Positions 1 through 50,684 of a stretch of DNA of 50,684 nt are shown in pieces. The stretch's first letter is position 1, and every line of letters begins with the position of its first letter. The notes under the pieces are model-generated. The model was not told where the DNA came from and searched no databases. It saw only the letters and a list, made by a program, of their open reading frames with translations. Source of the stretch: Deltaproteobacteria bacterium (lineage in GTDB: Bacteria; Desulfobacterota; WTBG01; CAIYCZ01; CAIRTM01); assembly GCA_016875025.1 (NCBI GenBank), contig VGSH01000009.1, positions 1 to 50,684 on the forward strand, written 5' to 3'. A program made the translations under genes and the position numbers.

Positions 1-3
1 TCT

Positions 4-74
4 GCATCTATTGCCTTTTGTCGCGTTAAGGGTTTTCTGCAAAATTATTCTTAACAAAACAAGGCAATAGATGC
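4..74. repeat. Interrupted inverted repeat at window start
   Basis: A perfect 14-bp inverted repeat (GCATCTATTGCCTT at 4-17, its complement at 61-74) encloses a second one (GTTAAG 25-30, CTTAAC 50-55). It could fold as a cruciform or RNA hairpin. No T-run follows the outer stem, so a terminator is not evident. It may be a remnant of a mobile repeat whose other part lies outside the window. Nothing gene-like is seen between 75 and 248. Confidence 0.55.
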
Positions 75-248
75 TATTTCCATTTTTACTCGGCGGTTAT
101 TTTACCCACAGTTTTTGTTGTAGACCCAATTTTATAATCGGCTGACTGAGGGTTCTGGAGCGTACTTTTTGATTTTTAAAGGCCGGGTTTAAGGGCGTGC
201 CGGACGCGCTGTGCTAAGTCCAGCCTGCAACTACAAGTGATGTCTCAT

Positions 249-470
249 TCAGCGCATTTCGGGGGCCAGCCAGGCTTCAAAATCATTCAGTGACACAGTT
301 CCGGCGGCCTTAAACGGCACCCTGGACAAAAACCATCCCGTTTTCTCGAACCGAACCCTGCCCTTCAATGCATACCTTACCTCGTCGTGCCCCGACATGT
401 TGACCAGCACGCGGGCGATATCTATGGCCGAGGAGTACACTGCGAGCGGGACGGCTGCGCTGCCTTCGTA
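249..470 (-). pseudogene. LEA14-like (LEA type 2 family) C-terminal fragment
   Basis: The open frame translates to about 73 residues. It ends in a pattern typical of the second half of a LEA type 2 (water stress and hypersensitive response) domain: VRYALKGRVRF, then VPFKAAGTVSL. An in-frame TGA lies just upstream at 471-473. The nearest usable start is a GTG at 440, without a clear ribosome binding site. A complete LEA2 protein would be about twice as long or more and normally carries a lipoprotein signal. I could not find the missing N-terminal half in any frame upstream. It follows the acyl-CoA synthetase-like gene on the same strand. The family call rests on a short match, and a genuine small gene starting at GTG is the alternative. 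Confidence 0.45.
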
Positions 471-532
471 TCAAGATGGATTTGAATACATGCGGCAGAT
501 ATAAGGTGCGTACATTTCCTCGGGATCAGAAT

Positions 533-555
533 GCAGGGTAAGAACACTACCCTGC
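533..555 (-). terminator. Hairpin downstream of the acyl-CoA synthetase-like gene
   Basis: An 8-bp perfect stem (GCAGGGTA 533-540 with TACCCTGC 548-555) with a 7-nt loop lies 33 nt after the stop codon of the gene on the minus strand. No U-tract follows, so it is at best a weak terminator or a 3' stability hairpin. Confidence 0.3.
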
Positions 556-587
556 TCTGCCAGAAAAAACCAAACGAAAACTTTTTT

Positions 588-2279
588 TCAGTCTGTCAAT
601 CCAAGTAAACTGGCTTTCAGTGCCAGGGTGTTGATCCTGCCGTCAGAATGCCGGGGCAGAACAGAACACCAGTGAATTGATGCAAGGGCAATGTCGGGAG
701 AGAGCATGCGGCCGACATGATCGATAATTGCACGCTCAAGCTCCGCGACAGGTTTAAAGCCCGGGGCGGGAACGACAAAGGCTCGTATCCGTTTGGGCTC
801 CCCGGGAGCGGCAGCCCTGACAACCGCGGCATCGGCTGCAGCCGGGTGCCTGCGCAGCGCCTGCTCGATTTCGCTGATATTGATCTTGCCCGCGGACGTT
901 ATCACCGCATCATCAGCGCGGCCCTGATAAAAATAATATCCTTCGTGATCAATAAAGGCGACATCTCCGGTCATGAACCAGGACCGGCTATCCGGATCGT
1001 GCAGTGCGCGTGAGCCCTGTCCCCAGATACCCCGCGCCATGGCAGGCCATGGCGGGCGAAGCGCCAGTCGGCCCATTTCAAAATACGGGGCGTCGTTGCC
1101 GTGCTCATCAAGCACTGCCGTGACAAGGCCTGGACATGGTTTTCCAAGATAGCCCGGCTTTATCGGCAGGCAGGCCATATTCGCGATGGTGATCATGCCG
1201 GTTTCAGCCGACCACCAGGTATCATGCACCAACAGCTTCAGAAGAGCCATAACTGCAAAAATCATTTCAGGGGAAAGAGGTTCAAGCACGCTGAGGAGAT
1301 GGCGCAACCTGCTGCAATTAAAGTTCCGGGCGTAATCCGGTCCGGCATCCGTCATGAGACTGTAGACTGACGGCGTCGTATAGAGCACCGTCGCACCGCT
1401 GTGTTCAATAGCCTGATAGAGCTCACCGGCTGTATCAGGTACGTCGCACACAACGCTCGCGACACCGCACAACCAGGGCGCAAAAGCGCTGTAGACGATG
1501 CTCATGAACCAGCCGGGCCTGCCGAGCGTGAAGACCACATCATCGTCCCTGATATCGAGCACCCAGCGCGCGGTCATGAGATAGCCTTTCATGGCCTCAT
1601 GCACATGCACAAGCCCGACCGGAGAGCCGTCCGGGCCCGAGGTATAAATAATCAGAAACGGATCCACTGGCTCAAGCCACACCGGTTCAAAGCACGGCGA
1701 AGCGGCGTCCATCTCACGGTTCCATGATCTGAAACGCGCGCACCCCTGATCGTCTCCAGCAATAATCACATGCTCAAGATCGGGCAGTTCATCCAGCGGA
1801 ATGCGGCCGATGTGATCAGCGTCCGTGACAATGGCTTTAGGCCGTGCGTCCTGCATCCGGCTCTTGACAGCGCCGGCCATGTAATCGCTGTAGAGCGGCA
1901 CGATAATCGCGCCCGCCTTGGCGCACCCGGCCATGGCTATGTAGAACTCGGGAATGCCGGGAAGGAACAGGCACACCCGGTCTGATGTCCCAATGCCGAG
2001 TTTCTTCAGAACATTGGCAAAGCGGTTGGAAAGATTGCGCATCCGGCTGTAGGTGTAAACCGTGCTTCCGGACGCCTGCGGACAGATCAGACAAACTTTC
2101 TCGGAACGGTGCGGATCAGCAGCATGTCGGTCTATGGCCTCATGCGCGATGTTGATCTTACCCGTAGCCTGCCAGGTGAAATGCCGGTCAGCGTCCTGCC
2201 AGGAAAAACTCCGGCAGGTTCCGGCATAATCGCTCAGGTTGGGGTCGGCTATGACCGGTCTGATTACATTATCAAACAT
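588..2279 (-). CDS. AMP-binding acyl/acetyl-CoA synthetase homologue with degenerate active site
   Basis: The 563-residue length and motif order match the ANL adenylate-forming superfamily, closest in style to short AcsA-type acetyl-CoA synthetases (an N-terminal FTWQATGKINIAHEAIDRHA-like segment at 35-53). The aromatic motif WWSAETG (355-361) and the hinge region TGD...GRADD (437-457) are kept. The phosphate-binding loop, normally TSGSTGKPKG, reads TSGPDGSPVG (213-222): both lysines and the second threonine are gone. The C-terminal catalytic lysine motif (SGKI) reads DGRI, so the essential and acetylation-regulated lysine is Arg548. The protein may be a pseudoenzyme, a thiolation-impaired variant or a regulatory partner. 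Its start lies 3 bp after the stop codon of the deacetylase gene, so the two are surely cotranscribed and probably translationally coupled. Confidence 0.85.
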   Translation of the reverse strand: MFDNVIRPVIADPNLSDYAGTCRSFSWQDADRHFTWQATGKINIAHEAIDRHAADPHRSEKVCLICPQASGSTVYTYSRMRNLSNRFANVLKKLGIGTSDRVCLFLPGIPEFYIAMAGCAKAGAIIVPLYSDYMAGAVKSRMQDARPKAIVTDADHIGRIPLDELPDLEHVIIAGDDQGCARFRSWNREMDAASPCFEPVWLEPVDPFLIIYTSGPDGSPVGLVHVHEAMKGYLMTARWVLDIRDDDVVFTLGRPGWFMSIVYSAFAPWLCGVASVVCDVPDTAGELYQAIEHSGATVLYTTPSVYSLMTDAGPDYARNFNCSRLRHLLSVLEPLSPEMIFAVMALLKLLVHDTWWSAETGMITIANMACLPIKPGYLGKPCPGLVTAVLDEHGNDAPYFEMGRLALRPPWPAMARGIWGQGSRALHDPDSRSWFMTGDVAFIDHEGYYFYQGRADDAVITSAGKINISEIEQALRRHPAAADAAVVRAAAPGEPKRIRAFVVPAPGFKPVAELERAIIDHVGRMLSPDIALASIHWCSVLPRHSDGRINTLALKASLLGLTD

Positions 2280-2282
2280 GGC

Positions 2283-3335
2283 TTATAAGCACTTCCAGTA
2301 TGGCTGCGCTACTAAGCGCGCATCCTCGATCTGATCGAACAACGGAGGCCGGGAAGCATGCGCGCCGCAATAGCGGCTGCTCAAAGCATCCGGCAATCCG
2401 CTCTGCATTGTTACTAGTACGCATTGAACCGATTTTCTGAGCGCACCGAGATCATAGCCGCCCTCGAGCACGAATACAGCTTTGCCGCCGCAGCATGCAT
2501 CGGCGATGCGCATAACCGTATCGGTCATGAACGCGAAACCATCCTCGGAAACAAGCATGCCGCCGATCGGATCATCGCGGTGAGAGTCAAAACCGGCCGA
2601 CACGAGCACAAGCTCAGGTGCGTACTCGCGGGCCACGGGATCAAGTATCGTGGAGAAAATATGGGCGTAATCGGAATCGGTTGCGCGGGCCGGAAGCGGG
2701 ACATTCACGGTGTAGCCCTGCCCTTCTCCGCAACCGGTCTCAGTAACAGCGCCGGTTCCGGGGAAAAAAGGATAGCGATGGGCTGAAAACAGCAGCACCT
2801 CCGGCGTGCTTTCAAAAATGTGCTGCGTGCCGTTGGGATGATGCACATCCCAGTCAACGATGAGGATGCGCTGCAGGCCATGCCTGCGCCGGGCATGCTC
2901 GGCGGCAACGGCAACATTGTTAAACAGGCAGAACCCCATCTGCCTGCCGCGCTCGGCATGATGACCGGGAGGGCGCACGAGCGCAAACACGGCGTCAAGG
3001 CTGCCGGACATGACCTCGTCAACCGCGGCGATGCCCCCCCCGGCTGCAAGAAATGCCGCGACACAGGACTGCTCACTGGTTACCGTATCAGGATCAAGAT
3101 AGCGCAGTTTTTCACCGGCAGTGTCGAGAATTTTTTCAATATGTCTCTCGGTATGAACCAGGCACAGCTCATCGATGGCGGCAAACCGGGGCGCAAGAGT
3201 CCTGCAGGTGCTGCCCAGACCGCTTGTTTCAAGCATGGAGCTGATTGCAGAAAGGCGGCGGGGTGTTTCAACATGATGCAGGCCGGTCTGATGCGCTAAA
3301 AACCGTTCATCCCGCACGAGCCCGATCCGCCGCAT
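2283..3335 (-). CDS. Histone-deacetylase-family amidohydrolase (AcuC/HdaH-like)
   Basis: This 350-residue zinc-dependent deacetylase has every catalytic element of the arginase/deacetylase fold. There is a charge-relay histidine pair in RPPGHH (His125-His126). The zinc ligands are Asp163 and His165 in DWDVHH and Asp250 in SAGFDSH. The transition-state tyrosine is Tyr294 in EGGYD. Relatives remove acetyl groups from lysines (AcuC reactivates acetyl-CoA synthetase) or from polyamines. The usual HHGNGT after the zinc ligands is HHPNGT here. No signal peptide is seen, so it is cytoplasmic. It lies between gnd and the acyl-CoA synthetase-like gene on one strand, with 57 bp and 3 bp gaps. The AcuC-AcsA pairing suggests a link in acetylation control, but the partner has lost its usual target lysine. 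Confidence 0.92.
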   Translation of the reverse strand: MRRIGLVRDERFLAHQTGLHHVETPRRLSAISSMLETSGLGSTCRTLAPRFAAIDELCLVHTERHIEKILDTAGEKLRYLDPDTVTSEQSCVAAFLAAGGGIAAVDEVMSGSLDAVFALVRPPGHHAERGRQMGFCLFNNVAVAAEHARRRHGLQRILIVDWDVHHPNGTQHIFESTPEVLLFSAHRYPFFPGTGAVTETGCGEGQGYTVNVPLPARATDSDYAHIFSTILDPVAREYAPELVLVSAGFDSHRDDPIGGMLVSEDGFAFMTDTVMRIADACCGGKAVFVLEGGYDLGALRKSVQCVLVTMQSGLPDALSSRYCGAHASRPPLFDQIEDARLVAQPYWKCL

Positions 3336-3392
3336 GAGTGACTGTCTCCGAATGCTACGTATGGCAGCCGTGGAGCTGCTGTTGAAATGCGG

Positions 3393-4310
3393 TTAGGTGT
3401 TCGGTGTTTCGGTTTTTTTTACCGCATGGCCACCGAACTGGTTTCGCAGGGCAGCCAGAATTTTGCGTGAAAAATCAGCATGCCCGCGCGATGCATAGCG
3501 CTCGAACAATGCCTGCGCGATAACCGGCGCAGGCGTGCCTGATTCGACGGCCTGCAGAACCGTCCAGCGCCCTTCACCCGAATCATCAACAAAGGGTTCA
3601 AGCCCGTCAAGTGTTGCGTTGCCCGCGAGCGCGGCTTCAAGCAGCTCAAGCAGCCAGGAGCGGATCACGCTGCCGCGGTTCCACAGGGCCGCAATTTCAT
3701 CAAAGCGCAGGTGATCCCGGTAGGGTGATGATTCAAGCAGGGCAAAGCCTTCACCATAGGCCTGCATCATGGCGTATTCAATGCCATTGTGAATCATCTT
3801 GGTAAAATGCCCTGCCCCGCACGGACCGCAGTACAGATAGCCGTTTTCGGGTGCCAGTGTTTTAAGCAGCGGCTCAATGTGCTCGAAGTCAGAGCGCTCG
3901 CCTCCGATCATAGTGCAGTATCCGTTCTCAAGGCCCCATATGCCGCCGGAAACACCTGCATCAAGGTAGTGTATATTCATCGGGGCAAGCAGATCACGGT
4001 GCGCAAAATCGTCTTTGAAGAAGCTGTTGCTGCCGTCGACAAGGATATCGCCAGGACTGAGAAGTCCGGCGAACCGCTCGATATGCTCGCGGGTCGCCTC
4101 CCCGCTGGGCAGCATCAGCCACAGAACGCGCGGCGGGGTCAGCATATCAATGAGCTGCGCGGGCGTATCAGCGGCACGCGCGCCCTGGCGGGCAAGCTCG
4201 TGGGCCTTGGAAATTGTGCGGTTGTAGCAGCACACCGTATGCCCGCCGCGCATAAGGCGCAAGGCCATGTTCATACCCATGCGACCGAGTCCGGCAATAC
4301 CTATCTGCAT
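3393..4310 (-). CDS. gnd: 6-Phosphogluconate dehydrogenase, decarboxylating (GndA/YqeC type)
   Basis: Oxidises 6-phosphogluconate to ribulose 5-phosphate with loss of CO2, in the pentose phosphate pathway. The N-terminal Rossmann motif GIAGLGRMG is followed by the substrate-loop signature DAGVSGGIWGLENG and the helix with KMIHNGIEY that carries the catalytic lysine. At about 305 residues it belongs to the short class, often NAD-preferring, rather than the 470-residue enzyme. I chose the ATG at 4310 because AGGAG precedes it by about 8 nt and the Rossmann strand begins at once; a start at 4352 would add 14 poorly conserved residues. It appears to be the first gene of an operon with the deacetylase and the synthetase-like gene. 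Confidence 0.93.
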   Translation of the reverse strand: MQIGIAGLGRMGMNMALRLMRGGHTVCCYNRTISKAHELARQGARAADTPAQLIDMLTPPRVLWLMLPSGEATREHIERFAGLLSPGDILVDGSNSFFKDDFAHRDLLAPMNIHYLDAGVSGGIWGLENGYCTMIGGERSDFEHIEPLLKTLAPENGYLYCGPCGAGHFTKMIHNGIEYAMMQAYGEGFALLESSPYRDHLRFDEIAALWNRGSVIRSWLLELLEAALAGNATLDGLEPFVDDSGEGRWTVLQAVESGTPAPVIAQALFERYASRGHADFSRKILAALRNQFGGHAVKKTETPNT

Positions 4311-4408
4311 TACGTGGCTCCTGTACAAAAGCGGGGTTGCCGTACAAAGCACCCGCCGTTTTAGGGATTGATGTCAAAACATTGCTGATACCCTGCGCAA
4401 AGGTCTAA

Positions 4409-4562
4409 CAGGTTGTTGAAAAAGTCCTTTTATACAGGCTGTTCAAAAACGCTCGGATGCAAGGCCTGCGAAATCATGAGGAATGAGGCGTACTTTACCG
4501 TACGCCGCAGTGACGAATGATGAGCACAACGCAGCAGATGGGCGTTTTTCAACAGCCTGCTA
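4409..4562. repeat. Palindromic intergenic repeat, copy 1
   Basis: It begins CAGGTTGTTGAAAAAG and ends in TTTTTCAACAGCCTGCTA. Internal arms CAGGCTGTTCAAAAACGC (4435-4452) and GCGTTTTTCAACAGCCTG (4542-4559) pair at 17 of 18 positions, and a central stem GGCGTAC/GTACGCC (4487-4493, 4500-4506) lies between them. Copies 2 and 3 are at 27187 and 40923. The last three bases are, on the minus strand, the TAG stop codon of the adjoining thioredoxin gene. Confidence 0.9.
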
Positions 4563-5156
4563 ACGATGGGATTCATGCTGATGCGCAGGCTCGTGCTCAG
4601 GATCAGGTTGTGCGGCGATCGAGGGCTGCTCCGTAACGGGACACAGTTTCTTTAACGCCGACTCAAATGCGCGTATTTTTTTAAAGCCGTAGATGCGCTT
4701 GACGATTTCACCCTCACGGTTGACGATAAGCGTGGTGGGCAGCATGAAGACCCTGTTGTTGCGCGCGATCTGCAGTGCATTAATGATGTAGGGGGGCTTA
4801 ATGGCGTGGCGGTTAACGAATTCCCGCTGCAGCGCCGGATCGACAGCCAGATCGATATCAAGGCAGATAACCCGGACATCACCGTAATAATAGCGCTCAT
4901 GCAGCGTATTCATAATGGGCAGGAGCTCGATGCATGGCTTGCAGTAAATTGAGCCGAACACCAGCACCATGATGCTGCCGCGCATTTCAGAGGTATTGAT
5001 TTCACTGTTATCGATAAAATTGAACGCGCTGAAATCATGCAGCATATCAGCAGCCAGGGCCGGGACGTTCACAAAACATCCCAGCGCGGCTGCACACAAT
5101 GAAGAAATCAACGGCATCAGAAGTTGTCGGCGCCGGGCACTGCTCTTTATAGGCAT
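4560..5156 (-). CDS. Exported TlpA/ResA-like thioredoxin-fold protein
   Basis: About 198 residues: a basic N-terminus and hydrophobic stretch ending in VPALAA (a plausible signal peptidase I site near residue 36), then a thioredoxin fold with the redox pair CKPC at 72-75 and a cis-proline region MLPTTLIVN. The C-terminal tail is rich in His, Glu and Pro and may bind metal. Proteins of this class reduce or shuffle disulfides in the periplasm, for example during cytochrome c maturation. The ATG at 5156 puts the positively charged n-region directly before the hydrophobic core; a longer frame begins at 5228 inside the upstream gene, which ends at 5186. The 29-bp gap suggests cotranscription with that gene. 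The stop codon is provided by the end of a palindromic repeat. Confidence 0.82.
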   Translation of the reverse strand: MPIKSSARRRQLLMPLISSLCAAALGCFVNVPALAADMLHDFSAFNFIDNSEINTSEMRGSIMVLVFGSIYCKPCIELLPIMNTLHERYYYGDVRVICLDIDLAVDPALQREFVNRHAIKPPYIINALQIARNNRVFMLPTTLIVNREGEIVKRIYGFKKIRAFESALKKLCPVTEQPSIAAQPDPEHEPAHQHESHR

Positions 5157-5185
5157 AGCGATACACCATGAAATCCGGGCTGTTG

Positions 5186-6862
5186 TCAATGATCGCAGCC
5201 CTGCAGGTTCAAGCCGTGCTGGCTGCACAGGATATCTCCGTCAAGCACAATGTACATGCCTCCGGTGGGACACCCCTGCAGCGAGCTGCCGCTCATGATT
5301 TTTTGAAGCGACCCTTCGTCTAACATAAAATCAGGCTGTTGTGCGGCAGCCTTGCGGGCCAGATTCTTTATCTTACATATAACCGAAAAACACTCCTTTT
5401 TCCAGTAGTCCTCACGAAAACGATATTCGGAGAAATCGCCAAAATATTCGCGGGCCCTGTTCATAGCCTCGTAAATCATGCTCGATGACATGGTGGCGGC
5501 CGTGACAGCGTCAACCGAAGGGTTGAACACAAACGGCACGAACAGACTGCGGCCGATGAGATTTTTTTTCATTTTTGCAATGTCGGCTTCATCCCATTCC
5601 ACATTGCCGTACTTGGTAATCTCAAGGGGGATAAAGTCCGTTACAACACCGTTCTGGTCGAACACATACCCGAAATGGGTATCATGACAGACATCGCACA
5701 TGGTGATACCTGATTCAACACGGGCAAAAAAGAACAGGCCGCTGCCCTGCGGAGAAGCAGTGATTACATAGAGATCCTGACGGTTTTCAAGTGTCAGATG
5801 CTCAATCTCAGCCACCTGATGGCCGGCTGCAGCAATGCGCTGACGGATGAGTTCCTGAATCTCAGTCGGGCTCAATTGCGGCCTAGGCGTATATTCGGTG
5901 CCCTCAAAGATCCGTTCAGCCGCAAGCTGTGACAATGATTCTGCACGGTACACAATCCGTCCGAATTCATTGATGCACAGGACCGTCGGCTGATCGCCCA
6001 CATCAAACAGCTCCCTGACGGTGTTGCCCTTGTCGATCGCGCAGACCAGCGGCTCGGGCACGGCATGTGCGGCGCAATCGCTTCCTTCAGGCGGAAAAAT
6101 AAATACTTTGATCGCATTTTTCAATGCACTGTTTTTCAGCACTTCATTCTGCCGGGACATGGTGCGCAGGTCATTTTCGATGGTGCGGGCCTGTGATGAA
6201 GCAAAATAGAGAATGAAGCGCTCGTTGGCCAGAGATGCGGCTGTAATGTCCCGGCCGCCAGCCTGGAAAGCAAAGGGCGGCACTCTATTGCCGGGCTGTG
6301 TGCCGGTCAGGCTGCTTCTCAGGGTATGGCGTAAGCTGTCAAGATAGCGCTCTGCCGAGGATACGCCTCCGGCATGATAGTCAACGATAAAGCCCATATC
6401 ATCCCTGCGGATGACATAGGTGTGGGGTGTGCCGCGGATATTTCCGGTGCTGGTGAACAGTGTCTTATCCTGATCGCTGAGAATGGGATAGGTTACAGCA
6501 AACTCCTCATTGAAAGTTGTGATTTCCTCCAGAGAGTTGCCCACTGCCAGCCCAAGCAGACACACCCTGTCGCGTAGATCGCTGTCTGCTGCAATGGCCT
6601 GCTTGAGTTCATTGAAAATACTCACCTGAATTCTACAAGTATGGCAATAAACATTTAAAAATTCTAATATAATTACATCGCATGATATTTCGGAAAGCTG
6701 AATCTTGCCTTTATGCGGCACCTTGAGATAGGCACTGTGCTCAGGGCTCAGGGTATTAGGAACCGTGAAGTCCGGAAATGGATCGCCGATAGTGAGGGCC
6801 TGCGCGGGAACAGCACAGAGCAGCAGGCATCCGATCAAGGCTGCGGTAACATGTAATTTCAT
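5186..6862 (-). CDS. Exported thioredoxin / thioredoxin-like / FMN-binding-like multidomain redox protein
   Basis: 558 residues. A signal peptide (1-22) is followed by a TlpA-like thioredoxin domain with CHTC at 73-76 and cis-Pro in GTPHTYV. A second thioredoxin/peroxiredoxin-like domain (about 190-310) lacks a CxxC. Next comes a domain with CDVC at 389-392 and a segment VDAVTAATMSS (450-460), which resembles the flavinylation motif of FMN-binding domains (RnfG/NqrC type). The C-terminus holds CPTGG (531-535) and CSQHG (546-550). A paralogue with the same domain order lies at 42677-44347. The stacked cysteine pairs and flavin-type domain suggest periplasmic thiol-flavin electron transfer; this is inference. 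The flavin motif departs from the usual SGATxT, so cofactor binding is less certain here than in the paralogue. It is followed by a thioredoxin gene and preceded by a good promoter. Confidence 0.8.
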   Translation of the reverse strand: MKLHVTAALIGCLLLCAVPAQALTIGDPFPDFTVPNTLSPEHSAYLKVPHKGKIQLSEISCDVIILEFLNVYCHTCRIQVSIFNELKQAIAADSDLRDRVCLLGLAVGNSLEEITTFNEEFAVTYPILSDQDKTLFTSTGNIRGTPHTYVIRRDDMGFIVDYHAGGVSSAERYLDSLRHTLRSSLTGTQPGNRVPPFAFQAGGRDITAASLANERFILYFASSQARTIENDLRTMSRQNEVLKNSALKNAIKVFIFPPEGSDCAAHAVPEPLVCAIDKGNTVRELFDVGDQPTVLCINEFGRIVYRAESLSQLAAERIFEGTEYTPRPQLSPTEIQELIRQRIAAAGHQVAEIEHLTLENRQDLYVITASPQGSGLFFFARVESGITMCDVCHDTHFGYVFDQNGVVTDFIPLEITKYGNVEWDEADIAKMKKNLIGRSLFVPFVFNPSVDAVTAATMSSSMIYEAMNRAREYFGDFSEYRFREDYWKKECFSVICKIKNLARKAAAQQPDFMLDEGSLQKIMSGSSLQGCPTGGMYIVLDGDILCSQHGLNLQGCDH

Positions 6863-6927
6863 GGCAGACTCCCTGCGGATTGCAGCCCCGGGACGGGCTG
6901 ATGGGCAGATACGTTAAACCAGATAGA

Positions 6928-6956
6928 ATCATAGAAAAAAAAAACACAGCGGTCAA
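6928..6956 (-). promoter_or_regulatory. Sigma-70-type promoter for the thioredoxin/FMN operon
   Basis: On the minus strand a -35 box TTGACC (6951-6956) and a -10 box TATGAT (6928-6933) are separated by exactly 17 bp, and transcription would start about 60 bp upstream of the start codon at 6862. The spacer contains a run of ten T on the minus strand. Confidence 0.65.
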
Positions 6957-7100
6957 CGTCTTTATTGATGGCTGCTCTCAGCGACGGCACCTTCAGTTGA
7001 CTTGAAATGGTCTATGGTTAATACTATAACTGAAAACATCGCGCGCTATGCATCCATACCGCTGCCGGCCATGCATTGTAGTTTCATACAGGAGCAGATT

Positions 7101-7376
7101 TGTCCAAAATAAATTATTCGATCGCTGCTGAAGGCCCTCTGGCCGGGGCCGTGCCGTCCCATCCGGCAAAGAAGACCTCATGTCATTATCGGCCCGTGTG
7201 CCGGAATATTTCAAACGGGCCCCAGGCACGCCCCCGCGATTGTTGTATACAGCAGTGCACCCGGGCCGTGTATACAATGAATTTTACAGGACGTGCCGTT
7301 GCATCGGCAGTGCAAAAATTTCCGGATGGGACGGCACGGCCCCGGCCAGAGGGCCTGTTCTAAATTATTTTGGACA
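7101..7376. mobile_element. MITE-like inverted-repeat element
   Basis: The ends are a 12-bp inverted repeat (TGTCCAAAATAA at 7101, its complement ending at 7376). Inside are 35-bp perfectly complementary GC-rich arms (7132-7166 and 7322-7356). The centre holds a 9-bp inverted repeat TTGTATACA (7243-7251) / TGTATACAA (7269-7277). No transposase and no obvious target-site duplication are seen. Small frames inside follow the palindrome and are not convincing genes. The element ends 23 bp before the start codon of the M48 protease and leaves only the ribosome binding site between them. The flanking gap (6863-7100) otherwise holds the promoter at 6928. Confidence 0.75.
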
Positions 7377-7399
7377 CTACTGATACAGGAGCTCTGCAC

Positions 7400-8644
7400 A
7401 TGAAGCACGTAATTACCGACTGGTATTTTGAAGACCTCTGCACACACGGATATCTCAACCGGCGCGATATGCTGACCCTGCTTGCACTTGCAGGCGGCGG
7501 GCTTATCATCGGGTGCGCCACAAACCCGGTGACCGGTCAGCGCCAGCTCAACTTTATGAGCCCCTCGCAGGAAATTGCTGTTGATAAACAGCATGCCCCC
7601 GACCAGATTTCACAGGACTACGGACGCGTGCAGGACACGGGCCTGCAAAGCTATGTTCAGGGTGTCGGCCGTGGCATCGGAAAAGTATCCCACCGCCCTG
7701 AGATGCCCTACACCTTCAATGCGCTCAACGCAAACTATGTCAATGCCTACGCGTTTCCGGGCGGCACAATCGGCATCACACGCGGCATTCTTCTGTCGCT
7801 TGAAAACGAATCGGAACTGGCCGCCTTGATCGGCCATGAAGTCGGCCACATCAGCGCCCGGCACACAGCACAGCAAATGTCGAAGCAGACACTGGCAGGC
7901 ATTGCCGTGGCGGGTGTCGGTATTCTGCTGGCAACGCAGGTCGACAGCGACGCTGCGGCACTTGCACTGGGCCTGGGCGGTATTGCCGCCGGGCTGCTGC
8001 TTGCAAAGTACAGCCGCTCGGACGAGCGTCAGGCCGACGCGCTCGGGCTTGAATACATGTGCAAGGCCGGGCACAACCCCAACGGCATGGTCCGCCTTAT
8101 GGACATGCTGCGCGGTCTTTCAAAAACCGAGCCGTCCATGGTTGAGCAGATGTTCTCCAGCCACCCCATGAGCACGGAGCGCTACAACAGCATGCGCCGG
8201 GAAGTTGAAACCAGATACACGGCAAACATGCGCGCTTCCGTCAACCGAGAGCGATACATGGATGCAACCGCTCGCCTGCGCAAGCTCAAGCCCGCCATCG
8301 ACAAGCAGAAAGATGCCGAAGAAGCGCTGATAGCAAAAAAATACCGCGAGGGTGAAGCACTGCTGCATGAAGCCCTGAAAATCGCACCCAATGATTACAC
8401 TGGGCTGGTGCTGATGGCCAAGGCGAAGATCATTCAGGAAAACGACCGCGGGGCGATTCCCTATCTTGACCGCGCCATTGCCGCCTACCCCGGCGAGCCG
8501 CAGGCCAAACAACTGCGCGGTGTCGTGGATGCCAGGCTCGGCAACAAACAGGCAGCACTGCAGCATTTTCATGAATGCGCGGCCCGTGCACCGGACAGCC
8601 GCATCACAGACCGCTGCATCGCCATTCTGGAGGCCGTCTGCTGA
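7400..8644 (+). CDS. M48-family zinc metalloprotease lipoprotein with C-terminal TPR region (BepA/LoiP-like)
   Basis: 414 residues from the ATG at 7400, which has AGGAG 9 bp upstream. A twin-arginine-like start (NRRDMLTLLA) leads to a lipobox LIIGC with Cys39, followed by the family's ATNPVTGQRQL segment. The zinc site is HEVGH (146-150), with the third ligand Glu209 in a downstream ExxxD motif (Glu209, Asp213). The C-terminal ~120 residues are helical and TPR-like. Relatives degrade misfolded outer-membrane proteins such as stalled LptD, so an envelope quality-control role is likely. The gene is followed by a strong terminator and stands alone. Its upstream region is occupied by a MITE-like element, so the promoter must lie inside or beyond it. 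Confidence 0.92.
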   Translation: MKHVITDWYFEDLCTHGYLNRRDMLTLLALAGGGLIIGCATNPVTGQRQLNFMSPSQEIAVDKQHAPDQISQDYGRVQDTGLQSYVQGVGRGIGKVSHRPEMPYTFNALNANYVNAYAFPGGTIGITRGILLSLENESELAALIGHEVGHISARHTAQQMSKQTLAGIAVAGVGILLATQVDSDAAALALGLGGIAAGLLLAKYSRSDERQADALGLEYMCKAGHNPNGMVRLMDMLRGLSKTEPSMVEQMFSSHPMSTERYNSMRREVETRYTANMRASVNRERYMDATARLRKLKPAIDKQKDAEEALIAKKYREGEALLHEALKIAPNDYTGLVLMAKAKIIQENDRGAIPYLDRAIAAYPGEPQAKQLRGVVDARLGNKQAALQHFHECAARAPDSRITDRCIAILEAVC

Positions 8645-8680
8645 CAGGTATACGGTTACGCTGCCTTGACCATAAAAAAA

Positions 8681-8710
8681 CCGGTGGGCCGTATGGCTCA
8701 CCGGTTTTTT
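8681..8710. terminator. Rho-independent terminator, probably bidirectional
   Basis: The stem CCGGTGGGCC (8681-8690) pairs with GGCTCACCGG (8695-8704), allowing one G-U, with a 4-nt loop. It is followed by TTTTTT and preceded by AAAAAAA. It lies between convergent genes (protease on plus, flavodoxin protein on minus) and can serve both. Confidence 0.92.
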
Positions 8711-8739
8711 AAAATGACAGGAACAAATTCTGGACAGGC

Positions 8740-9816
8740 TTACGGCAGTTTACGGCCGTCCGCCCACAGCAGGGCTTCTGCAGCATTAATATCTTTCTCG
8801 ACTTCTGTGCGCTCCTCAGGCTTGTCATAACTGCGGAAAGAGATATGCACGGTTCCCGGATCCTCCGGCATAGTCGAAGGCACTATGTGAATAATACGCT
8901 CTTTGCCGCCGTAGGTTTTCGCAGCATGATAATACACATTGAAAAATGACTTTACCTGCGGGCGCAGTTCATAACCGCTGTCGCGCGCCCAGGCCTCGAT
9001 CATCGCGATCGCGGGCTCCAGATCAGCCGTAAAGCGGCTGCGGGAATAGTAAATCTTATCCGTGCTGACCTTTTCGGTCCAGGGTTTGGGCTTGAATTTT
9101 TTCAGGCTCAAATCAGACCGGTTGGCCGGCTGGAGCGAATCCCAGTAACCGCGAAACTGCTCGACATTTTCACGGGGCTCAAGTCCAAGTACCTTGACGC
9201 GCACCTCATTGGCAAATGCCTCAACGCGCTCAACGACCAGTGATTCCCAGATCTCACGGCCGATCCAGACCGCGCCTTCCTTGGCCAGCTTTTCGAGCAG
9301 CTTGATCTGCAGCCGGTCGGTCATACCAAGAGACGTCATCACCTGGCGCCCGCCGAAACCGCCAATACAGGTGTATTTCAGTTCAGGATAGCGATCATAT
9401 ATCGGCTGCAGATAATTGCGCCCGGCAATCAGGTGGGCTGGTTTTCCCGGATACGTGAGCACTTGGGTTTCATCGCTGTCGCCGCACACGAGGAAGAAAC
9501 AGAGCTCTTTTTCTGCAAGCACGCTTCGGTTGGCCTCGATAAACTCATGCATTCCCTTGAGCGGACCTTCGTTGCGCGTGGCACTGCCGAGAATAATATA
9601 ATCATAGGGCTCAAGGGTGGTGATCTGCGGGATGGACTTGACATCGAGACGGTGCTCATGGCCGATGATTGCCTTGATCCAGTAGGCAACCTCCACGGTT
9701 GAGCCGTAAATCGAATCATAGACCAGCAGTCCTTTTTTTTCGGCTGCGAATGCTCCGTACGGAATAAGCAACAACGCAACCAGGGCCATCACTACGGGTA
9801 CAATCCTTCGTTTCAT
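8740..9816 (-). CDS. Exported flavodoxin-domain protein
   Basis: 358 residues. A clear signal peptide (MKRRIVPVVMALVALLLIPYG..., cleavage near AFA-AE at 24-25) precedes a flavodoxin-like domain starting LLVYDSIYGST, which fits the FMN phosphate-binding loop. It also keeps ILGSATRNEG and a later GGFGGRQ segment. The pattern resembles HemG/flavodoxin-5 proteins, which are normally cytoplasmic. The C-terminal ~130 residues (from about 230) match nothing I recognise; they contain no cysteine pairs or membrane segments. A perfect Shine-Dalgarno (AAAGGAGGT) precedes the ATG. An FMN-dependent redox role outside the cytoplasm is inferred. It sits near two exported thioredoxin proteins, which makes a functional link conceivable. 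Confidence 0.8.
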   Translation of the reverse strand: MKRRIVPVVMALVALLLIPYGAFAAEKKGLLVYDSIYGSTVEVAYWIKAIIGHEHRLDVKSIPQITTLEPYDYIILGSATRNEGPLKGMHEFIEANRSVLAEKELCFFLVCGDSDETQVLTYPGKPAHLIAGRNYLQPIYDRYPELKYTCIGGFGGRQVMTSLGMTDRLQIKLLEKLAKEGAVWIGREIWESLVVERVEAFANEVRVKVLGLEPRENVEQFRGYWDSLQPANRSDLSLKKFKPKPWTEKVSTDKIYYSRSRFTADLEPAIAMIEAWARDSGYELRPQVKSFFNVYYHAAKTYGGKERIIHIVPSTMPEDPGTVHISFRSYDKPEERTEVEKDINAAEALLWADGRKLP

Positions 9817-9865
9817 CTGCTACCTCCTTTTAAAAATGTTAGTACTCACGGGCATACCGTTGTTA

Positions 9866-9894
9866 CGTATATTAGAAAATACGGCGTATCACAA
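9866..9894 (-). promoter_or_regulatory. Sigma-70-type promoter for the exported flavodoxin gene
   Basis: On the minus strand, TTGTGA (9889-9894) and TATACG (9866-9871) are 17 bp apart and lie about 50 bp upstream of the start at 9816. The ribosome binding site AAAGGAGGT is at 9822-9830. Confidence 0.55.
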
Positions 9895-9929
9895 ACCGGC
9901 ACAAAAAAACTCATTGCCGCCGGCCGGGT

Positions 9930-10271
9930 TTAGCCAGGCCACAGAAGCAAACGCCAGGTTTGAATACGGGCACGAAGCGGAATAACCGGAACGGATGCCG
10001 GTCCGGTTCTGCACAGCGCGCAGTCCTCCTGTGAGTAAGCGCTCCATACCGGTGTCGCAACCGAAAAAAACGCAGCCTGTGCCTGCTGGCGTCCGGGGTC
10101 CTTAACGGGCTTCTTGAAAACCGCATGGTAGTCATGGTTGATACCGTGCACAGCATCGGGCGGGCTGATAAGCACACCGGCGATACAGGCAACAAAAAAA
10201 CACAGCAACAGCAGCAGGAACGCATCAGTATCGCAGTGTATTTTCAGGTGTTTATACATGGGCATTTCCAT
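9930..10271 (-). CDS. Small hypothetical membrane protein
   Basis: About 113 residues with one hydrophobic segment near the N-terminus (DAFLLLLLCFFVACIAGVLI) that is a transmembrane helix or uncleaved signal. A short soluble part follows, with CALC and a basic tail. I recognise no family. Several in-frame starts exist between 10301 and 10257; the ATG at 10271 has GGTGGCGG just before it and is my choice with low certainty. It lies between the flavodoxin gene and the malonate decarboxylase subunit on the same strand. A spurious frame cannot be excluded. Confidence 0.4.
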   Translation of the reverse strand: MEMPMYKHLKIHCDTDAFLLLLLCFFVACIAGVLISPPDAVHGINHDYHAVFKKPVKDPGRQQAQAAFFSVATPVWSAYSQEDCALCRTGPASVPVIPLRARIQTWRLLLWPG

Positions 10272-10362
10272 ATCCGCCACCATACCAGCCGGGCGGCTCA
10301 CAAAAGTTCAGCATACCCTCTTTATGCGCGTATATAAAAAACGACCGGTGCCGGTGCTTTGT

Positions 10363-12015
10363 TCATGCCAGGCAAACCGGTATGCTGTAGAGCCCGCCGG
10401 ACCACTCGACAATATCGTCAAGCGAACGGGCTGCAAGCAGTTCGCCTGTTGCACGCGCAGGCTCAACACCGATATCACCGGGCCGGCTCACCAGTCCGGA
10501 AGCACGCAATTGTTTGCTATCTGCATCCGAGACCTGCGGCCTCAGCGTTGAGCCCTCTCCGGCGATGGCGCAGATACAGCGTCGGCGCTCCTCACGGTCG
10601 CGGCAGCGCCACAGGTGCGCTATGCCGTTTTCACTTACAACGTGAGTGACATCATCACCGTAAATCATCACGGGACACGCCGGCATGCCGACCATCCCCA
10701 CAGCGCTGAGGCGTTCAACGAAGGCCTGACGACCTGAGCGGCTCACGGTATGCGCGATCTGCACAACCGCTTTCCTGCCGGGCAGTCCCTGCTGCTGGTA
10801 CCATGCGCCCTGCGCACAGGCCTGCCAGGCATGGGTTGCATGGCGCCGGCCGCGCGGATTTGAGCCCATGTGCGGCGCGCCGCCGAATCCGACAAAACGA
10901 TCCGGCGTTATTGTCGTGCTGTTCCCGTATTGATCTATCTCAAGCGTTGCGCCGACAAAAAGATCAACCGCGTACTGCCCGGCCATCTGGGCATACGGCC
11001 TGTTGGAGCGCAGCGAGCCATCGGGCCCGAGTGCGAAAACATCACTGCGCTCTGCAACATAGGCGTCCATGCCTTCTTCGGCGCCGAACGAATACACTGA
11101 TTTCACAAAACCAGATTCAATGGCGGGAATCAGGGTCGGATGAGGGTTCAGTGCCCAGTGCGTGCAGTGTGTTCCGCGCATGCCGAGCTCAGCCCCGTAG
11201 GTCGGCAGCAGCAGCTCAATGGCAGCCGTATCATGACCGATTCCGTGATTGAGCGACGTGATGCCGAGCGGTAGATAGATGCCCTTGAGCACCATCATCG
11301 CGATCAAAATGCTTGCATCACTGATCTTTGCCGGATCACGGGTAAACAGCGGCAGGCGCAGGCACGGCTCCCCGACCACGATGACATAATCGACCCAGTC
11401 CGCGGCAATATCCACCCGGGGCACCCGCTCGACTAGAGTCTCGACTTGCGCAACCACAATACCCTGGCGGCATTTAGCGGCCTCAACGATCAGGGGCGTC
11501 TCCTCGGTATTGGGTCCGGTATAGAGATTACCGGCACGATCAGCGCTCTGCGCAGCAACAAGGGCAACCCTCGGCGCTAAATCCAGAAAATAGCGGCTGT
11601 AGAGCTCGGCATAGGTATGAAACGATCCGAGTTCCACCCGGCCGTCTGCGACCAGCGCTGCCAGGTGACCGGCCTGGGGGCCGGCATAGCTCACATCAAG
11701 GCGCCGGGCGATACCGCGCTCAAACACGGCAAGATGCTCGCTCAGCTGCACACACGACTGCAGCATGTGCAAATCATGTATCGTTGCAGGATCAAGCCCT
11801 GCAAGGGCCCGGGCCAGCGCCCGGGCCTGTTTCTGATTGTTGCCTTCAATGCAAACGCGGTCGCCCGGCTCAAGGATCGCGGCAAGCAGCTCGCCGGCGC
11901 TGTGCTCCGGCACCACCTTTCCGGCGGCAATGCCCGTGAGCGCAACCCTCGCATGCCGCGCGCGGGTGTTGTCAGCAAGGCTGTTCCATGTGCAGTGCCG
12001 GATGTGCGGTTTCAT
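10363..12015 (-). CDS. mdcA: Malonate decarboxylase alpha subunit (malonate CoA/ACP-transferase)
   Basis: 550 residues, the usual MdcA length, with strongly conserved family blocks: SLNHGIGHDTAAIELLLPTY, HWALNPHPTLIPAIESGF, SFGAEEGMDAY, GPDGSLRSNR and GFGGAPHMGS. In malonate decarboxylase this subunit swaps acetyl for malonate on the acyl carrier protein; isolated MdcA from Klebsiella also acts with CoA thioesters. No other mdc gene (mdcB, C, D, E, G, H) is in the window, so here it may work as a stand-alone malonate:acetyl-CoA CoA-transferase. Its ATG overlaps the stop of the upstream MarR gene in ATGA (12012-12015), which shows cotranscription and probable local regulation by that MarR protein. 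It is cytoplasmic; no signal or membrane segment is seen. Confidence 0.92.
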   Translation of the reverse strand: MKPHIRHCTWNSLADNTRARHARVALTGIAAGKVVPEHSAGELLAAILEPGDRVCIEGNNQKQARALARALAGLDPATIHDLHMLQSCVQLSEHLAVFERGIARRLDVSYAGPQAGHLAALVADGRVELGSFHTYAELYSRYFLDLAPRVALVAAQSADRAGNLYTGPNTEETPLIVEAAKCRQGIVVAQVETLVERVPRVDIAADWVDYVIVVGEPCLRLPLFTRDPAKISDASILIAMMVLKGIYLPLGITSLNHGIGHDTAAIELLLPTYGAELGMRGTHCTHWALNPHPTLIPAIESGFVKSVYSFGAEEGMDAYVAERSDVFALGPDGSLRSNRPYAQMAGQYAVDLFVGATLEIDQYGNSTTITPDRFVGFGGAPHMGSNPRGRRHATHAWQACAQGAWYQQQGLPGRKAVVQIAHTVSRSGRQAFVERLSAVGMVGMPACPVMIYGDDVTHVVSENGIAHLWRCRDREERRRCICAIAGEGSTLRPQVSDADSKQLRASGLVSRPGDIGVEPARATGELLAARSLDDIVEWSGGLYSIPVCLA

Positions 12016-12566
12016 TGCTGTTCAGCAGACCTTTGTATTTCTGGGACTTCGCGATGCATGGGTATCAATTTATCCGGGCAGGCATCAGCTGCCGTTGCAG
12101 CGGATTTCCGCATACTGTATTCAGCTTTTGCAAGAATGCGGGCCGCCTCATCGAGAGAGCGCGTCAACTGGCGGCGGTCCTGCTCGCTCAATCCATGAAG
12201 AAGCGCCTGCAGATGCTTCACATGAAAACGTTGAAATGACTCAATACTTGCCCGGCCCGTATCGGTCAACCGGATGTCGGTCAGGCGGCGGTCCTGAAGG
12301 TTCGCACTGCGTTGCACATAGCCGGTCGACTCCAGACGCGATATGATGTTATTGACACTTTGAATCGACATATCGAGCCTGCGGCTGATATCGGAGATAT
12401 GAATCACGTCGCGGTCATTGAAAAACGCCAGCACCCGCATCTGGGTAATGGTCAGCACCGGACGTGTTTTCATGATTGAGCTGAACTCAAAACAGCTCAG
12501 AATCTTCTGAAGATTACGTGCAAGGGCCGGCAGGGCTCTTCGCCGGGATGATCCTTCAGGCTTCAT
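12012..12566 (-). CDS. MarR-family transcriptional regulator
   Basis: 184 residues from the ATG at 12566, which has GGAG 8 nt upstream; a longer frame to 12635 would start inside the promoter. The winged helix-turn-helix is clear: the recognition region DISRRLDMSIQSVNNIISRLE is followed by the wing with DRRLTDIRLTDTG. MarR proteins bind as dimers to short palindromes and release DNA on binding small aromatic or acyl ligands. The gene overlaps mdcA by 4 bp, so it probably controls this two-gene operon. A TTGT-TATAT-ACAA palindrome overlapping the -10 box is a candidate operator. The C-terminal ~25 residues after the core are not conserved in the family as I know it. Confidence 0.9.
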   Translation of the reverse strand: MKPEGSSRRRALPALARNLQKILSCFEFSSIMKTRPVLTITQMRVLAFFNDRDVIHISDISRRLDMSIQSVNNIISRLESTGYVQRSANLQDRRLTDIRLTDTGRASIESFQRFHVKHLQALLHGLSEQDRRQLTRSLDEAARILAKAEYSMRKSAATAADACPDKLIPMHREVPEIQRSAEQQ

Positions 12567-12615
12567 GAAATACTCCGGTACGGCAATGCAGGATACTATA
12601 CACACATTTACTATA

Positions 12616-12645
12616 TTGTTATATACAAAAACCATTTTTTGTCAA
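12616..12645 (-). promoter_or_regulatory. Promoter and probable MarR operator for marR-mdcA
   Basis: On the minus strand TTGACA (12640-12645) and TATAAC (12618-12623) are 16 bp apart. The palindrome TTGTTATATACAA (12616-12628, half-sites TTGT/ACAA) overlaps the -10 box, as expected for an autorepressing MarR protein. The promoter match is strong; the operator is an inference. Confidence 0.65.
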
Positions 12646-12663
12646 GACTTCGTGGCGGACCGG

Positions 12664-12692
12664 TTGTCCCGCAAACCGGTTTCTGGTATAGA
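12664..12692 (+). promoter_or_regulatory. Sigma-70-type promoter for the HD-domain gene
   Basis: TTGTCC (12664-12669) and TATAGA (12687-12692) are separated by 17 bp. Transcription would start near 12699, giving a leader of about 130 nt before the ATG at 12830. It is divergent from the marR promoter. Confidence 0.6.
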
Positions 12693-12720
12693 ACTACATG
12701 AACGCAGTCTGCCCGGTCGT

Positions 12721-12777
12721 GCCCACTACGGGCGCTGATGCGCTCACATGGATTGTGAACCATAGGGCTCGGTGAGC
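12721..12777 (+). ncRNA. Possible structured leader RNA upstream of the HD-domain gene
   Basis: Two adjacent hairpins lie in the predicted leader. The first is GCCC-ACTAC-GGGC (12721-12733). The second is a compound stem: GCTCAC (12742-12747) pairs with GTGAGC (12772-12777), and an inner ATGG/CCAT (12748-12751, 12760-12763) leaves an 8-nt internal bulge. I compared it by eye with SRP RNA and common riboswitch cores and found no match. It is a candidate regulatory leader only. Confidence 0.3.
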
Positions 12778-12829
12778 AACCCATACTGCAACCCCTGAAC
12801 CGTTACGTCACGAAACGCAGGCACAGAAC

Positions 12830-13390
12830 ATGCCGAATAACAGCACCGTTCCCGACCGCCGTACCTGCCTTGAGATCATTGCGGCAAGCGATATGCTCCC
12901 GCACATCAGGCATCACAGCCTGGCAGTGTGCCGGGTCGCGGTCACGCTTGCACGCTGTCTGAATGACAACGGGGGGCACTATGACATCGCGGAAATTGAA
13001 GCAGCCGCCCTGCTGCATGACATTACAAAGACCCGCAGCCTGACAACGGGTGAAAACCACTCGCTGAGCGGCGCGGCAGCCGTTGCCGCACAGGGCTATC
13101 ACGGAGTTGCCGATATCATCCGTCAGCATGTCACGCCGGACAGCGACGGGGGCAGCATCAGTGCTGCCGAAATTGTCAGCTACGCCGATAAGCGCGTGCT
13201 GCATGACCGGGTTGTGCCCCTGCATGAACGCTTTGCCTACCTTAAATCCCGCTACGGGAAATCACCCGGCGATATACGCAGAATCGATGCAGCCCGGGAG
13301 CGTACCGAACAGATTGAGCAGCGCATTGCCGGCATGCTGCCCGGCGGAATCCCTCAAGTGCTGATTTCCGGACCCTGCACCGGCGACTGA
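12830..13390 (+). CDS. HD-domain phosphohydrolase (HDIG-type)
   Basis: 186 residues holding a single HD domain. Metal-ligand candidates are His29, His63-Asp64 in LLHDITK, His77, His100 and the Asp120 of SYADKR. Small bacterial HDIG proteins of this shape hydrolyse phosphate esters of nucleotides or tRNA ends, and many remain without a known substrate. No signal peptide or membrane segment is present. The gene stands alone between the divergent marR-mdcA operon and the convergent GT-C glycosyltransferase. The distance of about 130 nt from its predicted promoter leaves room for a structured leader. The substrate cannot be told from sequence. Confidence 0.8.
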   Translation: MPNNSTVPDRRTCLEIIAASDMLPHIRHHSLAVCRVAVTLARCLNDNGGHYDIAEIEAAALLHDITKTRSLTTGENHSLSGAAAVAAQGYHGVADIIRQHVTPDSDGGSISAAEIVSYADKRVLHDRVVPLHERFAYLKSRYGKSPGDIRRIDAARERTEQIEQRIAGMLPGGIPQVLISGPCTGD

Positions 13391-13442
13391 GCCACCACGC
13401 ACCGGCGCGCCCGCTCCGGCATCACCTGTTGTACGGTCAGGG

Positions 13443-14948
13443 TTACGGCCGAGCTTCAGCCGCAGCCGGCCATCGGTAGACATAGGTATTAAATACGCCG
13501 TGAAACTGCGCGGCCAGCTGGAAATGCGCTTTGACATAGTCATAGATCCGCTGATGTTCCGGATCTTCCGTATACAGCAGGAACGGCTCATGGGCCGGGC
13601 GCAGCTCGGGCAGCCATGCGCTGATCAGACACCAGGCCTGCGGCACCTCATGCAGCCGCATCTGAAAACCGTCAAATGTCTCCGGCACGAGCACCGGCAC
13701 GGTTGCGTAATAGCTGAAATGCTGTCCGGCCTGTCCTATTGCAAAAACCGCATCCGATGCATCAGAATGATCCGCGGCATAGACAGCCGCCTCACGGTAA
13801 TGCTGGCGGCTCTGCGTCGTAACAGTGCGTATGGATGGCCATTGCAACCACGCAATCGCACACAGTACACAGCAATAAAACGCGATGCGCGCCAGCCCCC
13901 TCAGCCGGCAGGAGTGTGCGATCCATTCCATGCCGCAGGCAAGCGTCAGCAGGCAGAATGGCAGTGCCGGCAAAAAATAGCGCTTAAAAATAAACATGGG
14001 ATTCAACTGCAGGTACAGCAGCAGTGGAATATTGCAGATAAGGATCGTATATATAAGCAGCGCCGGCGAGCGTTTGCCCAGATACAGCAGCCCGCACACA
14101 AACAGCGCGCTGTAGAGCAGCATGCCGGGCAGGGTCGCAAAACCCGGCAGGACGGTCTCATACATCTCAGCCACAAACGGCAGGCGGTCAACGCGCAGAA
14201 GCTGAACCTTGCCGGCGTTGGCGACAAAAAATTTCAGCATGGGGGCATAGGCCGCCAGCGTCAGCACAGCGGCCGCTGCAAGCGCCAGCACAAGGTGCCG
14301 CAGCGCCCCGGCATACATGAAGCGGTTGCGCTCCTTTCGCAAAGCCTGCTCAGCCATCAGCAGCACGCAGCACATGACCTGTGCCAGCGGTACCTGGGCC
14401 ATATATACGTGACAGTAAAACCCTAGAAAGGTGCAGAGAACAAAAAAAATCCAGGCGCGCTTCGAAGCTCCATTAAGGGCCTTAAAAAAAAACAGGCTGG
14501 CAAGCAGAGCAAACAGCAGCATGCCGGAATAGCCGCGCGCTTCGCTGGAGTGATCGATATGAAAGGCCGACAATGCCAGCAGCAGCGTTGCCAGCAGGGC
14601 CGGGGCGGTGCCGGTCAGCGGGCGAGCCAGCAGGTAGAGAACCGGCAGCGCCGCTGTGCCCATGAGCACCGAGGGCAGCCTGAGGCTGAACTCAGAGGCC
14701 CCGAGCACGGCGATTGATATCCTGGCGGCGATCGAATACAGCGGATGATTGTTGAAATAATAGCCCAGCTGGCTGATCGTATACCACCATGAGGAAGCGG
14801 TGGCATATTCAAGCGTACTCCAGATTTCATCCCACCACAGGCCCTGCTGAATGTTCCAGCCGCGCAACAGCACACCGAGCACAATGATTGCCGTCAGCAG
14901 AGCAGAGCGCATCGTCAGAGACATTTGTTGTACTGTCTTTTCAAACAT
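13443..14948 (-). CDS. GT-C family glycosyltransferase (GT39/ArnT-like), polytopic membrane protein
   Basis: About 501 residues with many hydrophobic helices. The first extracytoplasmic loop carries the GT-C acidic pair in GLWWDEIWST, close after transmembrane segment 1 as in ArnT/PMT_2 proteins. These enzymes use polyprenyl-phosphate sugars to glycosylate lipids, proteins or lipopolysaccharide on the outer face of the inner membrane. The start is uncertain: the frame is open to 15023, and ATGs at 14948 or 14924 lack a good ribosome binding site. It is divergent from a GT2 enzyme of the dolichyl-phosphate-sugar synthase type, which could make its lipid-linked sugar donor. The target glycan cannot be told from sequence. 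Confidence 0.85.
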   Translation of the reverse strand: MFEKTVQQMSLTMRSALLTAIIVLGVLLRGWNIQQGLWWDEIWSTLEYATASSWWYTISQLGYYFNNHPLYSIAARISIAVLGASEFSLRLPSVLMGTAALPVLYLLARPLTGTAPALLATLLLALSAFHIDHSSEARGYSGMLLFALLASLFFFKALNGASKRAWIFFVLCTFLGFYCHVYMAQVPLAQVMCCVLLMAEQALRKERNRFMYAGALRHLVLALAAAAVLTLAAYAPMLKFFVANAGKVQLLRVDRLPFVAEMYETVLPGFATLPGMLLYSALFVCGLLYLGKRSPALLIYTILICNIPLLLYLQLNPMFIFKRYFLPALPFCLLTLACGMEWIAHSCRLRGLARIAFYCCVLCAIAWLQWPSIRTVTTQSRQHYREAAVYAADHSDASDAVFAIGQAGQHFSYYATVPVLVPETFDGFQMRLHEVPQAWCLISAWLPELRPAHEPFLLYTEDPEHQRIYDYVKAHFQLAAQFHGVFNTYVYRWPAAAEARP

Positions 14949-15162
14949 TACATCCGGCCGTGAGAGGAGTGCGCGTGCTTCCCTTTGCTTATAAAAACAA
15001 TGCCTGATACCGCTAAAAATCACCTGAAATCACAGCTGCGTTATGAAAAATTTAAAAAAATACTTTTAATTTTAAAGTAAAACCTATATTATTTAAAAAC
15101 AAAAATCAATACGCATCATCGGGCTTTTCATCGGTTCATGTAAAAATGTTGGGTTCTTCACT

Positions 15163-15885
15163 ATGGATAATGAGATTCAGCTGTCAGTCGTCATTCCGGT
15201 ATTTAATGAAGCCAGGCGCATTGAGCCGTTTCTGCTGGACGTTGCCCGCTATGTCAAACGCTGCCCGCTCAGATGCGAAATTCTGGTGGTTGATGACGGC
15301 AGCACGGATGCAACCGTGGCGCTTGTTACACGCCTGCTCGCAGAGCATGCGCCGGGCATGTACAGCATCGAACGGCTGAAGCGCAACCTTGGCAAGGGGG
15401 GCGCCCTGCGCACCGGCATGCTTGCCGCGCGCGGTAAGCATATCCTTTTTCTGGATGCCGACGGCTCAACCGCCATCTCCGAACTGGACACGTTCATCCC
15501 CGCTCTTGGTGACGATTTTGATATATATATTGCCGTGCGCACAATAAAACATGCTGCACCGCTGAAACGTAAATTTTTCGGTTGCGGCTATATTGTTCTG
15601 GCAAACATCGTCCTGGGCATGCATCAGTCGGATTTCACCTGCGGATTTAAGTGCTACAGCCGTGAGGCTGCCCGCACAATATTCAGCCGCCAGCGCCTCA
15701 ATAACTGGAGCTTTGATGCCGAAGATCTTTTTATCGCAAAAAAATTCAACTGCCATGTCAGGGAAATTCCCGTATACTGGAAACATGTCGGGGATTCAAA
15801 AGTACGGGTTTTTAAAAATGTGATCACCTGCGGAATCGACCTGCTGCGCATCCGCTTTAATGATATGCTCGGCCGCTACCGCTGA
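15163..15885 (+). CDS. GT2 glycosyltransferase, dolichyl/polyprenyl-phosphate sugar synthase type
   Basis: 240 residues, GT-A fold. It starts with VVIPVFNEARRIEPFL, has the nucleotide-sugar motif DDGS (44-47) and the metal-binding DADG (98-101), and later a FDAED box. This pattern belongs to the family that transfers mannose, glucose or glucosamine from a nucleotide sugar to polyprenyl phosphate. It lacks the C-terminal transmembrane helices found in ArnC-like members. The gene is separated from the divergent GT-C gene by an AT-rich region (15024-15162) that must hold both promoters; I could not pick a single convincing -35/-10 pair there. Which sugar it uses is unknown. Confidence 0.88.
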   Translation: MDNEIQLSVVIPVFNEARRIEPFLLDVARYVKRCPLRCEILVVDDGSTDATVALVTRLLAEHAPGMYSIERLKRNLGKGGALRTGMLAARGKHILFLDADGSTAISELDTFIPALGDDFDIYIAVRTIKHAAPLKRKFFGCGYIVLANIVLGMHQSDFTCGFKCYSREAARTIFSRQRLNNWSFDAEDLFIAKKFNCHVREIPVYWKHVGDSKVRVFKNVITCGIDLLRIRFNDMLGRYR

Positions 15886-15966
15886 AACTGCCGGTACTGC
15901 ACCAGCCCCTGCCCTGCTGCCTGACGGATCTTTCCGCACGTGTTCGCCCGCGTTGACTTATTTATA

Positions 15967-15995
15967 TTGCCTTCACTCGTTATTTCAACTATACT
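15967..15995 (+). promoter_or_regulatory. Promoter of the dac-kds-lpt-rpoN gene run
   Basis: TTGCCT (15967-15972) and TATACT (15990-15995) are 17 bp apart and about 60 bp upstream of the ATG at 16056. Confidence 0.6.
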
Positions 15996-16055
15996 TATTT
16001 GATTTTTGACGCTTTTTTTTCAAATATTTACTTGTGCCGGGGGAAATCAACCGCC

Positions 16056-17324
16056 ATGCTGTCTACACGCCACAGGTTCCTGTCAGCCGCACTATATACG
16101 CTCTGTCTGCTGTATGCAGGCCCGGTTCAGGCCGCCGAGCCTGCCCCCCCCTTTGATGTCGCTGCCGAGTCTGTTCTTTTAATGAATGAGCGCTCGGGCC
16201 GGATTATCTGCGCAAAAAACCCGGATCTTTCAATCCCGCCCGCGAGCCTGACAAAGATCATGACCCTCGTGGTTGCGAACGATGCAATCGATAACGGATA
16301 TGCCTCCCTTGATGACGAGGTCGTTATCAGCGAAAAAGCCTGGCGCACCGGCGGATCGAAAATGTTCGTAGCGGTCAACAGCCGGGTTCCGCTTCGCAAG
16401 CTGCTTGAGGGCATCGCCATTGTGAGTGGTAATGACGCCTGCGTGGCGGTCGCCGAGCACATAGCCGGCGTTGAAGATGTCTTTGTCGAAAAGATGAATC
16501 GCAAGGCCGCTGAAATCGGGATGAACAACACCATGTTTAAAAACAGCCACGGATTGCCCGATGAGCAGTATACCACCGTCCGTGATATGGCAATCCTTGC
16601 CGACTACTATATCAGTCACCACCCGGAATGCCTGCAGATACACAGCACAAAGGAACTGACCTACAATGCCATCACGCAGCGCAACCGCAACGGGCTGCTG
16701 TGGCTTGACAGCGGTTTCGACGGACTTAAAACCGGATGGTTTTCCACGGCGGGTTATCACATAGTTGCAACCGCCCAGCAGGAGCAGGATCGTTTTATCG
16801 CTGTTGTCATGGGGGCCGGGACCGTACGCCAGCGCGAAGCAGTGGCCCGGCAGCTGATCACCTACGGATTCAGGAATTTCACCACTCTTGAGGTGCTTTC
16901 CGCCGCCACGCCTCTTGCTCAGGCATCTGTATGGAAAGGCGCGCAGGATCATGTCGCGCTGGGGCCAGCCGCGCCGGTGATTCTCACGGTTGAACGCAGC
17001 AGCCTTGACTCAATCGTTGTACAGAATGATTTTGCTGAATCCGTGCAGGCTCCGGTAGCCATGGGTCAGGAGTTCGGCCAGGCTCGCATCCTGCTGCATG
17101 ACGGACTGCTCGCATCAGTACCCCTTGTGGCGCTTCACGCTGTCGACCGGGCCTCACTGGCACGCTGTGTGCTGCACACCGCCACGCTGCTGTTTATCCG
17201 GCCACCGTACTGGGGGGCGCTTGTTCTGGCCCTGCTGCTGATTGCGGCCTGCGTTGCCAGGCTCGCATCCCGCACGGGCGCATCATCACGAACACGAAAA
17301 AAACATGGAGATAATTTCCTGTGA
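16056..17324 (+). CDS. D-alanyl-D-alanine carboxypeptidase (PBP5/6 type)
   Basis: 422 residues. A signal peptide ends at VQAA-EP (about residue 27). The penicillin-binding active-site motifs are all present: SLTK (Ser64, Lys67), SGN (124-126) and KTG (225-227). The enzyme trims the terminal D-Ala of peptidoglycan pentapeptides in the periplasm. Downstream of the PBP5 C-terminal beta domain there is a real transmembrane helix (about 383-404, WGALVLALLLIAACVARL) and a short basic tail, instead of the amphipathic anchor of E. coli DacA. The ATG at 16056 is chosen because the signal peptide starts there and a GGGGGA lies upstream. Its stop overlaps the kdsB start by 4 bp, so it heads the following operon. 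Confidence 0.93.
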   Translation: MLSTRHRFLSAALYTLCLLYAGPVQAAEPAPPFDVAAESVLLMNERSGRIICAKNPDLSIPPASLTKIMTLVVANDAIDNGYASLDDEVVISEKAWRTGGSKMFVAVNSRVPLRKLLEGIAIVSGNDACVAVAEHIAGVEDVFVEKMNRKAAEIGMNNTMFKNSHGLPDEQYTTVRDMAILADYYISHHPECLQIHSTKELTYNAITQRNRNGLLWLDSGFDGLKTGWFSTAGYHIVATAQQEQDRFIAVVMGAGTVRQREAVARQLITYGFRNFTTLEVLSAATPLAQASVWKGAQDHVALGPAAPVILTVERSSLDSIVVQNDFAESVQAPVAMGQEFGQARILLHDGLLASVPLVALHAVDRASLARCVLHTATLLFIRPPYWGALVLALLLIAACVARLASRTGASSRTRKKHGDNFL

Positions 17325-18052
17325 ACGTGACGGCTGTCATTCCGGCACGCATGGGATCAACCCGGTTCCCGGGCAAGCCGCTTGCGCTGATCTGCGGCAA
17401 AGCGATGATTCAGCATGTCTATGAGCATGCAACGGCCTGCAGCCTGATCGAAAGGGTTATTGTAGCCACTGATGATATCAACGTACAGCACGCGGTACAG
17501 TCATTCGGCGGCGAGGTATGTATGACGTCAGCCGGACATCAAACCGGAACTGACCGGGTTGCCGAGGTAGCGCGCACGCTTGATGCCGACATCATTGTCA
17601 ATATCCAGGGAGATGAGCCTCTTCTGCCGCCGGAAGCCATGGCCGAAGCTGTCCGGCCGCTGCTTGACGACCCCGGGCTTGCCATGTCAACGTTGAAAAC
17701 ACGGCTCCGCCCCGAAGATGACCCGGCCGATCACAATATCGTCAAGGTGGTCACGGACATGCACGGCCTTGCGCTTTACTTTTCGCGCTGCCCTGTGCCG
17801 TATATGCGCACTGCCGCGCAGCCGTGTCAGATGTTTCGCCACATCGGCTTATATGCGTTCAGACGTTCTTTCTTGCTTGCATACAGCGCTTTGCCGCAAA
17901 CGCCGCTTGAAATTGCCGAAAGCCTCGAACAATTGCGTGCGCTTGAACACGGCCATGCGATATTCGTAGCAGAAACCCGGTATTATCCGCTCGGCGTTGA
18001 TGTTCCCGGTGACATTGCGCGCGCAGAGGCAGCGCTGAGGTTATACGGATGA
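17321..18052 (+). CDS. kdsB: 3-Deoxy-manno-octulosonate cytidylyltransferase (CMP-KDO synthetase)
   Basis: 243 residues. It activates KDO with CTP to CMP-KDO for lipid A inner-core assembly. It has the N-terminal nucleotide-binding signature RMGSTRFPGKPL (10-21) and later NIQGDEPLL and RHIGLYAFR, standard for KdsB. The start codon is GTG, overlapping the carboxypeptidase stop as GTGA, with GGAG upstream. It is followed after 100 bp by kdsA. Confidence 0.96.
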   Translation: MNVTAVIPARMGSTRFPGKPLALICGKAMIQHVYEHATACSLIERVIVATDDINVQHAVQSFGGEVCMTSAGHQTGTDRVAEVARTLDADIIVNIQGDEPLLPPEAMAEAVRPLLDDPGLAMSTLKTRLRPEDDPADHNIVKVVTDMHGLALYFSRCPVPYMRTAAQPCQMFRHIGLYAFRRSFLLAYSALPQTPLEIAESLEQLRALEHGHAIFVAETRYYPLGVDVPGDIARAEAALRLYG

Positions 18053-18152
18053 TTTTTTTGTGGCAATAATCACTTGAATAGACTATTGATAAACTGTGCC
18101 GCCGCGGGCATGCACAGCGCATACTGAATTCAAACGGACTGCCGAAAGACCA

Positions 18153-18986
18153 ATGACCCGAACACGCCCGATACAGGTTGGCACGGTAACGATCGGTGGC
18201 CGGGGCCCCGCACTCATCGCCGGCCCCTGCGTCATAGAGCCTGACCACCGGAAAACAGTGCGCCTTGCCTCGCGGCTGCGCGACATTGCCGCCGCAGCCG
18301 GAATGCCGTTTATCTTTAAGGCATCCTACGACAAGGCCAACCGAACTTCGATCAATGCCTACCGCGGACCGGGCCTTTTCGCCGGCCTTGAAGTACTGCA
18401 GTCCATCCGCCAGAATATCGGCGTACCGGTCATGTCCGATATCCACGCGGTCAGCGAAGTCGGCCCGGCCGCAGAGGTTCTGGATATGCTGCAGATACCG
18501 GCTTTTTTATGCCGACAGACCGACCTGATCTGCGCGGCCGCAGCCGCCGGCAAGCCGCTCAACATCAAAAAGGGACAGTTTCTGGCCCCGCTCGACATGC
18601 GACACGTTATTGCCAAAGCCCGCAGCACGGGCAATGACAATATCCTGGTAACAGAACGCGGCGTGACGCTTGGATATAATAATCTCGTGGTTGACATGCG
18701 CAGCCTTGTTTTGATGCGCGATTTCGGATGCCCGGTCGTTTTCGATGCGACCCACAGCGTCCAGCTTCCCGGCGGCGCTGACGGCGCCTCGGGCGGAGAG
18801 CGCCGCTTTGTCGCCCCGTTGTGCAGGGCTGCCGCCGCCGTGGGTATCGATGCGCTGTTTCTCGAAGTGTATGAAGACCCCGACACTGCGCCCTGCGATG
18901 GAGCAAACGCCCTGGGGCTGGATGATCTGCCCCCACTGCTTGAGCAGGTCCGGCAGATTGCAGGGTGCGTGCCTGAAATTAATTAA
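18153..18986 (+). CDS. kdsA: 2-Dehydro-3-deoxyphosphooctonate aldolase (KDO-8-phosphate synthase)
   Basis: 277 residues from the ATG at 18153. It condenses phosphoenolpyruvate and arabinose 5-phosphate to KDO-8-phosphate. The N-terminal strand reads IAGPCVIEP with a cysteine (Cys26) where E. coli KdsA has asparagine. Together with the His in THSVQLPGG and the acidic residues in LEVYEDPDTAPCDG this marks the metal-dependent class of the enzyme. The segment KASYDKANRTS is the PEP-binding signature. A longer frame from 18096 adds 19 residues without similarity. It lies between kdsB and kdsD. Confidence 0.96.
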   Translation: MTRTRPIQVGTVTIGGRGPALIAGPCVIEPDHRKTVRLASRLRDIAAAAGMPFIFKASYDKANRTSINAYRGPGLFAGLEVLQSIRQNIGVPVMSDIHAVSEVGPAAEVLDMLQIPAFLCRQTDLICAAAAAGKPLNIKKGQFLAPLDMRHVIAKARSTGNDNILVTERGVTLGYNNLVVDMRSLVLMRDFGCPVVFDATHSVQLPGGADGASGGERRFVAPLCRAAAAVGIDALFLEVYEDPDTAPCDGANALGLDDLPPLLEQVRQIAGCVPEIN

Positions 18987-19025
18987 CAGGTTTGTGGATA
19001 CTATGAGTACCGGGAATTGATCTCC

Positions 19026-19991
19026 ATGATACTTGAACGTGCACGACGCATATTTGAAATCGAAAGCGAAGCTGTCCTGCAGCTGCGTGAGCGGCTCGAT
19101 GAAGACTTTGTCAGGGCCGTCAACCTTATTCTTGCATGCCGCGGGAAAGTCATCGTGACCGGTATCGGCAAATCCGGGCTTGTTTCCCAGAAAATAGCCT
19201 CGACGTTCGCCTGTTCGGGCACGCCGGCTTTTTTCCTGCATCCGGCCGAAGGACTGCACGGCGATATCGGCATGATCGCGCGCGATGACGTGGTAATCGC
19301 GGTTTCCAACAGCGGCGAAACCGAGGAACTCCTGAGAATTCTGCCGATCATTAAACGCTTCGGCCTCAAGCTTATAGCCATGACCGGCAAGCGCGACTCT
19401 GAACTGGCGCGCAACGGCGATGCCGTGCTTGATATCGGCGTCAAACAGGAAGCCTGCCCGCTGGGCCTGGTGCCCACCGCCAGCACCGCCGCCACCATGG
19501 CCATGGGCGACGCGCTGGCCATAACAGTACTTGAACGCCGCGGATTTTGCGCAGATGACTTCGCCCTGCTGCACCCGGGGGGATCGCTGGGAAAAAAACT
19601 GCTCCTGCGGGTATCGGATCTGATGCACCGCCACGACCGGGTGCCGATGGTGCACGCCGATGACTCAATGAAACTTGTCCTGATTGAAATGACCTCAAAG
19701 CGCCTCGGCGTTACGGGTGTGTGCAACAACGAACGAGAGCTGATCGGCGTTGTCACTGACGGTGATTTACGCCGCGCCCTCGAAAAAGGCAGTGATATCC
19801 TTACAACAACAGCCCGTGAGGTTATGACGGCTTCTCCCAAAACCATATCGCAGGACGCGCTTGCAGCCGAAGCCCTGCAGCGCATGGAGCTCCACAGCAT
19901 TACCAGCCTGTTTGTGAGCGAAGGGGTTTCGCCCTGCGCTGTTGACGGTATTATCCATCTGCACGACATCCTGCGTGCCGGGGTGGTCTGA
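19026..19991 (+). CDS. kdsD: Arabinose-5-phosphate isomerase, SIS plus two CBS domains
   Basis: 321 residues. It converts ribulose 5-phosphate to arabinose 5-phosphate, the KdsA substrate. The SIS domain shows GIGKSGLVSQKIA, a SNSGETEE phosphate loop and the conserved PTASTAATMAMGDALA segment. Two CBS domains fill the C-terminal third (DLMHRHDRVPMV..., then EVMTASPKTISQ...). The ATG at 19026 has GGGA about 10 nt upstream; a TTG at 19017 is in frame but badly spaced. Ribulose 5-phosphate could come from the 6-phosphogluconate dehydrogenase encoded at 3393-4310. The gene that usually follows, kdsC, is missing and lptC comes next. Confidence 0.95.
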   Translation: MILERARRIFEIESEAVLQLRERLDEDFVRAVNLILACRGKVIVTGIGKSGLVSQKIASTFACSGTPAFFLHPAEGLHGDIGMIARDDVVIAVSNSGETEELLRILPIIKRFGLKLIAMTGKRDSELARNGDAVLDIGVKQEACPLGLVPTASTAATMAMGDALAITVLERRGFCADDFALLHPGGSLGKKLLLRVSDLMHRHDRVPMVHADDSMKLVLIEMTSKRLGVTGVCNNERELIGVVTDGDLRRALEKGSDILTTTAREVMTASPKTISQDALAAEALQRMELHSITSLFVSEGVSPCAVDGIIHLHDILRAGVV

Positions 19992-20046
19992 TGCAGAACA
20001 GCCGCATGCGCACCCGTGCCGGAAGTGCCGGAAGAATCGCTGGTGT

Positions 20047-20613
20047 ATGAAACATAACGCACGAATCAGAACCGTTCTGCTGCTTACTGCCGTATGCCTG
20101 CTGATAACTGTTCTGGGCATTGCGTTGCGCGAAAAAAAAAGTGCCATCGTCGTCAGTCATGACGAGGCACCTGCCCCTGCAACAGACGCGGAGGTCGAGC
20201 TCAACAACGTCTCCTACAGCACGCTGGGTGCGGATAATTTTAAACTGTGGGATCTCAACGCCGTCAAAGCGCGGGTTTTCGATGAAGGCAAAAAACTGAT
20301 ACTCGACGGCGTAGAAATCACGTTTTACCAGCGCAGCGGCGCTTCGTACCGGCTAGCAGCCGCGCACGGCGAACTCGACATGGAAACCAGAAACCTGCGC
20401 ATCAGCGGCGGACTGAAAGCCATTCTGCCCGATAACGCGACAATCGAAACGCAATCGGCCCATTATGACAATGCCGCAAGAATCATAACAACAGATGATC
20501 CGATCACCATCACCCGCGGACCGCTCGTCATGAAGGGTGTGGGCATGATTGCGGATCTCAGCACTGAAACTGTAACACTCTTAAAAAACGTGAATGTGGC
20601 GGGTAAGCAATGA
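20047..20613 (+). CDS. lptC: LPS export system protein LptC
   Basis: 188 residues. One N-terminal membrane anchor (TVLLLTAVCLLITVLGIAL) is followed by a periplasmic beta-jellyroll: alternating strands with the LptC/OstA-type pattern KLWDLNAVKARVFDEGKKLILDG, and later RITTDDPITITRG. LptC links the LptBFG ATPase in the inner membrane to the LptA bridge. The ATG at 20047 places the helix at the normal distance. The stop overlaps the next start in ATGA (20610-20613). Sequence similarity in this family is low, so the call depends on position and topology as well as pattern. Confidence 0.88.
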   Translation: MKHNARIRTVLLLTAVCLLITVLGIALREKKSAIVVSHDEAPAPATDAEVELNNVSYSTLGADNFKLWDLNAVKARVFDEGKKLILDGVEITFYQRSGASYRLAAAHGELDMETRNLRISGGLKAILPDNATIETQSAHYDNAARIITTDDPITITRGPLVMKGVGMIADLSTETVTLLKNVNVAGKQ

Positions 20614-21923
20614 AAACAACTATCCTGAACTCCTGTATCAGCAAGCTGACGCACCGCGGTGCGTTCAAGAACCGGACGCTGTCCGCCTGCATGATTATCG
20701 CGCTCTGGGCTGCCATGACTGCGCTGCCTCCGGCTGCCCATGCCCGGGAAAGCAGCCAGAACTACGGCGTCGGCGTGGCGGTACTGCCCTTTGAAGTTTT
20801 CAGCCTTGGTAAAGAGCCGACCCTCGGCGCCGAGGTTGCTGCGTCAATCGCCAGACAGCTGGCACTCAATCCCGCTATCATCAGCGTGGACAGCCAGAAA
20901 ATACAATCGGTTCTGCAGCCCGATGATTATGTCGCCATGACCGAAGACCGCCTGCGCCGGCTGGCAAAGCTTCTCAATGCCAACTATATTATTATGGGCA
21001 CGATCACGAAAATCCGCGACGAGCACAGCATAGATGCTGAATTGTTCACGACCGCCTCAGCCGGGCCTAATTTTAAAACGTTCTCCGAGGGCCTGGAAAT
21101 ACAGAGTCTCATTGAGACGATCGTCACTACCCTTGACCAGGAAATTATGGAGAAAGCCGACCGGATACCGGCTGCCGAACGTCCGCAGGTCAGCACCGGG
21201 CGCGTGTCACCCAAAAGCACCCCGGCCGGCGGCTATGATGTAGAACGTGAACTGCTTTCAACCTTCGGCCCCCTGCAGGAAGAGCCCCGCCCACCTTCCG
21301 CGTCCGGGTCAGCTCCCGCCGATGCAGTCGCAGACAACGTATCTGTAGTACCAGACGCACCTGTAGTACCGGACTCACCAGACGTATCTGGAGCAGCCGA
21401 CAGTCCTGCATCCGCGTCAGCGGCTGCCGTAATGCCCGCTGAAACGCCTGTATCCGTGCCTGCCGGAAAAAAGCGTGCCGCAGCCAAAGACGCCCGTGAT
21501 TCCGGTTTTTTCTCGCTTGCCAAAGCCATCAGCATAAATTCCGACACCATGGAATATGACAACCGCCAGAACATGGCGATTTTTAACGGCAATGTCGTTG
21601 CCCGGCAGGATGATATCGTCATGTTTGCCAACGCGATGCATGTGTTTTATTCCGAATCCGGCGGTCTGTCCCGCGTTGAGGCAAAAGGCGATGTCCGGGT
21701 CTTGCAGGGAGACCGTATTGCAACCGGCAGCAGCATTGTGTTCGACAACGCAAACCAGACAATCGTGGCAACCGGCAGTCCCCGTGTCTGGCAGGGTGAT
21801 AATGTTGTGCACGGCCGAAAAATCACCGTGTTTCTCAAAGAAGAGCGCACGGTTGTCGAAGGCGAACCAAACAGCCGTGCGAGTGCCACCATTTACCCTG
21901 CCAGTGACAAAAAACGACCTTAA
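20610..21923 (+). CDS. lptA: LptA (OstA-like) LPS transport protein with an extra N-terminal lipoprotein-type domain
   Basis: 437 residues, more than twice the usual ~180 of LptA. A signal peptide ends near residue 46 (PPAAHA-RE). Residues ~52-180 form a domain of the TolB-N/FlgO type (VAVLPFEVF, then [26 protein letters not shown]). Residues ~205-300 are a low-complexity Pro/Ala/Ser/Asp linker with repeated [12 protein letters not shown] units. Residues ~305-425 are the OstA jellyroll ([21 protein letters not shown], then [14 protein letters not shown]). The LptA part would form the periplasmic bridge; the added domain may bind peptidoglycan, lipoprotein or a regulator. There is no frameshift at the junction: one frame runs through. 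It sits between lptC and lptB, as expected for lptA. Confidence 0.87.
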
Positions 21924-21960
21924 ATCCTCAATTGCACCGGACAGCATACGGCTCACGCAC

Positions 21961-22683
<723 letters not shown>

Positions 22684-22743
22684 GGTACGCTGCGGCATTT
22701 TTAAAAGCGCTTGCCATCTGAAAATGTTTTCAATACACTTGAG

Positions 22744-22774
22744 CAGGGTGTTGAAAAAGTCTTTTTATACAGGC
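22744..22774. repeat. Truncated copy of the palindromic repeat (left end only)
   Basis: CAGGGTGTTGAAAAAGTC followed by TTTTTATACAGGCG is the same left end as the copy at 40923. The rest of the element is missing. It lies in the lptB-rpoN gap, upstream of the rpoN start. Confidence 0.75.
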
Positions 22775-22858
22775 GGACAGTACGCACACATATGCACCAT
22801 CCGGCACATACTGAACGAGCGACGATTCTCAGCATTAACATGAGACGCGCAGGCGATC

Positions 22859-24277
22859 ATGGAACTTAAACAACAGCTGAAATTGTCACAGCAGCTGATT
22901 ATGACACCGCAGCTGCAGCAGGCGATCAAGCTGCTGCAGCTGTCCCGGCTGGAACTGTCCGACGTCATACGCCAGGAAATCGATGAAAACCCGGTGCTGG
23001 ACGAAATGCTTGAAGGCGACCAAAGCACCGCCAGCGCAGACGATGTCGAGCCGGCAACCCCTGATGCAGCCGAATCCACTTCAGCCTCAGCATCCGATGA
23101 TTTCGACTGGAACAACTATATTGACCGCAATGCCCGCCCCGTCTCCGGCAGCTCAGCAGGCGCTTTTGAGGTCCGCGATGATTTCGAACCCGGGATTACA
23201 CGCCAGACAACATTCGAAGAGCATCTGCTGTGGCAGCTGCGCATGCACACCCTGGATGATGCCGGGCTTGCTGTCGGGGAATACATTATCGGCAACCTCA
23301 ACGGTGACGGTTATTTGATGCTCAGTCCGCAGGAAATCGCCGATATCACGGACTACGACCTTGCGACCGTAGAAGCGGTGCGCGAAAAAATAAAAAAATT
23401 CGATCCTGTAGGGGTTGCCTCACTGACACTGCAGGAATGCCTGCTGGCCCAGTGCGACGTCCTGCCGGACTGCAACAAACTGATGAAGAGCATTCTGCTC
23501 AACTGCATGAAAGATCTGGAACGGAAAAAATACCAGGCGATCGCCAAAGACATGCATATCCCGCTCAAGGAAGCCGTTGAGGCCTGCGAGCTGATCGCCC
23601 ACCTTGAGCCGCGCCCCGGCAGGAGCTTCAATACAAATGCAACGCACTATATAACCCCCGACATATACGTGCATAAAATTGAGGGCGAATTTGTCGTGTC
23701 GCTCAATGAAGACGGACAGCCGAAACTGAAGATCAACAGCTTTTATAAAAAGCTGCTGACCGGCAACGATGCGTCATCCGACAAGGCCCGGGAGTATATT
23801 CAGGAAAAACTCCGCTCCGCCGTCTGGCTCATAAAAAGCGTGTATCACCGTCAGAGCACCATCGTTAATGTCATGAAAAGCATCATCAAATTCCAGCATG
23901 ATTTTTTTGAATACGGCGAAGGCCATCTCAAGCCGCTGGTGCTGCGCGATGTTGCCGAAGACATCGGGATGCATGAGTCCAACATCAGCAGGGTTACTAC
24001 CAACAAATATGCCCACACACCGCATGGGATATACGAGCTGAAGTATTTTTTCAACAGCGGGCTGGCATCCGCTGACGGCGAATCGATTGCATCGGAAAGC
24101 GTAAAAAACAAAATCAGGGACATGATCCAGAGCGAAGATCCCTACAAACCCCTGAGTGATCAGGAAATTGCAAATATGCTGACCGCCGAAGGGATTCACA
24201 TAGCCCGCCGGACGGTTACAAAGTATCGTGAAATGCTCCAGGTCCTTTCATCATCAAAGCGCAAAAAACACTTTTAA
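22859..24277 (+). CDS. rpoN: RNA polymerase sigma-54 factor
   Basis: 472 residues, the normal length. Region I is Gln- and Leu-rich (LSQQLIMTPQLQQAIKLLQL), where activator and melting control reside. A short acidic region II (about 45-90) follows, then the core-binding domain. A helix-turn-helix precedes the RpoN box ARRTVTKYRE (449-458), which contacts the -24 element. It directs transcription by enhancer-dependent activators. The cluster rpoN-hpf-ptsN-rapZ is widely conserved in Proteobacteria and related phyla. The 175-bp gap before it holds a truncated repeat; a separate promoter is possible but not clear to me. Confidence 0.98.
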   Translation: MELKQQLKLSQQLIMTPQLQQAIKLLQLSRLELSDVIRQEIDENPVLDEMLEGDQSTASADDVEPATPDAAESTSASASDDFDWNNYIDRNARPVSGSSAGAFEVRDDFEPGITRQTTFEEHLLWQLRMHTLDDAGLAVGEYIIGNLNGDGYLMLSPQEIADITDYDLATVEAVREKIKKFDPVGVASLTLQECLLAQCDVLPDCNKLMKSILLNCMKDLERKKYQAIAKDMHIPLKEAVEACELIAHLEPRPGRSFNTNATHYITPDIYVHKIEGEFVVSLNEDGQPKLKINSFYKKLLTGNDASSDKAREYIQEKLRSAVWLIKSVYHRQSTIVNVMKSIIKFQHDFFEYGEGHLKPLVLRDVAEDIGMHESNISRVTTNKYAHTPHGIYELKYFFNSGLASADGESIASESVKNKIRDMIQSEDPYKPLSDQEIANMLTAEGIHIARRTVTKYREMLQVLSSSKRKKHF

Positions 24278-24299
24278 CACTGCAGCTGGAGGAGTTCCC

Positions 24300-24833
24300 A
24301 TGGAAATGACCGTCACATTCAGGCATCTCGAACCCAATGAATCCCTGAAACAATACGTCCACGACAAGGTTTCCCGCGTTGAGAAATATCTCAGCAAGGT
24401 AACCGAAATATCGGTCATTCTGTCGCTGGAAAAAAGGAGCAACATTGCCGAGGTAATCGTCAATGTCAACCGAGCCCAGATCACCGCTAAAGAGACGAAT
24501 GAGGACAATATGTACACGGCGATTGATCTTGTCATGGACAAAATCGAACGTCAGGCCAAAAAATACAAGGACAAGCTGACAAGCCATAAGGACCACCGCA
24601 ATGCGAGGCATAATATTTTCTCGCCTGAAGATTTTGCGGGCATGAAAAACAACACCATGATTAAATCAGAATCAATCGCAATCAGCAGCATGACCGTCGA
24701 TGCCGCCGTGCATGAACTCGGCGAGAGCGATGATGATTTCTACGTGTTTAAAAATACCGACACCGGCAAGGTCAATGTGCTGTACCGCCGCCGCAACGGA
24801 GACTTTGGACTGATAGAACCCGAAAACGGCTAA
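24300..24833 (+). CDS. hpf: Ribosome hibernation-promoting factor, long form
   Basis: 177 residues from the ATG at 24300, with GGAGGAG close upstream. The N-terminal S30AE domain (VTFRHLEPNESLKQYVHDKV...) binds the 30S decoding region. A linker follows, and a C-terminal dimerisation domain (FYVFKNTDTGKVNVLYRRRNGDFGLIEP) makes this the long HPF that forms 100S ribosome dimers on its own. It is 22 bp after rpoN and 27 bp before ptsN, consistent with one transcript. Confidence 0.96.
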   Translation: MEMTVTFRHLEPNESLKQYVHDKVSRVEKYLSKVTEISVILSLEKRSNIAEVIVNVNRAQITAKETNEDNMYTAIDLVMDKIERQAKKYKDKLTSHKDHRNARHNIFSPEDFAGMKNNTMIKSESIAISSMTVDAAVHELGESDDDFYVFKNTDTGKVNVLYRRRNGDFGLIEPENG

Positions 24834-24860
24834 CTCTAATCATACAACAGGAACACCGAC

Positions 24861-25328
24861 ATGAACATAAGCACGCTTCTGAACGAACGCCTCATACTGC
24901 CGAACCTCACGGCAACAACCAAGCAGCACGTGATGGAAGAGGTTGTAAAACATCTGGCCGAGGTTCAAACCGGCATTAACGCACAAGAACTGCTCAAGGC
25001 GCTGCTTGAGCGCGAAAAGCTCGGCAGCACCGGGATCGGCAACGGCATCGCCATCCCGCACGGAAAACTGGCCGGCCTGAGCGATATCATCCTTGTCTTC
25101 GCCCGCAGCACCGGCGGAGTGCCATTTGAAGCCATCGACGGCAAACCCATTCACCTGATCTTTCTGCTTGTCGCTCCGGCCAGTTCAACCGGAGGTCACC
25201 TCAAAGCCCTGGCACGGCTGTCGCGACTTCTGAAAAACGATGAATTCAGGCATGCGCTGCTCAGCGCCCCGACAGCCGCAGACATCATGAAAACCATTGC
25301 CGGGGAAGACAGCCGTATAGCGGTATAA
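24861..25328 (+). CDS. ptsN: Nitrogen PTS EIIA protein
   Basis: 155 residues. It is the EIIA-Ntr phosphocarrier with the phosphorylatable His67 in GIAIPHGKL. It takes phosphate from the PtsP/NPr chain and regulates potassium transport, sigma-54-linked functions and envelope processes in the systems where it has been studied. No EI-Ntr or HPr/NPr gene is found within this window, so its phosphodonor is encoded elsewhere. Shine-Dalgarno ACAGGAAC precedes the ATG. Confidence 0.96.
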   Translation: MNISTLLNERLILPNLTATTKQHVMEEVVKHLAEVQTGINAQELLKALLEREKLGSTGIGNGIAIPHGKLAGLSDIILVFARSTGGVPFEAIDGKPIHLIFLLVAPASSTGGHLKALARLSRLLKNDEFRHALLSAPTAADIMKTIAGEDSRIAV

Positions 25329-25371
25329 AACAACGCGCGCCGCGCATGCGCACAACCACGGTCCGGTCGAC

Positions 25372-26232
25372 ATGAACGATATCAGTATCATCATCATCAG
25401 CGGAATTTCAGGCTCCGGCAAAAGCACGGCACTTAAAACCCTTGAGGATCTCGGTTTTTTTTGTGTCGACAATCTGCCGATCCTGCTGCTGCCGAAATTC
25501 ATCAAGCTGTGCACCAGCTCCACGCATGCAATCGCACGTGTGGGCCTGGTGATGGATGTACGCGAAAAAACATTCCTGCGCGAGTATCAGCCGACCGTTC
25601 AGGCGCTCAGGGATGCAGGCTGCCGGGTCGAACGTATTTTTCTGGACTGCTCCGACGACGCCATCGTAAAACGGTTCAGCGAGACGCGCCGCCAGCACCC
25701 TCTGGGTGAAGGCACCTCCGTGCTTGAAGGCCTCAGCCGTGAACGCGAAATGCTCAGCTCAATCAAATCAAACGCTGACCGAGTGCTCGACACATCAAAC
25801 CTGAACGTCCACCAGCTGCGAAAAATTCTTGAGGATATCTTCACCGGACTTGCGCGGCGCACCATGACGATCAATTTTCTTTCGTTCGGTTATAAATACG
25901 GTGTGCCGATCGACGTCGACCTGGTTATGGATGTGCGTTTTCTGCCCAACCCCTATTTTGTCGACGCCCTGAAGGACTTAAGCGGCGGCGATAAACGCGT
26001 AGCCGCCTACGTGCTGCAATGGCCGGAAACGCAGGAATTCATCCGGCGGTTTACCGGCCTGCTCACCATGCTCATACCGCTTTATGAGCGCGAGGGTAAA
26101 TCATATCTGACAATAGCGATCGGATGCACCGGCGGCAGGCACCGTTCCGTCACCCTTGCCGAATGTTTGAAGGATTTCTACAGCCAGACCAGAACCGATG
26201 TCGCCGTCATACACCGGGATATCGACCGTTAG
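25372..26232 (+). CDS. rapZ: RNase adapter protein RapZ (YvcJ family)
   Basis: 286 residues. The N-terminal P-loop is GISGSGKS (11-18) and the C-terminal domain contains GCTGGRHRSV, the family hallmark. In E. coli RapZ binds the small RNA GlmZ and glucosamine 6-phosphate and controls glmS; in Gram-positive bacteria YvcJ is a nucleotide-binding regulator. Here it follows ptsN, as in many Proteobacteria, and precedes a mannose-type EIIA. Confidence 0.96.
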   Translation: MNDISIIIISGISGSGKSTALKTLEDLGFFCVDNLPILLLPKFIKLCTSSTHAIARVGLVMDVREKTFLREYQPTVQALRDAGCRVERIFLDCSDDAIVKRFSETRRQHPLGEGTSVLEGLSREREMLSSIKSNADRVLDTSNLNVHQLRKILEDIFTGLARRTMTINFLSFGYKYGVPIDVDLVMDVRFLPNPYFVDALKDLSGGDKRVAAYVLQWPETQEFIRRFTGLLTMLIPLYEREGKSYLTIAIGCTGGRHRSVTLAECLKDFYSQTRTDVAVIHRDIDR

Positions 26233-26284
26233 CCGCGATGCGCGCTCCAGCGCCCGTGCGCATGATGGCCTGTAAGGAGGCACT

Positions 26285-26713
26285 ATGGTTGGAGTAGTAC
26301 TGGTTGCCCACTGCAATCTTGCGCATGAATTTGTTGCCGTGCTTGAAAGCATTGTCGGCAGAGTCGATCAGCTGCAGGCAGTCGTATTTGATGCTGATTT
26401 CACGCCTGACACCGCGCACAAAAAAATTTCCGCCGCTGTCAAAAAAAATAACAGCGGCGACGGTGTCCTGATACTTACCGACATGTTCGGCGGAACGCCA
26501 TCCAATATCAGCCTGTCGTTTCTTGAAGAAGGGGTGGTTGAAGTCGTGACCGGTGTTAATCTGCCGATGCTTATCCGTTTGATCACCCTGCGCGACAACA
26601 AGCAGTCCCTGGCTGAACTTTCAGCCGATTTGCAGTCCTACGGCAAACGCAACATCTGCATTGCCAGTGAACTGCTCAAGCGCAAGTCCGGAATTGCTGC
26701 GCGGCCGCTATGA
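26285..26713 (+). CDS. PTS EIIA component, mannose/fructose (EIIA-Man) family
   Basis: 142 residues. The phospho-accepting histidine is probably His9 in VLVAHCNLA, and the fold signature DMFGGTPSN is present. No EIIB, EIIC or EIID genes follow, so it is unlikely to transport sugar; in related deltaproteobacterial loci such a solitary EIIA is thought to have a regulatory role. A strong ribosome binding site (AAGGAGG) lies 6 nt before the ATG. Its stop overlaps the rimI start in ATGA. Confidence 0.92.
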   Translation: MVGVVLVAHCNLAHEFVAVLESIVGRVDQLQAVVFDADFTPDTAHKKISAAVKKNNSGDGVLILTDMFGGTPSNISLSFLEEGVVEVVTGVNLPMLIRLITLRDNKQSLAELSADLQSYGKRNICIASELLKRKSGIAARPL

Positions 26714-27189
26714 ATGCCAACGCATATGCGGTTGTGCCGTATTGCACAGATCACACGGAGAATGTCTGGCTCATCGACCGGCTCTGCTTTGTCGATCCCT
26801 GGCTCAAGCGTACGTTTATCGGGGAGCTCGAGGCTGCCTGCGCCCTTAACCGCGTTGCAGCAGATGCTGCTTTCCGGGTGCTGGGTTTCTGCTTCGGCAG
26901 GACCATTGCGGACGAATACACCATTCACCGCCTGGCAGTGCATCCTGCATGGCAGCGCCGCCGCATAGCGCAAGTCATGCTGCGCACCTGCATGCGGCAT
27001 GCAGCGCTGCAGGGAGCGCGGCACTGTCATATTGAGGTACGCTCCGGAAACACGGCAGCACAGCGCCTCTATCATGCCTGCGGCTTTGAGCGTATCGGGA
27101 TACGCAACGGCTACTATTGTGTCGGGGGCGAAGACGCTATACTCATGCACTGCACACTTGACGGCATGCCCGGCAGCAAAAACGCCTAG
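26710..27189 (+). CDS. rimI: Ribosomal-protein-alanine N-acetyltransferase RimI (GNAT)
   Basis: 159 residues. The acetyl-CoA-binding motif is the WQRRRIAQVML helix preceded by HRLAVHP, and the C-terminal GNAT part is RLYHACGFERIGIRNGYY. In E. coli RimI acetylates the N-terminal alanine of ribosomal protein S18. The usual R/QxxGxG/A is slightly altered (QRRRIA), still within family variation. It ends at a TAG that coincides with the first bases of a palindromic repeat. A generic GNAT of other specificity is possible. Confidence 0.82.
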   Translation: MNANAYAVVPYCTDHTENVWLIDRLCFVDPWLKRTFIGELEAACALNRVAADAAFRVLGFCFGRTIADEYTIHRLAVHPAWQRRRIAQVMLRTCMRHAALQGARHCHIEVRSGNTAAQRLYHACGFERIGIRNGYYCVGGEDAILMHCTLDGMPGSKNA

Positions 27190-27315
27190 CAGGGTGTTGA
27201 AAAAGTCATTTCAAACAGGCTGTTCAAAAAGGACCGGATGCACGGCGCGCTAAATTACGAGGAATGAGGCGTACTTCTGCGTACGCCGCAGAGGGGCCTT
27301 TTTCAACAGCCTGCT
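27187..27315. repeat. Palindromic intergenic repeat, copy 2
   Basis: It begins TAGCAGGGTGTTGAAAAAG and ends TTTTTCAACAGCCTGCTGG. It shares the central GAGGAATGAGGCGTAC segment with the copies at 4409 and 40923 but is about 25 bp shorter, with a deletion before the right arm. The leading TAG is the stop codon of rimI. Confidence 0.9.
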
Positions 27316-27331
27316 GGCAGGAGCACACAAC

Positions 27332-28123
27332 ATGCACATAACCCAGGGCAGCGCCCGTATAGTCCAGACAGCCCGGAGCGGCGCCGATACCGTCCATATG
27401 GTGCTGGAAGCCCCGTGGCTGCAGCAGGCACTGCCGGGTCAGTTCATCATGCTGCGCATCTATGCCGGTACTGCCCCGCTGCTGCGCCGCCCGATCAGCC
27501 TGTGCGCCGTTACACCTTCAGGAATAGAGCTGTTGATTAAAATCCGCGGTAGCGGTACCGAGCGCATGGCCGGCTGGCCTGTCGGGCACGCGGTTGACAT
27601 CATCGGCCCGCTCGGCAACGGATTTGCCCCGCCGCCGCCCGGAACACCCGCCGTACTTGTGGCCGGCGGAATCGGGATTGCGCCTCTGATCTGCCTGGCA
27701 CGATGGCTGAAAGACAACCGCCCTGACTGCAGCGTGCGCATACTGTTCGGCGCCAGAACAGCAGCCGACTGTGACGCTCTTGTGCCGTTCATTCCCGCAT
27801 CCTGCGCGCTGCAGATTGCAACCGAGGACGGCTCGCGGGGAACGCAGGGCTCTGTGACCGACCTGCTTGCGTATAAGCCTGCTGTTTGTCCTGACGCACT
27901 ATTCTACGGCTGCGGTCCGATGCCTATGCTCAAATCGCTCGCCCGTCTGGCATGCGACACCAGCCACGCATGCTTCATATCCCTTGAAGCTCATATGGCC
28001 TGCGGCGTGGGTGCATGCCTTGGCTGTACCGTACCCGCATATACTCCGCAAGGACCGTCGCAGGTACGGGTGTGCGCTGACGGTCCGGTCTTTGAAGCCC
28101 GGCGGATATTCCCGGCCCCGTGA
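27332..28123 (+). CDS. pyrK: Dihydroorotate dehydrogenase electron-transfer subunit-like (PyrK family)
   Basis: 263 residues. An FAD-binding beta-barrel with RRPISLC (52-58) precedes a pyridine-nucleotide domain with AGGIGIAPL (111-119). The C-terminal [2Fe-2S] site has Cys224, Cys229, Cys232 and Cys248 in the PyrK spacing CGVGAC-x2-C. In class 1B dihydroorotate dehydrogenase PyrK passes electrons from PyrD to NAD. No pyrD follows; the next gene belongs to a multiheme cytochrome complex with its own promoter. It could serve a distant PyrD or be a related flavin oxidoreductase subunit. It stands directly after a palindromic repeat. Confidence 0.9.
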   Translation: MHITQGSARIVQTARSGADTVHMVLEAPWLQQALPGQFIMLRIYAGTAPLLRRPISLCAVTPSGIELLIKIRGSGTERMAGWPVGHAVDIIGPLGNGFAPPPPGTPAVLVAGGIGIAPLICLARWLKDNRPDCSVRILFGARTAADCDALVPFIPASCALQIATEDGSRGTQGSVTDLLAYKPAVCPDALFYGCGPMPMLKSLARLACDTSHACFISLEAHMACGVGACLGCTVPAYTPQGPSQVRVCADGPVFEARRIFPAP

Positions 28124-28178
28124 TCCGGTGTCTGCCTGCAGCAGCGCCGCGTTTTTTTACATTTGTTTTACTAATATG

Positions 28179-28207
28179 TTGACACCTGATGTATTTTCAC
28201 TTATCAT
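28179..28207 (+). promoter_or_regulatory. Near-consensus sigma-70 promoter of the cytochrome/NrfD complex operon
   Basis: TTGACA (28179-28184) and TATCAT (28202-28207) are separated by 17 bp. The predicted start site is about 90 bp before the first ATG at 28305, which has a strong GGGGAGGAA ribosome binding site. Confidence 0.75.
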
Positions 28208-28304
28208 TTTTCCGTTCTGCCGCACCAGAAAAATGTATATACCCCTGCACGAATACACGACACGATAGCCGCACCGCACCAGCCATGGGGAGGAAGCCTC
28301 GTAC

Positions 28305-28787
28305 ATGAAAACATACGATCATATCATCAGGTTCACGCTGCTCATTATCGTCGCTATCATCGGATTTAGTATCGTCCGCGCATACATGGTGCCGGATTCA
28401 TTCGGCATGCAGGGTTCCTACACCTATGCCTATTACCGGGCCGAATCCGCTGATGAACAGGCAGCACTGCCGCCCGCCTACCAGGGAACAGAGCACTGCG
28501 CTGACTGCCACGCGCCGCAGGCGTCAATGCTGCAGGCCAACGCTCATGCACAACTCGATTGCGAGAGCTGTCACGGCAGCTTTAAAGCCCATAACAACAA
28601 CACCAAAGACCGCATGGCCGTCGGCGATACCGTTGATGCCTGCATGCTCTGCCACGCCGATCTGCGCGCCCGCCCCGCCCAGTTTCCGCAGATCGAGAGT
28701 TTTGCCGCGCATGTCGCGCAGCAGGGTGACGAGCTGCTGCCCGGCATGACCTGCGCGACCTGCCATGATCCTCACGCCCCCATGTAA
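28305..28787 (+). CDS. Tetraheme c-type cytochrome, membrane-anchored
   Basis: 160 residues. An N-terminal hydrophobic helix (TLLIIVAIIGFSIVRAY) is an anchor or uncleaved signal. The periplasmic part has four CxxCH heme sites: CADCH, CESCH, CMLCH and CATCH, with extra histidines for distal ligation. It is the first gene of a five-gene operon, 59 bp before the ferredoxin gene. In Hmc, Tmc, Nhc and Ohc complexes of sulfate reducers a multiheme cytochrome exchanges electrons with periplasmic cytochrome c3. The small size of this one is closest to a TmcA-like or NrfH-like subunit, but I cannot assign it to a named family. Confidence 0.9.
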   Translation: MKTYDHIIRFTLLIIVAIIGFSIVRAYMVPDSFGMQGSYTYAYYRAESADEQAALPPAYQGTEHCADCHAPQASMLQANAHAQLDCESCHGSFKAHNNNTKDRMAVGDTVDACMLCHADLRARPAQFPQIESFAAHVAQQGDELLPGMTCATCHDPHAPM

Positions 28788-28846
28788 CCGGCAGGAACGA
28801 AACTGACATGAGACTTCAAACAGCACGCAGATAAAGGATTGAGCGT

Positions 28847-29593
28847 ATGAAACACGATCGCAGGGAATTTATCAGGAAGGCCGGCTGGACGTTTATCGGC
28901 AGCGGTCTGTATATCAACCTGTTCTCCGTGGGTTCAACGCTGGCCGGGCCCGGGAGCTGCGCGCCGCAGAATCTGTTTGCATTCATCGTCGACACCGAGA
29001 CCTGCATCGGCTGCGGCAAATGCGTTGCCGCCTGCCGCACTGAAAACAGCGTACCGGCCGATAATTTCCGCACCTGGGTTGAACGCTACACCATTCTGAA
29101 CAACGGCAGCGTCGAGGTCGACTCCCCTCACGGCGGCGAACTGGGTTTTGCGCCGGTTTCGTTCAATAAAACCGATATTCAAAAGTCATTCTTCGTGCCC
29201 AAACTCTGCAATCACTGTAGAAAGCCGAACTGCGTTCAGGTCTGCCCGGTCGGTGCAACCTATGTTTCGCCGGAAGGCTTTGTGCTTGTTGATGAAAAAC
29301 GCTGCATCGGCTGCAGCTACTGCATGCAGGCCTGCCCCTACAGCGCCCGTTTCATGAATCCGGTCACGCACGTTGCCGATAAATGCACCTGGTGCTATCA
29401 CCGCATCCGCCAGGGTAAAACAGCGGCCTGCGTTCAGGTCTGCCCGGTCGGAGCCCGCCTGCTCGGGCGCGTTGATGACGAAAACGGTCCGGTCGCCCGG
29501 CTTCTGAAGGCCCGCCGCCTGCAGGTACTCAAACCCGAAACCGGCAATGAGCCCATGGTATTCTATATCGGTCTGGCCAAGGAGGTGCACTGA
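28847..29593 (+). CDS. Periplasmic ferredoxin subunit with four [4Fe-4S] clusters (HmcB/DmsB-like)
   Basis: 248 residues. A Tat-type leader (RREFIRKAG) is followed by a hydrophobic segment. Four cysteine groups follow: CIGCGKCVAAC, CNHC-x4-CVQVCP, CIGCSYCMQACP and CTWC-x9-CVQVCP, the arrangement of the DmsB/NrfC/HmcB family. It would carry electrons between the heme subunits and the NrfD membrane subunit. The stop overlaps the NrfD start by one base (TGATG at 29591-29595). Confidence 0.93.
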   Translation: MKHDRREFIRKAGWTFIGSGLYINLFSVGSTLAGPGSCAPQNLFAFIVDTETCIGCGKCVAACRTENSVPADNFRTWVERYTILNNGSVEVDSPHGGELGFAPVSFNKTDIQKSFFVPKLCNHCRKPNCVQVCPVGATYVSPEGFVLVDEKRCIGCSYCMQACPYSARFMNPVTHVADKCTWCYHRIRQGKTAACVQVCPVGARLLGRVDDENGPVARLLKARRLQVLKPETGNEPMVFYIGLAKEVH

Positions 29594-30765
29594 TGCATGA
29601 GATCGTAACCAGCGGATTCCTGTTTCCCAATGACCTGCATGCGCACTGGAGCGTCATGATCGTGCTCTACCCCTACATTACCGGACTGGTGGCCGGCGCA
29701 TTCATCGTATCATCGCTCTACCATGTTTTCGGCATCAAAGAGTTGAAACCCGTGGCTCGTTTTTCGCTTGTCGCCGCATTTGCATTTCTGCTGTTTGCCT
29801 GCACGCCGCTTCTGTTCCATCTGGGCCATCCGGAACGCGCGCTCAATATAATGTTAACGCCGAAATTCACCTCTGCCATGTCCGGCTTCGGCTATATCTA
29901 CAGTTTTTATCTTGTGATCGTGCTGCTTGAGATCTGGTTCGTATACCGTCCAGAAATCATCCGGCGCGCGCGCGAAACGCAGGGTCCGCTCAAGGCCCTG
30001 TACTGGTGCCTGGCGCTCGGCAGCCTTAACGACACCGAAGCCGCCCTTGCGCTTGACCATAAAATCATCAAGGTCCTGGCCGCCATCGGCATTCCTGCAG
30101 CCTGCATCCTGCACGGCTACGTCGGTTTCCTGTTTGGCTCGCTCAAATCGAATCCCTGGTGGTCATCGCCGCTGATGCCGGTCATTTTCCTGCTCTCGGC
30201 GATCGTGTCGGGTATTTCCATTCTGATCATATCCTACTGGCTGGTATGCCGGTTCACCAGTCTCAAGCTCGACACCGCATGCCTCACAGTCATGTTCAAA
30301 TATCTCTGGGCATTTTTCATTCTTGACGTTGCCTTGGAAGGCCTGGAACTGCTCACCCATATTTATGAATCCCACGAAGAATGGCATATTGTGTCCCGGA
30401 TGCTCTCCGAGCGTCTCGGATTCAGCTTCTACATCCTGCAGCTGGGAATTTGCTCCGTGATCCCGCTGATCGTTCTCGGCTTTGTGGTTCTCAAAAAAAT
30501 GCCGGACACAATCCGGATCAGGCTGGGCCTGATCTGCTCTGCTTTGATCCTGGTGCAGGTGCTGGCCATGCGCTGGAACGTCATTGTCGGCGGACAGCTG
30601 TTCTCAAAAAGCCTGCGCGGGCTTACCAGCTACACGCCCGGCATCCTGGGCCGCGAAGGCCTGCTTATAGCGCTTGTTCTGTTTGTGATGCCGTTTGTGG
30701 TCATGTATGTGTTCAACCTGATACTGCCGCTGTTCAACAAAGAAACCGAAACGCAGCAGCAGTAA
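29593..30765 (+). CDS. NrfD/PsrC-like integral membrane subunit (HmcC-like)
   Basis: 390 residues with a high density of transmembrane helices (roughly nine or ten by eye). It shows family features such as LLFHLGHPERALNI after helix 2 and MRWNVIVGGQLFSK near the C-terminus. NrfD-type subunits bind quinone and partner with ferredoxin subunits of the type encoded upstream. The start is coupled to the previous stop. In HmcC and ActC relatives the subunit links quinone to cytochromes or ferredoxins. No heme-binding motif is present. Confidence 0.93.
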   Translation: MHEIVTSGFLFPNDLHAHWSVMIVLYPYITGLVAGAFIVSSLYHVFGIKELKPVARFSLVAAFAFLLFACTPLLFHLGHPERALNIMLTPKFTSAMSGFGYIYSFYLVIVLLEIWFVYRPEIIRRARETQGPLKALYWCLALGSLNDTEAALALDHKIIKVLAAIGIPAACILHGYVGFLFGSLKSNPWWSSPLMPVIFLLSAIVSGISILIISYWLVCRFTSLKLDTACLTVMFKYLWAFFILDVALEGLELLTHIYESHEEWHIVSRMLSERLGFSFYILQLGICSVIPLIVLGFVVLKKMPDTIRIRLGLICSALILVQVLAMRWNVIVGGQLFSKSLRGLTSYTPGILGREGLLIALVLFVMPFVVMYVFNLILPLFNKETETQQQ

Positions 30766-30830
30766 CGGTGTGCGGCCGGGTGCTTGATTTTTTCGCGTTT
30801 TACTAACACTACCGAGGAGATGGAGAACTA

Positions 30831-32744
30831 ATGCTCACACTTGTCGACCCCTTACTTATTATAATCGCCCTCACGGTGTGCGTCGCCGGCATAGTACAGC
30901 GCTCGCGCCTGTGGATGATGGGCCGGCCCGGGGATGCGCTTGAGCGCACCGGCACCCGCATGCGCAGCCTGCTTGTTGACGGAATTCTGCACGCGCGCAT
31001 CCTGCGCGACGCATTTCCCGGCTTTATGCACCTGTTCATTTTTCTGGCCTTCCTGGCCCCGGTTGCAGCGATTGTCCTGGCACAGTTTACCGTTGCTGTG
31101 CCCGGATCATTCAGCGGCTTCATATCCGTCATGCTCGATCTGATCGGTCTGGCGGGCCTCGTCGGCGTCGGACTGGCTGCCTGGCGCCGCTATGTCCAGA
31201 AACCCGACCGGCTCAGCGATACAAAAGCTGAAGACGGCATTGCCCTGCTGTGGGTTTTCGCCATTTTGATTACCGGTTTCAGCGTTGAAGGCCTGCGCCT
31301 TGCCATCACCGGCCAGGGCGCTGCAACCGCTCCGGTCGGCGCCCTCTTCTCCTTTGTTTTCATGCCCCTGGGCGCACTGCAGCCGGGCCTGCATGCCCTG
31401 CTGTGGCGGGTGCACATGCTGCTGCTGCTTGCACTCGTGGCAGCTCTTCCCTACACCAAATTTCTGCATCTGTTCACCTCGGCAGCCAATATATTTTTTA
31501 AAAGCTTCAAACATCCCGGCACGTTTTCGCAGATCAACTTTGAATCCGCTGAGGTCTATGGCGTCAGCGCGATTGAGGAATATACACGCAAACAGCTTTT
31601 CGATCTTGACGCCTGCATACGCTGCGGCCGCTGCCAGGATAACTGCCCGGCGCATCTGAGCGAAAAACCGCTTTCTCCTAAAAAACTGATCCAGGATATG
31701 AAAGCCCACATGGAGGAAAAAGGGTCACATCACGGCTGTGAAAAAGCGCTTATCGGCGATGTCATTGAACACGATGTCATCTGGGCCTGCACCATGTGCC
31801 TCAACTGCACCGAGCACTGCCCGGTCAATGACACTACGATCGATAAAACCATTGAGCTGCGCCGCTATCTGGTTATGACCGACCCGAACTTTCCGGCTGA
31901 GGCGCAAGGTGTGTTCCGCAACATGGAAAACAACTCCAACCCGTGGGGAGTGGGCGCGCACACACGGGCTGACTGGGCTGCAGGACTTGAGGTCAAAACC
32001 TGCGCTGACGGCGAACCGTTCGATATTCTGTTCTATCCGGGCTGCGCCGGGGCATTCGATGACCGCTATAAAAAAGTTGCAACAGCGCTGGTAAAAATCA
32101 TGCAGAAGGCCGGCGTGCGCTTTGCCATCCTGGGCACCGAGGAGAGCTGCTGCGGTGATTCCGCGCGCCGGCTCGGCAATGAATATCTGTATGAAAGCCT
32201 TGCACAGGCCAATGTGGCGGCCATGCAGGGCTACAATGTCAAAAAAATACTGACGATCTGCCCGCACTGCCTCAACAGCCTTAAAAACGACTACCCGGCC
32301 TATGGCTCTTCTTTCGAGGTGGTCCACTCAACCGAATTTCTGCTCGAGCTGGTGCAGCAGGGCCGCATTAAGCTCAAGGGCGGTGATCCTGTAAAAGTCT
32401 GCTACCACGACTCCTGCTTTCTCGGCCGCTATAACGGTATTTATGATCAGCCCCGCACTCTGCTGAGTTCAATCAAGGGCGTGAAACTGGTTGAAATGAA
32501 GCGCAGCCGCACGCGCAGCTTCTGCTGCGGCGCCGGCGGAGGCCGTATGTGGCTTGAAGAACATCACGGCAAACGTATCAACGAGATGCGCACCGATCAG
32601 GCCCTTGAAACACAACCGAATGCCATCGCAACCGCGTGCCCCTACTGCCTCACCATGCTCGATGACGGCATAAAAGCGCGTGAAAAGGGCGAATCCGTCA
32701 AGAGCCTTGATATCGTTGAATTTATCCTAAACGCAATGGAGTAA
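30831..32744 (+). CDS. Fused NarI-like membrane domain and HdrD-like iron-sulfur oxidoreductase
   Basis: 637 residues. The N-terminal ~220 residues hold about five or six helices with histidines near the membrane (RVHMLLLL, FLHLFTSAAN), like the b-type NarI/DsrM/HmcE subunits. Two ferredoxin-type clusters follow (CIRCGRCQDNCP and CTMCLNCTEHCP). Then come two CCG domains, each with CC-G and C-x2-C sites (YPGC...ESCCGD...CPHC; HDSC...SFCCGAGGG...CPYC). The CCG pair is the site of the non-cubane cluster in HdrD/HdrB. In Hmc and Tmc the equivalent parts are two proteins; here they are one chain. Predicted role: menaquinone-linked electron exchange between periplasm and a cytoplasmic disulfide partner. 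Shine-Dalgarno GAGGAGATGGAG precedes the ATG. Confidence 0.92.
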   Translation: MLTLVDPLLIIIALTVCVAGIVQRSRLWMMGRPGDALERTGTRMRSLLVDGILHARILRDAFPGFMHLFIFLAFLAPVAAIVLAQFTVAVPGSFSGFISVMLDLIGLAGLVGVGLAAWRRYVQKPDRLSDTKAEDGIALLWVFAILITGFSVEGLRLAITGQGAATAPVGALFSFVFMPLGALQPGLHALLWRVHMLLLLALVAALPYTKFLHLFTSAANIFFKSFKHPGTFSQINFESAEVYGVSAIEEYTRKQLFDLDACIRCGRCQDNCPAHLSEKPLSPKKLIQDMKAHMEEKGSHHGCEKALIGDVIEHDVIWACTMCLNCTEHCPVNDTTIDKTIELRRYLVMTDPNFPAEAQGVFRNMENNSNPWGVGAHTRADWAAGLEVKTCADGEPFDILFYPGCAGAFDDRYKKVATALVKIMQKAGVRFAILGTEESCCGDSARRLGNEYLYESLAQANVAAMQGYNVKKILTICPHCLNSLKNDYPAYGSSFEVVHSTEFLLELVQQGRIKLKGGDPVKVCYHDSCFLGRYNGIYDQPRTLLSSIKGVKLVEMKRSRTRSFCCGAGGGRMWLEEHHGKRINEMRTDQALETQPNAIATACPYCLTMLDDGIKAREKGESVKSLDIVEFILNAME

Positions 32745-32752
32745 GAGGTGCC

Positions 32753-33640
32753 ATGGACACAAAGATCATACTCATCGGCATGTGGATCGGCGCTGCGGCG
32801 CTCGTAGCGACCGTTGCAGCCTCGCCTGCATTCGCCTATACGGTCGATGACTGTACTGCCTGCCATCAGGACACAACGCTGACAAAGACACTGCCGGACG
32901 GAACCATTACAAGCCTGCATGTCGACCGGGATGCCTTCCTGAAATCAATTCATGGTGAAAACGGTTTTACCTGTGTTGACTGCCACGATGATGCAAAGGC
33001 TGAAGAACATCCCGCAGAAGGGCTTGCCCGGGTTGAATGCCAGAGCTGTCACGAAGACATCGCCGCCAGGCATGCCGATAGCTTTCACGGCAAGCTGCTG
33101 CAAAACGGCAATGCCGATGCGCCGCAGTGCCATGATTGCCACACATCGCATGCGGTTATCAGATCAGACTCCGGACATTCCTCGGTGCACCCGGACAATC
33201 AGCGGTCAACCTGCGGCACATGCCATGCAAACGAAGCCGCGCCGGTTGTCTGTGAGGCTGCCCTGGACTTCGCCGCCGGCGACGCAAACGCCCTGCAGCA
33301 CATAAGCCTGCCCTCAACCCTGGCACTGCTGACCGCACGGCTCAAAGGGCACGGCAAAGCCGATTTCGGCTGCAGCTACAGCACCAAACGCTGCAGTGAC
33401 TGCCATGTCGAGGTGGGTGTTCACGGCGGCGGCACGCAGCAGCCGGTATGCGCCAAATGTCATGATATGCAGCGCTCAGCGCTGCTGTTCGGCAAGATCC
33501 ACAAACCTTCAATTTTCACCGGCCCGATGATTATCCTGCTGCTGATCATGTATGTTGTATGCATCGGCGGGTTGATACTGTTTTTCAGGAAAACATCTGC
33601 AGCCGCCAAAAAATCTCCGCCCGAAACGCCGGCTCAATAA
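32753..33640 (+). CDS. Heptaheme c-type cytochrome with C-terminal membrane anchor
   Basis: 295 residues. Signal peptide 1-28 (ASPAFA-YT). Seven CxxCH motifs are seen: CTACH, CVDCH, CQSCH, CHDCH, CGTCH, CSDCH and CAKCH. A C-terminal helix (GPMIILLLIMYVVCIGGLILFF) and a basic tail anchor it in the inner membrane with the hemes outside. It follows the NarI-HdrD fusion by 8 bp and ends the operon at a terminator. The spacing of the middle hemes (HSSVHP, then CGTCH) resembles NapC/NirT-adjacent multihemes, but the family is not clear. It probably acts as the periplasmic entry or exit of electrons. Confidence 0.92.
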   Translation: MDTKIILIGMWIGAAALVATVAASPAFAYTVDDCTACHQDTTLTKTLPDGTITSLHVDRDAFLKSIHGENGFTCVDCHDDAKAEEHPAEGLARVECQSCHEDIAARHADSFHGKLLQNGNADAPQCHDCHTSHAVIRSDSGHSSVHPDNQRSTCGTCHANEAAPVVCEAALDFAAGDANALQHISLPSTLALLTARLKGHGKADFGCSYSTKRCSDCHVEVGVHGGGTQQPVCAKCHDMQRSALLFGKIHKPSIFTGPMIILLLIMYVVCIGGLILFFRKTSAAAKKSPPETPAQ

Positions 33641-33671
33641 ACGAGTGCCGGCGCACCCTTAATACAAAAAA

Positions 33672-33705
33672 ACCGGAGCAGCTCTCAGGCGCTCCGGTTT
33701 TTTTT
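33672..33705. terminator. Bidirectional rho-independent terminator
   Basis: The stem ACCGGAGC (33672-33679) / GCTCCGGT (33691-33698) with an 11-nt loop is flanked by A7 on the left and T8 on the right, between the convergent cytochrome operon and ispD. Confidence 0.93.
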
Positions 33706-33754
33706 GTATGTCAGAAGCACAGCAACAGGAAATGACCGCCTGCCCCGGCCATAT

Positions 33755-34459
33755 TCATGTTCCGGACCAACCGCGCACTTTCAAAAGCGCGGCCGCATGG
33801 ACCAGATCAGCAGCCGTGGTGATTTTGATGTTTTCATACGAGCCTGCAACGAGCGCGACCGGCAGGCCCATACAACGGACAAGCGAAGCATCATCGGTTG
33901 CCTGCATTGCGGCACGCCGGGCATGAGCATGCGCGTTCGCGATAATATCGGGGCGGAAGGCCTGCGGTGTCTGAATCGCGTGCAGTTCTTCGCGCATCAG
34001 CGGTTCAGGACAGGCCAGTTCCCCGGGCGGCATGCGCATAATCGTATCTTTGAGCCCGACAGCAGCTGTGGCAGCCCCGTATGTCATCGCTGCAGCAGCC
34101 GTCTGATCGATAATTTCAGGCGTTACGAATGGCCGGGCTGCGTCATGAATAAGCACGACATCACAATCGCGCGGCAGCGCAGCGAGCGCATTGCAGACGG
34201 AATCCTGGCGGCGCTCTCCGCCTCTGCCAATAGTAACTCCTGCCCTCAGCTTGAGTCCGGTGAGCACCTGCTCGCGGCACAGGTCCTCATCACCAGGGGA
34301 TACGGCGATTATGATTGCGCTGATGAGCGCAGACCGGTTGAGCGCCATCAGCGTATGCGCAAGAATTGTCTGCCCCTCAAGCACAATATAGGGTTTTTTA
34401 CAGTTCTGCTGCATGCGCACGCCGCTGCCGGCAGCAGGAACTATTGCAACTACCTTCAT
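33755..34459 (-). CDS. ispD: 2-C-Methyl-D-erythritol 4-phosphate cytidylyltransferase
   Basis: 234 residues from the ATG at 34459, preceded by GGAGA. It catalyses the CTP-dependent third step of the MEP isoprenoid pathway. The nucleotide-binding start AIVPAAGSGVRM, the HDAARPFV motif and TDDASLV are diagnostic. ispF, which often follows, is not downstream. It lies directly after carD, a widespread pairing, but a strong terminator lies between the two, so ispD may depend on read-through or its own promoter. Confidence 0.96.
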   Translation of the reverse strand: MKVVAIVPAAGSGVRMQQNCKKPYIVLEGQTILAHTLMALNRSALISAIIIAVSPGDEDLCREQVLTGLKLRAGVTIGRGGERRQDSVCNALAALPRDCDVVLIHDAARPFVTPEIIDQTAAAAMTYGAATAAVGLKDTIMRMPPGELACPEPLMREELHAIQTPQAFRPDIIANAHAHARRAAMQATDDASLVRCMGLPVALVAGSYENIKITTAADLVHAAALLKVRGWSGT

Positions 34460-34487
34460 GGTATTTCTCCGTAAAAACGTCATGCGC

Positions 34488-34530
34488 AAAAAAAACGGGC
34501 GGCTGTTCGCGATGAAACAGCCTGCCCGTT
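34488..34530 (-). terminator. Rho-independent terminator of carD
   Basis: On the minus strand a long stem (AACGGGCAGGCTGTT paired with AACAGCCGCCCGT, one bulged base) is followed by eight T. It starts about 25 bp after the carD stop and ends 29 bp before the ispD ATG. Confidence 0.85.
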
Positions 34531-34555
34531 TTCAACATGCTCTGCCGTACAGGTG

Positions 34556-35041
34556 CTATTGAAAAATCGCTTCAATCGTATGCTCGATCCGTTCCTCAGG
34601 CAATGACTGGGCAACAGAGAGCTCCTTGATCAGCAGGCCCTTTGCTATGTCCATCATACGGCGCTCGCCGAATGACAGCTCCTTGCCGCTGCGCAACAGA
34701 AAAAGATCACGCAATACAGTCGCGACCTCATACACTGAGCCGGTTTTGAGGCGATCCATGTATTCGCGGTAGCGCCGGTTCCATGTCTGCGAATCAGAGG
34801 GCTTATCCTTCTTATCCTTGAGAATCTTGTACACCTTGGTGGCTTCCCTGCTGGAAATAATACCGCGCAGGCCGACCTGTTCGATATTGTCAGTCGGAAT
34901 CATGATTGTCATGCCGTTGCCAAGAATGCGCATAATATAGAACTTCTGGTCATTCCCATCAATTTTTTTTGTTTCAACCGCCTCTATAACACCGACCCCG
35001 TGAGTCGGATACACAGCCATATCACCGGTATTAAAATCCAT
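34556..35041 (-). CDS. carD: CarD-family transcriptional regulator
   Basis: 161 residues from the ATG at 35041, which has GGGGGAAGGG upstream. The N-terminal RNA-polymerase-interacting domain (FNTGDMAVYPTHGVGVIEAVE) resembles the TRCF RID, and the helical C-terminal domain binds promoter DNA. CarD proteins stabilise open complexes at sigma-70 promoters, especially for rRNA. An in-frame ATG at 35098 would add 19 residues without similarity. A good promoter lies upstream. Confidence 0.94.
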   Translation of the reverse strand: MDFNTGDMAVYPTHGVGVIEAVETKKIDGNDQKFYIMRILGNGMTIMIPTDNIEQVGLRGIISSREATKVYKILKDKKDKPSDSQTWNRRYREYMDRLKTGSVYEVATVLRDLFLLRSGKELSFGERRMMDIAKGLLIKELSVAQSLPEERIEHTIEAIFQ

Positions 35042-35131
35042 TCTGTCCCTTCCCCCTGTACTTGAGCAGCCGACATTTTTCATCATAATTCTCCCCAAGG
35101 ATGAGCGGTTAGTATGTGTTCTACGGGGTCA

Positions 35132-35160
35132 AATATATCAATTTTTTAACTAAATTACAA
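35132..35160 (-). promoter_or_regulatory. Sigma-70-type promoter for carD
   Basis: On the minus strand TTGTAA (35155-35160) and TATATT (35132-35137) are 17 bp apart, placing the start site near 35125, about 85 bp before the chosen ATG. Confidence 0.6.
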
Positions 35161-35272
35161 GCATATATCCCGCGCTCAGTTCAAATATATTGACGCGCGC
35201 CCCACACAGCACGGTATTTACAGAAAAGAAACCACGTACGCAAAATCCCGCAGGGGGCAGGCGTACATCCAA

Positions 35273-35575
35273 CTATCTGAAAATACTGAAAAACTTCCCC
35301 ATGACCGGTGCATCGAACCTGGCGACCTCATCGAGTTCACCCGCATCAAGCCAGATCCCGTCACAGGCCGTACATCGATCAATTTTTATACCCCGATAAT
35401 CAATTTCAGCAAGCTGCATGCCGCATTTTGGACAACGCATATAATGCAGAGCCTGTAAACGCTGCTTTTCTTCTGCCGCAATCTGGTGTGCGCGCTCTTC
35501 CTCTAGTTTCTTTATACGTTCGAATTCCTGGCGGGCAAAAAATTCCTCTTCATGGTCAGTGGGCTTGACAGGCAT
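35273..35575 (-). CDS. Zinc-ribbon (zf-TFIIB) protein
   Basis: 100 residues. The N-terminal half is a highly charged helix, likely a coiled coil (EEEFFARQEFERIKKLEEER). The C-terminal half is a zinc ribbon with CPKC and CTAC knuckles, followed by DGIWLDAGELDEVA, the standard zf-TFIIB pattern. Its function is not known in any detail. The ATG at 35575 follows a GGAG. It has about 110 bp of spacing from the carD promoter downstream on the same strand. Confidence 0.85.
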   Translation of the reverse strand: MPVKPTDHEEEFFARQEFERIKKLEEERAHQIAAEEKQRLQALHYMRCPKCGMQLAEIDYRGIKIDRCTACDGIWLDAGELDEVARFDAPVMGKFFSIFR

Positions 35576-35753
35576 ATGGTCTCCTTAATGTGAGAATGTG
35601 CGTCAGTAACCATACGGCTGCATGGTCATGCTGCTGTAATGTACAGCGATGTGTCTGCGTGGTGTTCGTGGCGACACTCGAACAGATCTATGTTCTGTCA
35701 GCAACCGCCTTAAAAAAAACACATCCCATTAGAGCCATAAAATATTTTTTTTG

Positions 35754-36112
35754 TCAAGAATGTGGTTTGTAACAGTACCACATCCACTGCTTTCGCCTCA
35801 TGCTTTTACCCCTGCTTCGCGCTATGTGCACCGCTGTATCGTTGACGGTGCCGGTAGTGCCCCTGTAGCCTTTGTCTACATAGGCGCTTGCCGGCTGCAC
35901 GCCTGTGAGCTGCTCAACCTGTCGCAATGATCCTTCCAGTGTATGCCTATCATAGGGATGGCCATGCAGGGCTTCTATCCCTACAACCCAATTGTCCTGC
36001 GATATACTCACGACCGCCGCCTTGCAGCCGAATGCATACTTTTTATGCGCTTTGCCCTTTGAGATACATCAGCCTCGGGGGCATGCACATCAGGTATTCT
36101 TTCATCATTACC
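35754..36112 (-). pseudogene. IS5-family transposase remnant
   Basis: The 85-residue frame at 35754-36011 shows GHPYDRHTLEGSLRQVEQLTG and AYVDKGYRG, typical of the catalytic core of IS5-type DDE transposases. The same frame continues upstream as ISKGKAHKKYAFGCKAAVV, and a one-base frameshift near 36064-36068 joins it to VHAPEADV in the next frame, reaching 36112. The N-terminal half and the C-terminal end (normally RRSAIEPVIGHLK) are missing, and no terminal inverted repeats are seen. It is a decayed fragment. Confidence 0.82.
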
Positions 36113-36606
36113 TGACTACCATGCATGCCAACACGAGATATCAGCTGTCGTACATTCGTGCCTGCAGTAAAAGTTCAGCGGTTGAGCAATTTTATAAAAA
36201 AATATTTGCTGTCATGGTGAAATCCATGCTATACAGTGTACTATTCACTGTTTATAAACTGAAAAAAAGTAAAATAACGATTAAATACGTTAAATAATTC
36301 CTTGCTCCAGGCCAGGAAGGTATCTAAAAAATTCTTTTTTGTATAAAAAAAGGTTGCAACCAAGAATAAATTTCATTATCATATGAATAGGAAATTTTAT
36401 CCACTATAGAATTATAGTAAGCGATAAAAAAAGCAAACTTACACGCAATAAATAGCGATTTTAACCAAAAGTGAAATAATAGTTTTTTGTTTATTAACGC
36501 ATCAGGCTCACTCAGGCCGTAAACCCGCTCGGACGACAACGCTGAAAGAGTCCGGGCATACCATCGGAAGTCTGCAACGGACGCACATCCGAAGCAGCAC
36601 ACAGGT
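36113..36606. other. AT-rich intergenic region upstream of the hybrid kinase
   Basis: About 490 bp, clearly richer in A and T than its surroundings, especially 36180-36500. Small frames on both strands resemble no known protein. It separates the decayed transposase from the kinase gene and probably holds the kinase promoter, but I cannot choose a single -35/-10 pair with confidence. It may be residual mobile-element DNA. Confidence 0.4.
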
Positions 36607-39600
36607 ATGGAACCCGACACGCAACAGACAGCACGCATGCAGAAGCGCTCACCTGTTCCGGCAACGATAATCGTTGTTGAAAACGACAGGGAGCAGCTCG
36701 CCCTGCTGTGCTCGATTCTTGAAAAAACCGGCCTCAACGCCCGCGGGTTTGAAACCGCTGCCGACGCGCTCACAGCCATCAGTTCCGGACGACCTCCCTC
36801 CCTGATTATAACCGGCTTGTACATGCCGGACATCGACGGCTTGCAGCTGTGCCGCCTGCTGCGCTCGCACGAATACCCTGAACTCAACCAGGTTCCGATA
36901 CTCGTAGTATCAAGCTCGGCTCCCGGCGAGGAACCAAAGCGCATTGCCACCGCGCTGGGCGTATACGCCTGTCTGGCATCTCCTTTTGACACTGACGCAT
37001 GTATCCGCCAGGTGCTTGAAATTCTGCGCGGCCAGTCAACGCCTGCGCCCCTGCGCGCGCTGATCGTTGAGACCGCCCGACACCAGGCCGCGCTTCTCGC
37101 AAACGCGTTTGCATCCGAAGGCTACACTGCCGACACAGCCCTGACCGTCCGTGAAGCTGTCGAAGCGCTTGATCGTATCTCCTGCGATGTTGCTGTTATT
37201 GATTATCAGCTCTCAGACGGACCCGCCGATGAGCTGCTTGCACACTGCCGCAGCAAGCGCCCTGAATGCGTCTGCATCATCATGGCTGCTGATCCGGCTC
37301 CCGGCCTCTTTGTTTCACTCATGCGCAGTGGGGCTGCCGCCTGCGTTCAAAAACCCTGCGAGCCGGCCTATCTCCTCAGACTCTGCGACCAGACCCGCAA
37401 GGAACGCTCCCTTATGCGCGCAGAACAGCGGCATGCGGAGCGCACACGGGAGCTCAGTGACTGCCGGAATCTTTTCAAAGCTCTTACAGTCTCCGATCAG
37501 GATGCGATCATTATGATGGACACAGCGGGCGCCATCACCTTCTGGAATCCGGCCGCGGTGCGCATATTCGGCTACGAGCCGCAGGAGGTCTCCGGCAAAG
37601 ACCTGCACGAACTCCTGGCAAACGCAGATAATTACGGGAAATTCCGCACCGCGCTCCCTCAATTTCAGGAAACCGGAACCGGCCACGTTGTCGACAAAAC
37701 CATTGAACTTCAGGCTCGCAGAAAAGACGGCCGAATCATACCGGTTGACCTGTCGCTGTCAGCAGTACAATTCTCGGACGGCTGGCATGCGGTCGCTATT
37801 ATACGTGATATCAGCGATCGCAAAACAACCGAACAGGCCCTGCGGGAAAGCGAAACCAATCTCAGCAGCATCCTTGCATCGGTTGAAGCTGCGGTTATGT
37901 CATATTCCATAAAAAACAACCGTTTTATTTATATAAGCCCGTCAACGGAAAAACTCTACGGCAGGACGATTGAGGAAAGTATCCGCAACAAGTTTACCGT
38001 GGTTGACTGCGTTCATCCCGCCGATGTCGATATTCTCCACGCCATTACCACACGCATGGCGGCCGAAGGCTCGGCTGAAGGTGAATGCAGAATTATTCGT
38101 CCGGACGGAAGTATTGCGTGGGTGCATGCCGGTGTAAAGCTGATACGCGATGAAAACGGCGAAGCGGACCGTATCGACCGGATCATAACCGATATAACCG
38201 AACGCAAAAACCTCGAGCTGCAGCTGCGCAAAAGCCAGGAACAGCTCTCAGACATACTGAATGAAATCGACGATATCGTCATGTCCTCCATACTCGAGGA
38301 GCAGTCATACCAGTACCTGAGCCCTTCATTTATAAAACTTTTCGGCAGCACTGAAGCGCATATGCACAACGTTAATCTCTGGGTGGAAGCGGTGCATCCG
38401 GATGATGTGGAAGGCGTGCATGCGCATGCTCTGGAACTGGGTGAAAAAGGTTTTTCCGAATGCGAATTCAGAATCTTGAAGCCTGACGGGAACATCGCAT
38501 GGATCCGGGCGCGCTCAAAAATCATCAATGACGACAGCGGCAGCCCGGAAAGGCTCCAGCGCATTCTGACCGATATCACACGGCACAAGCAGGCCGAGCA
38601 GGAACGCGAGAAAATGCACAGGCGCCTTATGCAGGCCCAGAAAATAGAATCGATTGCCCGTCTGGCGGGCGGCATTGCCCACGATTTCAACAACATGCTG
38701 AGCCTGATCATCGGGCATGCGGACATGGCCCTCAACCGCCTGACGCCCGGCCAGTCTCTGCATAAAATCTTCACGCAGATCCGCAGGGCTGCCGAGCGCT
38801 CAGCCGCGCTGACCCGTCAGCTTCTGGCCTTTGCCGGACGTCAGGCGATCGCGCCCAAAGTTCTTGCGTTGAATGAAACCATTCAGGATATGCTCGACAG
38901 CCTGCGGCCTCTTGTCGGCACCTCGGTCAGACTCCTGTGGCAGCCCGGCGATCAGGTCGGCCCGGTCAGGATGGATCCCGCGCAGGTCGAGCATATTCTG
39001 GCTGAACTCTGCCAGAATGCCCTGGATGCTCTTAACGGAACCGGCACCATTACCATCGCAACCGGCACCGCCACTGTCAGCGATGCATTCTGTTCCCAGC
39101 ATCCCGGGCTCCGGCCGGGCGAGTATACTACACTCACCGTCAGCGACGACGGGTGCGGGATAGCCCCTGAAAAACTTGCCATTATTTTTGAACCGTTTAC
39201 CGATGACATCATCCCGGGCAGGGGCGCAGGACTGGGTCTGGCGACGGTTTACGGCATGATACGCCAGAACAACGGCTCGATTACTATCACAAGCTCCCCG
39301 GCCACCGGTACCTGCATTACGATGTATCTGCCGCTTTGTACAGGCGCACTTAAAAAAGCAGCTGAGCCTGAAGAAGAGACAGCGTCTGAAACCCGCGCAG
39401 GCAGCACCATTTTACTGGTTGAGGATGAAATCGACAATCTGGAGCTCTATCGCTTTATGCTTGAGAGCCTCAAGTGCACTGTGCTGACTGCCGCGTCACC
39501 GCAGGAATGCCTGCGCCTTGCACAGACATATGAGGGCGCTATCGACCTGCTTATTACCGATGTGGTCATGCCGGAAATCAACGGCCGTGAGCTTGCGAAC

Positions 39601-39840
39601 GAGGTGCTCACCATACGCCCGGACACGAAATGCCTTTTCATGTCCGGTTATTCCGCCGACGTAATCGCCCAGCACGGTATTCTTGATCCCGGCATTAACT
39701 TTATCGAAAAGCCGTTTTCCCTGCAGGACTTTACCGCCACAGTCAAAGATCTGCTCGACAGCACAAGCGGGCACAACCGCAGTTCAGGGCGAACGACCGG
39801 TCACCCAGAAGGGACCGCACAGATCCTGCGCATGCGATGA
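36607..39840 (+). CDS. Hybrid sensor histidine kinase: REC-REC-PAS-PAS-PAS-HisKA-HATPase-REC
   Basis: 1077 residues, no transmembrane segment, so cytoplasmic. The first receiver (about 20-140) reads LIITGLYMPDIDG, so its phosphoacceptor is Gly70 instead of Asp. The second (about 148-265) keeps the Asp in VAVIDYQLSDG. Three PAS domains span about 290-665, the last two with PAC segments (GECRIIRPDGS..., CEFRILKPDGN...). The phosphorylated histidine is His692 in GGIAHDFNN. The ATPase has N, G1 and G2 boxes (ELCQNALDAL, SDDGCGIAPE, GRGAGLGLATV). The final receiver has Asp985 in LLITDVVMPEING. It likely integrates redox or small-molecule signals. No partner regulator is adjacent. An ATG at 36637 is an alternative start. 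Confidence 0.92.
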   Translation: MEPDTQQTARMQKRSPVPATIIVVENDREQLALLCSILEKTGLNARGFETAADALTAISSGRPPSLIITGLYMPDIDGLQLCRLLRSHEYPELNQVPILVVSSSAPGEEPKRIATALGVYACLASPFDTDACIRQVLEILRGQSTPAPLRALIVETARHQAALLANAFASEGYTADTALTVREAVEALDRISCDVAVIDYQLSDGPADELLAHCRSKRPECVCIIMAADPAPGLFVSLMRSGAAACVQKPCEPAYLLRLCDQTRKERSLMRAEQRHAERTRELSDCRNLFKALTVSDQDAIIMMDTAGAITFWNPAAVRIFGYEPQEVSGKDLHELLANADNYGKFRTALPQFQETGTGHVVDKTIELQARRKDGRIIPVDLSLSAVQFSDGWHAVAIIRDISDRKTTEQALRESETNLSSILASVEAAVMSYSIKNNRFIYISPSTEKLYGRTIEESIRNKFTVVDCVHPADVDILHAITTRMAAEGSAEGECRIIRPDGSIAWVHAGVKLIRDENGEADRIDRIITDITERKNLELQLRKSQEQLSDILNEIDDIVMSSILEEQSYQYLSPSFIKLFGSTEAHMHNVNLWVEAVHPDDVEGVHAHALELGEKGFSECEFRILKPDGNIAWIRARSKIINDDSGSPERLQRILTDITRHKQAEQEREKMHRRLMQAQKIESIARLAGGIAHDFNNMLSLIIGHADMALNRLTPGQSLHKIFTQIRRAAERSAALTRQLLAFAGRQAIAPKVLALNETIQDMLDSLRPLVGTSVRLLWQPGDQVGPVRMDPAQVEHILAELCQNALDALNGTGTITIATGTATVSDAFCSQHPGLRPGEYTTLTVSDDGCGIAPEKLAIIFEPFTDDIIPGRGAGLGLATVYGMIRQNNGSITITSSPATGTCITMYLPLCTGALKKAAEPEEETASETRAGSTILLVEDEIDNLELYRFMLESLKCTVLTAASPQECLRLAQTYEGAIDLLITDVVMPEINGRELANEVLTIRPDTKCLFMSGYSADVIAQHGILDPGINFIEKPFSLQDFTATVKDLLDSTSGHNRSSGRTTGHPEGTAQILRMR

Positions 39841-39861
39841 CCTTGAAGGCCCCCTGCTCTC

Positions 39862-40683
39862 ATGCCTGAACTGCCCGAAGTACAAACAATCGTCAACGAC
39901 CTGATCAATGCAGGCCTGCAGGGCGCTGCCATAACGTCCGCACAGGTACACTGGCCGCGCAGCGTTGCAGGCATGTCCGCGGCAGCGTTTACACGGAGGC
40001 TGAAAGGCGCTGTCATAGGCAGCATACGGCGTCGGGCTAAATACATTGTTTTTGATCTCGGACCGGACAAGGTCCTGCTGCTGCACCTTCGCATGTCGGG
40101 CCGGCTGCGGCTGACGGATTCCGGCACAGCGGCCGACCGGCATGAGCACGTCTGCATCGCGTTTGCCGACGGACGCGAACTGCGCCTGCACGACACGCGC
40201 AAATTCGCCCGATGGCACCTCGCCTCCGATGAAAAAATACTCGCTGCGCTGGGGCCTGAACCGCTGAGTGCTGAATTCACGCCGGCGCGGTTGCGCAGCA
40301 TGCTTGCAAAAAAACGCATGCTCAAACCGCTGCTGCTCGATCAGCGCGTGATCGCCGGGCTGGGCAATATTTATGTGGATGAAGCGCTCTGGGAGGCCGG
40401 GCTGCACCCCTGCCGCAAGGCCTGCACGCTCTCGCAAGGTGAGCTAAAAAAACTCTTCGCCGCCATACCGCGTGTGCTCAAACGCGGGCTGCGCAACATG
40501 GGCACCACCCTTGGAACCGGGGAGGCCAACTTTTTATCTGTTGCCGGCCGAAGGGGTGATAACCGGCAGCAGCTGCGCGTATTCAGAAGAACCGGCCTGC
40601 CCTGCCCCCGCTGCGGCGCTGCCATTGAGCGTATCATTGTCGGCCAGCGCAGCACGCACATCTGCCCGTCCTGCCAGCAGTAA
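39862..40683 (+). CDS. mutM: Formamidopyrimidine-DNA glycosylase
   Basis: 273 residues, normal length. It removes 8-oxoguanine and ring-opened purines. After Met removal the catalytic Pro-Glu start is PELPEV. The helix-two-turn-helix segment LLLDQRVIAGLGNIYVDEALW and the C-terminal zinc finger with CPRC and CPSC are complete. It follows the kinase gene by 21 bp and could be cotranscribed with it, though a functional link is not evident. Confidence 0.97.
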   Translation: MPELPEVQTIVNDLINAGLQGAAITSAQVHWPRSVAGMSAAAFTRRLKGAVIGSIRRRAKYIVFDLGPDKVLLLHLRMSGRLRLTDSGTAADRHEHVCIAFADGRELRLHDTRKFARWHLASDEKILAALGPEPLSAEFTPARLRSMLAKKRMLKPLLLDQRVIAGLGNIYVDEALWEAGLHPCRKACTLSQGELKKLFAAIPRVLKRGLRNMGTTLGTGEANFLSVAGRRGDNRQQLRVFRRTGLPCPRCGAAIERIIVGQRSTHICPSCQQ

Positions 40684-40722
40684 AGCATTTCACAAAATTG
40701 CATAGCCGCTGTTGAATTGTGC

Positions 40723-40833
40723 GTCATCTCGACCCCTGCGGCTGCGCTCAGGGCAGGCTCCGGGAGAGATCTTTGTTTGAAGCAAAATCAACGCTTTAAG
40801 ATTTCTCACCGCCTGCGGCGGATTCGAAATGAC
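40723..40833. repeat. Degenerate inverted repeat (GTCATyTCGA ends)
   Basis: The ends GTCATCTCGA (40723-40732) and TCGAAATGAC (40824-40833) are complementary at 9 of 10 positions. GAGAGATCTTTG and CTTTAAGATTTCTC form imperfect inner arms. The layout resembles widespread GTCATTTCGA...AGAAATCT intergenic repeats seen in many bacterial genomes. No gene is seen in the gap 40684-41073, which also holds the next repeat. Confidence 0.6.
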
Positions 40834-40922
40834 ACTGCGGGTCCAGGATTCTGTTATATGCTCTAACCGCCGCATGACGTGAAATCAAAACTATGCTGAA
40901 TGGATAGCGCCATGTGCACGAA

Positions 40923-41076
40923 CAGGGTGTTGAAAAAGTCTTTTTATACAGGCTGTTCAAAAATGCTCAGATGCAAGGCGTGCGAAATCATGAGGAATGA
41001 GGCGTGCTGTGCGGTACGCCGCAGTGACGAATGATGAGCACAACGCAGCAGATGGGCGTTTTTCAACAGCCTGCTA
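40923..41076. repeat. Palindromic intergenic repeat, copy 3
   Basis: Nearly the same sequence as the copy at 4409: it begins CAGGGTGTTGAAAAAGTC, has an inner CAGGCTGTTCAAAAATGC arm and ends GGGCGTTTTTCAACAGCCTGCTA. The last three bases are the TAG stop codon of the peptide-binding protein gene on the minus strand. Confidence 0.9.
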
Positions 41077-42669
41077 ATCAACAATCCGGATGCGTTCAAA
41101 GCGCAGGGGCATGTCATTCATGCCGGGGATGAACTGGATGTTTGAGCGCATGCCGTAAAACATTTCCATCTGATAGAGCGGCACAACAAGCGCCTCTTCC
41201 AGCAGGTAGCGGTCAAGTTTCTGCAGTTCGGCGCAGACCTGCTCGGTCTCGCCGGCCGCAACCGCGGCGCTGTAGAGCGCATCAATCGGCGAGTCCTGCT
41301 TGCGCAAGGTGCCGAAATTAAAGATCCCCCCCGAATGCAGGAAAGCAAAATAAAAATGGGTGCCGGAACCGAACAGATGCGGCCAGCCGCTGACCAGCCA
41401 CAGGTCATAGGAATCCGGCACGGGTTCTCCCCGGAGCCTGGGCTCGATCATCTGCCTGAAAATTTCTTCGCGTGAAAGGGCCGTCACCTCAAGCGTGATG
41501 CCCGCACGGGCCAGCTGCTCCTTCAGCACAGCCGCGGCGGTCACGGACGGCTCATGCGCGCTCGTCAGCATGCGCAGCGCAATGCCTTCGCCGAAACCGG
41601 CCTGCGCCATAAGCGCGCGAGCTTTTTTTATATCCTCGCGGTACTGGAGCGGGCCCGGGCAATGGCCCAGCGTGCCCCGGGGCGCAACCGAATACAGGGG
41701 CAGGCCGAACCCGCCCAAAGCGCGTCGTATCATTTCCGTGCGGTCGATTGCATGCTGGACAGCCTGACGGACCTCGATCTGCGCAAGCGGTCCGCCCTTG
41801 TCCACATTGAACAGCAGCGCGGCACTGCGCAGGCTGAGCTCGGAACCGACCTTGATTTTTTTCAAGCGCGGCTTCCCGGGGTCGCCACCCTGGGGAAGGC
41901 TGACGAGCAGATCGAGCGTTCCATTGCGCAGCGCCTCCCACTGCCTTCCCGTCTCAAGAGCGTGAAAAACGAGCTCGTCGAAATTACAGTCGAGACTTCG
42001 CCAGTACTGTTCATTTCTGACAAAGTGAATCTTCAGATATTCGGCTGTGTCATCAATGTAAAAAAAACGGAACGGGCCGGTGCCCATCGGATAGCGCGAA
42101 AAATAGGACTCGCCCACGCGGGTGTAATACACCGGCGGAATTATAAAACCGATGGCCGCAAGTTTTCTGAGCAGCATACCGTCGGGCACGCGTGTTGTGA
42201 TATCGACCGTATAATCATCCACCGCGGTAACCGACTCGATGGTGTCGAGCAGAAACCGCCCTGCAAAGCGGCTGCGCGGATTTTTCATCAGCTCAAGCGT
42301 GAAGGTAACGGCGGCTGCGTTAAAAATCTCACCGCTGTGAAACCGCACGCCGTGCCGCAGAAAAAACCTGACCGTACGCTCATCGAGCCGCTCCCATGTT
42401 TCGGCCAGCATCGGCAGCACCGTGTTCGTGGTGAAGTCAATGGTCACAAGCGTTTCAAACACCTGGTGCTGAAGATGGAAATACTGCATCTGACGGCTTT
42501 TCAGCGGATCAGGCGTGCTTTCAGACGAGGTTCCGAACGCCTGGTCGAAAACGCTGACGTTCAGCTGTCTGCGCTGCCGGTCCTGAGCAAAAGCCGGGCC
42601 GCAGATCGTCCACATACCAGCAGTACACCACATGCACACAATTGCCATTACGCCTGCGAGCCTGATCAT
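41074..42669 (-). CDS. ABC-type peptide/solute-binding protein (SBP family 5, DppA/OppA-like)
   Basis: 531 residues. A signal peptide (1-28, PAFA-QD) precedes the family 5 fold: an N-terminal QVFETLVTIDFTTNTVLPMLAETWE segment, VRFHSGEIFNAAAVTFTLE, and a later MGTGPFRF. These proteins capture peptides, nickel or other ligands in the periplasm. No lipobox is seen, so it is soluble. No permease or ATPase genes lie nearby, which is unusual. The gene starts 7 bp after the thioredoxin/FMN-binding gene, so the two are cotranscribed. Its stop codon comes from the end of a palindromic repeat. Confidence 0.9.
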   Translation of the reverse strand: MIRLAGVMAIVCMWCTAGMWTICGPAFAQDRQRRQLNVSVFDQAFGTSSESTPDPLKSRQMQYFHLQHQVFETLVTIDFTTNTVLPMLAETWERLDERTVRFFLRHGVRFHSGEIFNAAAVTFTLELMKNPRSRFAGRFLLDTIESVTAVDDYTVDITTRVPDGMLLRKLAAIGFIIPPVYYTRVGESYFSRYPMGTGPFRFFYIDDTAEYLKIHFVRNEQYWRSLDCNFDELVFHALETGRQWEALRNGTLDLLVSLPQGGDPGKPRLKKIKVGSELSLRSAALLFNVDKGGPLAQIEVRQAVQHAIDRTEMIRRALGGFGLPLYSVAPRGTLGHCPGPLQYREDIKKARALMAQAGFGEGIALRMLTSAHEPSVTAAAVLKEQLARAGITLEVTALSREEIFRQMIEPRLRGEPVPDSYDLWLVSGWPHLFGSGTHFYFAFLHSGGIFNFGTLRKQDSPIDALYSAAVAAGETEQVCAELQKLDRYLLEEALVVPLYQMEMFYGMRSNIQFIPGMNDMPLRFERIRIVD

Positions 42670-42676
42670 GCCAACC

Positions 42677-44347
42677 TCAATGAATTAACGTGGAACGCGG
42701 GTCAAGACCGTGCAGGCTGCAGCCCACGCGGGGTATGCCCTGAAATTCCGTCAGAACATAGGTGCCGCCGTCCGGGCATACCGGAATACGGCCGCCCGGC
42801 AGCTCCGGGGCCAGGTCGTCGATGCGCAGGCCGGCGACCGGCACCCCGCGGTCGCGCAGCACAGTGAGTGCCAGCTCAAGCTCGGCCTGTTCGACATAAC
42901 AGGCCTCGGCCCTGAACTGTTTGGAAAACGTCGCATCATGCACCAGCGGCTGCACGATCCCGACGGTCTCGCGCAGACCCTCGATGAAAAACTTCGACGT
43001 CAGGGTCGCGCCGGAAATGCCGTCGACATTTGCACCGGCCACGAATTCCTCATCATAGCGCCGCCCGATAAACTGTTTGATAAAGGGGCGCGCGTCGATC
43101 GGAGTGCCATAAAGCTCGAACGGAAGCACGAGCGCGATATGGCGGATGATGCCGGTGGCATCGAGCGTAAAAGCATAATGCACGTCCGTGCACACATCGC
43201 ACATGACGTCCTTGAATACAAAGCGGGCCAGCAGCATACTGCCGTCAGCATCCATGCCCAGGTAAAGGGTTTCGCCGCCGGTGCTGAACGACTTGAACAT
43301 ATGCACGCCCGGAAGCATGGTTTTGAGAAATTCGGCTCTGCGCTCCGTGTGATCAAAGTCATCGGCTTCAGGGGAAACCGGGGCAAACAATACCGGCAGA
43401 TCATCCGTGCTGCGTGCATGCGCGCGCCGCATAATGCGGCCGCGCTCATTAATGATGATGATTTCAGGAGTATCGGTTACGGCATACTGCCTGAAAACCG
43501 TGCGGTCACGGTCGATCAGCACGGGAAAAGAGATTGAGCTTTCACTGATAAAATTCTGGATACTGCCCTCGAAAGATCCCGGCAGCAGGGCAAAAACCCG
43601 CAGACCGGTCCTGCGGCCGCGTTCGTAGTTCTCTGCAAGCATCCGTGCACAGGCGCGGGTAGTATCGTCGTCACGGGCGAAAAATCCGAGGATAGTGTTC
43701 TGGTTGCGCAGCGTGAAAGCGACCTGCACCGTATCGCCGAACTGATCGGTGAGTTCGAACGCGGGAGCCGCGTCGCCCGCAGCCGGTCCGGTGGGAACAT
43801 CCTGCAGCAGTTCATCAATTTTTTTACGCAGTTTTTTTGCGCGGGTGAAATTTTCGCGCAGGCGGATGATACCGCCGGAATCGATGATAAAAAACTGCGG
43901 AACCCGGGCGGCTCCATACAGATGCATGGTTATTTTGTCGAGATCTGCCAGAACCGGATATTCCAGTTTCCATGCAGCGCTCATGGCCGCGATCTCCTGC
44001 TGGCTGTTGGCCAGGGCAACGGCACAGAAACGCACACCGCGCTCCCGGTATGCGTCGGCGATTTCATTCAGTTCGCCGGCCATCGACTTGCATGAATCAC
44101 AATAGATGTTGACCATCTCAAGCACGGTCAGAGACGCACCGCGCTGGATCTCGCTCAGCGTAACCACAGCGCCGCTGCTGTCTCGAAGCGCAAAATCACG
44201 CGCAGCATCGCCCGGCTCCAGGGCGGCTGCGAAGGTCGGGCAAAGCAGCAAAGCGACTGCCAGCAGGCGCAGCAGGCCGCGGGCGCACTGCGCAGAGACA
44301 AGCGCAGCCCGCATCAGTGACCACCGTGATTTTTCAGCGTGGTTCAT
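42677..44347 (-). CDS. Exported thioredoxin / thioredoxin-like / FMN-binding multidomain redox protein (paralogue)
   Basis: 556 residues, with the same domain order as the protein at 5186-6862. A signal peptide ends near residue 41 (TFAAA-LEP). The first thioredoxin domain has CDSC at 83-86. The second (about 188-310) has no CxxC. A domain with CDVC at 383-386 follows. The FMN-binding motif SGATLT (445-450) then matches the ApbE flavinylation site of RnfG/NqrC-type domains, with Thr450 as the expected attachment residue. The C-terminus has CPDGG (524-528) and CSLHG (543-547). A covalently flavinylated periplasmic thiol oxidoreductase is inferred; nobody to my knowledge has described this arrangement. 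It is followed by the ABC-type binding protein. The start may be the internal Met12. Confidence 0.82.
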   Translation of the reverse strand: MNHAEKSRWSLMRAALVSAQCARGLLRLLAVALLLCPTFAAALEPGDAARDFALRDSSGAVVTLSEIQRGASLTVLEMVNIYCDSCKSMAGELNEIADAYRERGVRFCAVALANSQQEIAAMSAAWKLEYPVLADLDKITMHLYGAARVPQFFIIDSGGIIRLRENFTRAKKLRKKIDELLQDVPTGPAAGDAAPAFELTDQFGDTVQVAFTLRNQNTILGFFARDDDTTRACARMLAENYERGRRTGLRVFALLPGSFEGSIQNFISESSISFPVLIDRDRTVFRQYAVTDTPEIIIINERGRIMRRAHARSTDDLPVLFAPVSPEADDFDHTERRAEFLKTMLPGVHMFKSFSTGGETLYLGMDADGSMLLARFVFKDVMCDVCTDVHYAFTLDATGIIRHIALVLPFELYGTPIDARPFIKQFIGRRYDEEFVAGANVDGISGATLTSKFFIEGLRETVGIVQPLVHDATFSKQFRAEACYVEQAELELALTVLRDRGVPVAGLRIDDLAPELPGGRIPVCPDGGTYVLTEFQGIPRVGCSLHGLDPRSTLIH

Positions 44348-44397
44348 TTAAATCCCTGTACAACAATACTTCCGGTGCAGGGTGTAAAAAAAACACC

Positions 44398-44502
44398 CCA
44401 TACGGGCTGTTCAAAGACGTTCGGATGCACGGCGTGCGATATTTTGCAGTGATGAATGAGAGTCACAAAAAAGCACATGGACATTTTTCAACTGCCTGCA
44501 AG
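44398..44502. repeat. Degenerate copy of the palindromic repeat
   Basis: GGGCTGTTCAAAGACGTTCGG on the left and TTTTTCAACTGCCTGCAA on the right match the ends of the other copies; the middle has diverged. The HAD gene on the minus strand reads into the right end and stops at a TGA inside it (44488-44490). Left of it, 44375-44395 contains a GGGTGT/ACACCC hairpin with an A8 loop. Confidence 0.7.
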
Positions 44503-45276
44503 CAGGCGGTGATAATAACGGATCACTTCCATGGTGCCCTCGGGACCGCTGGTGCCGGCTATATACCCGCCGCCCGCCCTGACAGCCGCCCGCACCTCAG
44601 GGCAGGCATCGGCCGGGCAGCCCGCATGCGGGGTCAGGCCGGCGTCCAGCATGGTTATATCATTATACCCGTCGCCGACGGCAATAATTTTTTCCCGGGC
44701 GATACCGCGAACAGCGCAGTAATGTTCAAGAAGAGCAGCCTTTGAAAAATCAGCATGCAGGATAAATGACCATTCATGATTGCCGGACAGCTGCGCTTCG
44801 GGCCAGGGCCGGATATAGGATCTCATGCGCTCCCGCAGGGCCGGGTTTTCATTGTCAGGCACCATGTAGGCGAACACCAGGTCATTGACAACACTGTCGC
44901 GGATGGTAAAATCAGCTTCAATCTCGTGCTGCCACTGCCTGAAAAACGGCTCAATCAAACTCCACAGCTCCCGGTGCAGGGCCATGCGCGAGTCATTCCA
45001 CGGCTGCAGCGGTTCATAGACTCCGCTGCCGGAGCGCCGGTGGATAAAGCGTTGGGCGCTCAGGACGGCCTCGGGCCGCACTTTATCCGGCAGCAGGCCG
45101 GCGATCTCCAGCAGGGTCTCGGCGCAGCGGTCGGAATTCAGCACCCAGCCATAACCCGAGCAGCGCAGCTGCGCGAGCAGTTCCATCAGGCCGGGATGCA
45201 GTGCCATGCGCGGCTCATACACCGCGGCAGTTCCGTCAAAATCAAGCGCGATCAGTCTGGTAATTTCGGTATTCAT
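44488..45276 (-). CDS. HAD-superfamily phosphatase (Cof/sucrose-phosphatase-like, type II cap)
   Basis: 262 residues from the ATG at 45276. Motif I is DFDGT with the Asp nucleophile, motif II is in VLNSDR, and motif IV is GDGYNDITML. The lysine of motif III lies in the DFSKAALLEHY region. The large cap between motifs II and III is of the Cof/SPP type. These enzymes dephosphorylate sugar phosphates or related metabolites. It is not the KdsC type, which has no large cap. The C-terminal codons run into a palindromic repeat. It shares strand with the two genes downstream, but a gap of about 140 bp with a repeat separates them. Confidence 0.85.
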   Translation of the reverse strand: MNTEITRLIALDFDGTAAVYEPRMALHPGLMELLAQLRCSGYGWVLNSDRCAETLLEIAGLLPDKVRPEAVLSAQRFIHRRSGSGVYEPLQPWNDSRMALHRELWSLIEPFFRQWQHEIEADFTIRDSVVNDLVFAYMVPDNENPALRERMRSYIRPWPEAQLSGNHEWSFILHADFSKAALLEHYCAVRGIAREKIIAVGDGYNDITMLDAGLTPHAGCPADACPEVRAAVRAGGGYIAGTSGPEGTMEVIRYYHRLLAGS

Positions 45277-45542
45277 ATGCCTGCAACGCATGTCAAAGTC
45301 GGCATCACTATCAGGATCGCTATCGCGATCGAATGGTTGCAGTTCGATGCCGGAAGCGATACAAAAAAAGTGCGCCGCAACTGAAAAATGTTCGACAGCA
45401 TCCTAGCACAGCTGTATTTTTTAGCAACAATCCCGCACAGCAAATCGCTTTACATGCATCTTGTTTTTATGCAAAACTTGCAGGATGGCAACGCCATACT
45501 CAATATATATATTATGATGATGCAGACAGGAATAGACACATA
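45277..45542. other. Divergent intergenic region between the HAD phosphatase and the beta-propeller protein
   Basis: 266 bp. It contains a near-palindrome GATCGCTATCGCGATC (45314-45329) close to the HAD start and an AT-rich part near 45410-45530 before the plus-strand gene. A weak TTGCAG-N17-CAATAT pair (45478-45506) could be the plus-strand promoter. No gene is convincing here. Confidence 0.35.
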
Positions 45543-47189
45543 ATGTTTAACCGCCAACGCCCAATCGTTCTTATTGCTCTGCTGCCGATTGTCTGGCTGC
45601 TGTGCAGCGCGCCTTCCCCGCAGGGCGTACATACGGTACTGCTGGTGCCCTTCCAGACAGCATCCGATACCGGACTGGACTACATCGCCAAAAGCATGAC
45701 AACCCTGCTGCCGGCGCGCATAGCCGGACAGGGCCGCATCCTCGTTATCGACGCCGCAACACTGAAAGAGCCTTTGACCGCAGGCGCCCTCGCATCGGAT
45801 GATCGCCTGCGCGAAGCCGCCCGGGACTTGAACGCCGATTTTATCCTCGACGGCACGGTCAGCCGCCATGAATCCGCTGTTGATGTCAATGTCCGCCTCA
45901 TCGAAGTCAGCCCCCCCGGCACCGTATCCCGGCTGTTCATGCGTGCGGCCATGCTCGACAACCTGATCCCCGAGACCGACACCCTGGCAGCAAGCCTGCG
46001 CGAGATCATACTGAGCAGTTCCCCGGCATCGGCAGAGCCGGCCCGGTTCCGGTTTGAAAGCGCTGCAGAACCGCAGGCCGTTCCGGCGCTGCGGCCCGTG
46101 CCGGTAGTGCGGCCGGGCAGCATACAGGAAGTATCGCTGTCCGCATCCGATATTCCGGCACCCGAAACAGCTATCGGCCCGGCACAGGCCCAGCCCCTGT
46201 TCGATTCCTCGCCCTTCATTACCCAGCCGTTCCAGTCAATCACCCTGCAGACGATCACATCGGCCGACGTTGACGCCGATAACCGGCGCGAACTTATTGT
46301 TGCGGCCTCCAGCACCATTACCATCTACAGCCTGAGCGGCACTGCGTTCACGAAGAAGCAGACAGTCACCACGGCCCCCCATGAACAGATCATCGATGTC
46401 AGCGCAGGCGATCTTAACAGCAACGGCTTTGAAGAACTCTACGTCACCTGCCAGAGCAGCCGCGCAACAACCTCGTTTGTGCTTGAGATGAGCGATTCCG
46501 GCCTCAGCCGTTTGACGCCTGCCATGCCGTGGCTTTTCAGGGTCTATGATGATCCTTTCGGCGAGCTGGTGCTGCTGGGCCAGAAAGCCTCCGGCATTTT
46601 CCCCTCACCGGGCGAGATATACCGATTGCACTGGCAGGAAGGCGAGCTGCGCAAGGGCCACAGCATCACGCCGCCAGAAGGCCTGAATATTTTCGCCTTT
46701 ACCGGGGCCGATTTCGCGGGTGACGGTCGGCCTGCCTGGCTCGGCTTTGCACCGGCCGGAAGCGCCCGCACGCATCAACTGTCCCTGTACTGTCCCGCAG
46801 GCCGCCTGCTGTGGCGCGACCCGCGTGCACCCGGATTTTCGCCGCGCAGCTTTCAGGGATATGGCGGCGCCACCGGCCGCACTGAATCCATACCGCTGCG
46901 CATTATCCGGTGCGACCTTGACCTTGACGGCATTCCCGAGATCCTGGTTGCCAAAAACAGCGGTGATCCCGGCGGCCGCCATACCGGCCGGGTCATGTGC
47001 ATGCACTGGGATGGAGCTGATATGTCCGCCGCGTGGACCTCACCGGAATTTGAAGCGCGTATCAGCGACTACACGCTCGCGGACCTGGACCATGACGGCA
47101 CCGTTGAGCTCTATGTCCTTTCAGTAGCGTCGGCCGGCCTGTTCGGCCGCGTTACCAGCACAATAACCGGCTTCCGTGCCGGGCGCTGA
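45543..47189 (+). CDS. Exported protein with TolB-N/FlgO-like domain and FG-GAP (VCBS) beta-propeller
   Basis: 548 residues from the ATG at 45543; the frame is open upstream but the signal peptide (IVLIALLPIVWLLCSA) begins here. Residues ~28-155 form a domain with VHTVLLVPFQ, then YIAKSMTTLLPARI and LNADFILDGTVSRH. It is the same fold pattern as the N-terminal part of the lptA fusion. A Pro/Ala-rich linker leads to a propeller with FG-GAP-type calcium motifs: DADNRRELIVA, DLNSNGFEELYV, DFAGDGRPAWLG, DLDLDGIPEILVA and DLDHDGTVELYV. It is likely periplasmic or outer-membrane associated. No family with a known function fits the whole protein. Confidence 0.82.
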   Translation: MFNRQRPIVLIALLPIVWLLCSAPSPQGVHTVLLVPFQTASDTGLDYIAKSMTTLLPARIAGQGRILVIDAATLKEPLTAGALASDDRLREAARDLNADFILDGTVSRHESAVDVNVRLIEVSPPGTVSRLFMRAAMLDNLIPETDTLAASLREIILSSSPASAEPARFRFESAAEPQAVPALRPVPVVRPGSIQEVSLSASDIPAPETAIGPAQAQPLFDSSPFITQPFQSITLQTITSADVDADNRRELIVAASSTITIYSLSGTAFTKKQTVTTAPHEQIIDVSAGDLNSNGFEELYVTCQSSRATTSFVLEMSDSGLSRLTPAMPWLFRVYDDPFGELVLLGQKASGIFPSPGEIYRLHWQEGELRKGHSITPPEGLNIFAFTGADFAGDGRPAWLGFAPAGSARTHQLSLYCPAGRLLWRDPRAPGFSPRSFQGYGGATGRTESIPLRIIRCDLDLDGIPEILVAKNSGDPGGRHTGRVMCMHWDGADMSAAWTSPEFEARISDYTLADLDHDGTVELYVLSVASAGLFGRVTSTITGFRAGR

Positions 47190-47208
47190 ACAGCGCAGGA
47201 CAGGCACA

Positions 47209-47296
47209 CATGCAAGGCGCGCGACATCATGTGCAGGGTCACGGCATGCCGTGACCCTGCCCTGCGCCGAAAAGGATGTGAGTTTTTCAACAGCCA
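47209..47296. repeat. Degenerate palindromic repeat with a 28-bp perfect palindrome
   Basis: The outer parts (ATGCAAGGCGCGCGACATCATG and GAGTTTTTCAACAGCC) match the palindromic repeat family. The centre is replaced by a perfect 28-bp palindrome (47233-47260: GCAGGGTCACGGCA and its complement). Transcribed, it would form a strong hairpin between the beta-propeller gene and nrdJ. It lies just upstream of the nrdJ ribosome binding site. Confidence 0.65.
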
Positions 47297-47309
47297 GCCG
47301 GAGAACCGC

Positions 47310-50300
47310 ATGCAGGTAAAACCTCTGTTGACCGATAAAAAAACAGGCCCCTACGACGGTATCGTTTTCGAAGACCGCACCTGCAGGCTGCGGCCCGATA
47401 TCGATGAGCAGCCCTGCGCCATCATCACCGTACCCTCATTCTGGAGCCAGACAGCCGCCGACATTCTCGCGCGGCACTACTGCCGCCGAACCGGCGTTCC
47501 TTCGGCTCTGCAGCGCATTGACGAGCCCGGCGTGCCCGCATGGCTGCAGCGCAGCGCAGCCGATGACGAGCGGCTTTCCGCCATAGCCCCTGAAGAGCGC
47601 TTTACTGGCGAGCGCGACAGCCGCGCCGTGTTTGACCGCATGGCCGGCTGCTGGACATACTGGGGCTTTAAAGCCGGGCTGTTTGACAGCGAAGACCACG
47701 CCCGCGCCTACTTCGATGAAATGCGCGCCATGCTCGTGCGCCAGATAGCGGCCCCGAATTCGCCCCAGTGGTTCAATACCGGCCTGTTCTGGGCCTACGG
47801 CATAGAGCGCCCCGCCCAGGGCCATTTTTTCGTCGACCCTGAAAGCGGCCGCGTAACAGAGTCGGCCGGCTCATACGAGCGGCCGCAGCCGCATGCCTGC
47901 TTTATTCAAAGCGTTTCAGACGATCTGGTCAACAGCGGCGGCATCATGGATTTGTGGCTGCGCGAGGCGCGCCTGTTCAAGTACGGCTCGGGCACGGGAA
48001 CGAATTTCTCCGCACTGCGGGCCGCGGGCGAGGCCCTCTCAGGGGGCGGCCGCTCAAGCGGCCTTATGAGCTTTCTGAAAGTAGGCGACCGCTCCGCAGG
48101 AGCAATCAAGTCCGGCGGCACCACTCGGCGCGCTGCCAAGATGGTCATTCTCGATATCGACCACCCGGACATCGAGGAATTCATCAACTGGAAAGTTTCC
48201 GAAGAGCAGAAAGTGGCGGCTCTTATCAGCGGCTCGCTGGTGTGCGAACGCAGCCTGCGCAAAGTCGTTCAGGCCTGCGCTGCGCCCGGCTACAGCGAGG
48301 ATGAGCGCTGCGATATTCAGAAAAACAGGGCCCTGGCCGCGGCCGTGCGCGAAGCCTGCTCACTTGGCGTGCATCCCGGCATCATCAATCGAGCCATTCA
48401 GCTCGAACGCCAGGGTATTGCGCAACCCGAAATCAACATATTCAGCGCCGACTGGAACGCCGGGGCCTACCAGACCGTAAGCGCGCAAAATGCCAATCTC
48501 AGCGTGCGTATTCCGGAGGGATTCCTGCGCGCTGTGAAGTCCGGCGGCACCTGGCCGCTGACCGGGCGTGTTACCGGAACACCGGTTGCCGAGGTTGCGG
48601 CCCGCGACCTGTGGGACAGCATTGCGCGGGCCGCCTGGCTGTGCGCCGACCCCGGCGTACAGTTCGACACCACGATCAACGACTGGCACACCTGCCCGGC
48701 CGGAGGCCGCATCAATGCCTCCAATCCCTGCTCGGAGTATATGTTTCTGGATGATACCGCCTGCAACCTTGCCAGCCTGAACCTGCTGGCCTTCTGCAAC
48801 CGGCAATCAGGCCGTTTCAATCTCGATGCTTTTTGCCATGCCGTGCGCCTGTGGACCCTCACGCTTGAGATCAGCATGCTCATGGCCCAGTACCCCTCTC
48901 CCTCGATCGCGCTCAACAGCCATCGCTACCGCCCGCTGGGCCTGGGTTTTGCCAATCTCGGCGCCCTGTTCATGGTGCTCGGCCTGCCCTATGACAGCGA
49001 CGCCGCGCGCGAGCTTGCCTCCGGCATCAGCGCGCTCATGACCGGCGGCGCCTATGCTGCCAGTGCAGAGATGGCATCTGAATTCGGGCCCTTTGAGGCC
49101 TTCAAGGACAACCGTGATAACATGCTGCGCGTTATCCGCAATCATTGCCGCATGATCGCGAAAGAGTTTGAGCCGCTTGAAGGCGTTACAATCGAGCCGC
49201 CACGGCCGGCCCTCACACACTGTCCTGCAGATATTATCCGGGCCGCCCGCGATGCCTGGGACCGCGCGCTTGAGCTTGGAATGCGCCACGGTTTTCGCAA
49301 TGCACAGGTAACCGCCATCGCGCCCACCGGCACGATCGGCCTTGTGATGGACTGCGACACCACCGGCATCGAGCCGGACTATGCCCTGGTCAAATTCAAA
49401 ACCCTTGCCGGCGGCGGCACCCTGAAAATCATCAACCAGTCAGTCGATGCGGCCCTGCGCGCTCTGGGCTATGCTGCTGCTCAGGTTGCAGACATTGTGG
49501 CCTTCGTGCAGGGCAGCGCCACGCTTTACGGTGCTCCGTTCATCAATGCTGAAAGCCTCGCAGAACGGGGCCTGCATGCTGATGAGATCAGCCGTATCGA
49601 GACCGCCCTTGCGGGCGCATTCCAGCTTGACGCCGCCTTTACCCCTGAGGTTCTGGGGCCGGAGGTCATGCAGCGCATCGCGCAGCGGCATCGCGCCCGG
49701 CCGGGTGAGCACCCGGGCTCAATTCTCACGCTACTGGGCTTTAAGCCGGAAGAGATACGGGCCGCGGCAGATGTTATCTGTGGAACCCTGTGCATTGAAG
49801 GCGCCCCGCACCTGAAGCCTGAGCACTACGCCGTTTTTGACTGCGCGGGCCGTTGCGGCTGGAACGGCACGCGCTGCATCCCGTCCGATGCTCACATCCT
49901 GATGATGGCCGCATGCCAGCCGTTCGTGTCCGGCGCGATTTCAAAGACGATCAATATGCCCCATGACGCAACAGTAGAAGATGTCAGGCGCGCATATATG
50001 AAAAGCCACGCCCTGGGCCTGAAATCAATCTCCGTGTATCGCGACGGCTCCAAGCTCAGCCAGCCGCTGGCCGCGTTTTTTGAAAGCACGCAATCTGACC
50101 CTCACAGCATTTTCGACATGCCTGCTGCTGCGCGCGCAGCCTGGTTCGCAGGCGTTGCCGCCCGGGCCCGCCGCCGCTCACTTCCCAACCGCCGCCGGGG
50201 CTATACCCAGAAAGCCATGGTCGGCGGCCACAAGGTCTATTTGCGCACCGGCGAATACTCTGACGGCGGCCTGGGGGAAATTTTCATCGACATGCACAAG

Positions 50301-50684
50301 GAGGGCGCGGCGTTTCGCAGCCTGATGAACAGCTTTGCGATCGCCATCAGCCTCGGCCTGCAGTACGGCGTGCCGCTGGAAGAGTTCGTGGACGCGTTCG
50401 TATTCTCGCGCTTTGAGCCCAATGGCATCGTTACCGGCAACGATCATCTTAAAATGGCCACATCCGTGGTTGACTATATCTTCCGGGAACTCGCCATCAA
50501 TTATCTTGGCCGCTATGAACTCGGCCACGGCATCAAAGCCGATGATTTGCGTCATGATGCGCTTGATCACGCATCAGTGAAAAAACGCAGCGTGAAAGCG
50601 GACGCGCCTGTATCCGGTGCACTGGAAGTGCCCGGCCCGGACGCAATCCGGGAGGCACGCGCACGGGGTTTTGAAGGCGACCCC
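47310..50684 (+). CDS. nrdJ: Adenosylcobalamin-dependent ribonucleotide reductase, class II (partial, 3' end beyond window)
   Basis: The frame is open for 1125 codons to the window edge. The ATG at 47310 has CCGGAGAA just upstream. It reduces ribonucleotides using a radical from coenzyme B12, without oxygen. The first redox cysteine is Cys197 in [11 protein letters not shown]. The catalytic Asn472, Cys474 and Glu476 are in NPCSEYMF, and Cys485 is in [12 protein letters not shown]. The glycine-rich [14 protein letters not shown] segment and the large insertions match the ~1200-residue NrdJ form. The last visible residues ([10 protein letters not shown]) precede the C-terminal zinc/cysteine tail, which lies outside the window. 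Confidence 0.95.

Follow-up and report, generated by a model that had tools for sequence, protein, structure and literature searches.

The window analysed here, a stretch of 50,684 nucleotides from a member of the Desulfobacterota, carries two genes whose products, proteins A and B, share one order of four modules (Table 1). In protein A a signal peptide is followed by a thioredoxin domain (Trx1), a thioredoxin-like domain (Trx2), a CxxCH-FMN_bind-like domain and a pilin-type cysteine tail. The open reading frame starts with ATG, with GGGAG directly 5' of the start, and its N-terminal signal-peptide-like stretch ends in AQA as judged by eye. The FMN domain extends from around CDVCH to DAVTAATMSS and a helix, and the tail carries C491, CPTGG (531-535) and CSQHG (546-550). 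The whole-chain model of A had a pLDDT of 91.8 and a pTM of 0.83. Protein B presents its motifs in an A-like order: CDSC (83-86), CDVC (383-386), DGISGAT (442-448), CPDGG (524-528) and CSLHG (543-547). These motif positions in both reading frames confirmed the proposal of a first-pass annotation that the four-module order of A is repeated by B. The FMN-domain pair reads CxxCT in B, without a haem histidine, and CxxCH in A, where it is a possible haem c site; this ambiguity had been overlooked in the first pass. The genome that contains the window (G000, 254 contigs) encodes four members of the family, which comprise A, B, a tail-less paralogue (G000:C74) and a two-module protein (G000:C1).

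Both genes have a neighbour that is retained elsewhere. The order of A followed by a ResA/TlpA-like thioredoxin gene was kept in three genomes (G000, G001 and G005). B was followed by a family-5 solute-binding protein gene in five genomes from four genera (other loci L161, L162, L163 and L164), with the two genes lying within approximately 15 bp of each other or overlapping, depending on the start chosen. The best NCBIfam matches of the solute-binding protein, NikA and GsiB, were far under the cut-off. The other genes flanking A and B differed outside the window's own genus. Near A, positions 8740-9816 (-) encode a protein that has a flavodoxin domain (Flavodoxin_5, 1.5e-16) and an N-terminus resembling a signal peptide. 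It is apparently exported, which is unusual for a flavodoxin, and its gene was also kept near A in G001. The gene run downstream of A also includes a histone-deacetylase-family protein (2283-3335, (-)), conserved in G001.

Table 1. Positions of proteins A and B, their partner genes and the modules of A within the window
Feature	Position	Strand	Basis
ResA/TlpA-like thioredoxin, exported (CKPC), directly downstream of A; ATG chosen by eye	4560..5156	(-)	Pfam, NCBIfam
Protein A, four-module exported protein, 558 aa	5186..6862	(-)	ORF, orthologues, whole-chain model
Pilin-type Cys tail of A, residues 480-558	5189..5425	(-)	Tail profile; outside matches mainly prepilins
CxxCH-FMN_bind-like domain of A, residues 326-478	5429..5887	(-)	FMN_bind profile, hhalign, Foldseek (weak)
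Putative flavinylation motif of A, DAVTAATMSS, residues 451-460; predicted acceptor T457	5483..5512	(-)	Thr/Ser conservation
CDVCH of A, start of FMN domain, residues 389-393 (C389, C392, H393)	5684..5698	(-)	Conservation
Trx2 of A, predicted thioredoxin fold without active-site Cys pair, residues 186-325	5888..6307	(-)	Secondary structure of model
Trx1 of A, ResA/CcmG-type thioredoxin domain, residues 23-182	6317..6796	(-)	Pfam, NCBIfam, Foldseek
CHTC active-site pair of A, residues 73-76 (C73, C76)	6635..6646	(-)	Invariant in 46/46 aligned members
Signal peptide of A, residues 1-22 (MKLHVTAALIGCLLLCAVPAQA)	6797..6862	(-)	Read from sequence; model helix 2-15
Family-5 extracellular solute-binding protein, partner of B, 7 bp apart	41074..42669	(-)	PF00496, 1.7e-60
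Protein B, second four-module protein, 556 aa	42677..44347	(-)	ORF, profiles, orthologues

Identity of the thioredoxin, FMN_bind-like and tail modules

Trx1 is a thioredoxin fold that carries a CxxC pair. In A it matched Pfam AhpC-TSA (4.6e-10) and NCBIfam ResA (1.2e-10, 41.6 bits); B scored 100.8 bits against ResA, and both values lie under the cut-off of 170. Searching the PDB by Foldseek with the whole chain identified ResA, CcmG and StoA as the best folds for Trx1. The likeness to ResA, CcmG and TlpA concerns the sequence and fold of Trx1; in contrast to these proteins, Trx1 of A is just one module of a flavin fusion and its active site is CHTC. Known thioredoxins of the ResA/CcmG class are mostly reductants. 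The secondary structure of the predicted model suggested that Trx2 is also a thioredoxin fold, and the equivalent region of B matched redoxin profiles (Pfam, NCBIfam). Trx2 had been described in the first pass as free of cysteines. This held for the absence of a CxxC pair but not in full, as Trx2 of A contains three cysteines, which are not conserved.

The domain containing CDVC had been claimed to be FMN-binding-like, and profile comparisons and structure prediction agreed with this. Scores against FMN_bind (PF04205) were 16.2 bits for A and 21.9 bits for B and did not reach the curated cut-off of 22. Across 46 members of the domain, FMN_bind was the only recurring Pfam family, matched in 39 at E values no higher than 0.1 (best 6.9e-6). 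Profile-profile alignment by hhalign to canonical FMN_bind proteins gave 90.5% at an E value of 1.3e-6, with the motifs aligned. Because a whole-chain Foldseek search was topped by thioredoxins, the C-terminal half of A was modelled alone (pLDDT 93.3, pTM 0.85) and compared with 350,542 PDB chains. The best two matches were RnfG from two Rnf complexes; both were weak (probability 0.93 and 0.84, E 0.058 and 0.13) and were followed by noise. Confidence in this model was lower around the CxxC pair than in its surroundings. Searches of the FMN domain against PDB sequences returned only matches at E 0.5-1, which were not counted as proof; among them were an FMN4 domain and, aligned at the motif, an uncharacterised protein. 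Taken together, three tests of moderate weight agree in indicating that the CxxC domain is FMN_bind-like. RnfG, NqrC, NosR and PceC are FMN_bind proteins flavinylated by ApbE, and A and B appear to share with them the fold class, the D-x-x-[ST]-x-A-T motif and a linkage to ApbE (by co-occurrence and adjacency). In contrast to these proteins, A and B score below the cut-off, carry a CxxC pair at the edge of the domain and are fused to thioredoxin domains, and the Gly of the motif is often replaced in the family by Ala, Ser or Thr.

A profile of the tail, seeded from A and B only, found mostly true prepilins with a GFTLIEL-type N-terminus outside the family, in support of the suggestion that the tail resembles pseudopilin-type proteins. 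None of these prepilins was in the seed, and they share a C-helix-CPxGGxY-CSxH arrangement with A and B. The profile also matched two other multi-domain proteins. Unlike type IV prepilins, which have the module at their C-terminus, A and B have a conventional signal peptide followed by a thioredoxin domain, lack a class III prepilin N-terminus and carry the tail after a flavin domain. There was no Pfam model for the tail, and a literature search for CPxGG together with pilin found nothing. Several families contain prepilins (L179:85-1056, L191 and L194) in which the Cys module precedes a similar C-terminal domain with SGMAGFR near its end. A long open frame at L197 encodes a non-pilin protein with two copies of a C-CPxxGxY-C module.

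Conservation of the family and its linkage to ApbE

A small uncultured class contains the orthologues of A, which occur in its families f1, f2 and f4; those of B come mainly from f1, and forms that lack the tail were found in f1 and f4. Because orthologues of both proteins occur in other genomes, the four-module order is not a chance fusion, as the first-pass annotation had held. That annotation had missed a more widespread two-module core (S), which consists of one thioredoxin and the CxxC-FMN domain (approximately 385 residues) and was present, among the matches listed, in 50 of the 395 Desulfobacterota genomes sampled, from 16 families. The list of core matches reaches about E 1e-37, which is below the range of the two-module matches. 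Genes for S and A lie head to head in four genomes (L008, L009, L012 and L014). A scan of the neighbours of two-module genes outside families f12, f14 and f15 identified no recurrent partner of clear function. In genomes of f17 (L142 and L143) three S genes stand in tandem and adjoin an FdhE-like gene.

Alignment of 46 members revealed that both Cys pairs, N109, D130, P146, D451 and A456 are invariant and that the T457 position is at least 90% conserved. Both Cys pairs were intact in 92 of 93 distinct members. The sole exception, a two-module member of G292 (L145:4287-5438 (+)), has CLTS and CDLG and has lost one cysteine from each pair; this double loss is a single case. The degenerate gene adjoins an intact copy. 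All 91 readable members have Thr or Ser as the predicted acceptor residue, and several, including members from f12, have the canonical [S/T]GAT motif. A histidine follows the FMN-domain CxxC in 81 of 93 members and is missing from the other 12 (B proteins, three with CxxCE and one other), in which the cysteines remain. In a tree of the FMN domain, B (support 100) and S (91/84) were separate from A, and the A clade was unsupported (45). The root of this tree is unknown, so one origin of the four-module order cannot be distinguished from two.

The first-pass annotation had also noted a flavinylation-like segment in A. Of the 50 genomes that carry the core, 49 encode ApbE, compared with 132 of the 345 without the core (Fisher P = 1.3e-17; core matches listed), and most of these 132 genomes encode conventional FMN_bind proteins. 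When only genomes lacking a canonical FMN_bind protein (PF04205 match at E below 1e-9) were considered, ApbE was encoded by 25 of the 26 core-bearing genomes, from nine families, and by 13 of the 219 that lack the core (P = 1.4e-23); a fragment of A is present in G009, one of those 13. The same pattern was observed within family f12, where ApbE occurred in 7/7 genomes with the core and 0/5 without (core matches listed). No phylogenetic correction was applied to the P values, and the underlying genome lists were copied by hand from tables. In 10 genomes from three families apbE and the core gene are same-strand neighbours, and in most cases they overlap; apbE lies downstream in seven f12 genomes and one f15 genome and upstream in two f14 genomes. 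The apbE gene that adjoins the core gene of G204 (f15; L152:2249-3317) is split over two frames, by a frameshift or an assembly error. The window genome encodes an ApbE of its own (G000:C176) and a separate canonical FMN_bind protein of 205 residues; about half of the core-bearing genomes have no such FMN_bind protein. The association with ApbE, which is independent of the fold, is the strongest evidence for covalent FMN; both co-occurrence and adjacency support the first-pass reading of the segment, and the attachment of FMN itself, though very probable, is inferred. A 2021 survey of flavinylation reported that genomes with orphan apbE remain, which implies unidentified substrates (PMC8238504), and a 2024 study added Flavodoxin_4 and FMN_red as substrates. 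Our sample contains 38 genomes that encode ApbE but no canonical FMN_bind protein, and 25 of them carry the thioredoxin-FMN family.

A possible thiol-flavin relay and its direction

We consider it probable that A, B and their two-module relatives are exported single-chain relays between thiols and flavin. Computation established the architecture, its conservation and the linkage to ApbE and gave moderate support for the fold class; flavin attachment, thiol-flavin transfer, its direction and the partners are inferred. ApbE would attach FMN covalently to the Thr of the D-x-x-[ST]-x-A-T motif in a divergent FMN_bind domain. Two electrons would then pass between substrate thiols or disulfides and the CxxC of the ResA-like Trx1, between this pair and the CxxC that lies at the FMN domain's edge, and from there to FMN, which may exchange electrons with a respiratory carrier in the envelope. 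Trx2 would serve as a spacer without redox activity, and the pilin-type tail would have a structural role or be used for docking. Among the points that count against this reading are that Trx1 belongs to a mostly reductant class, that the RnfG fold matches are weak and that CxxCH could bind haem c.

The order of modules is that of QSOX (quiescin sulfhydryl oxidase), a eukaryotic enzyme that makes disulfides, in which electrons move from substrate thiols to a thioredoxin CxxC, a CxxC beside FAD, FAD and finally oxygen; an extra inactive Trx2 is present in metazoan QSOX and absent from the plant and protist enzymes, and a C-terminal CxxC is common to all of them (PMC3616962). The family likewise combines an active thioredoxin, an optional inactive second thioredoxin, a CxxC next to the flavin and C-terminal cysteines, and exists in one-thioredoxin and two-thioredoxin forms, of which the latter usually has the extra C-terminal cysteines. 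Unlike QSOX, its flavin domain is FMN_bind-like rather than the helical FAD fold of Erv/ALR, its FMN is predicted to be covalent, and the family is bacterial and probably anaerobic, with sulfhydryl oxidase activity only inferred. The resemblance is one of analogy, not homology. We lean slightly towards net thiol oxidation, that is disulfide making without O2, over disulfide reduction, and regard the direction as undecided. It is no more than a tentative possibility that the family is a convergently evolved, O2-independent bacterial counterpart of QSOX, in which a ResA-like thioredoxin was joined to an FMN domain that ApbE flavinylates and that has a CxxC pair of its own, and that it makes disulfides in the envelope of Desulfobacterota whose genomes lack DsbB and VKOR. 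In favour of oxidation, VKOR was found in none of 69 genomes examined and DsbB in one, while the reducing route CcdA/DsbD is widespread; the mostly reductant class of Trx1 argues against it. A role for the core as a DsbB/VKOR replacement was not shown; because core-less genomes of the same families also lack both, the core is not simply such a replacement. Replacement of CcdA/DsbD by the core was rejected, with CcdA/DsbD present in 62 of the 69 genomes.

The relay could also run in reverse. FMN reduced at the membrane by Rnf, quinol or a cytochrome would then pass electrons to the CxxC pair and on to Trx1, which would reduce periplasmic disulfides, so that the protein would do the work of a thioredoxin reductase outside the cytoplasm, with covalently bound FMN. 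We regard this as rather unlikely, although the ResA-, CcmG- and StoA-like fold of Trx1 and the separate ResA/TlpA-like thioredoxin after A in three genomes are in its favor, flavinylated proteins usually carry electrons outward, and flavinylation clusters with thioredoxin-like proteins fed by DsbD have been described (PMC8238504). The QSOX-like layout argues for the opposite direction, no dedicated electron donor lies beside the genes, and the prevalence of CcdA/DsbD means that the usual reducing route is already in place.

Two further readings were considered. ResA keeps haem-binding cysteines reduced in trans, and CxxCH could be a c-type haem site beside covalent FMN whose cysteines are kept reduced in cis by Trx1. 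CxxCH occurs in all A proteins and most two-module members, and Trx1 belongs to the thioredoxin class involved in cytochrome c maturation. The retention of the cysteines where the histidine is lost indicates that haem is not the general function of the pair, and in the degenerate G292 member the FMN-domain cysteine was lost jointly with that of Trx1; we judge a flavocytochrome improbable overall, but haem is not excluded where the histidine is kept, as in A. Hardly more credible is a flavinylated carrier in which CxxC is structural or binds metal and Trx1 is separate, the fusion merely co-localising two activities. No measurement places the two Cys pairs in contact, and the lower model confidence around CxxC also speaks for this separation; however, almost every member has the pair, its only loss coincided with that of a Trx1 cysteine, and QSOX demonstrates that such an order can work as a relay. 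The thiol-flavin relay remains our preferred reading.

No description of a thioredoxin-FMN fusion was found in the open-access literature (subscription literature and protein-database annotation were not covered), in line with the first-pass statement that no described system with such a layout is known. Of the two outcomes that the first pass had set as refutations, a CDVC domain unlike FMN-binding folds and a published family of identical arrangement with a known role, neither was encountered, the first with the weak fold matches given above and the second within the open-access literature. Hybrid thioredoxin/flavinylation clusters with DUF3570 and DsbD are known (PMC8238504). These DsbD-DUF3570-Trx-DUF4266 clusters likewise combine ApbE flavinylation with thioredoxin chemistry, but they do so in separate proteins with a flavinylated DUF3570, whereas A and B are single chains.

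Thiol-disulfide proteins and ApbE-flavinylated proteins have been treated as parallel classes of envelope carrier, and this family joins both in one chain. It represents a testable ApbE substrate for genomes that otherwise have none that can be named. If the relay is oxidative, it could explain how disulfides are made in bacteria without DsbB or VKOR; if it is reductive, it would be a new way of feeding periplasmic thioredoxins.
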